Assembly: GCF_027019125.1 (NCBI RefSeq)
Contig: NZ_JALUXE010000030.1
Coordinates: 248,001 to 312,000 of the forward strand
Source: Roseovarius sp.
GTDB taxonomy: Bacteria > Pseudomonadota > Alphaproteobacteria > Rhodobacterales > Rhodobacteraceae
Reading direction: 5' to 3'
Length of the DNA: 64,000 nt
Below the pieces are notes generated by a model. That model had not been told where the DNA came from, ran no database searches, and was given only the letters and a program-made list of their open reading frames with translations. Below are positions 1-64,000 of this stretch, in pieces. A program made the translations under genes and the position numbers. Numbering within the stretch: position 1 is the stretch's first letter; each line of letters starts with the position of its first letter.

Positions 1-147
1 CACCGTCAGATAGGCAACGGGCCGCAGGTCCGTGTGCCGCCAGATTCGGCGCCAGCCGGTCAGCTGTGCGGGAACGGCGCCGGCAAAGCTGTGACTTGCC
101 CGGTTCACAAGGCTGCCATAGCCAAAGAAATATGAGTTTCCAATCAC
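1..147 (-). CDS. Gamma-glutamylcyclotransferase-like protein, N-terminal part (cut by window edge)
   Basis: An open frame of 49 codons reads leftwards from a GTG at 147-145 and runs off the window. The N-terminus contains YFFGYGSLVN, the glycine-rich substrate loop typical of the gamma-glutamylcyclotransferase/ChaC fold, followed by a W-rich stretch (GWRRIWRHTD). A possible ribosome site (AGGGGC) lies about 5 bases before the GTG. Family members cleave gamma-glutamyl peptides such as glutathione breakdown intermediates to 5-oxoproline. Only the first quarter or so is present, so the exact subfamily and the catalytic Glu cannot be seen. The gene is divergent from the Rrf2 regulator, with a candidate FNR site between them. 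Confidence 0.6.
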   Translation of the reverse strand, partial: MIGNSYFFGYGSLVNRASHSFAGAVPAQLTGWRRIWRHTDLRPVAYLTV

Positions 148-161
148 GCTTTGCCCCTGTT

Positions 162-175
162 TTGATCTGGATCAT
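162..175. promoter_or_regulatory. Candidate FNR/FnrL-type box
   Basis: The sequence TTGAT-CTGG-ATCAT matches the FNR/CRP-type anaerobox consensus TTGAT-N4-ATCAA at 9 of 10 arm positions. It lies in the short divergent gap, 15 bases from the leftward GTG start and about 50 bases before the Rrf2 start, so it could act on either gene. In Rhodobacteraceae, FnrL and NnrR/Dnr recognise sites of this form. No function has been shown here; this is a motif call. Confidence 0.5.
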
Positions 176-225
176 GGTCATCTCGCCGTTTCACCGCAAG
201 ACTTGATCCAGTTCTTGAGGGGGAA

Positions 226-687
226 ATGCCTGTCATGCGGATCACCAAACGCACCAATATAGCCATTCGGCTCTTGATGTTTTGCGCCGCGAACAGCGAC
301 CGTCTTGTCACGAAGACCGAGATTGCCGAGCGCTGCAACACCTCTGAAAGCCATCTGGCACAGATCATCAACCGTCTGTCGCAACTGGGATTTCTCTATA
401 CGCAACGCGGGCGCACCGGGGGGGTGCGTCTGGGGCGCCCGATGTCTCGGATCACTGTGGGCGAGGTGTTTCGTCAATTGGAGCAGCATACGCCGGTGGC
501 GGAATGTTTTGCCGATGTCGACAACACCTGTCCGCTGACCGATGCCTGCCGCCTTCGGGTGGCGTTGGTCGATGCGGTCGAGGCGTTCTACGCGCAGCTC
601 GACGAGGTGACGCTGGAGGCGCTTGTTTGTGACAACGAGGCGCTCTTCACGATCTTTTCAGCGGCGCCCTGCCTGAAACAGGCTTGA
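226..687 (+). CDS. Rrf2-family transcriptional regulator, NsrR-like
   Basis: A 153-residue protein with the size and layout of Rrf2 regulators: an N-terminal winged helix (about residues 5-75, including the recognition stretch HLAQIINRLSQLG and the wing GRTGGVRLG) and a cysteine loop with C94, C102 and C108. That three-cysteine spacing is the Fe-S cluster loop of the NsrR/IscR group, and the surrounding residues resemble the nitric-oxide sensor NsrR best. It therefore probably carries a 4Fe-4S or 2Fe-2S cluster and responds to NO or redox state. An ATG at 235 is an alternative start; the GAGGGGGAA ahead of 226 fits either. The gene ends just before the glycine riboswitch. Its targets cannot be read from the sequence. 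Confidence 0.8.
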   Translation: MPVMRITKRTNIAIRLLMFCAANSDRLVTKTEIAERCNTSESHLAQIINRLSQLGFLYTQRGRTGGVRLGRPMSRITVGEVFRQLEQHTPVAECFADVDNTCPLTDACRLRVALVDAVEAFYAQLDEVTLEALVCDNEALFTIFSAAPCLKQA

Positions 688-720
688 ACTGAAGCGTGCT
701 GTATACTAGCGTGCACAACA

Positions 721-880
721 GATCGGATAGGGAGAACTGGCGCGAGCCAGTGCCGAAGGAGCAACCGCCCCGGAAACTCTCAGGCGCAAGGACCTGCCCG
801 ATCCTCGAAACTCTGGAGAGAGCCCGGGCGTGACCGGGACGCCGACGGGATAGCGATCTCAGGCAAAAGGACAGAGGGGG
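721..880 (+). promoter_or_regulatory. Tandem glycine riboswitch
   Basis: Two successive glycine-aptamer-like segments precede gcvT. The first (about 724-803) has the conserved GGGAGAAC start, GCCGAAGGAGCAA and CTCAGGCGCAAGGACC; the second (about 811-876) has CTGGAGAGAGCC, CGCCGACGGGATAGC and CTCAGGCAAAAGGACAGAG. These are the hallmarks of the two-aptamer glycine riboswitch, which in many bacteria turns on the glycine cleavage operon when glycine is plentiful. A TATACT hexamer at 702-707 could be the -10 element that starts the leader RNA; no convincing -35 is seen at normal spacing. The rest of the leader (881-971) carries no other recognised structure. Confidence 0.92.
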
Positions 881-971
881 CATCGTGGCGCGGCCTGTCA
901 TGGGCATGGCGCATGGGCGGTGCCGGACTGATCGACTGACGATCCGGACCAGAGCAAAGGGAAGGATGCGG

Positions 972-2099
972 ATGTCTGCTGATCTGCAAATAACGCCGTT
1001 GAATGCATTGCACCGCGAACTGGGGGCCAAGATGGTGCCCTTCGCGGGCTATGACATGCCGGTGCAATATCCCATGGGCGTGATGAAGGAGCATCTGCAT
1101 TGCCGCGCCAAGGCGGGGCTTTTCGATGTGAGCCACATGGGTCAGGTGATCTTGCATGCGCCGGGGGGCTATGACGCCGTGGCCCAAGCGATGGAGGCGC
1201 TCGTGCCCGTGGATCTGCTGGGGCTGGGTGCGATGCGGCAGCGCTATGGCATGTTCACCAACGACGCGGGGGGTATTCTGGATGACCTGATGCTGGCCAA
1301 CCGGGGCGATCATATGTTCGTCGTGGTCAATGCCGCCTGCAAGGCCGACGATATCGCGCATATGCGCGCCGGACTGCCGGGGATCGAGGTGCAAGAGATC
1401 GCCGACCGCGCGCTCTTGGCCCTTCAAGGCCCCGCTGCAGAGGCGGTGCTGGAGGCGATGGTGCCGGGTGTGGCTGCGATGCGCTTCATGGATGTGGGCA
1501 TTTTCGAGAGCACCTTTGGCGAATTGTGGATTTCGCGTTCGGGCTACACCGGCGAGGATGGGTTCGAGATTTCGGTGCCCGAGGCACAGGCAGAGCCGCT
1601 CGCGCGCGCACTCTTGGCACATGAGGATGTGGAGCCGATCGGATTGGGCGCGCGTGACAGTTTGCGGCTCGAGGCGGGTTTGTGCCTCTATGGGCATGAC
1701 ATCGACACGGGCACGACGCCGGTCGAGGCAAGTCTGAGTTGGGCGATCCAGAAGGTGCGCCGCGCGGACGGGGCACGTGCGGGCGGGTTTCCCGGCGCAG
1801 AGCGTATTCTGGGCGAATTGCAACAGCGTGCGCCGCGCGCCCGCGTGGGTCTGCGCCCCGAAGGCCGGGCACCGATGCGCGAAGGCACGCCGCTTTTTGC
1901 ACAAGCGACCGGCGGCGAGCCCGTCGGTCACGTGACCTCGGGGGCCTTTGGCCCGACCATCGAGGCCCCGATGTCGATGGGCTATGTCCCTCAGGCCTTG
2001 GCGGCTGAGGGCACCGAGTTATACGGTGAGGTGCGTGGCAAACGTCTGCCCGTCCGGGTGGCCAAGCTGCCCTTTACCCCTGCAACTTTCAAACGCTGA
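972..2099 (+). CDS. gcvT: Glycine cleavage system T protein (aminomethyltransferase)
   Basis: The 375-residue product moves the methylene group from aminomethyl-lipoyl-GcvH to tetrahydrofolate, releasing ammonia and 5,10-methylene-THF. The sequence has the family start [27 protein letters not shown], the folate-fold core FDVSHMGQ, and the C-terminal [15 protein letters not shown]. The ATG at 972 was chosen because AAGGGAAGG lies 7 bases upstream; an in-frame ATG at 966 abuts that site and longer frames run into the riboswitch. First gene of gcvT-gcvH-gcvP, 20 bases before gcvH, and presumably glycine-induced through the upstream riboswitch. Confidence 0.95.
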
Positions 2100-2119
2100 G
2101 CAACAGGAGCCGGAAAGCG

Positions 2120-2479
2120 ATGAAATTCACCGAAGAACATGAATGGCTGCGCGTCGAGGATGACGTCGTGGTCGTGGGCATCACCGAGCACGCCAGCGAG
2201 CAGTTGGGGGATGTGGTCTTTGTCGATCTGCCCGAAGTGGGCACCGAGGTCAGCAAGGATGACGAGGTGGTGGTGATCGAGAGCGTCAAGGCCGCCTCGG
2301 ATATCCTCGCCCCGATCGATGGCGAGATCGTCGAGGTCAACGAGGCGCTGATCGACAATCCCGGCAAGGTCAACGAAGACCCGATGGGCGATGCCTGGTT
2401 CTTCAAGATCAAGCCTGCCGATCCCAGCCAGATGGACGACTATATGGATGAGGCCGCCTATCAGGCCCATATCGCCTGA
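2120..2479 (+). CDS. gcvH: Glycine cleavage system H protein
   Basis: A 119-residue lipoyl carrier protein. The lipoylation site is K57 in [10 protein letters not shown], and the start [10 protein letters not shown] is the family signature. It shuttles the aminomethyl group from GcvP to GcvT and electrons to the shared L protein (dihydrolipoyl dehydrogenase), which is not encoded here. AACAGGAGCCGG sits ahead of the ATG. It is the second gene of the operon, followed by a palindromic element and gcvP. Confidence 0.97.
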
Positions 2480-2484
2480 GCCCG

Positions 2485-2553
2485 CCCGCCGGAGGCGTGG
2501 ACGGCCCCAGAGGATTTCGGGCCTCCGGCGGGAGTACTTTTGCCAAGAAGAAG
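2485..2553. repeat. Palindromic intergenic element with conserved AGTACTTTT/AAGAAGAAG tail
   Basis: A perfect 12-base inverted repeat (CCCGCCGGAGGC at 2485-2496 and its complement at 2521-2532) encloses a 24-base loop and is followed by AGTACTTTTGCC then AAGAAGAAG. Related tails occur at 8513-8534 and 34048-34069 in this window. The element lies between gcvH and gcvP and would be transcribed as a large hairpin, perhaps tuning gcvP mRNA levels. It resembles dispersed extragenic palindromes common in roseobacter genomes, recalled from general familiarity rather than a search. Confidence 0.6.
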
Positions 2554-2601
2554 CAGCGGGCCAGCGTCATGCCGCCTGCGCGATCTGATGAGGACAAACC
2601 C

Positions 2602-5451
2602 ATGTCGTTCAAAGCGACCGATTATCTGCCCTATGACTTCGCCAATCGCCGCCATATCGGCCCCTCGCCCGAGGAAATGAACGAGATGTTCAAGGTTCTC
2701 GGTGTCGAGTCCCTTGAGGCGCTGATTGACGAGACGGTGCCGAAATCCATCCGCCAGGAGAAGCCGCTCGATTTCGGCAAGCCCAAGTCGGAACAGGAAC
2801 TGCAATTCCACATGTGGCAGACCGCGTCCAAGAACAAGGTCCTGACCTCGCTGATTGGTCAAGGCTATCACGGCACGGTGACGCCGCCCGCGATTCAGCG
2901 GAACATTTTTGAAAACCCGGCTTGGTATACCGCCTACACCCCCTATCAGCCGGAGATCAGCCAGGGTCGGTTGGAGGCGTTGCTCAACTTTCAGACCATG
3001 GTCAGCGATCTGACCGGGCTGGAAATCGCCAATGCCTCGCTTCTGGACGAGGCAACGGCGGCGGCAGAGGCCATGACCATGGCGCAGCGCGTGGCAAAGT
3101 CCAAGGCCAAGGCGTTTTTCGTCGACGAGAATTGCCATCCGCAGAATATCGCCGTGATCCAGACACGCGCAGCACCCCTGGACATTGAGGTGATCGTCGG
3201 CAACCCGGATGATCTGGAGGCGGACAAGGTATTTGCCGCGATTTTCCAGTATCCCGGCACCTATGGGACACTGCGCGACTTCACCCCCGAGATTGCGGCC
3301 CTGCATGAAAGCGGCGCGCTGGGCATCGTGATCGCCGATCCGTTGGCATTGACGCTGCTCAAGGAACCGGGGGCCATGGGCGCGGATATTGCCGTGGGCT
3401 CGACGCAGCGTTTCGGCGTGCCGGTGGGCTATGGCGGACCGCATGCCGCCTATATGGCCACCAAGGATGCCTACAAGCGCGCCATGCCGGGGCGGATCGT
3501 GGGCGTCTCGATCGACAGCCATGGCAACCGCGCCTATCGCCTGAGCCTGCAAACCCGCGAGCAGCATATCCGCCGCGAAAAGGCCACCTCGAACGTCTGC
3601 ACGGCGCAGGCGCTCTTGGCGGTCATGGCGTCGATGTATGCGGTGTTTCACGGCCCCAAGGGCCTGCGCGCCATCGCACAGCGTATCCACCGCAAGACGG
3701 TGCGTCTGGCCAAGGGGCTGGAAGCGGCGGGGTTCCATGTCGAACCGGGCGATTTCTTTGACACGATCACGGTCGATGTCGGTCTATTGCAGCGTGGCGT
3801 GCTGCAATCGGCGGTGCGCGAGGGGATCAACCTGCGCCGCGTGGGGGAGACACGGATCGGCATCACGCTGGACGAACGCAGCCGGACAGCCACCATCGAG
3901 GCGGTCTGGCGGGCCTTTGGCATCATCATGGAAGACGCCGATTTCACGCCGGAATACCGTATCCCCGATGCTTTGCAGCGCGAGTCCGAGTATCTGACCC
4001 ACCCGATTTTCCACATGAACCGCGCCGAGACGGAAATGATGCGCTACATGCGGCGGCTGGCGGATCGTGATCTGGCGCTGGATCGCGCGATGATCCCGCT
4101 GGGGTCCTGCACGATGAAGCTCAATTCCGCGGCCGAGATGATGCCGGTCAGTTGGCGCGAATTCTCGCTTCTGCACCCCTTTGTGCCCGCCGATCAGGCG
4201 CTGGGCTACAAGGAAATGATCGACGACCTGAGCGCCAAGCTCTGTGACATCACCGGCTATGCCGCGATTTCCATGCAGCCCAATTCCGGCGCGCAGGGGG
4301 AGTATGCGGGTCTCTTGACCATTGCCGCCTATCACCGGGCACAAGGGCAAGGGCATCGCCGCGTCTGCCTGATCCCGGTCAGCGCCCACGGAACCAATCC
4401 CGCGAGCGCACAGATGGTGGGTTGGGATGTGGTGGTGGTCAAATCCGCCGCGAACGGCGACATCGACGTGGAGGATTTCCGCGCCAAGGCCGAGAAGCAC
4501 GCGGAGAACCTTGCAGGCTGCATGATCACCTATCCCTCGACCCATGGCGTGTTCGAGGAAACGGTGCGCGAGGTCTGCGAGATCACCCATAGCCACGGTG
4601 GTCAGGTCTATATCGACGGGGCCAATATGAACGCCATGGTGGGGCTTGCGCGCCCCGGCGATCTGGGTGGTGATGTGAGTCACCTCAACCTGCACAAGAC
4701 GTTCTGCATCCCGCATGGCGGCGGCGGTCCCGGCATGGGGCCGATTGGCGTCAAGGCGCACCTCGTGCCCCATCTGCCCGGCCATCCTGAAACCGGCGGC
4801 AGCGAAGGGCCGGTCAGCGCCGCGCCTTTTGGTTCGCCCTCGCTCTTGCCGATTTCATGGGCCTATTGCCTGATGATGGGCGGGGCCGGGCTGGCGCAGG
4901 CAACGCGGGTGGCCATCCTCAATGCCAATTACATCGCCAAGCGGCTCGAAGGTGCCTTTCCGGTGCTCTACAAGGGACGAAATGGCCGGGTGGCGCATGA
5001 GTGCATCCTTGACGTGCGCCCCTTTGCCGAAAGCGCGGGCGTCACGGTGGACGACATCGCCAAGCGGCTGATCGACTGCGGGTTCCATGCGCCGACGATG
5101 AGCTGGCCGGTGGCGGGCACGCTGATGGTGGAACCGACCGAGAGCGAGACCAAGGCCGAGCTTGACCGCTTCTGCGACGCGATGCTGGCGATCCGCGAAG
5201 AGATCCGCGACATCGAAGAGGGCCGGATTGATGCGGAGAACAACCCGCTCAAGAACGCGCCGCACACGATGGAGGATCTGGTCCGGGAATGGGATCGGCC
5301 TTACAGCCGCGAACAGGGATGCTTCCCGCCGGGTGCTTTCCGCGTCGATAAATACTGGCCGCCGGTCAACCGCGTGGACAATGTTTACGGCGACCGGCAT
5401 CTGATCTGCACCTGTCCGCCGCTGGAGGATTACGCAGAGGCCGCCGAATAG
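2602..5451 (+). CDS. gcvP: Glycine dehydrogenase (decarboxylating), P protein
   Basis: A 949-residue PLP enzyme that decarboxylates glycine and loads the aminomethyl group on lipoyl-GcvH. It is the fused, full-length (alpha2-type) form. The PLP lysine is K699 in [18 protein letters not shown], and the glycine-rich loop follows directly. The ATG at 2602 ([21 protein letters not shown]) was chosen because it gives the usual length and has TGAGGAC upstream; a longer in-frame opening from 2497 would run through the palindromic element. Last gene of the operon, followed by a strong hairpin terminator. Confidence 0.96.
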
Positions 5452-5473
5452 GCGTGCCCTTGACGAAACAGAA

Positions 5474-5500
5474 AAAGGCGGCCTTTGCGGGCCGCCCTTT
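5474..5500 (+). terminator. Rho-independent terminator of the gcv operon
   Basis: AAAGGCGGCC at 5474-5483 pairs with GGCCGCCCTTT at 5490-5500 around a short loop, giving a GC-rich stem flanked by an A-run and a T-run, so it may work in both directions. It lies 22 bases after the gcvP stop. The remaining 5501-5665 separates convergent genes and shows nothing recognisable. Confidence 0.8.
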
Positions 5501-5665
5501 GTCCTGCTGAAATAGCTTTCAAGAAAACGTCCGTCTCATAGAAAACGGTGCGGACGCGTGACAAAACGGATGCGCCATCACTCAAACGGGCCGCTCTGAT
5601 CACGTGAGTTCACGCTAGTGTGAATAACCTGAGTCTGTCATACCCCAAATAGGGTAAGGTCGCGA

Positions 5666-7486
5666 TTAATCTCCAAGAAACCGCGTTATCTGATCCAGTA
5701 CCCTGCGCCAATGCCGGAAGAAGGCCAGTTGCCCAGCCTCCTCCAGCTGATGAAATTCGATCCAGGGGTAGTCGCGGCGGAACTCTTCGAAAGTGGCCAG
5801 CGGCACTTGCGGATCTTCGGCGCCGTTCAGGAAGACAATCGGCAGCTTGCCCCGCAGCGCCTCGACTTCGCTGCTCCAATCCTCGAGCTGGCCGGAGGTC
5901 AATTGCCGTGCGAAGGCCTCATGCGCGGAATGGGTGTCGGAGAGGGCCACTTCCGATCCCGTCGCGAGGGCTTCGAAGGCTTCCGGGTCTTCGATCACGG
6001 ACACATCGGCGGCAGAGTTGCCATAGACCGCGTGCAAAAAGTTGCGCTTGCCGATCTTGCGCGCGAGCAAAAAGCCTGCCTTGACCATGAAGGGCAAGAG
6101 ATGCGGCGTGTATTTGGCCCCGGCGAGGATGAAGCGGTGCCATTTGTGCATCCGCTCGAACTGTTCGCGACGGGTGAGGGGCAACATACCGGAACAGGCA
6201 ACGATCCCGCTGAAGGCAAAGGGATTTTGCCGGGCCAGCTTGACCGCGTAGAAAGCATCGCCGCTGAGGCAGAGGATCGGACAGCGCGTTACGCCTTCGG
6301 CACGCAGGACGCGTATTGTGTCATCGCAGAGCGCAGCGTCATAATCCGCGCCCCGCGTTACCATGTCCGACAGGCCATAGCCGGGGCGTAGAGGCACGAT
6401 CACCTTGAGCCCCCGCAGCGTGGCACAGGTTTCGGCAGAGGCAGGCCATCGCACCAGCCCGAAATCGAGCGGCAGGTAGAGCACGGGGCGTCCGCGCGGG
6501 GCCCCGAGGACGAGGTAATCCACCCGCCGACCGTCTGGCATGACCAAGGATTTGAAATCCCGCTCTGACAGGGTCGCATAACCCCGGCTGACAACATGCG
6601 GGCCGGGTGCAGCGCGCACGGTCATCGCCGTCATGTCGATCATCGAGAGCGCGAGGCGTACCAGTTCGAGTTGCGAATGGGTCTCGGTCTTGGCAAGCAG
6701 TGATTTGATCTGGGCCCGCACGGTATCCACAGAGCGCCCGCGCTCGGCGGCAATCTCGTTGACGCCGCGACAATCAACCAGATGGCACAGGATATCGGCC
6801 TCGGTCTGGGTCAGATCGAAGGCCTCGATCAATATCTCGCAAAAGCCCGGCGGCATGCTGATTTCATTGGAGGCGGCGAGCACCAGCATCGTGCCATCGG
6901 GGGCAACACAGCGTTGCAGCCGAAAGACGATCAGCTGCCCGGCCTGCACCGACCGCACCCGCAACACGGCGGTGTCCTTTTCCCGGCTGTCGAACAGTAT
7001 CTCGAGAGCCCCCGCGAGCGCCTCCATGTCGGCCTCGTGAATGGGCAGATCACAAAGGCGCGCGTTTGCAGCCAAGGCCATGGCCTGATGTGCGGCGGGG
7101 TTGGCGGCGCGGATGTTGCGGCCGCGATCCAGCAAGAGGGCCGGCACCCGGTCGAACGGGGCCAGCATGGCGTCCAGACTTTTGTGATCCGCATCCTCAG
7201 GGGCCAGACGATCGAGGAACTCGGTGGCGCGGCGGAAATGCTCGGATATTTGCGGCTCGTCCAGCAGACGCGGCGCGGCCAGATCTACACGCGCACGCAG
7301 AGGGCCTATCGCACTCTCCCAATGGTCGAGCAGCGCCTCGTAGCGCCCTGGGTCGAGGGCGACATCATAAAGGCGGTCGATCGCTGCCTCCCGGTCCGCG
7401 TCGGACAGGGTGACAACGTCTATTTGATCCGTCATGCGCCGGGTCGATGTCATGCCTGAAATCCGATGAGGTGAAAATGGGGCCAC
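5666..7486 (-). CDS. LuxR-type HTH regulator fused to a degenerate alpha/beta-hydrolase domain
   Basis: A 606-residue protein in three parts: a PAS-like N-terminal region (about 108-208), a LuxR/FixJ-type HTH (about 222-282, FDLTQTEADILCHL and VDTVRAQIKSLLAKTE), and a C-terminal alpha/beta-hydrolase fold (about 315-606). At the nucleophile elbow it reads CLSGDA (S408) rather than GxSxG. The acid is probably D558 in NGAEDPQVP. At the usual Gly-His it reads AGQLAFF, so the catalytic His is Gln (Q586), with H592 six residues on. The fold is kept but normal hydrolase chemistry is doubtful; a ligand-sensing role is an inference. The listed start is GTG at 7486; ATGs at 7453 and 7435 are plausible. 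It lies 61 bases downstream of the inositol-monophosphatase-like gene on the same strand. Confidence 0.8.
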   Translation of the reverse strand: MAPFSPHRISGMTSTRRMTDQIDVVTLSDADREAAIDRLYDVALDPGRYEALLDHWESAIGPLRARVDLAAPRLLDEPQISEHFRRATEFLDRLAPEDADHKSLDAMLAPFDRVPALLLDRGRNIRAANPAAHQAMALAANARLCDLPIHEADMEALAGALEILFDSREKDTAVLRVRSVQAGQLIVFRLQRCVAPDGTMLVLAASNEISMPPGFCEILIEAFDLTQTEADILCHLVDCRGVNEIAAERGRSVDTVRAQIKSLLAKTETHSQLELVRLALSMIDMTAMTVRAAPGPHVVSRGYATLSERDFKSLVMPDGRRVDYLVLGAPRGRPVLYLPLDFGLVRWPASAETCATLRGLKVIVPLRPGYGLSDMVTRGADYDAALCDDTIRVLRAEGVTRCPILCLSGDAFYAVKLARQNPFAFSGIVACSGMLPLTRREQFERMHKWHRFILAGAKYTPHLLPFMVKAGFLLARKIGKRNFLHAVYGNSAADVSVIEDPEAFEALATGSEVALSDTHSAHEAFARQLTSGQLEDWSSEVEALRGKLPIVFLNGAEDPQVPLATFEEFRRDYPWIEFHQLEEAGQLAFFRHWRRVLDQITRFLGD

Positions 7487-7547
7487 GCCCTGACTTAGTC
7501 ATGCAGAAATGGCGTTTTAAAGGCAAATGAAAAGTTTTTTCTTGGTT

Positions 7548-8414
7548 TCAGATGTCCAAAAGACAGGCGAAATGATCTTTCAGACTGGTCCAGGTTTCCT
7601 CGTTCGCGGCACTGAGCAGAACGCCCTTGGTGATCGAAGTGTTGTAGTCGCGCCCGTCCAGCATCCGCGCCACGCCGCCGGCCTGTCGGCAGATGAGCAC
7701 GCCCGCCGCGTGATCCCATGGGTTGAGCACATCCGACAGGACGAAATCGACGGCCCCCTGCGCCAGCAGACGGTATTCATGGCACGAGCAGCGCAGCGCG
7801 ATGCAGCGCGCAAGTGCGGGCAAAAGCGGGGCCACCTTATCCTGACGGGCCTGTGTCATCAGGTAGTAATGCATATAACCCTGCAATTCCGACAAGGCGC
7901 CGCCGGAAGACACGCGCACCGGGCGCTCGGCCCCCTGAACCGCAGCCATCCGGGCCGGATTGGCCTCGTCCGCGATGATCCAGTCATCCGAGACAGGATC
8001 GTAAAGCAGCCCCAGAACCGGCCGACCAAAGCGGGTGACGGCGATGATCACCCCAAAGAGCGGCAGGCCGTGGACAAAGTTCCAGGTGCCATCCACCGGG
8101 TCGATGATGAAGGCCAGTTCCGCCTCGGACACATCCTCGCGCAGGGCGGGTTTGGCCGCCACCGCCTCTTCACCCACGATCAACGCATGGGGAAACATCC
8201 GTTGCAGGCCCCGCGCCAGCATGGCCTCGGCCTGATGATCGGCTTCTGTCACCAGATCATGCGGGCCGGATTTGGTCATGGCTTCGGCCCGGGTCACGGT
8301 GCGAAAGCGCGGCATGATTTCGGCACGCGCGGCGCGGCGCACGAGATTGACCAGCATGGTCTGTTGCGCGGGCGTGAGCGGAGCAGAGAGCGGGATCGGC
8401 AGCGAATCGGTCAT
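7548..8414 (-). CDS. Inositol-monophosphatase-family phosphatase
   Basis: A 288-residue Mg-dependent phosphatase of the IMPase/FBPase/CysQ fold. Metal ligands are visible: E82-E83 in VGEEAVA, the DPVDGTWN signature (D105, D108) and NPWDHAAG (D234). The substrate may be myo-inositol phosphate, histidinol phosphate or another sugar phosphate; motifs alone do not separate these. The ATG at 8414 has AGGAGATG directly upstream and gives the normal family length. It lies downstream of the ABC permease gene on the same strand, separated by a palindromic element. Confidence 0.88.
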   Translation of the reverse strand: MTDSLPIPLSAPLTPAQQTMLVNLVRRAARAEIMPRFRTVTRAEAMTKSGPHDLVTEADHQAEAMLARGLQRMFPHALIVGEEAVAAKPALREDVSEAELAFIIDPVDGTWNFVHGLPLFGVIIAVTRFGRPVLGLLYDPVSDDWIIADEANPARMAAVQGAERPVRVSSGGALSELQGYMHYYLMTQARQDKVAPLLPALARCIALRCSCHEYRLLAQGAVDFVLSDVLNPWDHAAGVLICRQAGGVARMLDGRDYNTSITKGVLLSAANEETWTSLKDHFACLLDI

Positions 8415-8487
8415 GTCATCTCCTGTCGGTGCCCCGGTGGAGTGCCAGCCTTGAGGTCTGAAATCAACGCGGGAATGGCCGGAAAGA

Positions 8488-8535
8488 CCGGGGGTTTCAT
8501 CCCCGGACCCCCAGAGTATTTCGCCCATAAAGAAC
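8488..8535. repeat. Palindromic element with AGAGTATTT tail
   Basis: CCGGGG (8488-8493) and CCCCGG (8501-8506) form a hairpin, followed by ACCCCC and the tail AGAGTATTTCGCC, then ATAAAGAA. The layout (GC stem, GAGTATTT, then an AAGAA-type end) matches the element between gcvH and gcvP. It lies between the ABC permease and the IMPase-like gene, reading opposite to them. It could act as a terminator or mRNA stability element. Confidence 0.55.
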
Positions 8536-8549
8536 CAGGTCCGCAGAGG

Positions 8550-11072
8550 TCATTCGCGCGCGCGCAAGGTCCGGGCTGGGCGGGCGCGCAACGGCCCCAA
8601 GGCAAAGACCAAACCTGCCAGCAGCGTCACCACCATGCCGCCCAGAATGATCGCAAGGGCAGAGGGCCAGATCACGCGGAAGGGCGTGTCCATCACGAAA
8701 TGACTGACCGCCCAACCGCCACCGATCCCCGCGCCAAGCGCCACGAGCCCCGCCGCCCCTCCGAGAATGAGGGCGCGCAAGACCAGGCTCGAGAGAATTC
8801 TGGCGCGTGTGGCACCGAGGGTCTTGAGGATCGCGGCCTCATAGGTGCGCGCGCGCTGATCCGCCGCTGCCGCGCCGATGAGCACGAGAAAGCCTGTGAG
8901 CAGCGTGACTGACGCGCCCCAGGAGGTCGCCGACGCGAGACCGGCCAAGAGGTCGGTCACCTGGGTCAGCGCATCGCGCACGTTGATCGCGGTGACATTG
9001 GGGAAACGGTCGGTCACATCGCGCAGGATCTGTTCCTCGGATGCCAGATCATCGGCATACACCGTGGCGATGAACGTATGCGGCGCGCCCGCCACCGCCA
9101 CCGGGTTCATCAGCAGGACAAAGCCCATGCCGACGCTTGAGAAATCCACCTCGCGCAGCGAGGTGATGGGGGCGGTGATGTCACGCCCGAGAATATTCAC
9201 GGTGATCTCGTCGCCGAGGCCGATGCCCATTTCCATGGCCTCTTCGGCGGCAAAGCTGAGTTGCGGCGCGCCGGTATAGCCTTCACCCCACCATGTGCCT
9301 TCTATGATCTTGGTGCGAGCGGGCAGGGCATCGGCGTAGCTCACGGCGCGGTCGCCCTCGACCACCCAATGTCCGGGGGCAACCTCGGTCGCGGGGCGGC
9401 CGTTGATGCGGCTGATGATGCCGCGCAACATCGGCGCGCTGTCGATACGGCTGACGGCGGGGTCACTCTCCAACCGGTCGAGGAACCATGCCATCTGGTC
9501 CTTTTGCAGATCGACAAAGAAGAAGGAGGGCGCGCGTTCGGGAAGGTCGGCGGCAATGGCGCGGCGCAGGTTGCCGTCGATCTGACCGACGGCGGCCAGC
9601 ACCGCGAGGCCCAGACCAAGCGAGAGCATGACTGGCCCCGCAGTGGTGCCCGGTCCGCCGATGGCCCCGAGGGCCCAACCGAGGGCGGGGCGGTTGCGCA
9701 GGCGAGGACGGACTGCGCGGGCCAGCTTCTGCACCAGCATCGCAGCCAAGGACAGGACCAAGAGAGCGGCTGCGATACCGCCAGCGGTCCAGAGTGTGAG
9801 GGTCAGATTGCCAGAAAAGAGACTGGCGGCACCAAGCAGGACACCGACGAGACCGAGCGTGGTCGCGATCCAGGACCAGGCGGGCCAGCGACGCGCGGCT
9901 CCCGCCGCTTCACGGTAGAGGGCGGCGGCGCGGACCTCGCGCGCGCGGGCAAGCGGCCAGAGCGTGAAGATGAGCACGCTCAACACGCTGTAGAGTGCCG
10001 CTTCCGCCATCGGGGCCGCGTAGGGCGTAAAGATCGCAGGCACGGGCAAGCGCGCCGCGATGACGGGCCCCAGGAGCACCGGCAGGCCCACGCCGAGGAT
10101 CAGACCCCCGAGGATACCGATCAGGGCCAGAACCCCGACCTGGATGAAATAGGTCAGGAAAATCGTGCGTTGATCGGCCCCTAGGGTGCGCAATGTGGCG
10201 ATGACCTGCACCTTGCCCGCGAGATAGGCGCGCAACGCAGCAGAAATGCCGACACCACCCACGGCGAGGCCCGAGAGACCCACGAGCACCAGAAAGGCCC
10301 CCAGCCGGGTCACGAACTCGGCGACACGCGGACTGGCGTTGCGGGCATCGGACCAGCGAAAGCCGGAGCCATCCAGCTCTTGCAGCGCGCGGCTCTCGAA
10401 GGCGGCCAGATCGGTGCCTTCGGCCAGATCGAGGCGGTATTTCGTGGTGAAGAGCGAGCCTGCGCTGAGAAGGCCAGAGCCGTCGAGATTGGCGCGGCTG
10501 ACGATGGTGCGGGGGCCAAGGCCAAAGCCCGCGCGGGTTTGATCCGGCTCTCTGACCAGTTCGGCCATCAGTCGAAATTCGCGCTCGCCCAAGCGAAAGG
10601 TATCGCCCACCTTGATCCCCAGACGCGCCGCGAGAATGGGCTGCATGACAGCGCCAGGCAGGCCGCCGGAACCACCGAACGCCACATCGAGCGGCATGTC
10701 GGGGGAAAGAACCACGGTGCCAACCAAAGGATAGGCGTGATCCACGGCCTTGAGTTGGGTCAGTTCGCGCCGCCCGTCCGGCGCGATGGCCATGGAGCGG
10801 AAATCGGCGATTTCCGAGACGGCATCGGCATTGCGGGCCATCCAGGCGTATTCGTCCTCGGTGGCGAACCGATAAGTCAGTTCAAGTTCCGCATCGCCGC
10901 CAAGGATGGCTGATCCCTGTTCGGTCATGCCGGCACGGATGCTCTCGCGCAGGGTGCCGACGGCGGCAATCGCCGCCACGCCAAGGATCACGCAGGCGAG
11001 AAAGATGCGAAATCCACGCAGGCCCCCGCGCAATTCCCGCCGGGCCAGGCGAGCCGCGATGCGCAGGCTCAT
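8550..11072 (-). CDS. ABC transporter permease, FtsX/YbbP type
   Basis: An 840-residue inner-membrane protein with an N-terminal anchor helix (about 20-42), a large periplasmic region, a central block of membrane segments (about 245-480) and a last FtsX-type block near the C-terminus. That is the arrangement of the YbbP permeases, which work with a LolD-like ATPase. The E. coli YbbAP pair sits beside tesA exactly as here. Its substrate is not established; lipid or lipoprotein handling is often proposed. The start overlaps the stop of the ATPase gene by 4 bases, indicating translational coupling. Confidence 0.88.
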   Translation of the reverse strand: MSLRIAARLARRELRGGLRGFRIFLACVILGVAAIAAVGTLRESIRAGMTEQGSAILGGDAELELTYRFATEDEYAWMARNADAVSEIADFRSMAIAPDGRRELTQLKAVDHAYPLVGTVVLSPDMPLDVAFGGSGGLPGAVMQPILAARLGIKVGDTFRLGEREFRLMAELVREPDQTRAGFGLGPRTIVSRANLDGSGLLSAGSLFTTKYRLDLAEGTDLAAFESRALQELDGSGFRWSDARNASPRVAEFVTRLGAFLVLVGLSGLAVGGVGISAALRAYLAGKVQVIATLRTLGADQRTIFLTYFIQVGVLALIGILGGLILGVGLPVLLGPVIAARLPVPAIFTPYAAPMAEAALYSVLSVLIFTLWPLARAREVRAAALYREAAGAARRWPAWSWIATTLGLVGVLLGAASLFSGNLTLTLWTAGGIAAALLVLSLAAMLVQKLARAVRPRLRNRPALGWALGAIGGPGTTAGPVMLSLGLGLAVLAAVGQIDGNLRRAIAADLPERAPSFFFVDLQKDQMAWFLDRLESDPAVSRIDSAPMLRGIISRINGRPATEVAPGHWVVEGDRAVSYADALPARTKIIEGTWWGEGYTGAPQLSFAAEEAMEMGIGLGDEITVNILGRDITAPITSLREVDFSSVGMGFVLLMNPVAVAGAPHTFIATVYADDLASEEQILRDVTDRFPNVTAINVRDALTQVTDLLAGLASATSWGASVTLLTGFLVLIGAAAADQRARTYEAAILKTLGATRARILSSLVLRALILGGAAGLVALGAGIGGGWAVSHFVMDTPFRVIWPSALAIILGGMVVTLLAGLVFALGPLRARPARTLRARE

Positions 11073-11746
11073 GCGGTGCCCTCTATGCGGCCGTCGCGGA
11101 GGCTGACCACGCGGTCGCAGCGCGCGGCAAGGTCGGGATCATGGGTCACGAGCACGAGGGTCGCGCCATGCCGGTCGCGCAGGCCAAAGAGCAGGTCGAT
11201 GATCGCGGCTCCTGTGGTGCTGTCGAGATTGCCCGTGGGCTCATCCGCGAGGATGATGGCGGGGCGGGGGGCTGCGGCGCGCGCAAGTGCGACGCGCTGT
11301 TGTTCTCCGCCCGAAAGTTGCGAGGGGTAATGCCCTGCGCGCGTGGCAAGGCCCACGGCGGCCAGTTCCTCGAGCGCGCGGGCATGGGCATCCGCCGCCC
11401 CCGCCAACTCGAGCGGGGTTGCCACATTCTCGAGCGCGGTCATCGTTGGAATGAGGTGAAAGGATTGGAACACGACGCCGAAATTCTCGCGCCGCAGGCG
11501 GGCCAACTGATCCTCGTTCATGGCCGACAGGTTGCTGTCCAAGGCGGTGATATGGCCAGAAGTGGCGCGCTCCAACCCACCCATGAGCATCAAGAGCGAA
11601 GATTTGCCGGAACCCGAGGGGCCGATCAGGCCGAGGGTCTCGCCCTTGTGGACATCCAAGGTAATCCCGTGAAGTATGTGCACAAGACCGGCATTTCCCT
11701 CCAGAGACAAGGTGACGTCGGAGAGGGACAGGATAGGAGAACTCAT
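11069..11746 (-). CDS. ABC transporter ATP-binding protein, LolD/YbbA type
   Basis: A 225-residue ATPase with Walker A GPSGSGKSS (K48), a Q-loop in VVFQSFHLIP, the signature LSGGEQQR, Walker B IILADEPTG and the H-loop VTHDPDLA. It belongs to the MacB/LolD/YbbA subgroup that drives FtsX-like permeases and acts on the cytoplasmic side. It overlaps the permease by 4 bases. Its ATG (11746-11744) overlaps the ATG of tesA (11745) on the other strand, so the two divergent genes have no intergenic space. Confidence 0.93.
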   Translation of the reverse strand: MSSPILSLSDVTLSLEGNAGLVHILHGITLDVHKGETLGLIGPSGSGKSSLLMLMGGLERATSGHITALDSNLSAMNEDQLARLRRENFGVVFQSFHLIPTMTALENVATPLELAGAADAHARALEELAAVGLATRAGHYPSQLSGGEQQRVALARAAAPRPAIILADEPTGNLDSTTGAAIIDLLFGLRDRHGATLVLVTHDPDLAARCDRVVSLRDGRIEGTA

Positions 11747-12431
11747 GCGTTTGCGCCTGATTTACAAAGGTTTTCTGTCATATGGGGTGCTGCGGCCTCT
11801 GGGCAAGGTGGTAGCGGCGTTTCTCTGCCTTGTCAGCCCCGTTATGGCGGATGAGCCGGTCACGGTTCTGGCATTGGGGGATAGTCTGACCCAGGGCTAC
11901 GGTCTGCCCGAGCAGGATGGGCTGGTGCCGCAGATGCAGAAATGGCTGAATGATCAAGGGGTTGAGGCCACGCTGATCAATGCGGGCGTGTCTGGGGATA
12001 CCACTGCAGGCGGGGCTGCGCGAGTGGAGTGGAGCCTCACACCCGAGGTGGATGCGATGATCGTGACGCTGGGCGGCAATGATCTCTTGCGCGGGATTGA
12101 TCCGGCGGTCAGCCGGGGAAACCTCGAAGTGATCCTGCAGGTCGCGCAGGCCAAGGGTGTTGAGGTCTTGCTGGTCGGGCTGACGGCGCCGGGCAATTAC
12201 GGCCCAGAGTATAAGACGGCGTTTGATGCGATCTACCCCGAATTGTCAGAGGCTTATGGTGCCCTCCTTGCCCCGGACTTCTTTGCTGGCCTTGGCGGCG
12301 GCGATCCTGCGGCTTTGCAGCGGTGGTTTCAGGCGGATGGCATTCATCCGAATGCCGATGGTGTGGCGCGTATCGTCGAGGGGTTGGGGCCAAGTGTGCT
12401 GGCCTTGATCGAGGCGACAGAGGCGGAGTAG
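11745..12431 (+). CDS. tesA: Arylesterase / lysophospholipase L1-like SGNH hydrolase (TesA type)
   Basis: A 228-residue exported esterase. After a hydrophobic leader (about 18-36, likely cleaved after VMA) it has the SGNH blocks: GDSLTQGYGLP with the nucleophile S47, the oxyanion Gly in NAGVSGDT, GGND (N112), and the catalytic pair in DGIHPNADG. It should hydrolyse acyl esters, thioesters or lysophospholipids in the periplasm. The ATG at 11745 has AGGAGA upstream. The divergent YbbA/YbbP ABC pair repeats the E. coli tesA-ybbA-ybbP arrangement. Confidence 0.9.
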   Translation: MRLRLIYKGFLSYGVLRPLGKVVAAFLCLVSPVMADEPVTVLALGDSLTQGYGLPEQDGLVPQMQKWLNDQGVEATLINAGVSGDTTAGGAARVEWSLTPEVDAMIVTLGGNDLLRGIDPAVSRGNLEVILQVAQAKGVEVLLVGLTAPGNYGPEYKTAFDAIYPELSEAYGALLAPDFFAGLGGGDPAALQRWFQADGIHPNADGVARIVEGLGPSVLALIEATEAE

Positions 12432-12441
12432 CACCGACGCT

Positions 12442-13347
12442 CTAGGTCCAGCGTTCACGCAGGCCAAAGCGCTTTGCCATATTGGGCAGGGCATCGCAGA
12501 GCATGTCGATGAAGGCGGCGGCAATGGGGCTGGGTGTGCGCCCGTCGCGGACCAGCAGACTGACGCGGCGCTGGCAGGCCGGGTCGGCGAGAGGTCGCGT
12601 GACCACGCCCGAGGGCAAGGCGCGGGTGGCCAGACCGGGCAGGATCGTATCGCCTGCGTCGGCCTGGACCATCGCCAGGAGCGAGGTCAGGTTGCGCACT
12701 GACAGGCGCGCCTTTGCCGCCAGAGCGCGGAACTCGGGCGTCGCAAGCCCGCTCAGAGTTTCGTTCAGGATCAATCGCTCTCCAGTCAGTTGATGCCATG
12801 CCAGAGGGCGTGGCTCCGATGCGAGCGGATGCGCTGCATGGCAGACAAAGACCAGCGGATCAGTGAAAAGCGGGATGGCGCGCAGACCGTCAGCTTCTCC
12901 GGCCGGGCTGGCCAGACCAAGATCGGTTTCCCCGCGCAAGAGCATCTCGCGGACGCTGGCGCTGTCGGTATCGTAGAGGTCGATTTCTGCCTCGGGGCGG
13001 GCCTGCACAAAGCTCTTGAGAACTGTGGGCAGGATCAAAGCCGCAACCGACGGCACCGCCGCGATCCGCAGCCGCCCGGAATAGCCTTGCGCATAGCCGG
13101 TGATCAGCTCCAGAGCGCGGTCATGCTCGCGAAGGAGGGGCCCCACGACGTCGAGCACGAAAGCCCCGAGATCCGTCAGCTTGCTCTTGCGGTCGCTTTC
13201 GAACAGGGGACCGCCCAACTCTGCCTCAAGCTGTTTCAGGGTCATTGAAACCGCAGATTGCGTCCGGCACAAGATTTCCGCCGCATCCCGGATATTGCCA
13301 TGTTCGGTGACAGTGACAAACGCGCGCAGGGCTTCGGTCCGGATCAT
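12442..13347 (-). CDS. LysR-family transcriptional regulator
   Basis: A 301-residue regulator with an N-terminal winged helix (FVTVTEHGNIRDAAEILCR, then QSAVSMTLKQLEAELG) and a periplasmic-binding-like effector domain from about residue 90. The ATG at 13347 was preferred to an upstream TTG at 13362 because AACAGG lies ahead of it and the protein then begins at the usual distance from the helix. It is divergent from the aldehyde dehydrogenase unit, so it very likely controls that unit; a perfect palindrome lies in the shared promoter region. The effector is unknown. Confidence 0.9.
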   Translation of the reverse strand: MIRTEALRAFVTVTEHGNIRDAAEILCRTQSAVSMTLKQLEAELGGPLFESDRKSKLTDLGAFVLDVVGPLLREHDRALELITGYAQGYSGRLRIAAVPSVAALILPTVLKSFVQARPEAEIDLYDTDSASVREMLLRGETDLGLASPAGEADGLRAIPLFTDPLVFVCHAAHPLASEPRPLAWHQLTGERLILNETLSGLATPEFRALAAKARLSVRNLTSLLAMVQADAGDTILPGLATRALPSGVVTRPLADPACQRRVSLLVRDGRTPSPIAAAFIDMLCDALPNMAKRFGLRERWT

Positions 13348-13364
13348 GGCTGGCCTGTTCAATG

Positions 13365-13381
13365 TTTCAGATAAACTGAAA
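13365..13381. promoter_or_regulatory. Palindrome TTTCAG-N5-CTGAAA, candidate LysR operator
   Basis: A perfect 6-base inverted repeat with a 5-base centre lies 17 bases before the lysR start and about 106 bases before the aldehyde dehydrogenase start, within an AT-rich stretch. LysR proteins usually bind partly symmetric T-N11-A sites in such divergent regions, and this window fits (for example T65 to A77 by last two digits). It could serve both autorepression and activation of the divergent unit. Confidence 0.45.
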
Positions 13382-13487
13382 TTTTATGAAGTTATATTTG
13401 TTTGCCTTAATTCAGTCAATCGCAGATCGTCTGGCGGAGTCGGGAATGGCCCGACAAATTGGCGACTCGACGGAAAAGGAAGAACGG

Positions 13488-14942
13488 ATGACGGCGCAGC
13501 AGACCGGAAATTTCATTGCAGGTGCATGGCGCGGCTCAGAGGCGCGCATTGAGAATCGCAACCCGTCGGATGTCTCGGACTTGATCGGCAATTATGCGCA
13601 GGCGGATCGCCATGATCTGGATGAGGCGATTGCCGCAGCACGGGCGGCACAGCCGGCCTGGTGGGCGGCGGGCATTCAGAAACGCCATGACGTGCTGATG
13701 GCGATTGGCACGGAGGTGATGGCGCGCAGCCAGGAGATCGGCGCGCTCGTTGCCCGTGAAGAAGGCAAGCCGCGTGCCGAAGGAGTGGGCGAAGTATACC
13801 GCGCCGGGCAGTTCTTTTGTTACTATGCCGCCGAAGTGCTGCGCCAGATGGGGGACTTTGCCCAGAGTGTGCGCTCCGACATTGATATTGACGTGCGCCG
13901 GGAACCTGTGGGTGTCGTGGCGATTGTCAGCCCTTGGAATTTTCCTGTGGCGACACCTGCGTGGAAGATCGCCCCAGCCTTGGCCTTTGGTAATGCTGTG
14001 GTCTGGAAACCGGCCAATCTGACCCCGGCCAGCGCGGTCGCGCTGGCAGAGATCATCGCAAGGCAGGATATGCCACGCGGCCTGTTCAACCTTGTCATGG
14101 GGCCGGGGCGCGCGGTGGGCGAGGCGCTGGTGGCACATCCGGGCATTGATGCCATCAGCTTTACCGGCTCGGTCAGTGTCGGACGTGGCATCGCGGCTGC
14201 GGCGGTGCCGAACATGACCAAGGTGCAGATGGAAATGGGATCGAAAAACCCGATGCTGATCCTTGACGATGCCGATCTGGACCTTGCGGTGGCACATGCG
14301 GCGGGCGCAGCCTTTGGCGGCACCGGGCAGAAATGCACGGCAGCCTCGCGCTTGATTGTGCATGCGGCGGTGCATGATGAGTTTGTCGCGCGGCTTGTGG
14401 ATGAAGCCCGCGCGCTCAAGGTCGGGCACGCGCTGGAGGAGGGAACACAGATCGGGCCGGTTGTCAGCGCCGGGCAACTCGCGCAAAATCTGGCTTATAT
14501 CGAACAGGGTCGGGCAGAGGGAGCAGAGCTTTTGTGTGGCGGAGAGCGGTTGGAGCGCGCGACCGAAGGCTATTACATGGCCCCGGCGGTCTTTGCGGGC
14601 ACAGCCAATGACATGGTCCTGAACCGCGAGGAAATGTTCGCGCCGATCACTTGCGTGATCAAGGTGGGCAGCTACGACGAGGCGCTGAGCGTTGCCAATG
14701 ACAGCGAATTCGGCCTGACTGCCGGGATCATGACGCGCAGTCTGGCGCGTGCCAATCATTTCCGTGCGCATATGCGGGCAGGCACGGTTATGGTGAACCT
14801 GCCAACGGCGGGCACCGACTATCACGTGCCCTTTGGCGGGCGTGGCGCATCGAGCTTTGGCTCGCGCGAGCAGGGTCAGTATGCCGCCGAGTTCTACACC
14901 ACGGTCAAGACCGCCTATGTCGCACGGGGGCTGCCGGAATGA
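13488..14942 (+). CDS. NAD(P)-dependent aldehyde dehydrogenase
   Basis: A 484-residue member of the aldehyde dehydrogenase superfamily. Key residues are in place: N151 in SPWNFP, the nucleotide-binding FTGSVSVGR, the general base E249 in MEMGSKNP and the nucleophile C283 in GGTGQKCTAASR. The sequence looks closest to semialdehyde dehydrogenases of the ketoglutarate-semialdehyde or succinate-semialdehyde kind, but the substrate is not decided. The ATG at 13488 (MTAQQTGNFIAG) follows AAAAGGAAG; an earlier in-frame ATG at 13386 would add an atypical leader. The stop overlaps the next start by 4 bases (ATGA). Confidence 0.92.
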   Translation: MTAQQTGNFIAGAWRGSEARIENRNPSDVSDLIGNYAQADRHDLDEAIAAARAAQPAWWAAGIQKRHDVLMAIGTEVMARSQEIGALVAREEGKPRAEGVGEVYRAGQFFCYYAAEVLRQMGDFAQSVRSDIDIDVRREPVGVVAIVSPWNFPVATPAWKIAPALAFGNAVVWKPANLTPASAVALAEIIARQDMPRGLFNLVMGPGRAVGEALVAHPGIDAISFTGSVSVGRGIAAAAVPNMTKVQMEMGSKNPMLILDDADLDLAVAHAAGAAFGGTGQKCTAASRLIVHAAVHDEFVARLVDEARALKVGHALEEGTQIGPVVSAGQLAQNLAYIEQGRAEGAELLCGGERLERATEGYYMAPAVFAGTANDMVLNREEMFAPITCVIKVGSYDEALSVANDSEFGLTAGIMTRSLARANHFRAHMRAGTVMVNLPTAGTDYHVPFGGRGASSFGSREQGQYAAEFYTTVKTAYVARGLPE

Positions 14943-15928
14943 GCGTGGTGATCGACGGGCTGCAATATGCCAACTGGTCGGAAAAGATCTTTCGCCAGAT
15001 GCGTGCGGGTGGCGTGGACGCGGTGCATGTCACGATCACCTATCACGAGAATTTCCGCGAAACGGTGCTGAACATCGAGGCGTGGAACCGGCACTTCGAG
15101 CGGTTTCCCGATCTGATCTTTCAGGGGTTCGAGGCCGGGGACGTGACCCGCGCAAAAGAGACCGGGCGCACCGCGATTTTCTTTGGCGCACAAAACCCAA
15201 GCTGTATCGAGGATGATATCGGGCTGGTCGAGGTGTTGCACCGGCTGGGCCTGCGGTTCATGCAATTGACCTATAACAACCAATCCCTTTTGGCGACGGG
15301 CTGTTACGAGGCAGAGGATACCGGCCTCACACGGATGGGGCGCGAGGTGGTTTCGGAGATGAACCGCGTCGGGCTGGTCGTGGACATGAGCCATTCGGGC
15401 GAGCGCTCCACGCTCGATGCAATTGCCCATTCGAGCCGCCCGATTGCCATCACTCACGCCAACCCCGCCGCGTGGCACCCCGCGCGGCGCAACAAATCCG
15501 ATCGGGTTCTGGCAGCCCTGGCCGAAAGTGGTGGCATGCTGGGCTTTTCGCTTTATCCGCATCACCTCAAGGGCGGCGGTGCCTGCACCGTTCACGACTT
15601 CTGCGAGATGGTGGCGCGCACCGCCGAAAGGATGGGGCCAGAGCGGCTGGGGATTGGCAGTGATCTTTGTCAGGATCAACCCGACTCGGTCGTGGAATGG
15701 ATGCGGAGCGGCCGGTGGACCAAAGCGGTGGATTTTGGCGAAGGCAGCGCCGATGCGCCGGGGTTTCCGCCAATGCCGGATTGGTTTCAGGACAACCGGC
15801 ATTTTGGTGCGATTGCGGATGGGCTGCATGCGGTGGGGATGAGCGGCCCAGAGGTCGAGGGTATCATGGGGGGCAATTGGCTGAGGTTCTTCGGTGAAGC
15901 GTTCGGGCCAGGCGGAGCCGCTCGATGA
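14939..15928 (+). CDS. M19 (renal dipeptidase)-like amidohydrolase with altered metal site
   Basis: A 329-residue protein of the membrane-dipeptidase fold. Some zinc ligands are present: H152 in VVDMSHSGER, H173 in AITHAN and D242 in GIGSDL. The N-terminal His-x-Asp of true dipeptidases (DGHND) reads DGLQY, so L8 and Y10 replace both ligands, and the bridging Glu appears to be Q85 in FFGAQNP. At best a single-metal site remains, so ordinary dipeptidase activity is doubtful. There is no signal peptide. It overlaps its neighbours by 4 bases on each side, tying it to the aldehyde dehydrogenase and the unknown protein. Confidence 0.85.
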   Translation: MSVVIDGLQYANWSEKIFRQMRAGGVDAVHVTITYHENFRETVLNIEAWNRHFERFPDLIFQGFEAGDVTRAKETGRTAIFFGAQNPSCIEDDIGLVEVLHRLGLRFMQLTYNNQSLLATGCYEAEDTGLTRMGREVVSEMNRVGLVVDMSHSGERSTLDAIAHSSRPIAITHANPAAWHPARRNKSDRVLAALAESGGMLGFSLYPHHLKGGGACTVHDFCEMVARTAERMGPERLGIGSDLCQDQPDSVVEWMRSGRWTKAVDFGEGSADAPGFPPMPDWFQDNRHFGAIADGLHAVGMSGPEVEGIMGGNWLRFFGEAFGPGGAAR

Positions 15929-17604
15929 CCTGCGGCGCCCTCGATCCGATGCCAGAGGCCACGCCGTATCGGCGCAGTCCTGATACAGTGATGCGGCTGG
16001 CGCGAATGGGCGCGGCCCATCCGACCCGCCTCTCGTTTCTGCGCCAGATGTTGCGGAGAATGCAAAACGAGAACTGGCGATTTGAGCGTCCGGTCTGGGA
16101 ATTTGACGCGCGAGGTCAAGGGCGGGCGGTTTACTGCGCCATTGGACCGGAGCGGACCTACAGCCTTGTGGCCTTTGGCCATGACCTGCCCGACGAGATG
16201 CGGTCGGATCGGGTGATTGCCACCGCTTGGGATGCGACTTTCACGCTGTTTGATGGCGTGCCCGACGCAGACGATCTGACCCGTCTGGAACGCAATGTGC
16301 CGTTGCAAGAGGCTGGGCGCGTGAGCGTGCGGGAATTGAGCCTGAGCCGTGCCAACAAATCGGTGCGCCTCTTTGACCATGTGGTCGCTCGTTTGGCCGC
16401 AGGGCAACAGCCCGATGCGGCGCAACTGGCCGAAACCGGCTATCTCATGCGCACTACGGCGGTTTATGGTTCAGGCAAGTTTGGCGCGGCGGACCGCGCG
16501 CAGATTGCGGATCGCCCGGAAATGCGCGCACCTTTTCAGGCAGAGATGCTCTCGGTCTGGCTGACGCGGGCCTACACGGTCGATCTGGTCGAGCATCTGG
16601 CGCAGATGCGGGGCGGTGCCAGCGCGGTGGGCTTGGCCCCGGAATTGAGGCGGTTGTTGGGGGTGGGTAATTCCACCGGGCTTGGGATGGCCCCTTTTCT
16701 GGTGCGGCATCCGGTCTTGCTCAACAACTGGATGATGGCGCGGGAAGAAGCGTTGGCGCGGGTGCGCGCCCAACGGACAGCCACGCCCGAGACTTTGGCA
16801 GGCTTCGAGGCGGCGCTGAAGGCCGCGCAGGAGAATGCGCAAGCTTGGCAGAGCGGGCACCCCGTGCAACAGGCGCGATTGCTGGAATTGCGCAACGGTT
16901 TGGACGCGGTCGCCGCGCATATGCGTGACGTTTGGGATCGCCTCGGAGATCATCCCTGGGATGCGCTCTGGCGCTGGGCCGAGGCGCGGCTGCCGCTTGA
17001 GGCACAAGAGGCGCTAGCCGCCGCGATGATAGAACCGCATGGTGACCTCGTGGATGGTCTGGCCGAATGTATGGCCGCCGACGAAGACAGTGCCTTTTGC
17101 ATCGATGGGTCGATGACGGTGGCGCGGGTGCGGGCGCTCTTGTCCGAGCGATACAGTTGGGCAATGGGGCTGGATCACGATACGCCGGCGGGCTGCGCGC
17201 GGTTCTGGTATGTCTCCGAGGAAAAGCTTGAGCCGCGTTTGGGGGAACGGGCGGCAGAGCCGGGGGCGGAACGGGAACTTCCGCTGGATATCTCACGGCA
17301 GGCAGTCGCATTGGCGCGGGCGCTCGCGGATTGGCCCGAGGATTCGCCGATTGCAAAGGTCCTGCTGGCGCAGCCCGAGCATCGCCACATGCTCCGCCGG
17401 GTGCAGATGGCAGCGATGCGGCCCTATGCCGAGGTGCGCGACAATCTGATTGCCGCCGATGTTCTGCCGATTGACCTCTTGCGCTGCAAGCTGGCGTTCT
17501 TTGGCGCGACGCGGTTTGATCCGCGCTCGGATCGTTGGGTGCGGATCAGCCTCTTTCAGGGCGCGCCCTATCCACAGGATCTGACGGCGGGGGCGGATAC
17601 ATGA
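15925..17604 (+). CDS. Conserved hypothetical protein, 559 residues
   Basis: I do not recognise a named domain. The protein is soluble-looking, with no signal peptide or membrane segment, rich in Arg, Trp and Ala. It contains an N-terminal block RRMQNENWRFERPVWEFD, a beta-rich part around YSLVAFGHDLPDEMRSDR, and long helices in the middle and C-terminal thirds. It starts within the stop of the dipeptidase-like gene and ends within the start of the DUF3726-like gene, so all four genes are almost certainly translated together. Any function must be linked to aldehyde dehydrogenase and M19-like chemistry; nothing more can be said from sequence. Confidence 0.85.
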   Translation: MTCGALDPMPEATPYRRSPDTVMRLARMGAAHPTRLSFLRQMLRRMQNENWRFERPVWEFDARGQGRAVYCAIGPERTYSLVAFGHDLPDEMRSDRVIATAWDATFTLFDGVPDADDLTRLERNVPLQEAGRVSVRELSLSRANKSVRLFDHVVARLAAGQQPDAAQLAETGYLMRTTAVYGSGKFGAADRAQIADRPEMRAPFQAEMLSVWLTRAYTVDLVEHLAQMRGGASAVGLAPELRRLLGVGNSTGLGMAPFLVRHPVLLNNWMMAREEALARVRAQRTATPETLAGFEAALKAAQENAQAWQSGHPVQQARLLELRNGLDAVAAHMRDVWDRLGDHPWDALWRWAEARLPLEAQEALAAAMIEPHGDLVDGLAECMAADEDSAFCIDGSMTVARVRALLSERYSWAMGLDHDTPAGCARFWYVSEEKLEPRLGERAAEPGAERELPLDISRQAVALARALADWPEDSPIAKVLLAQPEHRHMLRRVQMAAMRPYAEVRDNLIAADVLPIDLLRCKLAFFGATRFDPRSDRWVRISLFQGAPYPQDLTAGADT

Positions 17605-18257
17605 GCGAGATGGCCCAAGACCCGACACGAGCAGGGTCAGAACCGCCGGATTGGGCGGGCGAGGTGATGCAACTGTCGCAGTCCGAAATCACGGCCCTCG
17701 CGACCAAGGCGGCGCGGGGCGCGGGGCTAAGCTGGGGCGAGGCGGAAGAGGCGGGCTGGGCCTGTTGCTGGTTGGCGCGGGCCGGTCTGCCGGCCCCTGC
17801 GATGCTCTTGCGCGCTCTGGACGCGGAATCATCGGCCAGCCCGCTGCGCGCGGGAATCCGGCTGATGGACCAAGCCGGAGGGCCGGAGTGGACGGGCGCG
17901 CTGCCTGTAACCCTTGAGGATTTGGTCGAGCCGGTGCTGCTCGTGCCTTTCCTGGCGCAGGCGGCCGAGCGGTTGGGCGCACCGGTGGAATTGGACCTTG
18001 GGTCAGAAACGATCTGTCTGACCGGGCGAGAGCCAGTGCCGGATCTATCCGCGCTGTGCGAGATTTGCCACAGAACTGGCGCTCGGGTGACGATCAGCGT
18101 GTCGCAATCCAGCGGGGCCGCGGCACCGGGCCGGTTTGACGGACGGATCGAGCGGGGCGTGTGGCAGTCGCTGGATGCCCTGGCGCTTCTGACGACCGTT
18201 CCCGCATCCGAGCAGTCGCGGCAACGGGCCGGGGCCCAATCAAGCGACAATGACTGA
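17601..18257 (+). CDS. DUF3726-like protein
   Basis: A 218-residue protein whose segment LSQSEITALATKAARGAGLSWGEAEEAGWACCWLARAGLP looks like the conserved start of the DUF3726 family, which has no established function. The rest is acidic and hydrophobic without membrane spans. The ATG at 17601 overlaps the previous stop by 4 bases, so a longer frame from 17535 is unlikely. It ends the LysR-linked unit; the next gene is convergent. Confidence 0.75.
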   Translation: MSEMAQDPTRAGSEPPDWAGEVMQLSQSEITALATKAARGAGLSWGEAEEAGWACCWLARAGLPAPAMLLRALDAESSASPLRAGIRLMDQAGGPEWTGALPVTLEDLVEPVLLVPFLAQAAERLGAPVELDLGSETICLTGREPVPDLSALCEICHRTGARVTISVSQSSGAAAPGRFDGRIERGVWQSLDALALLTTVPASEQSRQRAGAQSSDND

Positions 18258-18272
18258 GCACCGCAGGCAAGC

Positions 18273-19385
18273 CTAGCCGGGTTGATCCGCGTCGCGCAGC
18301 GCCTCGGGCAGGGTTCTGGCCAAGACGTCCATCTCCTCTGCCCGCCCGCAACTGATACGGATGCAGCGATCCTGCGGTGCGACAAAGGGCATGCGCACGA
18401 ATACCCCACGCGCCACCAGCCCTGCCAGAACGCGGCGGGCAAAGGCACCGTCGCGACCGCAATCGACGGTGACGAAATTGGTGGCGGAGGGCAGCACGCT
18501 GAGCCCGTTTGCCTTGGCGATATGCGCGATGCTGTCGCGAGAGCGGCGCACCTCCGCCTGCACATGCGCGAGCCAGTCGAGATCCTGAAGAGCGGCGAGC
18601 GCCCCCAGTTGCGCCATGCGATTCATGCCGAAATGATTGCGGATCTTGTCAAAGCTCTTGATCAGCTCTGTGGTCCCTACCGCATAGCCGATGCGTGCCC
18701 CGGCCATGCCATAGGCCTTGGAAAAGGTGCGCATGCGGATGACGCGGGGATCATCGGCGGCGATCTCGGCGGCGGTGCCTTCGGGTGCAAACTCCACATA
18801 GGCCTCGTCAAGGCAGAGAAGGCAGCCTTGGGGCAGGGTGTCGAGGGCGCTGACGATGTCCGCGCCCGAGACCCAAGTGCCCATCGGATTGTCGGGATTG
18901 GCGAAATAGATCAACTTCGCCCCCACATCGCGCGCGCGAGCGATGAGGGCGGGCAGGTCTTCGCGGTCGTCGCGATAGGGCACTTTGTGCAGCACCCCGC
19001 CAAAGCCGGTCACATGGTAATTGAACGTGGGATAGGCCCCGTCCGAGGTGACGACCGCGTCGCCGGGACCGATCAGGAGCCGCACGAGATTACCCAGGAG
19101 ACCGTCGATACCTTCGCCCACCAGCACGTTTTCTGGGACCGCGCGCATGTGAACTGCAAGTGCTGCGCGCAGATCATGGCTTGTGGGGTCGCCGTATTTC
19201 CAGACATTCTCCGCCTCGGCGCGGATTGCCGCCAATGCCTTGGGCGAGGGGCCAAAGAGGTTCTCATTTGCCCCCAGACGTGCCGCGAAAGGTGCGCCGC
19301 GTTGGCGTTCCTGTTCCTCTGGTCCGACAAAGGGAACAGTGGCGGGCAGGCTGTCGATCAACGGGGTATAGCGCGGATATGTCAT
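18273..19385 (-). CDS. Class I/II (HisC-like) PLP aminotransferase
   Basis: A 370-residue PLP enzyme of the histidinol-phosphate aminotransferase subgroup. Visible are ANENLFGPSP near the start, YFANPDNPMGTW with the substrate Asn, CLDEAYVEF with the pyridine-binding Asp, and the Schiff-base lysine K223 in TFSKAYGMAGARIGYA. There is no his-gene context, so the substrate may be another amino acid. It is convergent with the DUF3726-like gene and could belong functionally to that unit, but this is only proximity. Confidence 0.85.
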   Translation of the reverse strand: MTYPRYTPLIDSLPATVPFVGPEEQERQRGAPFAARLGANENLFGPSPKALAAIRAEAENVWKYGDPTSHDLRAALAVHMRAVPENVLVGEGIDGLLGNLVRLLIGPGDAVVTSDGAYPTFNYHVTGFGGVLHKVPYRDDREDLPALIARARDVGAKLIYFANPDNPMGTWVSGADIVSALDTLPQGCLLCLDEAYVEFAPEGTAAEIAADDPRVIRMRTFSKAYGMAGARIGYAVGTTELIKSFDKIRNHFGMNRMAQLGALAALQDLDWLAHVQAEVRRSRDSIAHIAKANGLSVLPSATNFVTVDCGRDGAFARRVLAGLVARGVFVRMPFVAPQDRCIRISCGRAEEMDVLARTLPEALRDADQPG

Positions 19386-19494
19386 GGGGCGCAGTTAACG
19401 GGATGCGTCGCCGCCTTGCAAGGGTGTGCCGCGACGTTGTGCTGGCCTGCGGACGGGCCATGGTGTTTCATGACGCAAAGCCGGAGGGGATCGC

Positions 19495-20283
19495 ATGGCC
19501 AGAGTGACGACAGAGATCAGGGATCACATCGCGCATGTGACGCTCACGCGCGGGGACAAGCGCAACGCGGTTGACCCGGAGATGGCCGAGGCGATTGTGG
19601 CAGCGGGGCAGGCGCTAGTGGAGGCGGATGTCCGTGCTGTGGTGCTCTCGGGCGAAGGCAAGGCGTTTTGCGCCGGTCTCGACGTGATGAGCTTTGCACA
19701 ACTGGCGGCGAGAGATCCCGAAGCACTGATCCTGCCGCGCACCCATGGCACGGGTAATCTCTTTCAGGCAGTGGCGATGGTCTGGCGGCAAGTGCCGGTG
19801 CCGGTCATCGCGGCGCTGCACGGGGTTGTCTATGGCGCGGGGTTCCAGCTTGCGCTTGGGGCAGATGTGCGAATTGCTTCCCCCGATACGGAACTCGCGA
19901 TCATGGAAATGAAATGGGGGCTGATCCCGGATATGGGGGGCATGGCGCTTTTGCCGCATCTCACCCGTTCTGACGTGATCCGGCGCATGACCTACACGGC
20001 GCGGCCCGTTTCTGCGGTGCAGGCGCGGGAGTGGGGGCTGGTCACGGATCTGGCCGATGATCCGCTGGCGGCGGCCTGTGATCTGGCCACCGAGATCGCG
20101 GGCCGCAGTCCCACGGCCATACGTGCCGCCAAGCGCCTGATCGGCGTGGCCGAGAGCGGGGCGGATGAAGCGGCGGTTCTGATGGCCGAGAGCCGGGAAC
20201 AGGCCGCGTTGATCGGCAAGCCGGACCAGATGGAGCAGATTGCGGCCAATATGGCAGGGCGCGCGCCGGTGTTTCGGGGCTAG
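19495..20283 (+). CDS. Crotonase / enoyl-CoA hydratase-family protein
   Basis: A 262-residue member of the crotonase fold with oxyanion-hole segments GKAFCAGLD and GVVYGAGFQLALGADVRIAS. Of the two glutamates used by classical enoyl-CoA hydratase, the second is kept (IMEMKWGLIPDMGG) but the first aligns with Gln in GAGFQL, so simple hydration is uncertain and another CoA reaction is possible. GGAGGGG precedes the ATG. It sits alone between two minus-strand genes. Confidence 0.87.
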   Translation: MARVTTEIRDHIAHVTLTRGDKRNAVDPEMAEAIVAAGQALVEADVRAVVLSGEGKAFCAGLDVMSFAQLAARDPEALILPRTHGTGNLFQAVAMVWRQVPVPVIAALHGVVYGAGFQLALGADVRIASPDTELAIMEMKWGLIPDMGGMALLPHLTRSDVIRRMTYTARPVSAVQAREWGLVTDLADDPLAAACDLATEIAGRSPTAIRAAKRLIGVAESGADEAAVLMAESREQAALIGKPDQMEQIAANMAGRAPVFRG

Positions 20284-20286
20284 GGC

Positions 20287-20796
20287 TCAGCGCTTTTTTA
20301 CGAACTCGGTCAGGATCACGATGCGCTGACCCTCGACCCGGCCTTCGATATGGGCGGGGTTGTCGGGAACCAGAGAAATGCCGCGCACCGCCGTGCCGCG
20401 TTTGGCGGTGAAATTCGCCCCCTTGACCGGCAGATCCTTGATCAGAACCACGGTATCCCCTTGCGCAAGCGGCACGCCGTTGCTGTCGCGGTGGCCACTC
20501 TCGCGGGGGATATTCTCGGCCCAAGCGCGGGTTTCGTCATCAAGCCAGAGCTGATCGGCCAGATCGCGCGCCCAATCATGGTCTGACAACCGGGCCAGCA
20601 TGCGCGCAGCCATCACTTGTGTCGGTGCATCCTCGGCCCACATGGACGAGGCAAGGCAGCGCCAATGCTCGGGCTCGGGCGTGCCTGCGATCTGGTCAAC
20701 GCAGGTGGCGCAGAGGCTGACGCTCGCCCCGTCCGGGCCGCCTGTGACAGGGAATGGGGTGAGGGCGGTATCGGTGGCACAGAGGGCGCAGGGCAT
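20287..20796 (-). CDS. PhnA/YjdM-family zinc-ribbon protein
   Basis: A 169-residue protein with an N-terminal zinc ribbon (CALC at residues 3-6 and CATC further on) and a C-terminal PhnA domain (GDTVVLIKDLPVKGANFTAKRGTAVRGI). Despite the historical name, this family is not part of C-P lyase; its role is unclear. It ends 3 bases after the crotonase gene on the opposite strand. The 176-base gap to lepA contains a GC-rich hairpin-like stretch (GGGGGCTTGATCCCCC near 20818) but no gene. Confidence 0.85.
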   Translation of the reverse strand: MPCALCATDTALTPFPVTGGPDGASVSLCATCVDQIAGTPEPEHWRCLASSMWAEDAPTQVMAARMLARLSDHDWARDLADQLWLDDETRAWAENIPRESGHRDSNGVPLAQGDTVVLIKDLPVKGANFTAKRGTAVRGISLVPDNPAHIEGRVEGQRIVILTEFVKKR

Positions 20797-20972
20797 GAGG
20801 GAGAACTCCAGTAAATGGGGGGCTTGATCCCCCTTAGACCCCTGCGGGGCAGGACAAAAGCCCGGAATGCACCTCTGCGGTTGCTTGCGCTGTTGCGAGG
20901 CTGCATTTGCTCAGGCCTGCACGCATCATCCCACCTTGACCAAACCCCTATTCCCATACATATGCCAAGGCT

Positions 20973-22772
20973 ATGACAGACCTCGCTCACATCCGCAATT
21001 TCTCGATCGTGGCCCATATCGACCACGGGAAATCCACCCTTGCCGACCGGTTGATTCAGTCGACCGGGACGGTTCAGGATCGTGACATGAAAGAGCAGAT
21101 GCTCGATGCCATGGATATCGAGCGTGAGCGCGGGATCACGATCAAGGCCAATACCGTGCGCATCGACTACAAGGCGCAGAATGGCGAGCTTTACGTGCTC
21201 AATCTGATCGACACGCCGGGCCATGTGGACTTTGCCTATGAGGTCAGCCGCTCGATGCGCGCGGTCGAGGGCAGTCTCTTGGTCGTTGACAGCACGCAAG
21301 GCGTCGAGGCGCAGACGCTGGCCAATGTCTATCAGGCGATTGATGCGGGCCACGAGATTGTGCCAGTGCTCAACAAGATCGACTTGCCCGCGTCGGAGTG
21401 CGACCGCGTGGCCGAGCAGATCGAGGATGTGATCGGGATTGACGCGAGCGGCGCCATTCGCGTCTCGGCCAAGACTGGCGTCGGCATCGCCGAAACGCTG
21501 GAGGCCATCGTCACCCATTTGCCCGCCCCCAAAGGCGACGAGAACGCACCGCTCAAGGCGATGCTGGTCGATAGTTGGTATGATGCCTATCTCGGCGTCG
21601 TCGTTCTGGTGCGGATCATGGATGGGCGCATGAAAAAGGGCGACCGCATCCACATGATGCAGACCGGGGCCACCTATAACGTCGAGCGCATCGGCGTATT
21701 TCGCCCGCAGATGGAAAAGGTCGAAAGCCTTGGACCCGGCGAGATCGGGTTTATCACCGCCTCGATCAAGCAGGTGCGCGATACCAAGGTGGGCGATACC
21801 ATAACCCACGAGAAACGCCCCTGCGACAAGGCATTGCCGGGGTTCAAGCCTTCGGTGCCGGTGGTGTTCTGCGGGCTCTTCCCGGTAGACTCAAACGAAT
21901 TCGAGGATCTGCGCGACGCGATCGAAAAGCTGGCGCTGAATGATGCCTCTTTCAGTTACGAGATGGAAACGTCAGCGGCCCTTGGATTCGGGTTCCGCTG
22001 CGGGTTCCTTGGGCTCTTGCATCTTGAGGTGATCCGCGACCGGATCGAGCGGGAATACAATATCGAGCTGATCACCACCGCGCCGTCGGTGATCTATCAC
22101 CTCTACATGAAGGATGGCTCGCGGCGCGACCTGCACAACCCGGCCGACATGCCCGATCTGACCTATGTCGATCACATCGAAGAGCCGCGCATCAAGGCGA
22201 CGATTCTGGTGCCAGATGAGTATCTGGGCGATGTGCTCAAGCTCTGTCAGGATCGGCGTGGAATCCAGATGGACCTGACCTATGCCGGTGCCCGCGCGAT
22301 GGTGGTCTATGATCTGCCTCTGAACGAGGTGGTGTTCGATTTCTACGACCGCCTGAAGTCCGTGACCAAGGGCTACGCGTCCTTTGACTATCACCTCGAG
22401 GGCTATCGCCAGGATAATCTGGTCAAGATGCAGGTTCTCGTGAATGACGAGCCGGTGGATGCCCTCTCGATGATGGTGCATCGCGACCGGGCCGAAATGC
22501 GCGGACGGGCGATGTGCGAAAAGCTCAAGGATCTGATCCCGCGCCATATGTTCAAGATCCCGATTCAGGCGGCCATCGGCGGCAAGGTCATCGCGCGCGA
22601 GACGCTCTCGGCGCTGCGCAAGGACGTGACCGCCAAGTGCTATGGCGGGGATGCCACGCGCAAGAAGAAGCTTCTTGAAAAGCAGAAGGCCGGTAAAAAG
22701 AAGATGCGGCAGTTCGGCAAGGTGGACATCCCGCAAGAGGCGTTCATTTCCGCGCTCAAGATGGACAGTTAA
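20973..22772 (+). CDS. lepA: Elongation factor 4 (LepA)
   Basis: A 599-residue translational GTPase, the normal length for LepA. The G-domain motifs are [28 protein letters not shown] and a switch around [10 protein letters not shown]. The LepA-specific C-terminal domain is complete ([21 protein letters not shown]). EF4 binds the ribosome and back-translocates or remodels stalled complexes. It stands alone, with no lepB signal peptidase gene next to it. Confidence 0.97.
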
Positions 22773-22864
22773 GCGGACGCTTCGCGCCCTCCTGCAACTC
22801 TTGCTGGCGTTTCGCTACGTCGGGCGCTAGCGTGTTTCCAGCAGTGAAACAATAGAGGCGCATC

Positions 22865-23392
22865 ATGACGACCAAGGCCAAGACCAGAAGCCCGCGCAAG
22901 CCGACCACCCGCACGACCGCCAAGGCCACGACCGCCAAGCCTCGCAGCTCGCGCAAATCTGCGGCAGTCGCGGACAGCGCGCCCGATGCCGCCATCGCGG
23001 AGCTGACTGAAAGCACGTCCCCGGACAGTGGCGCAACGAATGTGATCGCCCTGACGGTTGCCGAAACAACCCCCGCCGATGCCGGACCCGAATTGAAAAA
23101 GCAGGAACTGATCGACAAGGTTCTGGCCAAGGGCGACATCAAGAAGAAAAACGCCAAGCCCGTGGTCGAGGCGGTGTTGGAAGTCTTGGGCGAAGTCTTG
23201 GCCGAAGGTCGCGAAATCAATCTGCCGCCTTTGGGCAAGATCAAGATCAACAGGGTGCGTGACATGGCCAATGCCCGCATCATCGTGGCCAAGATCCGGC
23301 AGCCCAAACCCGGTGCCGGACCAGACACCGAAGCTGACGACGAAGACAATGACGAAGATATGAAAGAGGGTGTTGCACCGGTCGAAGAGTGA
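22865..23392 (+). CDS. HU-like DNA-binding protein with basic N-terminal tail and acidic C-terminus
   Basis: A 175-residue protein. Residues 1-35 are rich in Lys, Arg, Thr and Ala, like a histone H1-type tail; 36-75 are a flexible Ala/Thr linker; 77-147 form an HU/IHF-like domain (ELIDKVLAKGDIKKKNAKPVV, then PPLGKIKINRVRD); 150-175 are strongly acidic. The beta-arm is short and lacks the RNPxTG motif that intercalates DNA in HU/IHF, so bending may be altered. It probably acts in the nucleoid. No partner is encoded nearby. CAATAGAGGCG precedes the start. Confidence 0.8.
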   Translation: MTTKAKTRSPRKPTTRTTAKATTAKPRSSRKSAAVADSAPDAAIAELTESTSPDSGATNVIALTVAETTPADAGPELKKQELIDKVLAKGDIKKKNAKPVVEAVLEVLGEVLAEGREINLPPLGKIKINRVRDMANARIIVAKIRQPKPGAGPDTEADDEDNDEDMKEGVAPVEE

Positions 23393-23411
23393 CGCTAAAA
23401 GCCCCCACGGC

Positions 23412-23486
23412 GGGTGATTAGCTCAGTGGTAGAGCGCTTCGTTCACATCGAAGATGTCAGGGGTTCAAATCCCTTATCACCCACCA
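23412..23486 (+). tRNA. tRNA-Val (anticodon CAC)
   Basis: A complete cloverleaf: acceptor GGGTGAT pairs with ATCACCC, the D-arm is GCTCAGTGGTAGAGC, the anticodon stem is CTTCG/CGAAG with loop TTCACAT (anticodon CAC, reading GTG), and the T-arm is AGGGGTTCAAATCCCTT. The 3' CCA is encoded. It lies between the HU-like gene and the convergent ygfZ; no other tRNA is in the window. Confidence 0.96.
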
Positions 23487-23537
23487 TTTTTCTTTTCTTT
23501 TCATCTGATGCAGGTTGCTCGCAGTAGCGCCTAGATC

Positions 23538-24284
23538 CTATTGCGCCGAGATTGCCAGCGGGTCTACCCGTGCCTCGCCCGCTGTCATGCCCGGTGCGGC
23601 GCGATCATGGCGCAGGTAGGCGATGCCGCGCCCGCCGGACTGGGTGTAGAGCGTGCCTGCGCTCTTGCCTTCGGGTGTCAGAATCTCGCTGCCCACAGGC
23701 GCCGAGCCATGCACCGCAACCAGCATGAGCCCTTTGCGCAATTCGGTCTTGTGCTTCATCCGGGCGGTCACCTCTTGGCCGACGTAACAGCCCTTGCGAA
23801 AATCAACGCCATTGAGCCGTTCAAACCCGGCCTCAAGGATGAACGTGTCGGGGGTCAGTTCAATTCCGGTTTCGGGAATGCAATGTGCCACGCGAATGCG
23901 GTCGAAATCGCTGCCGTCGTCGCCGCCGACCTCTCCATACAGACGCCAGCCCAGATCCGGGTGGCGTGGATCAGTGAGCGCGCCCGTCGGCGCGGGGCCC
24001 GTGCCGCGCTGCACCTTGTGATCTGTATCGCGGATCGTCACGTCGGCACGCAGTTTGTACATGCTCAGACGTTGCAGCAGCATGGGGGCAAGGCTCTCAT
24101 CGACATCAAGCCAGATTGCATCGCCGTGACGCGAGAGCAGAAAATCCGCCAGATACTTGCCCTGCGGCGTCAGAATGGCGGCATAGACCATGCCCTGATC
24201 CAGTTTGTGCAGATCGTTGGTGACAAGGCCTTGCAGAAAATGCAGGGCATCGGTTCCAGTGATCTCCAGAATACGGCGCATCAT
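23538..24284 (-). CDS. ygfZ: YgfZ/IBA57-type folate-binding Fe-S cluster assembly protein
   Basis: A 248-residue GcvT-fold protein with the family signature KGCYVGQE (here FRKGCYVGQEV), which carries the essential Cys. YgfZ proteins use tetrahydrofolate to help mature or repair certain 4Fe-4S enzymes such as MiaB, which is also encoded in this window. The ATG at 24284 follows GGGGGAAGAGG; longer frames reach into the divergent glycosyltransferase. The second ATG one codon later is equally possible. Confidence 0.9.
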   Translation of the reverse strand: MMRRILEITGTDALHFLQGLVTNDLHKLDQGMVYAAILTPQGKYLADFLLSRHGDAIWLDVDESLAPMLLQRLSMYKLRADVTIRDTDHKVQRGTGPAPTGALTDPRHPDLGWRLYGEVGGDDGSDFDRIRVAHCIPETGIELTPDTFILEAGFERLNGVDFRKGCYVGQEVTARMKHKTELRKGLMLVAVHGSAPVGSEILTPEGKSAGTLYTQSGGRGIAYLRHDRAAPGMTAGEARVDPLAISAQ

Positions 24285-24348
24285 GCCTCTTCCCCCGTGT
24301 TGTTCGCGTGTAATATAGGTCACGAGAACAGACACAACAGGGGTCGTC

Positions 24349-25041
24349 ATGCGCGCAGCACTCTCGGTGGTGATTCCGACGCGGAATGCGGGTGCGGGCC
24401 TGCCAACCTGTCTGGCCGCGCTCGTGGAGGGGCTCGAGGCGGGCCTGATCCGCGAGCTGATCGTCAGCGATGCCGGATCAGAGGACACCACCCTGCAAAT
24501 CGCGGACGCGGCGGGGGCGGTGATCGTGCAGGGCGTGGCATCTCGTGGGGGGCAGTTGCGGCGCGGTGCGCAAGCGGCGGGCGGCGACTGGCTCTTGTTT
24601 CTGCATGCCGACACGATCCTGCCTGCCGGTTGGGCCGGTGCGGTCAGCGCGCAGATGGTGCAGGGTGCGCCTGCCGCCTTTCAACTTGGGTTCGATGCAG
24701 CTGGGGTGATGCCCCGGTTGGTGGCGGGCTGGGCCAACCTGCGCAGCCGGGTGTTCAGCCTGCCCTATGGGGATCAGGCGCTCTTGATTTCGCGCGTGGC
24801 GTATGAGGCGGCGGGTGGATACGCGGATGTTCCACTGATGGAGGATGTCGCCATGGCGCGCGCGCTGAAAGGGCGGATCGTGCTGTTGCCGCTGGCGGTC
24901 AGAACCTCTGCGGCGAAGTATCAACGCGAAGGCTGGCTTCGCCGGGGCGCACGTAACCTGTGGATATTGATGCGCTATCTCTGCGGAGCAGACCCGGTGC
25001 AGCTGGTTGATGCGTATCGGCGCGGCGCCCGGAAGAGCTAG
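24349..25041 (+). CDS. Family 2 glycosyltransferase (TIGR04283-like)
   Basis: A 230-residue GT-A glycosyltransferase. It has the family 2 start LSVVIPTRNAGAGLPTCL, VSDAGSEDTT as the nucleotide-binding Asp region and FLHADTILP as the DxD-like metal site. The short length and the Arg/Gly segment SRGGQLRRGAQ resemble TIGR04283, a group sometimes linked to arsenosugar or rSAM clusters, but no such partner is here. It is divergent from ygfZ, with a 64-base gap. Confidence 0.85.
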   Translation: MRAALSVVIPTRNAGAGLPTCLAALVEGLEAGLIRELIVSDAGSEDTTLQIADAAGAVIVQGVASRGGQLRRGAQAAGGDWLLFLHADTILPAGWAGAVSAQMVQGAPAAFQLGFDAAGVMPRLVAGWANLRSRVFSLPYGDQALLISRVAYEAAGGYADVPLMEDVAMARALKGRIVLLPLAVRTSAAKYQREGWLRRGARNLWILMRYLCGADPVQLVDAYRRGARKS

Positions 25042-25188
25042 GAAACCCGGGATAAGGACGCTCGGATTTTCTTGTTGTCGGGTGGCGTCGGCTGCATCAA
25101 ATCGGTTGCGTTCGCAAAACCGTTGCAGCGATTGACGCCGCTTGCCAAGGGCGTAAGGTGCGGCGCGACAATGCAGGAGTCCCCCCAC

Positions 25189-26391
25189 ATGAGCCTCGCC
25201 CACGGTCGCGCCTATCTGGCCATTCCCGGCCCCTCGGTCATGCCCGAAGAGGTGCTACGCGCCATGCACCGCGCCGCCCCGAATATCTATGAGGGCGATC
25301 TGATCGAGATGACGGAGGGGCTGATCCCCGACCTGCGTGCCGTGGCGCGGACGCGCCAGCATGCGACGATTTACATCTCCAACGGGCACGGGGCGTGGGA
25401 GGCGGCGCTCGCCAATACGTTGAAGCCCGGCGACCGCGTGCTGGTGCCGGCCACGGGGCGGTTCGGACATGGTTGGGCCGAGGTGGCGCAGGGACAGGGA
25501 ATCGCGGTCGAGATGCTGGACTTCGGCAAGCGCGCGCCCATCGATCTCAACCGCGTGGAAGAGGCGCTGCGCGCGGACAAGGCGCATGGGATCAAGGCGG
25601 TTCTGGCGACCCATGTCGATACGTCGACCTCTGTTCTCAATGACATTGCCGGTTTGCGGGCGGTATTGGATGCGGTAGGGCATCCGGCGCTTTTGATGGC
25701 GGATTGCATCGCCTCGCTTGCCTGTGACCGGTTCGAGATGGACGCCTGGGGCGTCGATGTGATGGTCGCGGGCAGTCAAAAGGGGCTGATGGTGCCGCCC
25801 GGTCTGGCCTTTGTGTTCTTTTCCGACAAGGCGGCCGAGGCGCGGCGCGCGCTGCCTTTGGTCAGCCGCTATTGGGATTGGACCCACCGTGCGAACCCGC
25901 AAATGTACTATCAGTATTTCGGTGGCACCGCACCCACGCATCACCTCTACGGATTGCGCGCGGCGCTCGACCTGATCGCGGCGGAAGGCGGTGTAGAGGC
26001 AGTCTGGGCGCGGCATGACCGGTTGGCGAGGGCCATCTGGGCCGCCTGCGAGGCATGGGGACAAGAGGGGCCGTTGGAACTGAACATCAGCGATCCCACG
26101 CTGCGCAGCCGGGCCGTGACCGCGCTGCGGATCGGCGCGCCGCATGGATCGCGGTTGCGCTCCTGGGTGCAGGATCATGCGGGCGTGACACTGGGGATCG
26201 GTCTTGGCATGGCAGAGCCGGGCGATCCGGCATGGCACGGATTTTTCCGCATCGGCCATATGGGGCATGTCAATGCCCATATGGTTCTGGGCGCGCTTGG
26301 CGCAATTGAGGCGGGATTGAATGCGCTCGATATTCCGCATGGGGCGGGCGGATTGTCTGCGGCAGCCCGGGTGATTTCGGACAAAGGGTGA
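25189..26391 (+). CDS. Class V aminotransferase (serine-glyoxylate / alanine-glyoxylate type)
   Basis: A 400-residue PLP enzyme of the AGXT/serine-glyoxylate aminotransferase group: AIPGPSVMPEEVLRAM at the start, ISNGHGAWEAAL, the PLP-binding VDTSTS and LMADCIASLA, and the lysine K198 in VAGSQKGLMVPPG. It likely transfers an amino group between serine or alanine and glyoxylate, which would fit the glycine and C1 genes elsewhere in the window. The ATG at 25189 follows GGAG at a 9-base spacing; an ATG at 25171 has no good ribosome site. Confidence 0.85.
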   Translation: MSLAHGRAYLAIPGPSVMPEEVLRAMHRAAPNIYEGDLIEMTEGLIPDLRAVARTRQHATIYISNGHGAWEAALANTLKPGDRVLVPATGRFGHGWAEVAQGQGIAVEMLDFGKRAPIDLNRVEEALRADKAHGIKAVLATHVDTSTSVLNDIAGLRAVLDAVGHPALLMADCIASLACDRFEMDAWGVDVMVAGSQKGLMVPPGLAFVFFSDKAAEARRALPLVSRYWDWTHRANPQMYYQYFGGTAPTHHLYGLRAALDLIAAEGGVEAVWARHDRLARAIWAACEAWGQEGPLELNISDPTLRSRAVTALRIGAPHGSRLRSWVQDHAGVTLGIGLGMAEPGDPAWHGFFRIGHMGHVNAHMVLGALGAIEAGLNALDIPHGAGGLSAAARVISDKG

Positions 26392-26441
26392 CGTAACCGT
26401 TCCGCCCGCGGCCCGGGTCTGAACGCCAGTGGGATGTGGGG

Positions 26442-26463
26442 GGCGCGGGCATTGGCCCGCGCC
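26442..26463. terminator. Hairpin between convergent aminotransferase and pirin genes
   Basis: A perfect 9-base stem (GGCGCGGGC and GCCCGCGCC) with an ATTG loop lies 50 bases after the aminotransferase stop and 6 bases from the pirin stop. It probably ends transcripts from both sides, though neither side has a strong T-run. Confidence 0.6.
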
Positions 26464-26468
26464 ACGCG

Positions 26469-27371
26469 TTACTTGATGAAGGTTCCGTCGCGCAATTCGC
26501 GCATGGCTTGGCGCAACTCGTCCTTGGAGTTCATCACGATTGGGCCATGCCAAGCCACGGGCTCTTGAATCGGTGCGCCAGAAATGAGCAGGAACCGCAC
26601 ACCCTCTTCGCCGGCTTGCACCGTCACACTGTCGCCGCTCCCAAAGCGGATCAGTGTCCGGTCGCCGGAAAGATCGCGCACATGCACCTCTTGTCCCGCC
26701 ACTTCCTTTTCCAGAAGAACGCCTTTGGGCTCTGAAGCGTCGGCAAAGGCCCCGGCCCCCTCGAACACATAGGCAAAGCTGCGCCGGTAGGTGTCGACCG
26801 GGAACGTCTTCTTAACCCCGGCGGGCACCGAGATATCGAGATACTGGGGGTCCGCGGCAATACCGTCCACCGGGCCCCGCCGCCCCCAGAAATCCCCGAC
26901 GATCACCCGCACGCGGGTGCCGTCATCATCGATAATCTCCGGGATGTCCGTCGATTTCACGTCCTGATAGCGGGGCGCGGTCATTTTCTGCGCGGCGGGC
27001 AGGTTGGCCCAGAGTTGAAATCCATGCATCTGCCCAAGCGCATTGCCGCGCGGCATTTCCTGATGCAAGATACCCGACCCGGCGGTCATCCATTGTACAT
27101 CGCCTGCGCCCAAGCTGCCCTCGTTGCCCAGGCTGTCACCATGCGCAACCTCGCCCGCAAGGACATAGGTAATGGTTTCGATACCGCGATGCGGATGCCA
27201 TGGGAAACCAGCCGTGTAGCGGGCGGGGTCATCGTTGCGGAAATCGTCGAACAAGAGAAATGGATCGAGTTCGGTGGGGTCCTGAAAGCCGAACGCGCGG
27301 TGCAGGTGCACGCCTGCACCTTCCAGCGTGGGGATTGCGGCGCGCTGTTCCAAAACGGGTCTGATCGACAT
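26469..27371 (-). CDS. Pirin-family cupin protein
   Basis: A 300-residue bicupin. The metal ligands are visible as H59 and H61 in PWHPHRGIET and H103 and E105 in GILHQEMPR, and the C-terminal cupin follows. Bacterial pirins are iron proteins with quercetinase-like or regulatory roles. The ATG at 27371 follows AGGAGATTTGCC; an upstream in-frame extension would contain that ribosome site. Confidence 0.9.
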   Translation of the reverse strand: MSIRPVLEQRAAIPTLEGAGVHLHRAFGFQDPTELDPFLLFDDFRNDDPARYTAGFPWHPHRGIETITYVLAGEVAHGDSLGNEGSLGAGDVQWMTAGSGILHQEMPRGNALGQMHGFQLWANLPAAQKMTAPRYQDVKSTDIPEIIDDDGTRVRVIVGDFWGRRGPVDGIAADPQYLDISVPAGVKKTFPVDTYRRSFAYVFEGAGAFADASEPKGVLLEKEVAGQEVHVRDLSGDRTLIRFGSGDSVTVQAGEEGVRFLLISGAPIQEPVAWHGPIVMNSKDELRQAMRELRDGTFIK

Positions 27372-27526
27372 GGCAAATCTCCTTTCGAACAGCATATAGG
27401 CAGCCACGGCGCCGTTGAAATGGCGCAGTCTGTTCGTGGGTGAACCGCATCTGTGCGTTTTGCGCGTCCCCCCTCTCGCCATGGGGGACGATCCGGGGTA
27501 AAGGCGTGCGCAAAGGGAGATCTGGC

Positions 27527-28006
27527 ATGCAGGATGAAGAGGTTTTGGCGGCATTAAGCGCGTCGGCGGGGCGTCGGATTCTCGGTGTCGGATCGGTCGC
27601 GGGGCTGGGGCTGACACTGCTTTACCTGGCGTTGGTGCAATCTCCGAGCCTTGGTTGGCAAGTGTTCATGGTTGGATTCGGGGCAACTTGCGTCTTTCTG
27701 GCCGAACGGATGTGGCGGGCCACGGCGCAATGGCTGATCCTGACGCGCGACGGGCTGCGCGACAACACGGGGCGCATGATCGCGCCGGTGGCGCAGATGC
27801 GCACGGTGGAGCGGGGGGTGTTCGCGTTCAAGCCGTCGAACGGCTTTCGCATCCAGCTTACGGAAAAAGCCCCGGCAGTCTGGCAGCCGGGGCTTTGGTG
27901 GCGCGTCGGGCGCAGCGTGGGCGTGGGCGGCGTTACATCCGGCACACCGGCCAAATTCATGGCCGAGCAAATTCAGGATCTGATCGCCCGGCAGGCGCAG
28001 GATTAG
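27527..28006 (+). CDS. Small conserved membrane protein, 159 residues
   Basis: Not recognised as a named family. Two adjacent membrane helices (about 15-36 and 43-62) are followed by a cytoplasmic PH-like stretch: WLILTRDGLRDNTGRMIAPVAQMRTVERGVFAFKPSNGFRI, split by turns. The ATG at 27527 follows AAGGGAGA. It is divergent from pirin and overlaps the 3' end of the TadE-like gene by 4 bases on the opposite strand. Confidence 0.7.
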   Translation: MQDEEVLAALSASAGRRILGVGSVAGLGLTLLYLALVQSPSLGWQVFMVGFGATCVFLAERMWRATAQWLILTRDGLRDNTGRMIAPVAQMRTVERGVFAFKPSNGFRIQLTEKAPAVWQPGLWWRVGRSVGVGGVTSGTPAKFMAEQIQDLIARQAQD

Positions 28007-28590
28007 GCTGCGTCGCAGACACCGTCATAGCAAAGTTGTGCGGCGAAGCGCAGAGGCACGAACATCCGCGTTTTGATATTGGTGCCATCGGTGAAGCCGG
28101 TGGAGAAGACCGGGTCATATTGCGACGAGGTCTCGACCAGGATGATCTCCTGACCATTGATCATCCGTGGCAGGGTCGCATGCGCAGTGCGCACATCGTT
28201 CGCGCTCAGTGGGTTGAGGTCGCCCGTGCCGCGCACTTCCGACCAGCGCAGTTCGAATTCGTCGATGTTGTTCGCCGCATCGAGGTGGTAGCGGATCACG
28301 GTGACACGCACCTGATTGTTGCCCTCATCGTTGGTCATGATGTCGAACAGGGTCTTGACGTTGTCCATATAGGTTTGGTCCACCTCGGACGTCTCGCGAG
28401 AGAGCATGTCGGCCACTGTGTACGTCGCCTTTTCACGCACGCTCTGATAGCGGAACATGTCGAAGTATTCGTAGCTGAAGGTCAGTCCCATGAAGAGGAA
28501 GGGGAACATGACCACCGTTTCCATGGCGGCGGTCCCGCATTCCTGTTTCCAGAACCGGCGCAGCAGGGTGAAGGCAGGGCGCAGGGTCAT
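28003..28590 (-). CDS. TadE/TadG-like pilus assembly protein (third gene of the unit)
   Basis: A 195-residue protein with a short basic N-terminus, then the TadE-like motif GTAAMETVVMFPFLFMGLTFSYEYF, a single membrane helix, and a periplasmic domain with no recognised fold. TadE-like proteins are minor pilins of the Flp/Tad type IVc pilus, processed at a Glu-bearing site. The ATG at 28590 uses AGGAG and shares its A with the upstream TGA (TGATG), so translation is coupled. Confidence 0.82.
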   Translation of the reverse strand: MTLRPAFTLLRRFWKQECGTAAMETVVMFPFLFMGLTFSYEYFDMFRYQSVREKATYTVADMLSRETSEVDQTYMDNVKTLFDIMTNDEGNNQVRVTVIRYHLDAANNIDEFELRWSEVRGTGDLNPLSANDVRTAHATLPRMINGQEIILVETSSQYDPVFSTGFTDGTNIKTRMFVPLRFAAQLCYDGVCDAA

Positions 28591-29126
28591 CAGATCGGCT
28601 CCTGAACAAAGGCTGTCGTGGCGACAAGCGAGGCTTGGCTTCCGTTCTCGGGAACTAGGCGGCTGCCCAGTATGCCTGCCGGAAACAGCGGCCGGAACTT
28701 GAGGCACGCGCGCAGCAGCATCAGTTCATTTTGTTGCCCGGGCACGAATTGGCGAACCGGCTTGGCGGGTTCGGCCAGGTCCGTGCAGTCGGCTTCGGCG
28801 TCCAGCCCGTTGAAATTGCGAATATCCGCCGAGCGCATTTCGAGGCGCAGGTTGTTTTCGCAATCGTTGATCATGATCGCGTTATCACAGATGATCTGCT
28901 TGATCTCATCGTGCTGCGGGGCTGTGCCCGTGCCAAGCCTGACCTCGCGCACCGCCATGTCGAGACCACGCTCGAGAAAGGTGGAGCGCATGGTGACAAA
29001 CCCCATCTCGATCGAGAAGATCATGATCGCAATGAAGAAGGGTGCCACCAGCACGAATTCGAGCGAGGCAGTGCCACTGTCATCCTGCCGGAAACGGCGC
29101 AGGAAATCTTTGTGCACACGGGTCAT
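28590..29126 (-). CDS. TadE-like pilus assembly protein (second gene)
   Basis: A 178-residue protein with the same architecture: a basic start, GTASLEFVLVAPFFIAIMIF, one membrane helix and a periplasmic region with two or three cysteines (ICDNAIMINDCENN, EADCTDL). It is probably a minor pilin paired with the next protein. TTGAGG precedes the ATG at 29126, which overlaps the stop of the von Willebrand-type gene by 4 bases. Confidence 0.82.
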   Translation of the reverse strand: MTRVHKDFLRRFRQDDSGTASLEFVLVAPFFIAIMIFSIEMGFVTMRSTFLERGLDMAVREVRLGTGTAPQHDEIKQIICDNAIMINDCENNLRLEMRSADIRNFNGLDAEADCTDLAEPAKPVRQFVPGQQNELMLLRACLKFRPLFPAGILGSRLVPENGSQASLVATTAFVQEPI

Positions 29127-30889
29127 TGGGTCAACCTCAACTGTTTCACGTTGGCCGCGATGGCGCTGAAGGCTGCACTGATATCCGTTCCGGTTGCACG
29201 GAAATAATGGGCAGGTGTGGACGCGCACTTGCTGAGCTCGCGCTCCGCGGTGCCACCTACAGGAACTTCGAAGCCGATTGTGTAAACCACAACCCCTTCG
29301 GTTTTCGTGGCTGCACAAACCTTTTGCATCAGCTCATTCTTGATCGAGCCTGTCACGTTGTCGGTGCCCACATAGTCATTCCAGGCGCCCCAATTGCCGG
29401 TGATATTTCCGTAGTATTCCGGCGACATAAGGCCCCACGCGGTTTCCCAGCTCAGCTGAGTGCTGGAAATGAAGCCGTCCATCGTGCTTTCAAAGCTCTG
29501 GAATTCGTCTCTGGGGACCCATTTTTCCTCCGAAATACTCCAGAAATTTCCGGTGTTCGGGCTGCGCAGGTAGTAGACGGAATATTCCTCGCCGCTCACG
29601 TCATAGACGCACTCCCAGCGAGATTGGCTGCATCGAGCTTTTCCAGCGTCGCCGTAGAGTTTCCAATCCACGTTGTAGATGTTGAACGCATACTTGAAGA
29701 CGCGGTCCTGAAAGCGAAGCTCATAAAGGTCAGAAAACTTGCCCCGGTAGACAGGTGAACTCCGATCAAAGAAATAGGATGTGGTATTCGCGCCGTCTCC
29801 CATGAAGATGATCGCTTTGAGCGTTTCCGGCTCGTCGTAATCCGAGGGTACGGACGCAAGAGAGGCATCCAGATCTCCCGATGCGATCATCGACGCCGTG
29901 ACCTGTCTGAAGGTCGGGTCCAACAGGGCAGCACCCCAGTTCATGCCTTCGTTCCCGGATGTGTTTCCGGCGGGTTGCAAGGCGTCGATCTTCGCATGCA
30001 GATCGCCCACGCTTGTCGAATAAGGCAATATGCGCATGTACTCGTCGGTGTAACACGATCTCCAATCCTGATTGAGATCGTCAAAACCACCATAGACAGA
30101 GGTGTAGATCATTTGATTGACCGGGATACCACTGCTCAAGGATGAGCTGCCACTGGTAAGCGTGGCGTGATGATAGTCGTTGTCCGCGAACTCGAGGCAG
30201 GTGGAATAGGTGTGGTCTTCGTCCACGGCCAGCGCATCATAGATGCTGAGCGGAGGTGTCACCGAAAAACTGAACGGTACGATCGACAACACCGTATCGC
30301 CCTGGCGGGATGAATTCATGACTGTGGTCACGAAGTCCTTCGCGGCGACTTTCAGATTGTCGATCTTGGAGTTGTTTGACATCGAGCCCGAGACATCGAG
30401 AACAAGGATGCCTTCGAGTTTGGGGACGCGCACTTCCGCAGTGGCAGCCCCTGCGGTGGTCAAGGTCGGTACACCTGCAAACTTCATCAAGTAGGTGTCG
30501 AGGTCGATTTCGGCCTTTGCCGTTACCCGCGCTGCGTTGAGCGTCGTAATGATGTCGCCTTCGCTTTCGGGCAACAGCGCGCCAGCGTGCCCGGATTTGT
30601 CGAAGTAATCTTCTACGATTGCGCGCGCGGCCGCGTTCGTGTTCGCCGTGGCCCCGGCCAGAACGGCCCGATCGAGCGTCGCCTGAAGACTGGCGCGCGC
30701 CATTTCCTGACGCATCGTATCAATCCCGATGCCGCCCATGATCAAGAACATGACGAAGATGGCAAAGGCCAGCACCGTCACCGTGCCGTCTTCCTCCTTG
30801 AAGAAGCGCTCTGCATACTCTCCGGCGCGTGTCGTGCCGCGTAATTTCGACCGTGCCCCCCGATCCAACGTCTTGCTATTCCAAAGCAT
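29123..30889 (-). CDS. TadG-like protein with von Willebrand factor A domain
   Basis: A 588-residue protein with a TadE/G N-terminus (EEDGTVTVLAFAIFVMFLIMGG, one membrane helix) and a vWA domain carrying the metal-site motif DVSGSMS (D165, S167, S169), plus a long insertion in the middle. TadG anchors or extends Flp pili and may bind surfaces. GAGGTG precedes the ATG. First gene of a three-gene minus-strand unit with no Flp pilin, secretin or ATPase beside it. Confidence 0.88.
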   Translation of the reverse strand: MLWNSKTLDRGARSKLRGTTRAGEYAERFFKEEDGTVTVLAFAIFVMFLIMGGIGIDTMRQEMARASLQATLDRAVLAGATANTNAAARAIVEDYFDKSGHAGALLPESEGDIITTLNAARVTAKAEIDLDTYLMKFAGVPTLTTAGAATAEVRVPKLEGILVLDVSGSMSNNSKIDNLKVAAKDFVTTVMNSSRQGDTVLSIVPFSFSVTPPLSIYDALAVDEDHTYSTCLEFADNDYHHATLTSGSSSLSSGIPVNQMIYTSVYGGFDDLNQDWRSCYTDEYMRILPYSTSVGDLHAKIDALQPAGNTSGNEGMNWGAALLDPTFRQVTASMIASGDLDASLASVPSDYDEPETLKAIIFMGDGANTTSYFFDRSSPVYRGKFSDLYELRFQDRVFKYAFNIYNVDWKLYGDAGKARCSQSRWECVYDVSGEEYSVYYLRSPNTGNFWSISEEKWVPRDEFQSFESTMDGFISSTQLSWETAWGLMSPEYYGNITGNWGAWNDYVGTDNVTGSIKNELMQKVCAATKTEGVVVYTIGFEVPVGGTAERELSKCASTPAHYFRATGTDISAAFSAIAANVKQLRLTQ

Positions 30890-31207
30890 AATAACACCTC
30901 ATTGTGACGGAGCCTTTCCCCAACTCCGCACTGCACCATCCGGTCTTATCCGCTTTGTCTGTGGCTGAATTATGGCGGGTCTCTGGCGAAAAATCAGAAG
31001 TTAACCGATTAAATTCAACAATATAAAAGTCTGTTCCCAATTGTTTTGACTTTGGCGACAAACCTTGGGTTAGGGTCCGGCCCGCAACTGACAGGGGAGC
31101 GTGTGGGTAGACAAACTGTCCACATCGGTTAACCATGAGGCAGGATACCGGCGCGGCGCGCCATTTGGGCTAGTCTATCGCTCCGGATCGCAAAAGGGAG
31201 AGGACGA
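30890..31207. other. Intergenic region between the Tad-like unit and glutamate dehydrogenase
   Basis: This 318-base divergent gap is AT-richer than its surroundings (for example GTTAACCGATTAAATTC near 31000 and AATATAAAAG near 31020), as expected for two promoters. TTGACT at 31046-31051 could be a -35 for the rightward gene, but its -10 is poor. No gene, RNA or clear operator is seen. Confidence 0.5.
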
Positions 31208-32638
31208 ATGAACGCCAACAAGGAACCCAGCTTTCGCGAGAGTGTGGATCTGATGTTCAACCGCGCGGTGGCGCTGATGGACCTGCCGCCGGGCCTTGAG
31301 GAAAAGATCCGCGTCTGCAATGCGACCTATACGGTGCGGTTCGGCGTTCGCCTGCGCGGGCAGATCCACACCTTTACCGGCTATCGTAGCGTTCATTCCG
31401 AGCATATGGAGCCGGTCAAGGGCGGTATCCGCTATGCCATGGGCGTCAATCAGGACGAGGTCGAAGCGCTCGCGGCGCTGATGACCTACAAATGCGCACT
31501 TGTGGAAGCGCCGTTTGGCGGCTCGAAGGGTGGGCTGCGGCTTGACCCGCGCCAATGGGAGGAACACGAGCTTGAGATGATCACCCGGCGCTTTGCCTAT
31601 GAGCTGATCAAGCGCGACCTGATCAATCCCGCGCAGAACGTGCCCGCCCCGGATATGGGCACCGGCGAGCGCGAGATGGCGTGGATCGCCGATCAATACA
31701 AACGCATGAATACCACGGATATCAATTACCGCGCCTGCGTGACCGGCAAGCCGATCAATGCGGGCGGCATTCAGGGGCGGGTCGAGGCGACGGGGCGGGG
31801 CGTGCAATATGCGTTGCAAGAGTTCTTTCGTCATCCCGAGGATATTGCGGCGGCGCATCTCTCGGGCACGCTCGAGGGCAAGCGGGTCATCGTGCAGGGC
31901 CTCGGCAACGTGGGCTATCACGCGGCCAAGTTCCTGAGCGAAGAGGACGGATGCCGGATCACCGCGATCATCGAGCGTGACGGTGCCTTGGTGGATGACA
32001 AGGGATTGAATGTCGAAGCTGTGCGCAACTGGATTGCGCGCCACGGCGGTGTCGAGGGCTATCCCGAGGGCAAATACGTCGAGGATGGGACCAAGGTGCT
32101 CGAACAGGAGTGTGACATTCTCATTCCTGCCGCGATGGAGGGGGTGATCAACCTCGGCAATGCCGCGCAGATCAAGGCGCCGCTTATCATCGAGGCGGCG
32201 AACGGGCCAGTGACGGCAGGGGCCGATGACATCCTGCGCCAGAAGGGGACGGTGATCATCCCCGACATGTATGCGAATGCCGGCGGCGTCACGGTCTCGT
32301 ATTTCGAATGGGTCAAGAACCTCAGCCATATCCGCTTTGGTCGGATCGGGCGGCGACAGGAAGAGGCTCGGCATCAGCTTTTGGTCACGGAATTGCAGCG
32401 CTTGAACCGTGGGCTCGGGGATGCGTGGGAGTTGTCGCCGGATTTCAAGCAGAAATACCTCAAGGGCGCGGGCGAGTTGGAATTGGTGCGCTCGGGTCTC
32501 GATGATACGATGCGCACCGCTTATCAATCGATGCGCGAAGTTTGGCACAGCCGCAAGGACGTGACAGACCTGCGCACGGCGGCCTATCTGGTGTCCATCG
32601 CCAAGGTCGCGGCGAGTTACCGGGCGATGGGGCTCTGA
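31208..32638 (+). CDS. gdhA: Glu/Leu/Phe/Val dehydrogenase, glutamate dehydrogenase type
   Basis: A 476-residue NAD(P)-dependent dehydrogenase interconverting glutamate and 2-oxoglutarate plus ammonia. Conserved residues are K71 (GGIRY region), K95 (MTYKCALVEAPFGGSKGG) and the fingerprint QGLGNVGYHAA of the Rossmann domain. The sequence length and insertions fit the bacterial GDH group rather than leucine dehydrogenase. AGGGAGAGGA precedes the ATG. A UUCG hairpin follows the gene. Confidence 0.9.
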   Translation: MNANKEPSFRESVDLMFNRAVALMDLPPGLEEKIRVCNATYTVRFGVRLRGQIHTFTGYRSVHSEHMEPVKGGIRYAMGVNQDEVEALAALMTYKCALVEAPFGGSKGGLRLDPRQWEEHELEMITRRFAYELIKRDLINPAQNVPAPDMGTGEREMAWIADQYKRMNTTDINYRACVTGKPINAGGIQGRVEATGRGVQYALQEFFRHPEDIAAAHLSGTLEGKRVIVQGLGNVGYHAAKFLSEEDGCRITAIIERDGALVDDKGLNVEAVRNWIARHGGVEGYPEGKYVEDGTKVLEQECDILIPAAMEGVINLGNAAQIKAPLIIEAANGPVTAGADDILRQKGTVIIPDMYANAGGVTVSYFEWVKNLSHIRFGRIGRRQEEARHQLLVTELQRLNRGLGDAWELSPDFKQKYLKGAGELELVRSGLDDTMRTAYQSMREVWHSRKDVTDLRTAAYLVSIAKVAASYRAMGL

Positions 32639-32678
32639 CGGGTCCACGTCGCGCATGGGCCTGAAAATGGCGGGAAAG

Positions 32679-32702
32679 ATGGCAGAGCTTCGGCTCTGCC
32701 AT
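32679..32702 (+). terminator. UUCG-capped hairpin after gdhA
   Basis: ATGGCAGAGC and GCTCTGCCAT form a perfect 10-base stem closed by a TTCG tetraloop, 41 bases after the gdhA stop. The downstream TGCTATTG is only weakly T-rich, so termination may be partial. Confidence 0.7.
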
Positions 32703-32770
32703 TGCTATTGATGGGCGAAGTTGGTTCAGTCGCGCCTGATTGGCGCACAAGTTGATGGCAGGGGAGTGGC

Positions 32771-34024
32771 ATGCGGTTTTCCGGCCTGCGGGTTCTGAAA
32801 GAGGGGCTGACCGGCAACAAGGGCTGGCAGGCACATTGGCGCGATGCAATACCCAAGCCCGAGTATGATGTGATCATCATCGGTGGTGGCGGTCATGGGC
32901 TCTCGACCGCCTATTACCTGGCCAAGCGCCACGGGATCACCAATGTCGCGGTGCTGGAAAAGGGCTATCTGGGCGGCGGCAACGTGGGGCGCAACACCAC
33001 CATCGTGCGCGCCAATTATTTCCTGCCGGGCAATTCCGAGTTCTACAGCCATTCCTTGAAACTCTGGGAAGGGCTGGAGGAGGACCTTAATTACAACGTC
33101 ATGCATTCTCAGCGCGGGCAGATCGTGCTGTTTCATTCTGATGGGCAGCGCGATGCCATCGCCCGACGCGGCAATGCGATGATCAACCGCGGCGACGATG
33201 CGGAACTTCTGAGTGTGGCGCAGCTCAAACGCATGGTGCCTTATCTTGATTACGACCAGCCGCGGTTTCCCATTCACGGTGGCCTTTTACAGCGGCGCGC
33301 AGGCACGGCGCGGCATGATGCTGTGGCCTGGGGCTATGCACGCGGGGCAAGCAACCGGGGCGTGGACCTGATCCAGAATTGCGAAGTGACGGGGATCGAC
33401 ATCCAGAATGGTCGCGTGCGCGGCGTGCAAACCACGCGCGGTGCCATTCGCGCCAGAAAGCTGGCGATTGTGGTGGCGGGGCGTTCCAGCCAGGTGGCGG
33501 CGATGGCCGGGATGCGCCTGCCGATCGAAAGCCACGTTTTGCAGGCCTTTGTCACCGAGGGGCTGAAACCCTGCATCGACCATGTGATCAGCTTTGGCAT
33601 GGGGCATTTCTATATCAGCCAATCCGACAAGGGTGGGCTGGTCTTTGGTGGCGATCTGGACATGTATGCCTCATATGCCGCGCGCGGCAACCTGCCGATT
33701 GTAGAGCATGTGATGGAGGCGGGCATGACGCTGATGCCGATGATCGGCAATGCCCGCGTGTTGCGCAGTTGGGGCGGGATCATGGATATGTCGCCCGATG
33801 GCAGCCCGATCATCGACCATTCGGGCATCGAGGGGCTCTATCTCAATTGCGGCTGGTGCTATGGCGGGTTCAAGGCCGTGCCGGGGTCGGGCGATGCGCT
33901 CGCGCATCTCATCGCCACCGACCGGCCGCATCCGGCGGCGACGCGATTCCGGCTGGACCGGTTCCGCACGGGCTGGGGGTTGATGGACGAAGAAGGCACG
34001 GGCGCGCAACACAATCTGCATTGA
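32771..34024 (+). CDS. soxB: Sarcosine oxidase beta subunit
   Basis: A 417-residue flavoprotein subunit. It has the FAD-binding GGGGHGLSTAYYLAKRHG, the VLEKG edge, and the C-terminal GGFKAVPGSGDALAHLI. In the heterotetramer it carries the sarcosine-oxidising flavin site and converts sarcosine to glycine with C1 transfer to THF. GGGGAGTGGC precedes the ATG. First gene of soxBDAG. Confidence 0.95.
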   Translation: MRFSGLRVLKEGLTGNKGWQAHWRDAIPKPEYDVIIIGGGGHGLSTAYYLAKRHGITNVAVLEKGYLGGGNVGRNTTIVRANYFLPGNSEFYSHSLKLWEGLEEDLNYNVMHSQRGQIVLFHSDGQRDAIARRGNAMINRGDDAELLSVAQLKRMVPYLDYDQPRFPIHGGLLQRRAGTARHDAVAWGYARGASNRGVDLIQNCEVTGIDIQNGRVRGVQTTRGAIRARKLAIVVAGRSSQVAAMAGMRLPIESHVLQAFVTEGLKPCIDHVISFGMGHFYISQSDKGGLVFGGDLDMYASYAARGNLPIVEHVMEAGMTLMPMIGNARVLRSWGGIMDMSPDGSPIIDHSGIEGLYLNCGWCYGGFKAVPGSGDALAHLIATDRPHPAATRFRLDRFRTGWGLMDEEGTGAQHNLH

Positions 34025-34047
34025 GATGCGCGCGGAGGGCAGGATTT

Positions 34048-34069
34048 GAGTATTTCTGGAACGATGAAG
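34048..34069. repeat. Tail of the dispersed GAGTATTT element inside the sox operon
   Basis: GAGTATTTCTGG followed by AACGATGAAG resembles the tails at 2533-2553 and 8513-8534. No convincing stem precedes it here (only GCGCGGAGGGC), so it may be a decayed copy. It occupies most of the 56-base gap between soxB and soxD and may supply part of the soxD ribosome site (GAAGG). Confidence 0.4.
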
Positions 34070-34080
34070 GCGCGGATAAG

Positions 34081-34338
34081 ATGAGGCTGGGCTGTCCGAT
34101 CTGCGGCGAGCGGGATCGTCGCGAGTTCTACTATCAGGGGGCGGCACTCCCGCGGCCCGAGGGCGAAGTCTGGGCGCCGGAGTGGGATGATTACATCCAC
34201 AATCGCGACAACCTGCCGGGTGCGACCCGTGATTTGTGGCAGCACGAGCAGGGTTGCGGGGCTTGGCTCATCGTGACGCGCAATACGGTCACGCATGAGG
34301 TTCTGGGTGTGGCCCTGGCCACGGAGGCGGGCGCATGA
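34081..34338 (+). CDS. soxD: Sarcosine oxidase delta subunit
   Basis: An 85-residue zinc-binding subunit. The start LGCPICGERDRREFYYQG and the later GCGAWL segment are family hallmarks; the CPIC pair is part of the zinc site. The gene is short and easily missed. It overlaps soxA by 4 bases (ATGA at 34335-34338), tying it to the operon. Confidence 0.92.
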   Translation: MRLGCPICGERDRREFYYQGAALPRPEGEVWAPEWDDYIHNRDNLPGATRDLWQHEQGCGAWLIVTRNTVTHEVLGVALATEAGA

Positions 34339-37265
34339 GGCTCGAAGGCAAAGGGCTGATCGACCGGGCGCGTCCGGTGAGCTTTCACTTTGACGGCCGT
34401 CGATATGAGGGGTTCGCAGGCGATACGCTGGCCTCGGCGCTCTTGGCCAACGGCGTGCGGATGGTGGCGCGGTCCTTCAAGTATCACCGCCCGCGTGGTG
34501 TGATGACCGCAGGCAGTGAGGAGCCGAATGCGCTGGTGACTGTGGGGCGAGGTGCCGCGCAAGAGCCGAACCTGAGGGCGACGACCGTCGAAGTGCACGA
34601 GGGGCTATGGGCGCAAAGCCAGAACCGCTGGCCGACGCTGGGGCTGGATCTGCTGGCGGTCAATGATGTCTTCGCGCCGTTTCTGGGGGCTGGATTTTAT
34701 TACAAGACCTTCATGTGGCCGCGCGCCTTTTGGGAGCGGGTATATGAGCCGCTCATTCGCCGTGCTGCCGGTCTGGGGGCGCTGTCGGGGGACGCGTGCG
34801 AGGACAGCTACGAGCGGGCCCATGCCCATTGCGATGTGCTGGTCATCGGGGCCGGTCCTGCGGGGCTGATGGCGGCGCGGGCGGCGGCAGAGGCGGGCGC
34901 GGATGTGATCCTCGCCGAAGAGGACACGCGACTTGGCGGGCGCCTCCTGGCCGAGACCGAAGAGGTCGATGGGCTGGCTGGTGTCGATTGGGTGGATGAG
35001 ATCGCGGCGGAACTGGCCGCGATGCCGAATGTCCGGATCATGACCCGCACGGCTGTGACCGGGGTTTATGATGGCGGCACCTATGGCGCGCTGGAAAGGC
35101 TTGCACCGGATATTGCCGCGCGCGGTCACGCGCCCAAGGGCTGTTTCTGGCGGATCGTGGCGCGGCGTACGGTACTGGCGGCGGGGGCGCTGGAGCGGGC
35201 CATCGCCTTTCCTAACAATGACCGGCCGGGGGTAATGATGGCGGGGGCGGTGCGCGCCTATGTCAACCGCTGGGGTGCGGCACCAGGACAGAGCACGGTG
35301 GTTTTCGGCAATAACGACAGCGCTCATCGCACCGTGGCCGATCTGCAAGCGGCGGGGGTGCATGTGGCGGCGCTGGTGGATGCGCGTCCCTATGCGCGCT
35401 GTGACCTCGATGTGCCGTTCTATCCCGGTGCGCAGGTCTGTGGCACAGGTGGGCGTCGCGGGCTGGAGGCGGTAACGCTTGCCACGACCAAGGGTGAGGA
35501 CCGGATCGCCGCCGATTGCCTTGCGGTTTCGGGCGGGTGGAATCCGACGGTGCATCTGGCCTGCCATATGGGCGCGCGGCCCACGTGGGACGCGGCGCGG
35601 CAGGCGTTCTTACCGCCCGCAGATGCCGTGCCGGGCATGCGCGTGGCAGGGGCCGCGGCGGGGGCGTTTTCCACCCTTGCCTGTCTGGAGAGCGGTCTGA
35701 ACGAGGGTGCTGCGGCGGCGGTGGACCTGGGGTTTCGTGCGCCGGATATGGCGGCCCCGAGCGCCGGGAAGGCCACCTATGACATATTTCCGCTCTGGCA
35801 GGTGCCGGGGCGGGGCCGGGCGTGGCTCGATTTTCAGAACGATGTCACGGTCAAGGATGTGGTGCAGGCCGCGACCGAAAATTTCCGGTCGGTCGAGCAT
35901 ATGAAACGCTACACGACGCAGGGCATGGCCCCGGATCAGGGCAAGAATTCCAACGTCGCCGCGCTGGCGGTATTGGCCGAGGCGAGCGGGCAGGGCATTG
36001 CCGAGACCGGCACGACCACCTTCCGCCCGCCCTATGTGCCGGTGCCGATTGCGGCTATGGGGGCAGGGGGCAAGGGCAAAGGCTTTGCCCCCGAGCGGCG
36101 GACCACCTCGCATGCCGAGAGCATCGCACGCGGTGCGCCCATGATTGAGGCTGGGCTTTGGTATCGGCCCAGCTATTTCCCGCAAAAGGCTGAGACCCAT
36201 TGGCGACAATCCTGTGACCGCGAAGTTGCGATGGTGCGCGGATCGGTTGGCATCTGCGATGTGTCCACCCTTGGCAAGATCGACGTGCAAGGCCCGGATG
36301 CCGCGCGGTTTCTGGATTTCGTCTACACCAACATGTTTTCCACGCTGAAGGTGGGCCGTGTGCGCTATGGCCTCATGCTGCGCGAGGATGGGCATGTCAT
36401 GGATGACGGCACCTGCGCGCGTCTGGGGGAGAGTCATTTCATATTGACCACCACCACGGCGGCGGCGGGGCAGGTGATGCGGCATCTGGAATTCGTAGCG
36501 CAGGTTTTGCGCCCGGAATGGGATGTGCGGATCGTGTCCGTCACCGAGCAATGGGCGCAATTCGCAGTGGCAGGGCCTCAGGCACGGATGTTGCTGAACG
36601 GGATGCTCGACGCACCGATTGACGATGCCGGGTTCCCCTACATGGCTTGCGGCGCGGTTGGTCTGGGCGGGGTGGCGGCGCGGCTCTTTCGCATCTCCTT
36701 TTCGGGTGAGCATGCCTATGAAATCGCCGTGCCTGCGCGCTACGGGGCGGCGCTGTTTGGCGCGTTGGTCAAGCGCGCCGAGGACATGGGCGGCGGCGCC
36801 TATGGGCTTGAGGCGCTCAATGTGCTGCGGATCGAGAAAGGGTTTATCACCCATGCTGAAATCCATGGCCGCGTGACCGCCTATGACATCGGGATGCAGG
36901 GTATGATGAGCGCCAAGAAGGATTTCGTCGGCAAGGCGGCAGCGACGCGCCCCGGTCTGATGGACCCGGAGCGCGAGCGCATGGTGGGACTGAAGCCGGT
37001 GGGCGCGGTCAAGGAGCTACTGGCGGGGGCGCATATCTTTGATGAACACGCCGAAGCGGTCAGCGACAACGACCAGGGCTACGTCACAAGCGCCTGCTAT
37101 TCGCCGACGCTTGGGCATGTGATCGGCATCGGCTTCCTCAGGCGCGGGCCGGAGCGGATGGGCGAACGGGTGCGCGTGGTGGATCACCTGCGCAAGTCCG
37201 AAACGGTGTGCGAAGTCACCCCTCTGGTGGCGTTTGATCCCGAAGGAGGGCGGTTGCGTGGCTGA
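34335..37265 (+). CDS. soxA: Sarcosine oxidase alpha subunit
   Basis: A 976-residue subunit of the heterotetramer. Its N-terminal part (about 1-100) is a ferredoxin-like fold, the middle binds NAD through VLVIGAGPAGLMAARAAAEAG, and the C-terminal third is a GcvT-like THF-binding domain (SVGICDVSTLGKIDVQGPD, then GLEALNVLRIEKGFI). It produces 5,10-methylene-THF and glycine, feeding the same C1 pool as the glycine cleavage system. It overlaps both neighbouring genes. Confidence 0.95.
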   Translation: MRLEGKGLIDRARPVSFHFDGRRYEGFAGDTLASALLANGVRMVARSFKYHRPRGVMTAGSEEPNALVTVGRGAAQEPNLRATTVEVHEGLWAQSQNRWPTLGLDLLAVNDVFAPFLGAGFYYKTFMWPRAFWERVYEPLIRRAAGLGALSGDACEDSYERAHAHCDVLVIGAGPAGLMAARAAAEAGADVILAEEDTRLGGRLLAETEEVDGLAGVDWVDEIAAELAAMPNVRIMTRTAVTGVYDGGTYGALERLAPDIAARGHAPKGCFWRIVARRTVLAAGALERAIAFPNNDRPGVMMAGAVRAYVNRWGAAPGQSTVVFGNNDSAHRTVADLQAAGVHVAALVDARPYARCDLDVPFYPGAQVCGTGGRRGLEAVTLATTKGEDRIAADCLAVSGGWNPTVHLACHMGARPTWDAARQAFLPPADAVPGMRVAGAAAGAFSTLACLESGLNEGAAAAVDLGFRAPDMAAPSAGKATYDIFPLWQVPGRGRAWLDFQNDVTVKDVVQAATENFRSVEHMKRYTTQGMAPDQGKNSNVAALAVLAEASGQGIAETGTTTFRPPYVPVPIAAMGAGGKGKGFAPERRTTSHAESIARGAPMIEAGLWYRPSYFPQKAETHWRQSCDREVAMVRGSVGICDVSTLGKIDVQGPDAARFLDFVYTNMFSTLKVGRVRYGLMLREDGHVMDDGTCARLGESHFILTTTTAAAGQVMRHLEFVAQVLRPEWDVRIVSVTEQWAQFAVAGPQARMLLNGMLDAPIDDAGFPYMACGAVGLGGVAARLFRISFSGEHAYEIAVPARYGAALFGALVKRAEDMGGGAYGLEALNVLRIEKGFITHAEIHGRVTAYDIGMQGMMSAKKDFVGKAAATRPGLMDPERERMVGLKPVGAVKELLAGAHIFDEHAEAVSDNDQGYVTSACYSPTLGHVIGIGFLRRGPERMGERVRVVDHLRKSETVCEVTPLVAFDPEGGRLRG

Positions 37266-37815
37266 CTTCAAGGTTCAAACCGCCTGTGCGGGGCTATTGC
37301 CGGTAACAGTGGGCGATCTGCGTCTGACCGAGGTGGTGCCGGGGCGGGTGACCTCGCTTGCGCCCTATCTGGGCTCTGCCGGGGCCTTGTCAGCCGCGAT
37401 GCAGGCGGCGCATGGCGTGGCATGGCCGGAAGCGGGGCGCATGACGGGGCAGGCGGCGGCGCGCGCGCTTTGGTTCGGGCGCGAGATGGCGCTCTTGATT
37501 GGTCCTGATCCTGATGAAAGCCTGTCGGCTCATGCGGCGCTGACAGACCAGTCGGACGCCTGGGCGGTCGTGCAATTGGAGGGCCGGCAAGCGGTCGAGG
37601 TTCTGGCGCGGCTCTGTCCTCTCGATCTGCGCGACACGGTCTTTGCGCCAGGCCATACCGCACGCACGGATGTGGCGCATATGGCCGGGTCCGTGAGCCG
37701 TGTGGGGCCGCAGACATGGCAGATCATGGTGTTCCGGTCGATGGCGGCTACGCTGGTCCATGAGGCGGAGATTGCGATGGCACGGGTTGCGGCGCGACAA
37801 AATTCACCGACGTAG
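37258..37815 (+). CDS. soxG: Sarcosine oxidase gamma subunit
   Basis: A 185-residue GcvT-fold subunit that completes the complex. The GTG at 37258 is used because AAGGAGGGCGG lies upstream and the gene then overlaps soxA by 8 bases. Segments such as VVQLEGRQAVEVLARLCPLDLRD and GSVSRVGPQTWQIMVFRS match SoxG. It closes the operon. Confidence 0.9.
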   Translation: MADFKVQTACAGLLPVTVGDLRLTEVVPGRVTSLAPYLGSAGALSAAMQAAHGVAWPEAGRMTGQAAARALWFGREMALLIGPDPDESLSAHAALTDQSDAWAVVQLEGRQAVEVLARLCPLDLRDTVFAPGHTARTDVAHMAGSVSRVGPQTWQIMVFRSMAATLVHEAEIAMARVAARQNSPT

Positions 37816-37875
37816 GGCGCTGACAGAGACGGAAATCTGGCCTATGAGAGCCGGGTGTGAACGAAAGGATCGCCC

Positions 37876-38163
37876 ATGCGCCCGATGCTGACCGCTGCCC
37901 TCTGCCTCTTGCCCGTGATGGCCGTTGCCGAGAACCCGATGTGTGCGCCCACGGGCGAGATCGTGGCATTGGCCGTGGAGGCGCGCAAATCGGGCGAAGA
38001 GGCCCCCGCCGCGATCACCGCGATCACCGCCGAGATGACAGGCGACATGTCGACCTATGCGCCCGCGGTGCAGCCCCTGGTGGATTGGGTCTATTCGCTG
38101 GACGAGGCGCAATTGGCCGAGGACGTGGCAGGCAGCTATGTCACGCAATGCGAGGCGCAGTAG
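37876..38163 (+). CDS. Small exported protein, 95 residues
   Basis: The N-terminus MRPMLTAALCLLPVMAVAENP is a clear signal peptide, likely cut after AVA. The mature part is acidic, helical and has two cysteines (CAPTG near the start and QCEAQ at the end) that could form a disulfide in the periplasm. I do not recognise the family. GAAAGGATCG precedes the ATG. It lies between soxG and dnaG, 39 bases before dnaG. Confidence 0.7.
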   Translation: MRPMLTAALCLLPVMAVAENPMCAPTGEIVALAVEARKSGEEAPAAITAITAEMTGDMSTYAPAVQPLVDWVYSLDEAQLAEDVAGSYVTQCEAQ

Positions 38164-38202
38164 CCCTCTGGACTCTGAGCCGCGCGCGCCCAATATAGGG
38201 GC

Positions 38203-40152
38203 ATGAGCCTGCCCCCCGGATTTCTTGACGAGTTGCAAAACCGCCTGTCGCTCTCCCATGTGGTCGGGCGCAAGGTGTCGTGGGACAATCGCAAGTCCAA
38301 TCCCGTTAAAGGTGACATGTGGGCGCCTTGCCCATTCCACCAGGAAAAAACCGCGTCTTTTCATGTGGATGACCGAAAAGGGTTCTACTACTGTTTTGGC
38401 TGTCACGCCAAGGGCGATGCGATTTCCTTTGTCCGTGAGACCGAGAATGTCGATTTCATGGAGGCGGTGAAAATTCTCGCCGCCGAGGCGGGCATGCCGA
38501 TGCCGGAGCGCGATCCGCAGGCACAGGCCAAGGCCGATCGGCGCGGGCAATTGATCGAGGTGATGGAACAGGCGGTCAAGTATTTCGGCCTGCAACTGCG
38601 CAGCGGGGCCGGGGCTGCGGCGCGCGACTATCTCAAGGGGCGCAAGCTGAGCGAGGCGACGCAGGCCCAGTTCGATCTGGGATTTGCCCCCGATGGCTGG
38701 CAGGGCCTGTGGGATCATCTGACGGCCAAGGGCGTGCCGCCCGAGATGATCATGGCCTGTGGTTTGGCCAAGGACAGTCAAAAGGGCGGCAAACCCTATG
38801 ACACATTCCGCAATCGGATCATGTTTCCCATTCGCGATGCGCGCGGGCGCTGCATTGCCTTTGGCGGGCGGGCAATGGACCCGAGTGACCCGGCCAAGTA
38901 TCTGAATTCGCCGGAAACCGAGCTTTTTGACAAATCCCACACGCTCTACAATCACGGGCCTGCGCGCGAGGCGGCGGGCAAGGGCCAGCCGTTGATCGTG
39001 GCCGAGGGCTATATGGATGTGATCGCACTGGTCGCGGCGGGGTTTGGGGCGGCGGTGGCACCCTTGGGTACCGCTGTGACCGAGCATCAGTTGCAACTCA
39101 TGTGGCGGATCGCACCCGAGCCGGTGATTGCACTGGATGGCGACACAGCCGGTCTGCGCGCGGCCTATCGCGTGATTGATCTGGCGCTGCCGCTCTTGGA
39201 GGCAGGCAAATCGCTGCGTTTTGCGCTGATGCCCGAGGGCAAGGACCCGGACGATCTCTTGCGCTCCGAGGGGGCGGGTGCGGTGCAGGCGCGGATTGAT
39301 GGGGCTCTGCCTATGGTGCAGCTTTTGTGGCAGCGCGAGACGGAGGGTCGCGATTTCGACAGCCCGGAGCGCAAGGCGGCGCTCGACATGGTGTTGCGCG
39401 AAAAGATCATGCTGATTCGCGATCCCTCAATTCGCAGTCACTACGGGCAGGCGATCAAGGATCTGCGGTGGCAACTCTTCAATGCGCGTCGCAGCACGGG
39501 GTTCACGCCGCGCGCCCGCGGCGGCAAATGGCCGCTGCCGGAACCGGCGCGGGCTGCGACGAAATCCTCGCTTCTGGTCGCGGCGGGAGGGGAGAGCGCG
39601 GTTTACCTGCGTGAAGCGGTTGTGTTGGCGACGCTGATCTCGTGCCCCTCCCTGGTGGCGCGGTTCGAAGCGGAGGTGGACAGGCTCGAGTGTCGTGATC
39701 CGGATATGGCACGGTTGCGCGGGTTGATCCTGCGCCATGCGAGTGGTGGGGCAGAGGATCTGCGCGCCCGTATCGAAGCCGAGATGGGCCCCGGCCCCCT
39801 TGAAAAGCTGATGACTCTGCCCCATGTCGCCCTAATCCCGCCGGTGCGACACCCCGGAGATGAGGAGCTTGCCATTTTGACCCTGACCGAAGAATTGGCC
39901 AAGCTGACCTCTCAGCGTGGTTGGGTTGCCGAAGTCACGGAAGCGACCGAGGATATCGAAGGTCTGGCCGACGAGACGCTCACGTGGCGATTGGGGCAGG
40001 CCGCCGAGGCGCGCAACCGCGCAGTCCGCAGCCAGCAAGAGGACCGGGCCGAATACGACCTGGGCGAAAATGGCGCGCGGATCAAACGTGATGAGAAACA
40101 ACAGTTCGACGCCTTGCTCGACAAGATAACCTTTTCTAAACCGGGACGATGA
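38203..40152 (+). CDS. dnaG: DNA primase
   Basis: A 649-residue primase. The CHC2 zinc finger is C43, H46, C64, C67 (CPFHQEK and YCFGC). The TOPRIM domain follows (VAEGYMDVIAL, then ALDGDTAGLRAA). It makes RNA primers for replication at the fork. It precedes rpoD, the familiar macromolecular-synthesis pairing, but a 118-base gap with its own inverted repeat separates them. Confidence 0.96.
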   Translation: MSLPPGFLDELQNRLSLSHVVGRKVSWDNRKSNPVKGDMWAPCPFHQEKTASFHVDDRKGFYYCFGCHAKGDAISFVRETENVDFMEAVKILAAEAGMPMPERDPQAQAKADRRGQLIEVMEQAVKYFGLQLRSGAGAAARDYLKGRKLSEATQAQFDLGFAPDGWQGLWDHLTAKGVPPEMIMACGLAKDSQKGGKPYDTFRNRIMFPIRDARGRCIAFGGRAMDPSDPAKYLNSPETELFDKSHTLYNHGPAREAAGKGQPLIVAEGYMDVIALVAAGFGAAVAPLGTAVTEHQLQLMWRIAPEPVIALDGDTAGLRAAYRVIDLALPLLEAGKSLRFALMPEGKDPDDLLRSEGAGAVQARIDGALPMVQLLWQRETEGRDFDSPERKAALDMVLREKIMLIRDPSIRSHYGQAIKDLRWQLFNARRSTGFTPRARGGKWPLPEPARAATKSSLLVAAGGESAVYLREAVVLATLISCPSLVARFEAEVDRLECRDPDMARLRGLILRHASGGAEDLRARIEAEMGPGPLEKLMTLPHVALIPPVRHPGDEELAILTLTEELAKLTSQRGWVAEVTEATEDIEGLADETLTWRLGQAAEARNRAVRSQQEDRAEYDLGENGARIKRDEKQQFDALLDKITFSKPGR

Positions 40153-40199
40153 TTGTTTTCGTAAGGAAGCGCCGAATAAATCAGGGTAGACGGGTGTGC

Positions 40200-40240
40200 G
40201 AATCAACAGAACGCGCTATTGATTCGGGTCAACCGAATCA
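40200..40240. promoter_or_regulatory. Inverted repeat and GANTC cluster upstream of rpoD
   Basis: TGATTCGG (40220-40227) and CCGAATCA (40233-40240) form a perfect 8-base inverted repeat around GTCAA. Three GANTC sites, the target of the alphaproteobacterial cell-cycle methylase CcrM, fall within 40 bases: GAATC at 40200, GATTC at 40221 and GAATC at 40235. They lie 30-70 bases before the rpoD start. This could be an operator or a methylation-sensitive promoter; it could also be a simple hairpin in the dnaG-rpoD transcript. Confidence 0.45.
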
Positions 40241-40270
40241 CCCGCCCCGCCCATAGCCGAGGAGTCATTC

Positions 40271-42256
<1,986 letters not shown>

Positions 42257-42257
42257 G

Positions 42258-42317
42258 GTGGATGAAAATCCACACTTGAAAACAGGGGGTTATGGGGTGC
42301 GCACTGAATGCGCACCC
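42258..42317. repeat. Two hairpins of a TAGGGTG-type palindromic repeat after rpoD
   Basis: The first hairpin is GTGGAT-GAAA-ATCCAC (42258-42273); the second is GGGTGCGCA-CTGAA-TGCGCACCC (42295-42317). Read outwards, both arms carry TAGGGTG next to the stem, giving a mirrored pair like bacterial REP/BIME units. They begin 2 bases after the rpoD stop and likely act as its 3' end signal. Confidence 0.6.
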
Positions 42318-42341
42318 TACGGTGCATAATCTGGAGGCCAA

Positions 42342-42620
42342 ATGTCGATCCTGTCGCGATTGTTTGGGGGCAAGCCCAAGGCCGAGCCCGAGGTGCAGGC
42401 GGAAATATACAAGGATTTCCGTATCTTCCCCGCGCCGCAAGCGGCAGAAGGTGGATACAGGGTCGTGGCGCGCATCGAGAAGGACGTCGCGGGCGAGGTG
42501 AAGGTGCATCAGCTTTTGCGGGCCGATACCATTGCCAGTCTGGACGAGGCGAGGGCGTTTTGCGTGCGAAAAGCCAAGCAGGTCATTGACGAGCAGGGCG
42601 AGGCGATCTTTCGCAAATAA
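42342..42620 (+). CDS. HlyU-family protein
   Basis: A 92-residue protein. After a short amphipathic start (MSILSRLFGGKPKAEP) it has the HlyU-type core EIYKDFRIFPAPQAAEGGYRV, then KVHQLLRADTIASLDEAR, matching the small HlyU family. In Vibrio HlyU proteins regulate hemolysin; in alphaproteobacteria the role is not known. It stands alone between the repeat and a long gap. Confidence 0.75.
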   Translation: MSILSRLFGGKPKAEPEVQAEIYKDFRIFPAPQAAEGGYRVVARIEKDVAGEVKVHQLLRADTIASLDEARAFCVRKAKQVIDEQGEAIFRK

Positions 42621-42934
42621 GGCGTGCGAGGCACCGGGTCAGGCCCCGGGGCGGGCATTTGGAGAATGCAAGCTCTGTAAGGTTTGTCAGGGGATTATGT
42701 AAGGTCGTGGTCCGGGGGCGGCCTCGGTTGCGGGAGCGTGCGGACGGTTGCGGGAGGCTTCGCACCGATGGCGCGCGGGGCGTTAACAGGCGAGGCGCGG
42801 GCGACAAGCGTGCCGCCGGGCCTTTGCGCAAACCGTAACCAGAGCGCGCTGTGGTGGGCGGATCGCCCCCTAACCGCTTGCCCCTCAACTCACGCTGTCT
42901 TACAGAGGCTGTAACAAAGCAGAGGGAGGCACCC
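42621..42934. other. Intergenic region before fabB; no fabA
   Basis: This 314-base gap carries a CCGGG/CCCGG hairpin near 42634-42650 that may end the HlyU transcript, and then a GC-rich stretch without a convincing gene. In related roseobacters I would expect fabA directly before fabB, but no part of a FabA reading frame is seen in either direction. Confidence 0.55.
42878..42906 (+). promoter_or_regulatory. Candidate promoter of fabB-fabI
   Basis: TTGCCC (42878-42883) and TACAGA (42901-42906) are separated by 17 bases, a fair match to the sigma-70 consensus, 29 bases before the fabB start. The call rests only on these hexamers. Confidence 0.35.
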
Positions 42935-44164
42935 ATGCGTCGTGTCGTGGTCACAGGTCTGGGGATCGTCTCCAGCATTGGCAACAACGCCCAAGAGGTT
43001 CTGGCATCACTCCGAGAGGGGCGCTCGGGCATCACCGCAAACGAGGCGATGGCCGAGCATGGCTTTCGCAGTCGGGTGGCCGGGGCGATCAATCTGGATG
43101 TGACCGAGCATGTGGACAAGCGTGCGCTGCGGTTCATGGGGGGCGGGGCGGCCTATGCCCATATCGCCATGGGGCAGGCCATTGCCGATGCGGGGCTTGA
43201 GGAAAGCGACGTGATCAACCCGCGCACCGGGGTTGTCGCGGGATCGGGCGGGCCGTCGACCAGTGCGATGCTGGCGGCGCATCAGGTGGCGCTGGAAACC
43301 GGATCGACCAAGCGGATTGGGCCATTTGCCGTGCCCAAGACCATGTGTTCGACGATCTCGGCCAATCTGGCCACATCCTACAAGATCAAGGGGCTGAACT
43401 ATTCGATCACCTCGGCCTGTTCCACCAGCCTGCATTGCATCGGCCATGCCGCAGAGCAGATCATGTTCGGCAAGCAGGACGTGATGTTCGCGGGCGGCGG
43501 CGAAGAGATGGACTGGTCACTGTCGTGTCTTTTCGACGCGATGGGGGCGATGTCGTCGAAATACAACGACACGCCCACGACTGCGAGCCGCGCCTTTGAC
43601 GTGGGGCGCGACGGGTTCGTGATCTCGGCAGGGGGCGGTATCGTCGTGCTGGAGGAACTGGAGCGGGCGAAGGCGCGCGGGGCCAAGATCTATGCCGAAG
43701 TGACGGGCTATGGCGCCACCTCGGACGGGTCCGATATGGTGGCCCCATCGGGCGAGGGCGGCGAACGGGCGATGCGGTTGGCGGTGGCGACGCTGCCCGA
43801 AGGCCGCCGCGTGAGCTATATCAACGCGCATGGCACCTCGACGCCGGTGGGCGATGTGGGTGAGGTCGAGGCGGTGCGCCGGGTCTTTGGCCAGGGCAGC
43901 ACGCCGCCGATCAGTTCCACCAAGTCGATGACGGGCCATTCCCAAGGGGCCACGGGCGCGCAGGAGGCGATCTATTGCCTCTTGATGCTGGAGCATGATT
44001 TCATTGCCCCGTCGATCAATGTCGAAACGCTCGATCCCGCGCTTGATCCGTCAGAGATTGCGACGGTGCGGGTAGACAATGCCGGGCTGGATACGGTGAT
44101 GACCAACTCCTTTGGGTTTGGTGGCACCAATGGCTCGATGTTGCTGAGCAAATATCACGGGTGA
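42935..44164 (+). CDS. fabB: 3-oxoacyl-ACP synthase I
   Basis: A 409-residue condensing enzyme. The Cys-His-His triad is C162 (SACSTSLHC), H299 ([11 protein letters not shown]) and H335 ([12 protein letters not shown]), with K330. The start [17 protein letters not shown] and the overall pattern are FabB rather than FabF. It elongates acyl-ACPs, including the unsaturated branch fed by FabA. AGGGAGG precedes the ATG; fabI follows after 6 bases. Confidence 0.94.
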
Positions 44165-44170
44165 GATGAG

Positions 44171-44962
44171 ATGACGATTGCGATGCAGGGCAAGCGCGGC
44201 CTGATCATGGGGGTGGCCAATGACCGCTCCATCGCCTGGGGTATTGCACGGGCGATGCATGAGGCGGGGGCGGAGATGGCCTTTTCCTATCAGGGCGAGA
44301 ATTTTGCCAAGCGGGTTGAACCGCTGGCCGCGAGCGTTGGCTCTGACCTCTTGCTCGATGTGGATGTGACCGACGATGCCTCGCTCGATGCCGCGTTCGC
44401 GGCGCTGGCGGAGCGCTGGCCGACGATTGATTTCGTGGTGCATGCGGTGGCCTATTCCGACAAGTCGGAATTGACGGGGCGGTTCCTGAACACGAGCCGG
44501 GCCAATTTCAAGCATTCGCTGGAAATCTCGGCCTATTCGTTCATCGAGGTGGCGCGACGGGCCTATCCGATGATGAAGGACAATGGCGGCTGTCTGCTGA
44601 CGCTGACCTATCAGGGGTCGAACAAGGTCGTTCCGAATTACAACGTTATGGGCGTGGCCAAGGCGGCGCTGGAATCGGCGACGCGCTATCTGGCGAACGA
44701 TCTGGGGCCGGATGGGATCCGCGTCAATGCGATCAGCCCCGGGCCGATGAAAACGCTGGCCGGGGCCGCGATTGGCGGCGCGCGCAAGACGTTCCGCCAT
44801 ACCGAGATGAATGCACCGATGCGGGCGAATGCCACGTTGGAGGCGATTGGCGGCACGGCGGTCTATCTCGCGTCGGACGCGGGCGCCTGCACCAGCGGTG
44901 AGATCATCCATGTCGATGGCGGCTATCACGTTCTGGGTATGCCACAGGCCGAGAACCTCTGA
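44171..44962 (+). CDS. fabI: Enoyl-ACP reductase (NADH)
   Basis: A 263-residue short-chain dehydrogenase of the FabI type. It has the FabI nucleotide site GLIMGVANDRSIAWGIA, Y147 (LTYQGS), and the catalytic Y157 and K164 in NYNVMGVAKAAL. It carries out the last reduction of each fatty acid elongation cycle and is the triclosan target. Co-transcribed with fabB. Confidence 0.95.
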   Translation: MTIAMQGKRGLIMGVANDRSIAWGIARAMHEAGAEMAFSYQGENFAKRVEPLAASVGSDLLLDVDVTDDASLDAAFAALAERWPTIDFVVHAVAYSDKSELTGRFLNTSRANFKHSLEISAYSFIEVARRAYPMMKDNGGCLLTLTYQGSNKVVPNYNVMGVAKAALESATRYLANDLGPDGIRVNAISPGPMKTLAGAAIGGARKTFRHTEMNAPMRANATLEAIGGTAVYLASDAGACTSGEIIHVDGGYHVLGMPQAENL

Positions 44963-45027
44963 GGTCGGACAGGGTCTGGCCTCGTTATTGCCAAAGTCTT
45001 GCCGTGTTGCTGCATCAGGCTGCACGC

Positions 45028-45339
45028 ATGGAGCAATTTCGCCAGATTGGCCAACCCGCTGAGATCAGATCGCTTGCCCGTGCCCGCCGCGCGCGGCGCT
45101 GGGCGTGGATGACGAGTGCCTCCCTTGGTCTCTGTGTGCTGCTGGCCATCTGGCAGGAGCGGGCGCTGGCACCGGGGGTGCATGACGCGTTGCAGGGCGC
45201 GGTTGCGCGGGCGCAAACCATGATTGACGGCAATGAGACCGCGCGCGCCTTCCTGGCGCGGTTCGATGGTGGCGTTACGGTGGCCAAGGATTCCGGGCTG
45301 GATCCGCTGACGGCGCTGTTGCTGCGCGTGACGGATTAA
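45028..45339 (+). CDS. Small single-span membrane protein, 103 residues
   Basis: Not recognised. It has a basic N-terminus (RSLARARRARRWAWM), one membrane helix (about 28-45) and a short outer or periplasmic domain. The ATG at 45028 is chosen over a GTG at 45004. It follows fabI after 65 bases and meets the next gene tail to tail 7 bases on. Confidence 0.6.
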   Translation: MEQFRQIGQPAEIRSLARARRARRWAWMTSASLGLCVLLAIWQERALAPGVHDALQGAVARAQTMIDGNETARAFLARFDGGVTVAKDSGLDPLTALLLRVTD

Positions 45340-45346
45340 TCCGTAT

Positions 45347-46222
45347 TCAGAACCACTGTCCCGGTTCCATCAGACCCAGATCGAGCAATTGCCGCGAATG
45401 CCATTCGAACGGGATCGAATTGTGCCATTTGAAGCTGTGGATGTCGAAGGTCGAGCCGGGATTGCGTTTGAGCGCCTTGGCGGTGCGAAAGGACACGATG
45501 GCACTGGTCAGGTTGTGATGCCAGGGGCAGGCGTAGGTATTGTATTCCTCGTCGGAAAAGGTGTGGTCTTCGCGCAGTTTCAGCTCTGGTTTGGCACGGA
45601 AGAGCGCGATGCGGTCGATCTTGCGGCGTTTGGCGGGGATATGTTCCTCGTAGCGCCAGCGTAGGCCGCCGTAGAAATCAAGCTGCCGCTCTCGGGGGTG
45701 GTTGTGGTTCTCGGGGTCGGGGCGCGCGAGGGCGTAATAGCCGGATTTGTCCATATGCGCCGTCTCAAGGCAGACGGCATCGGGGTAGGTATCGAGATCG
45801 CCAGCGTAGAGATCAATCACATAGGTCAGCATCGCGTCGCGGCGTTCTTCGGTGTGAAAGGCCAGCATTTCGCCCACGGTGCGGGTCTCGCAGAAGGGAT
45901 AGAACAGGTATTCGGCGTTGTAGCAGTAATACATCCAGAGGCCGGGGGCGGCGGCGATGACGGCGTTGACCGCCTCGGTCAGGCTGTCGCCAGAGGACAG
46001 GTCGTGGCGAATGCGGTAAAGGCCAGCGGTGTCGGCCACGTCGCGGGCCAGGGCAAAGTTGTCGGGCGCAAAGAGCAGCACCGCGGCAAAGCCCGTGTCG
46101 AGATGGTGGCGCAGGGTAGAGTTGAGTTCGGTTTCATCCTCTGCAAAGACCATGGCGATGGGGCCTTTGGCGAGGGCCTTGCCGGGGTTGGCGAGAAAGC
46201 TCTTGAGGTCGGGGGCGGTCAT
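45347..46222 (-). CDS. Conserved hypothetical protein, 291 residues
   Basis: I do not recognise a characterised family. The protein is soluble and rich in aromatic and His residues, ending in SFKWHNSIPFEWHSRQLLDL. The first part (PIAMVFAEDETELNSTLRHH, then GFAAVLLFAPD) is compatible with a GT-A glycosyltransferase-like Rossmann start, but no DxD motif is seen where one would expect it. The ATG at 46222 was preferred to longer frames that would overlap miaB. It is divergent from miaB. Confidence 0.7.
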   Translation of the reverse strand: MTAPDLKSFLANPGKALAKGPIAMVFAEDETELNSTLRHHLDTGFAAVLLFAPDNFALARDVADTAGLYRIRHDLSSGDSLTEAVNAVIAAAPGLWMYYCYNAEYLFYPFCETRTVGEMLAFHTEERRDAMLTYVIDLYAGDLDTYPDAVCLETAHMDKSGYYALARPDPENHNHPRERQLDFYGGLRWRYEEHIPAKRRKIDRIALFRAKPELKLREDHTFSDEEYNTYACPWHHNLTSAIVSFRTAKALKRNPGSTFDIHSFKWHNSIPFEWHSRQLLDLGLMEPGQWF

Positions 46223-46337
46223 GCGCGGCTCTACCCTTGGTTTTGGATCGCAGAATCCGACAAACGCGGGGGCATTGCAAGTGCCCTGTCCCCTGATGTA
46301 GTCAGTCAGCCTGAACCCAAGGGCGGAGGCCGGGCGC

Positions 46338-47660
46338 ATGGCGGATGTGAAAAAGCTCTTTATCAAGACCTATGGCTGTCAGATGAATGTCTATGACAGC
46401 GAGCGCATGGCCGAGGCCATGGGCGGGTCAGGATATGTCGAGACCCAAGATCCGGCCGAGGCCGACATGATTCTGCTCAACACCTGTCATATCCGCGAAA
46501 AGGCCGCGGAAAAGGTCTATTCCGAACTGGGGCGGATGAAGCAGTTCAAGCTGGACAAGCCCGATCTGAAGATCGGGGTGACAGGGTGCGTGGCACAGGC
46601 CGAGGGCGAAGAGATCATGCGCCGCCAGCCGCTGGTCGATCTGGTGGTGGGACCGCAGAGTTATCACCGCCTGCCCGAGATGGAGGCGCGGGTGCGTGCG
46701 GGGGAAAAGGCGCTCGATACCGATTTCCCGATTGACGACAAGTTCGACACGTTGCGGCACCGCCCCAAGGCGACACGCGGGCCAACCGCGTTCCTGACCG
46801 TGCAGGAGGGCTGTGACAAGTTCTGCGCCTTTTGCGTGGTGCCCTACACGCGGGGGGCAGAGGTCAGCCGTCCGGCAAGCCGTGTGCTGGAAGAAGCGCG
46901 GGATCTGGTCGAGCGCGGCGTGCGCGAGATCACGCTTCTGGGGCAGAACGTGAATGCCTATCATGGTGCCGGCGAGGGTGGTGATTGGGGGCTGGCGCGG
47001 CTGGTCTGGGCCTTGAGCGAGATTGACGGGTTGGAGCGTATCCGGTTCACCACGTCCCATCCCAATGACATGGACGATGACCTGATTGCCGCGCATGGGG
47101 ACTGTGCCAAACTCATGCCCTATCTGCATCTGCCGGTGCAATCGGGGTCTGACCGTATCCTCAAGCGGATGAACCGCAGCCATACCGCCGAAAGCTATCT
47201 GCGTTTGATCGAGCGCATCCGCGCGGCGCGGCCGGATATCCTGTTGTCCGGGGATTTCATCGTCGGGTTTCCCGAGGAAACCGACGCGGATTTTCAGGCG
47301 ACGCTCGATCTGATCGAGGCGGTCAATTACGGATCTGCCTTTTCGTTCAAATATTCCACCCGTCCCGGCACCCCTGCCGCCGAGCGGCCGCAGGTGCCCG
47401 AAGAGGTCAAGACCGAGCGGCTCTATCGGTTGCAAGAGCTGATCACCCGTCAGCAGCGCGCGGCGCAGGATGCGATGGTCGGGCGCCGGGTCGGGGTGCT
47501 GTTCGAAAAGGCCGGGCGGATGCCGGGGCAAATGGTGGGCAAGTCCGATCACCTGCACGCGGTGCATGTCACGGGCGATGTGGCGATTGGCGATTTGCGG
47601 CAGGTCGAGATCATCGAGAGCGGGCCGAATTCACTGGCCGGTCGATTGATTTCTTCCTGA
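46338..47660 (+). CDS. miaB: tRNA-2-methylthio-N6-dimethylallyladenosine synthase
   Basis: A 440-residue methylthiotransferase. The N-terminal UPF0004 domain has C14, C50 and C84 for one Fe-S cluster; the radical-SAM motif is C159, C163, C166 ([10 protein letters not shown]); a TRAM domain closes the protein. It modifies A37 of tRNAs reading U-starting codons. GGAGG precedes the ATG. YgfZ, also in this window, is known to support MiaB activity in E. coli. Confidence 0.95.
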
Positions 47661-47846
47661 AACTGCGGCGATTTCCATGCGCTGTAGATGAATTGTGGCC
47701 AGAGCATGGCATTGTTTCCCCAAAGGGCACAATATCTGGTGAAATTTGCTTCACTTTAAGCGAATACTTGATACTATTTGATCGTATTAAATGGTTGGGG
47801 GTCATGGAGTTGACCGCCTTCTGGGGGCAATAAAAGGACTGGGGTC

Positions 47847-48422
47847 GTGACGAAACGCATTTCGAATACGCTTCACGCGGGCATGCGGGGGGCAAGTGCC
47901 ATTGCCCTTGGCGTCGCGGTGATGGCAAGCGGTGCAGCCGCGCAGCAGCAACGGACCGTTTTGGGAGAGCGTTATATTCCGACCATCTGGGTGGATCCGG
48001 ATGGATGCGAGCATTGGGTGATGGACGACGGCGCGGAGGGCTACATGAGCCCGCATGTGACGCGTCAGGGCATCCCGGTGTGCCGTGAGGTCAACCTGTG
48101 CGGTGTGGTCAATACCGACCAGCTCTTTGCCACGGACAGCGCGCGTATCAGCGCCAGCGGCAAGCAGCGCCTGCGCGAGTTCTTCCAGCAGACGCAAGCC
48201 GTCTCTTACACCATCGTCGGTCATACCGACAGCCGCGCCTCGGATGAGTACAACATGGGCCTGTCGCTGCGGCGGGCCAATTCGGTGGCGGCGGTGGCGC
48301 GCAGCGCCGGGGCCAGCATCGCGGATGTGCGCGGCTATGGCGAGCGGATGCCCAAGGCGTCGAACAACACCGCCGAGGGCATGGCGCAGAATCGCCGTGT
48401 CGAAATCCTGTGCTGGCGCTGA
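47847..48422 (+). CDS. OmpA-family outer-membrane protein with WVDPDGCEHW module
   Basis: A 191-residue exported protein starting at GTG with AAAGGA upstream. It has a signal peptide (about 1-32, cut near AAA), a short module IWVDPDGCEHWVMDDGAEGYMS, and a C-terminal OmpA peptidoglycan-binding domain (FATDSARIS, IVGHTDSRASDEYN, LRRANSV, AQNRRVEI). The module recurs in the lipoprotein encoded 12 bases downstream. It probably sits at the peptidoglycan/outer-membrane interface. The 186-base gap upstream is AT-rich and probably holds its promoter. Confidence 0.85.
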   Translation: MTKRISNTLHAGMRGASAIALGVAVMASGAAAQQQRTVLGERYIPTIWVDPDGCEHWVMDDGAEGYMSPHVTRQGIPVCREVNLCGVVNTDQLFATDSARISASGKQRLREFFQQTQAVSYTIVGHTDSRASDEYNMGLSLRRANSVAAVARSAGASIADVRGYGERMPKASNNTAEGMAQNRRVEILCWR

Positions 48423-48434
48423 GGGGGCTGAGCT

Positions 48435-48740
48435 ATGAAAACCTATAAAATCGCGCTCGCCCTGCCCGTGGTCGGACTATTGGCGGCCTGTGATGCGGGC
48501 CCGGACAAGACAGTGGACCGGAATATCTTTGACAGAGGGCACCTGAGCCAGATGCAGGCCGGGATCTGGGTCGATCCCAACGGGTGCGACCACTGGATCA
48601 TCGACGATGGCGTCGAAGGCTATCTGTCGCAGCGGTTGGACAAGTTCGGCAAGCCGGTCTGTTCGGGCATTGCCCCGCCGACCGTGGCGACGGGCAATTT
48701 CAAGCAAGGCTCCACGAGCCTGATCGGCGATCCGATTTGA
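48435..48740 (+). CDS. Small lipoprotein sharing the WVDPxGCxHW module
   Basis: A 101-residue lipoprotein with lipobox LLAAC (Cys at residue 19). The mature part carries IWVDPNGCDHWIIDDGVEGYLS, nearly the same as in the upstream OmpA-like protein, then a Cys (GKPVCSG) and a short tail. The shared module plus adjacency suggests a paired function, perhaps binding the same partner. The upstream gene ends 12 bases earlier. Confidence 0.8.
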   Translation: MKTYKIALALPVVGLLAACDAGPDKTVDRNIFDRGHLSQMQAGIWVDPNGCDHWIIDDGVEGYLSQRLDKFGKPVCSGIAPPTVATGNFKQGSTSLIGDPI

Positions 48741-48769
48741 TCGGGATTGTCCCATCTGCTGAACCAATG

Positions 48770-48798
48770 TGCGGGCCCCTTGCGGCCCGCATTTTTTT
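48770..48798 (+). terminator. Rho-independent terminator before phoH
   Basis: TGCGGGCC (48770-48777) and GGCCCGCA (48784-48791) form an 8-base stem with a 6-base loop, followed by seven T residues. It ends the OmpA-like/lipoprotein transcript and isolates phoH, which argues against a phoH start upstream of it. Confidence 0.9.
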
Positions 48799-48891
48799 CG
48801 CCGGTTTGCCCGGAATCGCGGCTGTCTGCTTGCGCAGGCGGCGGCATCTTGGCACTGTGAAGGGGAACCTCTGACCCTGTGGGAGATATGC

Positions 48892-49899
48892 TTGGGTAAC
48901 AACGCGCCGCCCCCCGTCGCCGATCTGGCCTCTTTGCAAGAGTCCGTGATCGAATTCCCGGATAACAAGCTGCTGATTGACCTCTGCGGCGAGTATGATC
49001 GGAACCTTGCCGAGATCGAGCGAAAACTGGGGGTGCAGATTGTCCGGCGCGGCAATCACCTGTCGGTCATGGGCGAGGATGGTCCGGTGCGCGAGGCGAC
49101 AGGCGTGTTGCAGGCGCTGTATTCCCGGCTGGAAACCGGGCGCGCGGTCGAGCGTGGCGACGTGGACCGCGAATTGCGGATGGGCGGATCGGAGAGTGAG
49201 ACCGGCGCGCTGGCGGGCGATCAGCTCGAGATGTTCAAGAGCGGCCCAGTCGAGATCAAGACCCGCAAGAAATACGTGGAGCCACGCACCGAGGCGCAGA
49301 AATCCTATGTGCGATCGTTGTTCGCGCATGAGCTGGCCTTTGGCATCGGGCCTGCGGGCACCGGCAAGACCTATCTGGCGGTCGCTGTCGGGGTCAATAT
49401 GTTCATCGAGGGGCATGTGGACCGGATCATCCTGAGCCGTCCGGCGGTCGAGGCGGGCGAAAAGCTGGGCTATCTGCCGGGGGACATGAAGGACAAGGTC
49501 GATCCCTACATGCAGCCGCTCTATGATGCGCTGAACGATTTTCTGCCCGCCAAGCAGGTGCAAAAACTGATGGAGGAAAAGAAGATCGAGATTGCGCCGC
49601 TGGCCTTCATGCGCGGGCGCACGCTGAGCAATGCCTTTGTCGTGCTGGATGAGGCGCAGAATGCGACCTCGATGCAGATGAAGATGTTTCTGACGCGTCT
49701 GGGCGAGGGCAGCCGGATGGTGATCACCGGCGACCGCACGCAGATCGACCTGCCGCGCGGCGTGCCCTCGGGGCTGGCGGATGCGGAGCGGCTCTTGACC
49801 AAGATTCCGCAGATCAGTTTCAACTATTTCACGTCCAAGGATGTGGTGCGGCATCCGCTGGTGGCCGCGATCATCGAGGCCTACGAGGCGGAAGGTTAA
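48892..49899 (+). CDS. phoH: PhoH-family ATPase (YbeZ type)
   Basis: A 335-residue ATPase with Walker A GIGPAGTGKTYLA, Walker B VVLDEAQNA and the arginine region ITGDRTQIDLP. It is linked to rRNA processing and RNA metabolism with YbeY. A TTG at 48892 is taken as the start because GGGAGA precedes it and earlier in-frame starts would lie in or next to the terminator; this choice is tentative. Confidence 0.88.
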   Translation: MGNNAPPPVADLASLQESVIEFPDNKLLIDLCGEYDRNLAEIERKLGVQIVRRGNHLSVMGEDGPVREATGVLQALYSRLETGRAVERGDVDRELRMGGSESETGALAGDQLEMFKSGPVEIKTRKKYVEPRTEAQKSYVRSLFAHELAFGIGPAGTGKTYLAVAVGVNMFIEGHVDRIILSRPAVEAGEKLGYLPGDMKDKVDPYMQPLYDALNDFLPAKQVQKLMEEKKIEIAPLAFMRGRTLSNAFVVLDEAQNATSMQMKMFLTRLGEGSRMVITGDRTQIDLPRGVPSGLADAERLLTKIPQISFNYFTSKDVVRHPLVAAIIEAYEAEG

Positions 49900-49904
49900 G
49901 CCCT

Positions 49905-50393
49905 GTGCTGTGCGATGTGGTGATCGAGGACGACCGCTGGGAGGCGGCGGGGCTGGAGGAATTGGCCGAGCGCGCGGCGCGGGCCACGCTGGAGCATCTG
50001 GCGCTGAACCCGGAGGATTGGGAGATCAGCCTGCTGGGCTGTGACGATGCGCGGATTGCCGTGCTCAACGAGGATTTCCGCGACAAGCCGCAGCCCACGA
50101 ATGTGCTAAGCTGGCCGAGCGAGGAGCGCGGGGCAGAGATGCCCGGCGCGGCACCTGAGCCGCCTGCGCCGGGGTATGATCCGGAGTTGGGGGATATTGC
50201 GATTGCCTGGGACACCTGCGCGCGCGAGGCAGAGGAAGGCGACAAACCGCTGGCGGACCATGTGACGCATCTGATCGTTCATGCAGTGTTACATTTGTTG
50301 GGCTATGATCATGTGCGTGACCAAGATGCCACTCTGATGGAAGCAACTGAGGTGGAGATACTTGGCAAACTCGGGGTCAGTGACCCATATTAG
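49905..50393 (+). CDS. ybeY: Endoribonuclease / rRNA maturation factor YbeY
   Basis: A 162-residue zinc endonuclease. The H3 motif HAVLHLLGYDH gives H126, H130 and H136; R59 (FRDK) and NVLSWP are also conserved. It matures 16S rRNA and takes part in ribosome quality control. A GTG at 49905 with GGAAGG upstream starts it 5 bases after phoH. Confidence 0.93.
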   Translation: MLCDVVIEDDRWEAAGLEELAERAARATLEHLALNPEDWEISLLGCDDARIAVLNEDFRDKPQPTNVLSWPSEERGAEMPGAAPEPPAPGYDPELGDIAIAWDTCAREAEEGDKPLADHVTHLIVHAVLHLLGYDHVRDQDATLMEATEVEILGKLGVSDPY

Positions 50394-50435
50394 CCGTGCT
50401 GGGGCCTGTGTGCCCTGTCACCTGGAAAGAGATGG

Positions 50436-51323
50436 ATGGGCGAGAGTATCGACGGATCGTCTATGGCAGCGCAGAGCGCGCAGCCGGACGATGACAGGGA
50501 AACCGAGGAACAGGGCGGATTTTTCCGGCGTATCCTTGGTGTATTTTCCACAAGCGACGAGGCCGAAGAGGCCGAGGATGAGCACCCGGCCCAGGCCAAT
50601 GGTGTGCCGGGAATGGGCAATCTGCGGCATATGGCCGTCGAGGACGTGGCCATTCCCAAGGCCGAGATTGTCTCGGTTCCCAACACGATTTCGAAAGAGG
50701 ACCTTGTGCATGTGTTCCGCGACAGCGGCATGTCGCGCCTGCCGGTCTATGAGGGCACGCTGGATTCGCCCGTCGGCATGTTGCACCTCAAGGATTTTGC
50801 ACTGAAGTATGGGTTCAACGGCGAGACCGAGGAATTCCAGCTTGAAGACATGCTGCGCCCGCTCTTGTTCGTGCCGCCTTCGATGCCGATTGGCGTGCTG
50901 TTGCAGAAGATGCAGGCCGAGCGGCGGCACATGGCGCTGGTGATCGACGAATATGGCGGTGTGGACGGTCTTGTGACCATCGAGGACCTGATCGAACAGG
51001 TGGTGGGCGAGATCGAGGATGAGCACGACATCGACGAGGATCATTACTGGACGCTGGAAAAGCCCGGCAGTTACATCGCCCTTGCCAAGACCCCGCTCGA
51101 GGATTTCGAGGCCGAGATCGGCATGTCGCTGACCGAGACCGATGAGGTCGACGAGGAAGAGATCGACACGCTGGGCGGTCTGGTTTTCATGCTGTTGGGC
51201 CGGGTGCCGGTGCGCGGCGAGGTGATCGAGCATCCCGCAGGGCCGGTGATCGAGGTGATGGAGGCCGATCCGCGCCGCATCAAGCGCGTGCGCGTGCGTC
51301 TGCCTGAGGCCAGGAATGAGTGA
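50436..51323 (+). CDS. corC: CorC/HlyC-type protein with CBS pair
   Basis: A 295-residue protein with two CBS domains ([29 protein letters not shown] and [28 protein letters not shown] in parts) and a C-terminal transporter-associated domain. CorC proteins are linked to Mg/Co efflux. It overlaps lnt by 8 bases in the conserved phoH-ybeY-corC-lnt order. Confidence 0.92.
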
Positions 51324-52833
51324 AACAGGCCGGGCCGCGGCCCTGATGGATCAGGTCGCGGGCCGCTCTGGGCGCTGGCGTCTTCTTGTGCTTGGGGCAC
51401 TGGGGGCCATGGCTGCGCTTGGGCAGGCGCCCGTCGGGGCGTGGCCGCTGAGTGTTCTGGGCTTTGCGCTTGCCTATGGGCTGTTTCGGCGCGCCGCCGG
51501 GGGGCGACAGGCGGCGGGTATCGGCTGGGCCTTTGGCACCGGCTATTTCCTTGTCTCGCTCAACTGGATCATCGAGCCGTTTCTCGTCGATGTGGCACGG
51601 CATGGCTGGATGGCGCCCTTTGCGCTCTTGGGGCTATCCGGGGGGCTGGCGCTGTTTTGGGCGGTGGCCCTTGGGCTGGGCCGCGCCATGGGGGGCGGAG
51701 CGCTTGGGTTTGTCGGTGGCCTTGGACTGATCGAACTGGCGCGGGGCTATGTGTTGACGGGGTTTCCATGGGCGCAGCCGGGGCATGTTCTGATCGACAC
51801 GCCGCTCTTGCATTGGGCCTCATATCTTGGATCGCTCGGCCTGACGGCGCTGGTGCTGCTGGCGGCGGTGGCGTTGTGGGCGGCGATGACCGGTGCGCGA
51901 CGGGCGCTGCTGGCCTTGGGGGCCATGGCGATCCTGTGGCCTGTGGGCGCCTTGCTGACGCCCGAGGCAGGTGCGGCACCAGAGGCGGCCACGGTGCGGC
52001 TGATCCAGCCCAACGCGCCGCAGCATGAAAAATGGGACCCTGACAAGATCCAGGGTTTCTTTGATCGGCAATTGGCGTTTTCGGCGGCCGGGGAACGTCC
52101 CGACTTGATCGTGTGGCCGGAAACGGCGGTGCCGGTGATGCTGGAGCGCGCCGCGAGCACGCTGGAAGTGATTTCAGAGGCGGCGGGAGGCGTGCCGGTC
52201 GTGGTGGGGTTGCAACGCCGCGACGAGATGCGGCTCTACAACACGCTGGCGTTGGTCGAGGCCGGGGGCAGCGTGGCGGCGGTCTATGACAAGCACCATC
52301 TGGTGCCTTTTGGCGAATACATGCCCTATGGCGACCACCTGGCGCAATTCGGGATTCACGGCATGGCTGCCAAGAACGGGCAGGGGTTTTCCTCGGGGCC
52401 GGGGGCGCAGGTGATCGAGATGGGCGCGTTGGGGCGCGCCTTGCCGCTGATCTGCTACGAGGGGGTATTCGCGCAAGACCTGAGGGCCGCGCCGGGGCGG
52501 GCGGATTTCATCCTGCTCATCACCAATGACGCCTGGTTCGGCAAGTTCTCTGGCCCCTATCAGCATCTGGCGCAGGCGCGGCTGCGCAGCGCGGAATTCG
52601 GCCTGCCGATGGTGCGGGTGGCCAACACAGGCGTTTCGGCCATGATCGACGCCACCGGGCGGATCACGGCGGCCTTGCCCTTGGGCGAGGCGGGGTGGCG
52701 CGATGCGACGCTGCCGCCGCCGTTGCCGCCCACGCTCTATGCCCGGCTGGGGGATTCACCGATGCTGGGCGTTTTCCTTGTTTTTCTCGCGTTGTCGCGG
52801 CTGGGGCACAGCCGCAGGCGGGCGCGCACATAG
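51316..52833 (+). CDS. lnt: Apolipoprotein N-acyltransferase
   Basis: A 505-residue inner-membrane enzyme with about six to eight N-terminal membrane helices and a nitrilase-like periplasmic domain. The triad is E269 (VWPETAVP), K353 (MAAKNGQ) and C380 (LICYEGVF). It adds the third acyl chain to lipoproteins, such as the small lipoprotein and TolC-like lipoprotein in this window. Overlaps corC. Confidence 0.95.
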   Translation: MSETGRAAALMDQVAGRSGRWRLLVLGALGAMAALGQAPVGAWPLSVLGFALAYGLFRRAAGGRQAAGIGWAFGTGYFLVSLNWIIEPFLVDVARHGWMAPFALLGLSGGLALFWAVALGLGRAMGGGALGFVGGLGLIELARGYVLTGFPWAQPGHVLIDTPLLHWASYLGSLGLTALVLLAAVALWAAMTGARRALLALGAMAILWPVGALLTPEAGAAPEAATVRLIQPNAPQHEKWDPDKIQGFFDRQLAFSAAGERPDLIVWPETAVPVMLERAASTLEVISEAAGGVPVVVGLQRRDEMRLYNTLALVEAGGSVAAVYDKHHLVPFGEYMPYGDHLAQFGIHGMAAKNGQGFSSGPGAQVIEMGALGRALPLICYEGVFAQDLRAAPGRADFILLITNDAWFGKFSGPYQHLAQARLRSAEFGLPMVRVANTGVSAMIDATGRITAALPLGEAGWRDATLPPPLPPTLYARLGDSPMLGVFLVFLALSRLGHSRRRART

Positions 52834-52875
52834 GCATTGACGCTGGTTCAGCACGAGCGTAACCACGGCCTAATC

Positions 52876-52919
52876 CCCCACAACGGCTTCCTGGCGTGGC
52901 GGTGACATCAAATGGAGCA
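52876..52919 (+). promoter_or_regulatory. SAM/SAH-type riboswitch upstream of metK
   Basis: The 5' leader contains CACAACGGCTTCCTGGCGTGG, given here in parts (CACAACGGCTTCC then TGGCGTGG), and ends at TGGAGCAA, which includes the Shine-Dalgarno of metK. This is the conserved core of the small SAM/SAH riboswitch known upstream of metK in Rhodobacterales. Ligand binding is expected to hide the ribosome site and shut off SAM synthesis. The hairpin arms match by eye. Confidence 0.85.
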
Positions 52920-52924
52920 ACTTC

Positions 52925-54091
52925 ATGTCAAGACAGAATTACCTTTTCACCTCCGAGTCCGTTTCGGAGGGGCATCCGGATAAAGTGTGTGACCGGATTT
53001 CCGATGCGATTCTTGACGCTTTTCTCACAGAAGAGGCCAATGCGCGCGTGGCCTGCGAAACCTTTGCCACCACCAATTGCGTGGTCGTGGGCGGTGAGGT
53101 CGGTCTGACCGATCAATCGCGGCTTGCGGATTTCATGGGGCGGATTGATGGGATCGTGCGCGATTGCGTGCGCGATATCGGCTATGAGCAGGATGCGTTT
53201 CACTGGAATACCCTGCAGCTGCAGAACCTGCTGCATCCGCAATCGGCGCATATCGCGCAGGGTGTGGATCGGGATGGGGCCGGGGATCAGGGCATCATGT
53301 TCGGCTATGCCGTGGACGAAACGCCAGAATTCATGCCCGCGCCGATCCTCTATTCCCATGCCATCCTCAAGCGGTTGGCCGAGGTGCGCAAATCGGGTGC
53401 CGAGCCCACGTTGGGGCCGGATGCCAAATCGCAGCTCACCCTGCGCTATGAGGGGGGGCGTCCGGTCGCGGTGACGCAACTGGTGCTCTCGACCCAGCAT
53501 TCGGACGAGAGCCAGACCAGCGACGACATCCGCGCCATTGTCGAGCCCTATATCCGCGAGGTTCTGCCGGCGGGCTGGCTGAGCGACGAGACCGAGTGGC
53601 ACGTGAACCCGACCGGCACGTTCGTGATCGGTGGGCCGGATGGCGATGCTGGTCTGACGGGCCGCAAGATCATCGTGGACACCTATGGTGGCGCGGCACC
53701 GCATGGCGGCGGCGCGTTTTCCGGCAAGGATCCAACCAAGGTGGACCGTTCGGCCGCCTATGCCGCGCGGTATCTGGCCAAGAACGTGGTCGCCGCGGGC
53801 CTTGCAAAGCGCTGCACGCTGCAACTGAGCTATGCCATTGGTGTGGCCAAGCCGCTGTCGATCTATGTCGATACCCATGGCACGGGAGAGGTGCATGAAA
53901 GCGCCATCGAAAAGGCCGTGGCACAGTGCATGGACCTGACGCCGCGCGGAATTCGCGAGCATCTGTCGCTGACGCGGCCGATCTATGCGCGCACCGCAGC
54001 CTATGGCCATTTCGGGCGCGCGCCCGAGGCCGATGGCGGCTTTAGCTGGGAGCGGACCGATCTGGTTGACGCTCTGAAAAAAGCTGTGTGA
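52925..54091 (+). CDS. metK: S-adenosylmethionine synthetase
   Basis: A 388-residue enzyme making SAM from methionine and ATP. Motifs include [36 protein letters not shown] and the P-loop-like [16 protein letters not shown]. The ATG at 52925 lies 7 bases after the GGAG that belongs to the riboswitch. trmB follows after 44 bases. Confidence 0.97.
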
Positions 54092-54135
54092 TCAAAGGGC
54101 TGGCGCGTGATCCTCGCGCGCCAGTTTAACTGTAC

Positions 54136-54849
54136 ATGAGCCAAGACAGACATCCGACAGGCGCGCCGTGGCGCAACTTCTATGGCCGGTTCAAGGGCAA
54201 GACCCTGCGGCCTAGCCAGGAAACCTATCTGGAAGAGGATCTGGCGAAACTGTCGCCGGGGGCCGTCGATTGGGACGTGAACCCCGATCGGCAACCGATT
54301 GATCTGAAATCGTTATTCGGGGATCGTGAGGTCTGGCTGGAAATCGGGTTCGGCGGCGGTGAGCATATGGTGCATCAGGCCGTGCAGAATCCCCAAGCCG
54401 GAATCATCGGATGTGAGCCCTTCATCAATGGCGTGGCGATGCTCTTGGGGAAAATCCGGGCGGCAGAGGCGCAGAATGTGGCGGTTTATCCCGGTGACGC
54501 GCGAAACATGTTCGATGTGCTGCCCGAAGAATCCGTGTCTCGGGCCTTTCTGCTCTATCCTGATCCCTGGCCCAAGGCGCGGCATCACCGGCGGCGGTTC
54601 GTGACACAAGAGCATCTGGAGCCGCTGGCCAAGGTGTTGAAAAAGGGTGCGATTTTCCGCGTTGCCACGGATATTCCCGATTACGTGCGCCAGACGCTAG
54701 AAGAAGTGCCGCGCGCGGGCTTTGAGTGGTTGGCCGAGGGGCCTGAAGACTGGCGCAGGCCGTGGGAGGACTGGATTTCCACGCGCTATGAACATAAGGC
54801 GCTGCGCGAGGGGCGCGTACCGCATTACCTGACCTTTCGGCGGAGGTAA
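54136..54849 (+). CDS. trmB: tRNA (guanine-N7)-methyltransferase
   Basis: A 237-residue SAM methyltransferase that makes m7G46 in tRNA. It shows WLEIGFGGGEHM (SAM site), the FLLYPDPWPKARHHRRRF motif and the C-terminal YEHKALREGR. It follows metK in the same direction, a natural SAM producer/consumer pair. The ribosome site is weak. Confidence 0.94.
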   Translation: MSQDRHPTGAPWRNFYGRFKGKTLRPSQETYLEEDLAKLSPGAVDWDVNPDRQPIDLKSLFGDREVWLEIGFGGGEHMVHQAVQNPQAGIIGCEPFINGVAMLLGKIRAAEAQNVAVYPGDARNMFDVLPEESVSRAFLLYPDPWPKARHHRRRFVTQEHLEPLAKVLKKGAIFRVATDIPDYVRQTLEEVPRAGFEWLAEGPEDWRRPWEDWISTRYEHKALREGRVPHYLTFRRR

Positions 54850-54914
54850 GCGGCGGCGCGCTGTGCGCCGGCCGCTATCGCCCCTTGGGGCGTGCCGTGC
54901 TGGATCGAAGCCAT

Positions 54915-54981
54915 ACCCGCCCCGGGCTTGACCCGAGACCTCGTTGCGGCGGGGAGGAGGCCCCGGCTCTGGGGCCGGGGC
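54915..54981. repeat. CGGGCTTGACCCG-type palindromic repeat and hairpin between convergent genes
   Basis: ACCCGCCCCGGGCTTGACCC then GAGACCTC (54915-54942) is the familiar alphaproteobacterial CGGG-CTTGA-CCCG palindrome; a second hairpin GCCCCGG (54960-54966) / CCGGGGC (54975-54981) follows. They lie between trmB and argE, whose 3' ends face each other, and probably terminate both. Confidence 0.6.
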
Positions 54982-55007
54982 GGTGTGGTCCCGTCATGAC
55001 AACGTGC

Positions 55008-56171
55008 TCAGCGTCCCAGCCGGTCACCCAACCGCCCCAGCATGTCGAGACATTGCTGGAGCTGGTCGAGCGAGAGATATTCGTCGGGTTTGTGCGCCTG
55101 ATCAATCGAGCCGGGCCCGCAGACCACGGCGGACATGCCATAGCTCTGGAACAGCCCCGCCTCGGTGCCGAAGGGCACGAGATCGGCCCCGTTGGCGCCG
55201 GTGAGTTCCATCATGATGTCGCGCGCCTCGTTCACTTCGGTGGGCTCCAACCCATCCACCTCGCCGATGATTTCGGTCACGATGCTGGCCTCGGGGCAGA
55301 TTTCGCGCATCCGGGGGAGCAGCATTTCCTCGCAGTAGCGGCGCAGGTCCTCTTTGACGAAAGTGGCGTCTGCTGCCTGGACGGGGCGCATTTCCCATTC
55401 GATCGTGGCGTTGGAGGCGATCACGTTATGGGCCACACCGCCCTTGAGAGACCCGGTGTTGATCGTGGTCCAGGGCGGATCAAAGCGGCTGTCGCGGGGG
55501 GCGCGGGCGCGCAGCGCCTCGCGCAGCTCCAGCAGGCGGTTGACGTAGCGCACGGCATATTCCACCGCGTTCACGCCCCGGTCGGGGGCAGAGCCATGCC
55601 CGGCCAGACCACAGAAATGGGTGGTATATTCATAACAGCCCTTGTGCCCCTCGATCACGCGCATCATCGTGGGCTCGCCGATGATGGCCACGCCGGGGCG
55701 CAGGCCACGGGCGCGCAGGCTTTCGACAAGGGCTTGCGCCCCGAAACAGCCGACTTCCTCGTCATAGGTGAAGGCAAAGTGAATGGGGCGGTCGCGCACC
55801 CGTTCCGCGAAATAGGGGGCCATGGCGGTGGCGGCGGCGATAAAGCCCTTCATGTCGCAGGTGCCGCGCCCATAAAGCCGCCCCTCGTGTTCTGTCAGTT
55901 CGAACGGGTCCGAGGCCCAATCCTGCTGGGCCACCGGCACCACATCGGAATGACCCGAGAGCACGATACCGCCGTCCACCTCTGGCCCGATGGTGGCGAA
56001 GAGGTTGGCCTTGTGTCCAATGTCGTCGTGAAAAATGTCCACCCGTGCGCCCGCCGATTCAAGCCGGTGGCCGAGATAGGCGATCATGTCGAGATTGCTG
56101 AGCTCGGAGATCGTGGGAAAGGCGATCAACTCTCGCAGGAGGCCGACGGTATCGGAAAGTTGGGTGGTCAA
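55008..56171 (-). CDS. argE: Acetylornithine deacetylase (M20 family)
   Basis: A 387-residue zinc amidohydrolase. Metal-site segments are VLSGHSDVVPV, LYGRGTCDMKGF and FTYDEEVGCFGA; the dimerisation domain is in the middle. The sequence resembles ArgE more than DapE. TTG is used as start with AGGA 9 bases upstream. It is not clustered with other arg genes. Confidence 0.88.
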   Translation of the reverse strand: MTTQLSDTVGLLRELIAFPTISELSNLDMIAYLGHRLESAGARVDIFHDDIGHKANLFATIGPEVDGGIVLSGHSDVVPVAQQDWASDPFELTEHEGRLYGRGTCDMKGFIAAATAMAPYFAERVRDRPIHFAFTYDEEVGCFGAQALVESLRARGLRPGVAIIGEPTMMRVIEGHKGCYEYTTHFCGLAGHGSAPDRGVNAVEYAVRYVNRLLELREALRARAPRDSRFDPPWTTINTGSLKGGVAHNVIASNATIEWEMRPVQAADATFVKEDLRRYCEEMLLPRMREICPEASIVTEIIGEVDGLEPTEVNEARDIMMELTGANGADLVPFGTEAGLFQSYGMSAVVCGPGSIDQAHKPDEYLSLDQLQQCLDMLGRLGDRLGR

Positions 56172-56487
56172 GGGAGAAGGTCCTGTGATGACGGGATTGA
56201 AACCCCTGTGACTCTGTTGATCGGTGGCGGGCGCGTCAACCCCCCGTCGGGGGGCTGACCGGCGCGATGTGCGGAATGATTGTGTTGCCGGGCGCGTGAT
56301 CGACTCAGCCGTGTGGCGAGGCGTGCCCGAATAGACTCAGTCTGTCCATATCTATGAAAAAGCGGCTTATTTTGGGATGACCGCGCCAAAAACTTCTAGC
56401 GATAGCGGCGGAAAAAAGATAATTCTTAGGCAATAAAGCAATTCGACACGCCAAAGTGTCGAGCCCTGAGGTCAGAGTGGTGGTGTT
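56172..56487. other. Intergenic region upstream of the adhesin, with hairpins
   Basis: This 316-base region contains a CCCCCC/GGGGGG hairpin near 56239, an AT-rich section from about 56340 that could hold the adhesin promoter, and a 7-base hairpin TCGACAC-N6-GTGTCGA (56443-56462) about 25 bases before the adhesin start, which would lie in its 5' UTR. No gene is seen. Confidence 0.55.
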
Positions 56488-59400
56488 ATGAAGGCGATTG
56501 ATTTTGTCGCTCGCACAGATGCGGGCAATTCTCAGCGTGGGTCTATTCCGGATCAAGGTGGCGTCACGGTCATCCCGGCGGGCCACGGACAAGAAATTTC
56601 TCTTAATCTTCGGCAAATGGACATTCAGGGCTATGCCCGGGATGGATCGAACCTGGTCATCAACCTTGCGGATGGCCGGGTGGTGGTGCTGGAGGGGTAT
56701 TATTCCGCAGCCGGCGCGCCTGTCAGCCGCCTGTTCATCAGCGCGGACGGTTATATCAATGAGGTGACGCTGAGCGAGGGCGGCGATGGTCCGGTCTATG
56801 CGCAATACGGCCCGACCGAGTATTGGGCCAAGTGGAGCCCGGATGAAGAGCTGATCTTTCTGGGTGGCAACGACATTACCGCGCCGGCCGAAGATGACGA
56901 GGTGTCGATGCTGGGGGCCGCGCTCTTGGGGGGTGGCGGTCTTTTGGGGCTGGGCGGCGTTGGCGCGGCCGGTGTTGCGGCGGCGGTTGTGGCCGGGGGC
57001 GGCGATAGCGGCGGCGGTGGTCGCGGTCGGATCGAACCAAAGGTGAATGAGGACGGCACGATCGCCATTGGGGGCGATCAGGAGAGCCCCAAGATCACCA
57101 TCACGGGCGACGCCGAGCCGGGGTCGGAGGTGGATGTGAGCATCGGCGACAAGACGGTCACCACCGAGGCCGATCAGGACGGCAAGTGGCAGGTCGATTT
57201 TGAGGGCGAGACCTTTCCCGAGGATGGCGAGCACGATGTGGTTGTCGTGGTCAAGGAACCCGACGGCACCGAAACCACATTGGAAGGGCCGGTGGTGGTG
57301 ATCGACACCACGCCGCCCGAGGTGGTCATCGAGGATGGTGTGGTCTCGACCGACGATATCGTCAATGCCGAGGATTACGAGGATGGGATCGAGATCACCG
57401 GCAGCGGTGAGCCGGGGGCCGAGATTGCGGTTGTCCTCGAGGGCATCACGGAAACCACGGTGATCGGCGAGGATGGTCAGTGGCAGGTGGTCTTTGATCC
57501 TGCCGACATTCCGGGTGGCGAACGTGAGGTCGAGGTGGTCATCATCGCGACGGATGGCTTTGGCAATTCCACCGTGGTCACGGATGTGGTGGCGATTGAT
57601 ACGGTGCCGCACCCGATTGCGATCCATTCCGGTGAGGTTGGCGGCGATGGGGTCGTCAATCTGGTGGAAGAGGCCGCAGGTGTGGCGATCACGGGCACCT
57701 CGACGCCGGGGGCCACGGTGACGGTCACGGTCGAGGGCGTCTCGCGCGATGTGGTCGTGGGCGAGGATGGCACCTGGACGGCAGAGTTCGAGCCCGGCAC
57801 GCTGCCCGGTGGGCAATATGAGACAGAGGTGACAGCGACCACGGTCGATGCCGCAGGCAATGCCAGCAGCACCAGCGGAACGTTCCGCGTCGACACCGAA
57901 GTGCGCGATTTCGGCATGACCGGCACGCCGGGTGGCGCGGATGGCGTGATCAACGCCGCCGAGCAGGGCGACGGATTCACGATGAGCGGCACGGTCGAGC
58001 CGGGATCGACGGTGCGCTTGAGCTTTGGCGATGCGGTGGTGGATGCGGTCGTGGCGGCGGATGGTCGTTGGACCGCGACCTTTACCGGGGCGCAGATCGC
58101 GGCAGGCACCTACACGGGCGACATCGTGGCGGTGGCGACGGATGCGGCGGGCAATGTCAGCGAATTGCGCCAAGCCGTGAGCGTGGATACCGAAGCCGGT
58201 CTCTTGACGCTGAACGCTGGCGCGATTGGTGGCGACGGCGTCATCAACGGGGCCGAGGCCGATGCCGGGGTGCTGGTCACGGGCACGGCGGATGCCGGGG
58301 CGACGGTCGTGGTCAGTCTCGACGGGGTCGAGCATACGGTGCAGGCCGATGCCACGGGCCGCTGGCAGAGCCGGTACGAGAGCGCCGAGATCACGCGCGG
58401 CACGCATGTGCCCGAGGTGAACGCGCGCACGGTCGATGCGGCTGGCAACCCGACCGAGGTCGAGGCGACAGTCCGGGTTGATACGCAGGTCGACAACCTC
58501 CGCCTCAGCGATCTCAACCTTGCGATTGGTGCGGATGGGCGCGATGTCATCAACAATGACGTGGCCGAGGGCGGCTTTAGCGTTACCGGCACGATTGAGC
58601 CGGGCAGCCGGGTCTTTGTCACCATTGACGGGGTGCAGCACGAGGCGCAGGTGGCGGCCAATGGCAATTGGGTGGCGAATTTTGGCCCCAATGAGATTGC
58701 CCCCGGCGAGCGCGATGTGGCCTTGCGGGTCGATGTGACCGATCCGGCGGGCAATATCGCGTTCCTCACCGATACGGTGCGGGTCGATACATTGGTCAAT
58801 GAGCTGAGCCAGGATGGGCCGGTGACACCGGACAACATCATCAACATCTCTGAGGCGGCGGCAGGTGTGACCCTGACAGGACAGGTCGAGCCGGGATCGA
58901 GCGCCGAAGTCCGGCTCTTTGGCCGCACCTATCAGGCGGTTGTGGATGCCAATGGCAATTGGTCGGTGACCCTGCCCAACGGGGACATTCCCCGTCAGGA
59001 CGGTCAGGCCGCGATGGTGGTTTCAGCCACCGACGGAGCGGGCAATACCCATGAGATCACGGGCAGCCTGACCCTGGATATGGTCGCCCCCGAGACGCCG
59101 GGGATCGTTGGCTATTTCCGGCAGGGCGACGGCTATCGCAATGCCACGGTGGAAACGAGCGCGGACGATGTCAGCATCCATCAAGTCGATGCGGGCGGCA
59201 ATGTGCGGGAATTGGCGCTGGGCGAGCAGGCCAACCAGTTCACCGGCGAAACGGATTACTTCTTTCTCAATGGGGCAGGGCAGGTTTCGCCGGTCTCGGA
59301 TGGGTCACAGCTGGTGGTGACGAGCACCGATGCCGGGGGCAATACCGCGAGCACCTATGTCGTGCTCGACGAGACCAGCACATCGGTTGTCAATATCGCC

Positions 59401-59667
59401 AATCCCAACCTGAGCGCCTTTGACATCGAGACGATTGATCTGCGGTTTGGCGATCAGGCGCAATTGAGCCTGACCGAAGAGCAGGTTCTGGCGCTCTCGG
59501 GCAATAGCGACACGGTTCTGGTGCAGGGCGGTGCGGATGACCGCGTGACGCTGAGCGGGGCCGAGGCCGCGGGCAGCACGGTGATCGACGGTCAGACCTA
59601 TGACATCTACACGCTGGGCAATGATGCCACGGTGGTTGTGGATGAGGATATACAGATCGTCACCTGA
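56488..59667 (+). CDS. Type I secreted Ig-repeat adhesin (BapA/LapA-like)
   Basis: A 1059-residue acidic protein without a single cysteine. Layout: a BapA-prefix-like N-terminus (1-130), a Gly/Ala-rich hydrophobic segment (141-180), seven Ig-like repeats of about 97 residues (203-865), a variable part, and a type I secretion-like C-terminus (LSGNSDTVLVQGGADDRV, YDIYTLGNDATVVV). It lacks RTX GGxGxD repeats. Directly downstream lie TolC-like, ABC and HlyD genes, so it is very probably their substrate and mediates surface or cell-cell attachment. AAAV at 164-167 resembles LapG-type cleavage sites. Confidence 0.85.
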   Translation: MKAIDFVARTDAGNSQRGSIPDQGGVTVIPAGHGQEISLNLRQMDIQGYARDGSNLVINLADGRVVVLEGYYSAAGAPVSRLFISADGYINEVTLSEGGDGPVYAQYGPTEYWAKWSPDEELIFLGGNDITAPAEDDEVSMLGAALLGGGGLLGLGGVGAAGVAAAVVAGGGDSGGGGRGRIEPKVNEDGTIAIGGDQESPKITITGDAEPGSEVDVSIGDKTVTTEADQDGKWQVDFEGETFPEDGEHDVVVVVKEPDGTETTLEGPVVVIDTTPPEVVIEDGVVSTDDIVNAEDYEDGIEITGSGEPGAEIAVVLEGITETTVIGEDGQWQVVFDPADIPGGEREVEVVIIATDGFGNSTVVTDVVAIDTVPHPIAIHSGEVGGDGVVNLVEEAAGVAITGTSTPGATVTVTVEGVSRDVVVGEDGTWTAEFEPGTLPGGQYETEVTATTVDAAGNASSTSGTFRVDTEVRDFGMTGTPGGADGVINAAEQGDGFTMSGTVEPGSTVRLSFGDAVVDAVVAADGRWTATFTGAQIAAGTYTGDIVAVATDAAGNVSELRQAVSVDTEAGLLTLNAGAIGGDGVINGAEADAGVLVTGTADAGATVVVSLDGVEHTVQADATGRWQSRYESAEITRGTHVPEVNARTVDAAGNPTEVEATVRVDTQVDNLRLSDLNLAIGADGRDVINNDVAEGGFSVTGTIEPGSRVFVTIDGVQHEAQVAANGNWVANFGPNEIAPGERDVALRVDVTDPAGNIAFLTDTVRVDTLVNELSQDGPVTPDNIINISEAAAGVTLTGQVEPGSSAEVRLFGRTYQAVVDANGNWSVTLPNGDIPRQDGQAAMVVSATDGAGNTHEITGSLTLDMVAPETPGIVGYFRQGDGYRNATVETSADDVSIHQVDAGGNVRELALGEQANQFTGETDYFFLNGAGQVSPVSDGSQLVVTSTDAGGNTASTYVVLDETSTSVVNIANPNLSAFDIETIDLRFGDQAQLSLTEEQVLALSGNSDTVLVQGGADDRVTLSGAEAAGSTVIDGQTYDIYTLGNDATVVVDEDIQIVT
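57094..59082 (+). repeat. Seven Ig-like protein repeats within the adhesin
   Basis: Residues 203-865 hold seven repeats spaced about 97-100 residues, each with the pattern DGVIN-x-E, GxxxPGxxVxV, a central DGxW, and DxAGN near the end, closing on VDT. The repeats are diverged at DNA level, so they are old protein repeats, not recent tandem DNA copies. The first repeat lacks the DGVIN start. Confidence 0.8.
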
Positions 59668-59741
59668 CGCCGAACAGGGACGCGTGCCCGTGCCGGGGTG
59701 CGCGTCTCCAACGACAAGGCCGGAAGGTCGGAGGACTATGT

Positions 59742-61049
59742 ATGGGGATTGTAACGAGGGGGTTGTTGCTGGCGGGGGCCTGTTTGGCGCTTGCGGGGTG
59801 TTTGCGTGATGGTGGCAGTGACGCCGAAGTATCGCGCGCCGCTGCGGGGCCGGACCTGCGCCCCGATCAAGAGGCCCGGGCCAAGGAAGCCGCGCAATCG
59901 GAAATCATCCGCGACTTGCAGGCGCGCCGCTCGGTTCTGGTGCCGGGCAGCACTTTTGATGAGGTGGCGGGATCGGTTCTGGCCGCCTATAGCCGCAGCG
60001 CCGAGGCGGATTTGCTGAGCGCGCGGTTGCGCGCCGAGGCTGCGTCAAAAAACTGGTTGCCGCGCATCGGACCCAATCTCAGCCTGACCAGTCTGAGTGA
60101 TCTTGTGAGCCAGTTGATCATCGAGCAGGTCCTGTTTGACAATGGCCGCAAGAAGGCGGAGCGCGATTTTGCCAAGGCCGATGTCGAAGTGGCCGCCGTG
60201 ACGCTGGCCGAGGATGTCAACAAGCGCGTGTTCGAGGCGCTGTCGCTCTATCTCGATGCGTCTCAGGCGCGCGAGCGTCTGGTGCTGGAGCGGCGCACGC
60301 TGGAGGATATGAGGCGGTTCGAATGGATCATGTCGGAGCGGGTCAAGGGCGGCGTGTCGGATATGTCCGACCTCAATATTCTGCGCTCGCGTCTGGCGGA
60401 GATCCGCGAGGTGATGGCCGGGCAAGAAGAGGCCGAGGCCACGGCGCTGGCGGAATTGAACGCCATGGCGGCGCGGCCCCTGGGCGGGGTTGCGGGCCTG
60501 TCGGAGGTGCCGGTGGAGGCGGGCTCGGTTGCGGCGCTCGATGTATTGCGCGCCATGGCCGAGGCCGAGCGAGACACCGCCGAGGCGGTGATGGCGCGGG
60601 CGGGTCTATTGCCGGGATTGACGGCGGGGGGCACGGTGGGCAATGGCGACACGAGTTTCGGCCTCAATCTGCGATCCGAGCAATTGCTGGGCTTGGGCAC
60701 CGGCGCGCAGCTGAAGGCCGCCGAGGCCGAAAAGGAAGCCGCCAAGCGCCGACGCGCGCAGGCGGATGAGGACAGCAATCGCGTGGTGCAGCGGCTGGAG
60801 GGGCAGCTCAGCGCCCTGTCGCGGCAGGTGGGCGAGGCGAGCACGCTGCGCGACACGGCCAAGGCCAATCTCGATCTCTTTCAGGCGCAGTATGATGCCG
60901 GACAGCGTGAAGTGATGGATGTGGTCGGCGTCTACGAGACCTTTGCCCAGAGGCAGGCACGCGCGCTGGCGCTGAAATACGAACTGGCGCTGGCGCGGTT
61001 GCAATTGGCGCGGCATTTGGGCGTGTTGGCGGAGGGGAGTCGGATTTGA
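59742..61049 (+). CDS. TolC-family outer-membrane channel, lipoprotein form
   Basis: A 435-residue protein with lipobox LALAGC (Cys20), then long heptad-rich helices of the TolC fold (for example RLRAEAASKNWLPRIGPNLSL and AKANLDLFQAQYDAGQREVMDVV). It forms the outer-membrane exit of the type I system, LapE-like. TCGGAGGAC precedes the ATG; its stop overlaps the ABC gene start. Confidence 0.9.
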   Translation: MGIVTRGLLLAGACLALAGCLRDGGSDAEVSRAAAGPDLRPDQEARAKEAAQSEIIRDLQARRSVLVPGSTFDEVAGSVLAAYSRSAEADLLSARLRAEAASKNWLPRIGPNLSLTSLSDLVSQLIIEQVLFDNGRKKAERDFAKADVEVAAVTLAEDVNKRVFEALSLYLDASQARERLVLERRTLEDMRRFEWIMSERVKGGVSDMSDLNILRSRLAEIREVMAGQEEAEATALAELNAMAARPLGGVAGLSEVPVEAGSVAALDVLRAMAEAERDTAEAVMARAGLLPGLTAGGTVGNGDTSFGLNLRSEQLLGLGTGAQLKAAEAEKEAAKRRRAQADEDSNRVVQRLEGQLSALSRQVGEASTLRDTAKANLDLFQAQYDAGQREVMDVVGVYETFAQRQARALALKYELALARLQLARHLGVLAEGSRI

Positions 61050-63274
61050 CCAAAGCTCCCGTCGCCCTGACGATCACCACAAACGCGCGCGCGGCAGAGG
61101 TCAAGGGCGGGGCCAAGGGGCCGCAGCCCGCCGCTGCGCGGTTTGGCGAGCGGGCGGTGGCGCGGGCGAAGCTGGGTGTGGCCTATGCCGCGCTCTTGGG
61201 CGTCGAGGCGGTCGAGGGCGATATTCTGGAGGCGATGATCGCAAGCAAGGCTGGCGGCGGCCCCGCCGATCAGCCTCAGCCGCGCGCCTTGGCCGATGGG
61301 CTGGAGGCGGCGGGGCTGATGGCACGGGTCGAGCCGGTGGCGCATCCGCATCCCGATCAGTGGCCGGCGTTGGCGCAGATGACGAGCGGGCAATTCGTGC
61401 TGGTGCTGTCGCAGGCGGGCAGTGTCCTGACGATCCATGATACCACTTGCGACGATCAGCGGGCCGAGGTGGACCTTGCCGAGTTCGAGCCGTTTTTTAC
61501 CGGCATGGTCGTGCGCGCCGAGGCCCCGGTGCAAAGCCTGAGCCGCGCGCATGACGCACCAGAGGCCGCGCCGCATTGGTTCTGGAGCCAGTTTGCCGGG
61601 TTCCGCCGACATATCGCAGAGGTGGCGCTCGGCTCTCTTGTGGCCAATATCCTTGCGGTGGCGGTCGCGCTCTTTGCGCTTCAGGTCTATGACCGGGTGA
61701 TCCCGCATCAATCCGAGGCGACGCTGTGGGTGCTGGCGGCGGGGGCAGGGCTCGCTCTGCTGATGGAAGCCGCGCTCAAGATCGCGCGGGCGCAGTTGAT
61801 GGACGGGGCCGGGCGGCAGATCGAACTCAATGTGCAGCGCATCTTGATGGATCGCATTCTGGGCATGCGATCAGAGATCGCCAGCAAGAGCCCGTCGCAG
61901 ATATTCTCGGCGATGCGGGAATTCGGATCGGTGCGGGAGTTCTTTACCGCCTCGACCATCGGCACGCTGACAGATTTGCCGTTCATCGTTGTGTTTCTGG
62001 CGCTGGTGGCGTCCATCGCGGGCAACGTGGTCTGGGTGCTCATTCTGGGCGGGGTCATCATGGTGTTGCCCGGCTTTCTCTTGCAAAAGCGGATGATGCG
62101 CCTGACCCACGAGATGCAGGGGGCGGGAGCGCGGGGCGCGCGGTTGCTGCACGAGGCGATTTTCGAGTTGGACACGCTCAAGACGCAGCGGGCCGAGGAC
62201 CGGTTTCGCCGGATCTGGGGCGAATTGACGGCGCTTCAGGCGATCAAGTCGAGCGAGCAGCGGCGGCTTGGATCGGTGCTGAGTTTCTGGGCGCAGGCGG
62301 TGCAGCAGGCAACCTATATCGTGGCGGTGATCCTTGGGGCCTATCTGGTGTTCGCGGGGGAATTCACCGTGGGCTCGATCATTGCCGTGGGGATCTTGAC
62401 CAGCCGCACGCTCGGGCCGCTGACGCAGCTATCGGGCACGCTGGCGCGGTGGGGGAATGTGAAATCGGCGCTGGCGGGGCTGGATGCGATTGCGCTGGCA
62501 GAGCAGGACGAGGCCGAGGGGCGCAGCTATTTGCGGCGCACGTCCCTGACCGGGGCCTATGAGCTGCGCGAGGTGCAGTTTGCCTATGACACCGGGGGTG
62601 CGCCGGTGCTGGATATTCCGGGGCTGATCATTCAGCCCGGACAGGTCGTGGCGGTGCTGGGCACCAACGGGTCGGGCAAATCGACCTTTCTCAAGCTCTT
62701 GTCGGGGCTATACGCCCCGAGCCGGGGGCGGTTGATGCTGGATGGCACCGACATGGGCCAGATCGCCCCGCGCGATTTGCGTCGGATGATCGGCTATCTG
62801 GGGCAGGATGTGCGGCTCTTTACCGGCAGCCTGCGCGAGAACCTGAACCTGACCTTGCTGGAGCGCGATGACGCGCGGTTGATGCAGGCGCTGGAATTTG
62901 CCGGGTTGGGACCCTTTGTGCGCGGCCATCCCAAGGGGCTGGATCTGGAGATCCTCGACGGGGGACAGGGGCTGAGCCAGGGGCAGCGGCAGAGCATTGG
63001 CTGGGCGCGGCTCTGGTTGCAGGACCCGGCGGTGTGTCTTCTGGACGAGCCGACGGCGGCGCTGGATCAGACGCTGGAGCGCACGCTGGTGAGCCGGTTG
63101 GACGTATGGCTCAAGGGGCGCACGGCGGTGATTGCGACGCACCGGATGCCAATTCTGAGCCTGACAAGCCGGACACTTATTCTGCAGGCGGGGCGCATGG
63201 CGGTGGACGGGCCACGCGATCAGGTGCTGGCGCATCTGGCGCAGGCGGCGGGCACCGGGCCGGGAGGGGCATGA
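61046..63274 (+). CDS. Type I secretion ABC transporter (LapB-like)
   Basis: A 742-residue exporter: an N-terminal C39-peptidase-like domain without the catalytic Cys (about 20-170), six membrane helices (about 195-480), and an ATPase with Walker A GTNGSGKST (K545), signature LSQGQRQ, Walker B VCLLDEP and the switch His THRMP. The dead C39 domain, seen in HlyB/LapB exporters, holds unfolded substrates. TTG start overlapping the TolC gene by 4 bases. Confidence 0.93.
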   Translation: MTKAPVALTITTNARAAEVKGGAKGPQPAAARFGERAVARAKLGVAYAALLGVEAVEGDILEAMIASKAGGGPADQPQPRALADGLEAAGLMARVEPVAHPHPDQWPALAQMTSGQFVLVLSQAGSVLTIHDTTCDDQRAEVDLAEFEPFFTGMVVRAEAPVQSLSRAHDAPEAAPHWFWSQFAGFRRHIAEVALGSLVANILAVAVALFALQVYDRVIPHQSEATLWVLAAGAGLALLMEAALKIARAQLMDGAGRQIELNVQRILMDRILGMRSEIASKSPSQIFSAMREFGSVREFFTASTIGTLTDLPFIVVFLALVASIAGNVVWVLILGGVIMVLPGFLLQKRMMRLTHEMQGAGARGARLLHEAIFELDTLKTQRAEDRFRRIWGELTALQAIKSSEQRRLGSVLSFWAQAVQQATYIVAVILGAYLVFAGEFTVGSIIAVGILTSRTLGPLTQLSGTLARWGNVKSALAGLDAIALAEQDEAEGRSYLRRTSLTGAYELREVQFAYDTGGAPVLDIPGLIIQPGQVVAVLGTNGSGKSTFLKLLSGLYAPSRGRLMLDGTDMGQIAPRDLRRMIGYLGQDVRLFTGSLRENLNLTLLERDDARLMQALEFAGLGPFVRGHPKGLDLEILDGGQGLSQGQRQSIGWARLWLQDPAVCLLDEPTAALDQTLERTLVSRLDVWLKGRTAVIATHRMPILSLTSRTLILQAGRMAVDGPRDQVLAHLAQAAGTGPGGA

Positions 63275-63275
63275 G

Positions 63276-64000
63276 ATGAGCGATGTGGGCGCGCGCAGCA
63301 CGGCAAGCATTCTGGCGGAATTGAACGGGCGCTTGCGCGGTCCGAGCCTGATGGTCTGGCTCTGTGCGGCGAGCGTGTGGATCTTCATCCTCTGGGCGGC
63401 CTTTGCCTGGATAGACGAGATCGTGCGCGCGCCGGGCGAGTTCATTTCCACATCGCGGCCGCAGATCATCCAGAACCTCGAGGGCGGAATTCTGGCGGAG
63501 TTGCTGGTGCAGGAGGGGGATGTGGTGGCGCGCGGCGATGTTCTGGCGCGGCTGCATGATACGCGGTTCAATTCCGAAGTGGCGGATTTGCAGGATCAGA
63601 TTGCGGGTCTTGAAGTGCGGCAATTGCGGCTGGAGGCGGAATTGGCCGGGCAATTCGATTTCGTCGTGCCCGAGGTGCTGGCGGCGCGGGCAGGGGAAAT
63701 GGTGGCCTCGGAGCGCGCACTTCTCAGGGCGCGGCAGGAGGATTTCGTCAAGCGCAGCGAAGGGGCCAAGCGGGTGATGCAGCAATCCGCCGAGGAAAAG
63801 CGACTCTTGGAGGGATTGCTGGACAAAAAGATCGTGGCCCTGATCGAGGTCACGCGCGCGCGCAAGGCACATGCCGATGCCGAGAAACGCTATGACGAGA
63901 TCGTGACGCAGGCCGAGTTGGAGCGGGCCGAGGCCTATTCCGAGACCTTGAAGGAACTGGCGACCCTGCGCCAGAATTTGCGGGCCAGTCAGGACCAGCT
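63276..64000 (+). CDS. HlyD-family type I secretion adaptor (cut by window edge)
   Basis: An open frame starting ATG at 63276 one base after the ABC stop and running to the end of the window (241 complete codons). It has one membrane helix near residues 27-47 and the HlyD pattern APGEFISTSRPQIIQNLEGG, ILAELLVQEGDVVARGDVL (lipoyl-like half-motif) and long coiled coil (RARQEDFVKRSEGAKRVMQQ). It bridges the ABC exporter and the TolC channel in the periplasm. The C-terminal half lies outside. Confidence 0.9.
   Translation, partial: MSDVGARSTASILAELNGRLRGPSLMVWLCAASVWIFILWAAFAWIDEIVRAPGEFISTSRPQIIQNLEGGILAELLVQEGDVVARGDVLARLHDTRFNSEVADLQDQIAGLEVRQLRLEAELAGQFDFVVPEVLAARAGEMVASERALLRARQEDFVKRSEGAKRVMQQSAEEKRLLEGLLDKKIVALIEVTRARKAHADAEKRYDEIVTQAELERAEAYSETLKELATLRQNLRASQDQ

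Follow-up and report, generated by a model that had tools for sequence, protein, structure and literature searches.

A co-translated four-gene unit with a near-constant three-protein core in Roseovarius and other Proteobacteria: a candidate operon for the breakdown of an N-methylated betaine

Within the 64,000-nucleotide stretch of Roseovarius sp. DNA analysed here (the window), four overlapping genes encode an aldehyde dehydrogenase (ALDH), a protein of the peptidase M19 fold (M19-like protein), a 559-residue protein without a Pfam or NCBIfam family, and a DUF3726 protein. The last three form a near-constant core across many genomes, with the ALDH as a frequent partner, and two parts of this core look like old enzymes that have lost their usual active sites. 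The families encoded beside the core in other genomes (betaine transporters, a DpkA-like Ldh_2 protein, RidA, and proteins of the sarcosine oxidase/N-methylglutamate dehydrogenase (Sox/Mgd) type) point to the breakdown of an N-methylated betaine. We propose that the unit is a substrate-induced catabolic operon for a small compound of this kind, most likely homarine or a close relative, a reading whose chances we judge to be evenly balanced.

The four genes lie on the same strand, and ATGA at all three junctions, read from the open reading frames and the sequence, confirms the 4-base overlaps that the initial annotation had described (Table 1). The arrangement recurs at homologous loci: a 4-base overlap joins the 559-aa and DUF3726 genes at 88 of 120 loci, the M19-like and 559-aa genes overlap in 44 of the 80 loci in which both are adjacent, and the ALDH and M19-like genes in 42 of 76. 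A LysR-type regulator gene diverges from the operon, and the intervening gap holds the dyad TTTCAG-N5-CTGAAA, which has a single match within the window and none in 100 shuffles. The looser pattern TTCA-N7-TGAA is present in 31 of 54 gaps between the LysR gene and the first gene of homologous loci, against 0.13 expected from mononucleotide shuffles; a weaker test, for any perfect 6-base dyad, gave 20 of 54 against 6.3 expected. Conservation of TTCA-N7-TGAA in these gaps makes LysR control of the four-gene unit likely, the dyad itself is a probable LysR-type operator, and a LysR match occurs somewhere in the stretch at 76 of the 125 loci examined. The overlaps, the divergent regulator gene and the conserved dyad thus support the earlier view of one co-translated, LysR-linked unit. 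An alternative in-frame start for the ALDH lies upstream at 13386, and AAGGAAG precedes the start at 13488.

Table 1. Position in the window of the genes and sites discussed in the text
Feature	Position	Strand	Remarks
LysR-type regulator gene	12442..13362	-	PF03466 E 5.1e-42, PF00126 E 4.2e-17; divergent from operon
Probable LysR operator	13365..13381		TTTCAGATAAACTGAAA; T-N11-A dyad, TTTCAG-N5-CTGAAA, between LysR and ALDH genes
ALDH gene	13488..14942	+	PF00171 E 3e-156
M19-like gene	14939..15928	+	PF01244 E 9e-71; M19 fold without canonical binuclear metal site
Gln-Tyr-Ala (Q9-Y10-A11)	14963..14971	+	Replaces His-x-Asp metal ligands; 115 aligned module-linked proteins
Gln85	15191..15193	+	Replaces bridging Glu; Gln in 115/115; aligned to Glu of 3id7
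559-aa protein gene	15925..17604	+	Hallmark of module; no significant family
DUF3726 gene	17601..18257	+	PF12525 E 3.3e-16; predicted Ldh_2-type fold without catalytic His
DUF3726 conserved C-terminal tail	18201..18254	+	Typical P.TE.SR..GAGAG..DND-COOH; here PASEQSRQRAGAQSSDND

The 559-aa protein, although without a family, is widespread: 164 of the 292 genomes sampled from the window's order encode it (64 of 112 genera), its profile matched in 29 of 398 genomes sampled across the phylum, and the protein or a relative of it occurs in 168 plasmid records. A scan of named genomes returned 585 encoding stretches, from which 80 loci, chiefly of Rhodobacterales, were kept. Beyond this order the loci come from records labelled Rhizobiaceae, Roseibium, Pseudovibrio, Leucothrix, Granulosicoccus and Chromatiales, and the carriers are both marine and soil Proteobacteria, the latter including Shinella and Aminobacter. 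When PF12525 was drawn independently, it was present in 21 of 190 genomes of the class, and the 559-aa gene adjoins the DUF3726 gene in 20 of these 21; the sole exception lies on a contig of 5,026 bases, which stops a short way past the DUF3726 gene. The expectation that the four families would travel together beyond close relatives was therefore borne out.

At 125 loci, mostly picked by similarity to the 559-aa protein and not de-duplicated, with counts that depend on the chosen query proteins, matches anywhere in the stretch numbered 124 for the 559-aa protein, 115 for the M19-like protein, 91 for DUF3726 by similarity, 54 for Ldh_2 and 23 for RidA; nine 559-aa loci lack an M19 match, some of them cut by contig ends. 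An ALDH-like gene is present anywhere in the stretch at 88 of 124 loci, directly upstream of the M19-like gene in 76, and the 36 stretches without one again include some cut by contig ends. It is from these counts, together with those from the PF12525-bearing genomes, that the near-constant core is recognised. In a second clade, found in Sinorhizobium meliloti, Bosea and Alloyangia and with 559-aa proteins about 33% identical to the window's, the core is accompanied by an IclR regulator and a different ABC transporter; since it thus occurs in more than one gene setting, the core probably serves more than one pathway, without a tie to a single substrate.

The M19-like protein matches PF01244 over residues 13-319. 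The metal site of M19 enzymes is built from a His-x-Asp motif, a bridging Glu and two further His, and the family has a catalytic Asp. In an alignment of 115 M19 proteins linked to the module, one of them the window's, no member keeps the first His of HxD or the bridging Glu, confirming the reported loss of metal ligands: Gln stands at position 9 in 113 (Glu in the other two), Tyr at position 10 in 112 and Ala at position 11 in 92, and the proteins of Sinorhizobium, Bosea and Alloyangia likewise have Gln at the Glu position. His152, His173 and Asp242 are retained in all 115. Judged from this uniform replacement, the M19-like protein is a stable variant rather than a decayed copy, and presumably has a job other than that of canonical M19 enzymes. 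Several Trp and Tyr residues are near-invariant in the module-linked proteins and would suit the binding of a quaternary ammonium group. The closest solved relative is 2i5g ('amidohydrolase'; E 1.4e-60, residues 2-323).

No function is described for PF12525 (DUF3726) in Pfam or NCBIfam, which bears out, together with the family-less 559-aa protein, the earlier count of two members of unknown function. Modelling predicts for the DUF3726 protein a fold of the Ldh_2 type (type-2 malate/lactate dehydrogenase) that lacks the catalytic His. The fold is seen in the predicted structure, with Foldseek E-values of 0.01 or worse; an hhalign comparison of DUF3726 with Ldh_2 gave a probability of 62% and E 7.5e-5 over 39 columns confined to the N-terminus, and no Ldh_2 came up when PDB sequences were searched with a profile. 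In the Ldh_2 family the catalytic His is that of an SHG motif, which is seen in the family consensus. The DUF3726 protein lacks this His, and in the DUF3726 alignment (82 rows, from 82 of 83 listed references; the Ldh_2 alignment used 34 of 53) no column has His in at least 60% of rows. The C-terminal tail is far more conserved than the middle of the protein in this alignment, whose rows were partly chosen by the tail, and an AG-containing acidic tail, read by eye, ends 36 of 37 DUF3726 genes picked by position.

The 559-aa protein matched no Pfam family at E≤1, and its best NCBIfam hit was insignificant (E 0.063). In an alignment of 38 sequences, in which the others are 40-74% identical to the window's protein, mean column identity is 57% and 79 columns are invariant, a degree of constraint that in our judgement makes the protein more enzyme-like than scaffold-like. 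Its AlphaFold2 model (pLDDT 89.5, pTM 0.90) had no significant PDB match in structure searches, with no solved fold similar to it, and its profile had no significant match among PDB sequences; the model is consistent with a possible new fold. Three features of the core stand out: the resemblance of DUF3726 to Ldh_2 together with its tail, the absence of the M19 metal site throughout, and a 559-aa protein for which no match was found. The enzymology would be unusual, with two well-known scaffolds, each stripped of its usual active site, maintained together with a protein to which no solved structure corresponded.

The ALDH has the domain of its superfamily and, in the motifs GQKCTAAS and MEMGSK of its translation, the catalytic Cys and Glu. 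The closest NCBIfam model is that of alpha-ketoglutaric semialdehyde dehydrogenase, at 495 bits and under the cut-off of 770, while the closest solved relatives are betaine aldehyde dehydrogenases. A transporter of betaine type, either BCCT or ProX together with ProW or ProV, is encoded in 56 of 124 loci against an estimated expectation of about 3%, which was taken from the density in the 13 same-genus genomes of 21 searched (mean 2.8 BCCT and 4.0 OpuAC matches per genome); the eight out-of-genus genomes have fewer transporter matches, and their inclusion would lower the expectation. The other 68 stretches, some cut by contig ends, have no betaine-type transporter. The linked Ldh_2 protein has as its best solved relative the Delta1-piperideine-2-carboxylate reductase 1wtj (E 2.8e-58; next 6.8e-39). 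At 11 of 124 loci the 559-aa gene has Sox/Mgd-type genes no more than about 8 kb away; a GlxA/AraC-type regulator accompanies them at seven of the 11, and at some just one or two subunits of the four are seen. No Sox gene was found in the 113 other stretches, some cut by contig ends; the linked genes may encode a true sarcosine oxidase rather than Mgd. Plasmids of Phaeobacter and Shinella carry nearly the full set of neighbours, with no RidA listed, and the Shinella locus adds ProXWV and PurU, the latter seen once.

In the window, the unit has no Ldh_2, BCCT, ProX or RidA match, the nearest sox genes lie at 32771-37815, 14.5 kb from the unit, and the genome's closest Ldh_2, outside the window, is 40% identical to the linked type. 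The proposal of a catabolic unit that yields an aldehyde keeps a plausible aldehyde step, but to call the pathway complete is too strong, because the reductase, transporter and demethylase often encoded beside the unit elsewhere do not adjoin it here.

Homarine, or N-methylpicolinate, is an abundant marine compound. By arithmetic, the conversion homarine + 3 H2O = glutarate semialdehyde + methylamine + CO2 involves no net redox change, so the ALDH and a core without redox activity could suffice for it. The neighbour families, combined with the link between Mgd and homarine catabolism in the available part of PMC13390433, where tmaR (AraC type) is also said to adjoin mgd, make homarine the best guess. 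Under this reading, the co-translated M19-like, 559-aa and DUF3726 proteins would form one putative enzyme complex, adding water to the cationic ring and opening it. Substrate binding would fall to the M19 barrel, in a pocket where neutral or aromatic residues have taken over from the metal ligands. DUF3726 would be a subunit descended from a dehydrogenase but without redox function, docked on a partner by its C-terminal tail, and the chemistry itself, of an unknown kind, would be left to the 559-aa protein. The product of ring opening would be a 2-(methylimino)-6-oxo acid, and the ALDH would oxidise its aldehyde. The N-methyl imine could then be hydrolysed with the help of RidA, releasing methylamine, or be reduced by the linked DpkA-like Ldh_2 to an N-methylamino acid that a Sox/Mgd-type tetramer would demethylate. 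The LysR protein would sense the substrate or an early intermediate. At its boldest, the proposal is that the core represents a new enzyme class made up of a barrel without its metal site, a subunit of dehydrogenase fold that has no catalytic His but an inserted C-terminal tail, and a third protein whose fold is new. Nothing but water would then be needed to open an N-methylpyridinium ring, and oxygen, flavin and metal redox chemistry would play no part; this we consider unlikely. If the homarine reading is true, the 559-aa and DUF3726 families become linked with the turnover of a metabolite that is abundant in the sea.

The substrate could instead be another N-methylated betaine (trigonelline, proline betaine or an open-chain betaine), with the core acting on its quaternary nitrogen and homarine being wrong, an alternative that we find doubtful although it keeps an appreciable share of the probability. 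The BCCT and ProXWV transporters encoded nearby belong to families that accept many betaines; the soil genera Shinella and Aminobacter carry the module, which is therefore not specially marine; and 2i5g, the best solved relative of the M19-like protein, is a protein that we take to be PA5396 of Pseudomonas aeruginosa, presumably encoded beside dimethylglycine genes. The known routes for trigonelline and proline betaine, however, use oxygenases or flavin demethylases, the trigonelline (tgn) pathway having a two-component ring monooxygenase, whereas among the families counted here Rieske proteins occur at only 4 and DMGDH-type proteins at 9 of the 125 loci and are not constant partners. RidA and the DpkA-like Ldh_2 are in keeping with imine chemistry.

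Two further readings concern what the core does. In one, it is a maturation or chaperone module that processes or assembles something, perhaps with processing of the DUF3726 tail, and the catabolic genes are its customers. The absence of canonical sites from both the M19-like and DUF3726 scaffolds, the conservation of the tail relative to the middle (with rows partly chosen by the tail) and the presence of the core with two different partner sets would all be accommodated, but no customer gene is found at every locus, the ALDH-like gene itself being missing in 36 of 124, and the 559-aa protein with its 79 invariant columns in 38 rows looks, in our judgement, more like an enzyme; we hold this reading to be improbable. 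In the other, the M19-like protein is still an amide hydrolase, one-metal or metal-free, in a peptide or N-acyl pathway whose released aldehyde the ALDH oxidises. The M19 fold and the invariant His152, His173 and Asp242, which could still bind one metal, leave it a slim chance, against which stand the loss of the HxD His and of the Glu in every protein aligned and recurrent gene clusters in which, by eye, no peptidase or peptide transporter was recognised. The initial annotation's N-acyl or peptide-like substrate, a guess that goes back to the name 'dipeptidase', is accordingly unsupported: the metal site of dipeptidases is lost, and what the neighbouring genes suggest is an N-methylated betaine. 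That the general substrate is some other small cation such as a polyamine, betaines being a special case, is slimmer still: it draws on the order IclR-559-aa-small protein-M19-ABC transporter of Sinorhizobium meliloti pSymB, Bosea and Alloyangia, in which the transporter was labelled polyamine-type from gene order alone, but these 559-aa proteins are so distant from the window's that the substrates may differ.

Returning to homarine, a catabolic operon for it is reportedly named homABCDER, with five genes and a regulator, which would fit ALDH, M19-like protein, 559-aa protein, DUF3726, Ldh_2 and LysR. A conserved homarine pathway is the subject of a 2026 Nature Microbiology paper (Ferrer-Gonzalez et al., 11:1531) cited in the available part of PMC13390433; the unit described here may already have been published under that heading, and given this publication the original claim of an undescribed pathway may be wrong. 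N-methylglutamate dehydrogenase (Mgd) and heterotetrameric sarcosine oxidase lie outside the four-gene unit, with genes of their type nearby at the 11 loci noted above. Peptidase M19 (membrane or renal dipeptidase) shares with the M19-like protein the PF01244 domain, His152, His173 and Asp242, but has the HxD and Glu ligands where the latter has Gln-Tyr-Ala and Gln. Closer to it is 2i5g, of the same M19 subfamily, which also lacks HxD and has Gln in place of the bridging Glu, reading DGLIIAKW against DGLQYANW in the window's protein. The Ldh_2 family (malate/lactate dehydrogenase, ureidoglycolate dehydrogenase, DpkA) comprises proteins of about 335 residues with the SHG His, whereas DUF3726, at 218 residues, is without it and has a C-terminal tail of its own.

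The gene for the 559-aa protein, hallmark of the core that it forms with the M19-like and DUF3726 genes, is present twice in some genomes (G002, G003, G007, G017, G028, G029 and others). In G002, one copy (locus L069) is accompanied by ALDH, BCCT transporter and LysR genes, and the other (L068) by the M19-like gene and a short DUF3726-like gene.

The second clade of the core comprises genes for IclR, the 559-aa homologue, a small protein, the M19-like protein and an ABC transporter (L201, L204, L206; about 8200-16500), and is carried by Sinorhizobium meliloti pSymB and by plasmids of Bosea and Alloyangia. Its small protein retains the PDSxxSRRHAG motif and has a longer end.

Three soxB genes in the Roseovarius sp. 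genome, including that of the window, exceed the TIGR01373 cut-off. Judged from its position, soxG is probably also part of the window's sox set.

Sox-type genes of the window
Feature	Position	Location
soxB, soxD and soxA-type genes, belonging to the family of heterotetrameric sarcosine oxidase or of Mgd	32771-37815	14.5 kb downstream of the four-gene unit

The core together with ProXWV or Sox genes was found in small genomes of 1.4-2.1 Mb (L078, L083, L089), which may be those of streamlined marine bacteria. At five loci (L058, L081, L090, L102, L107), MttB-like genes, assigned by eye to the trimethylamine methyltransferase family, were observed near the core; these neighbours hint at quaternary amines, adding to other pointers in that direction.
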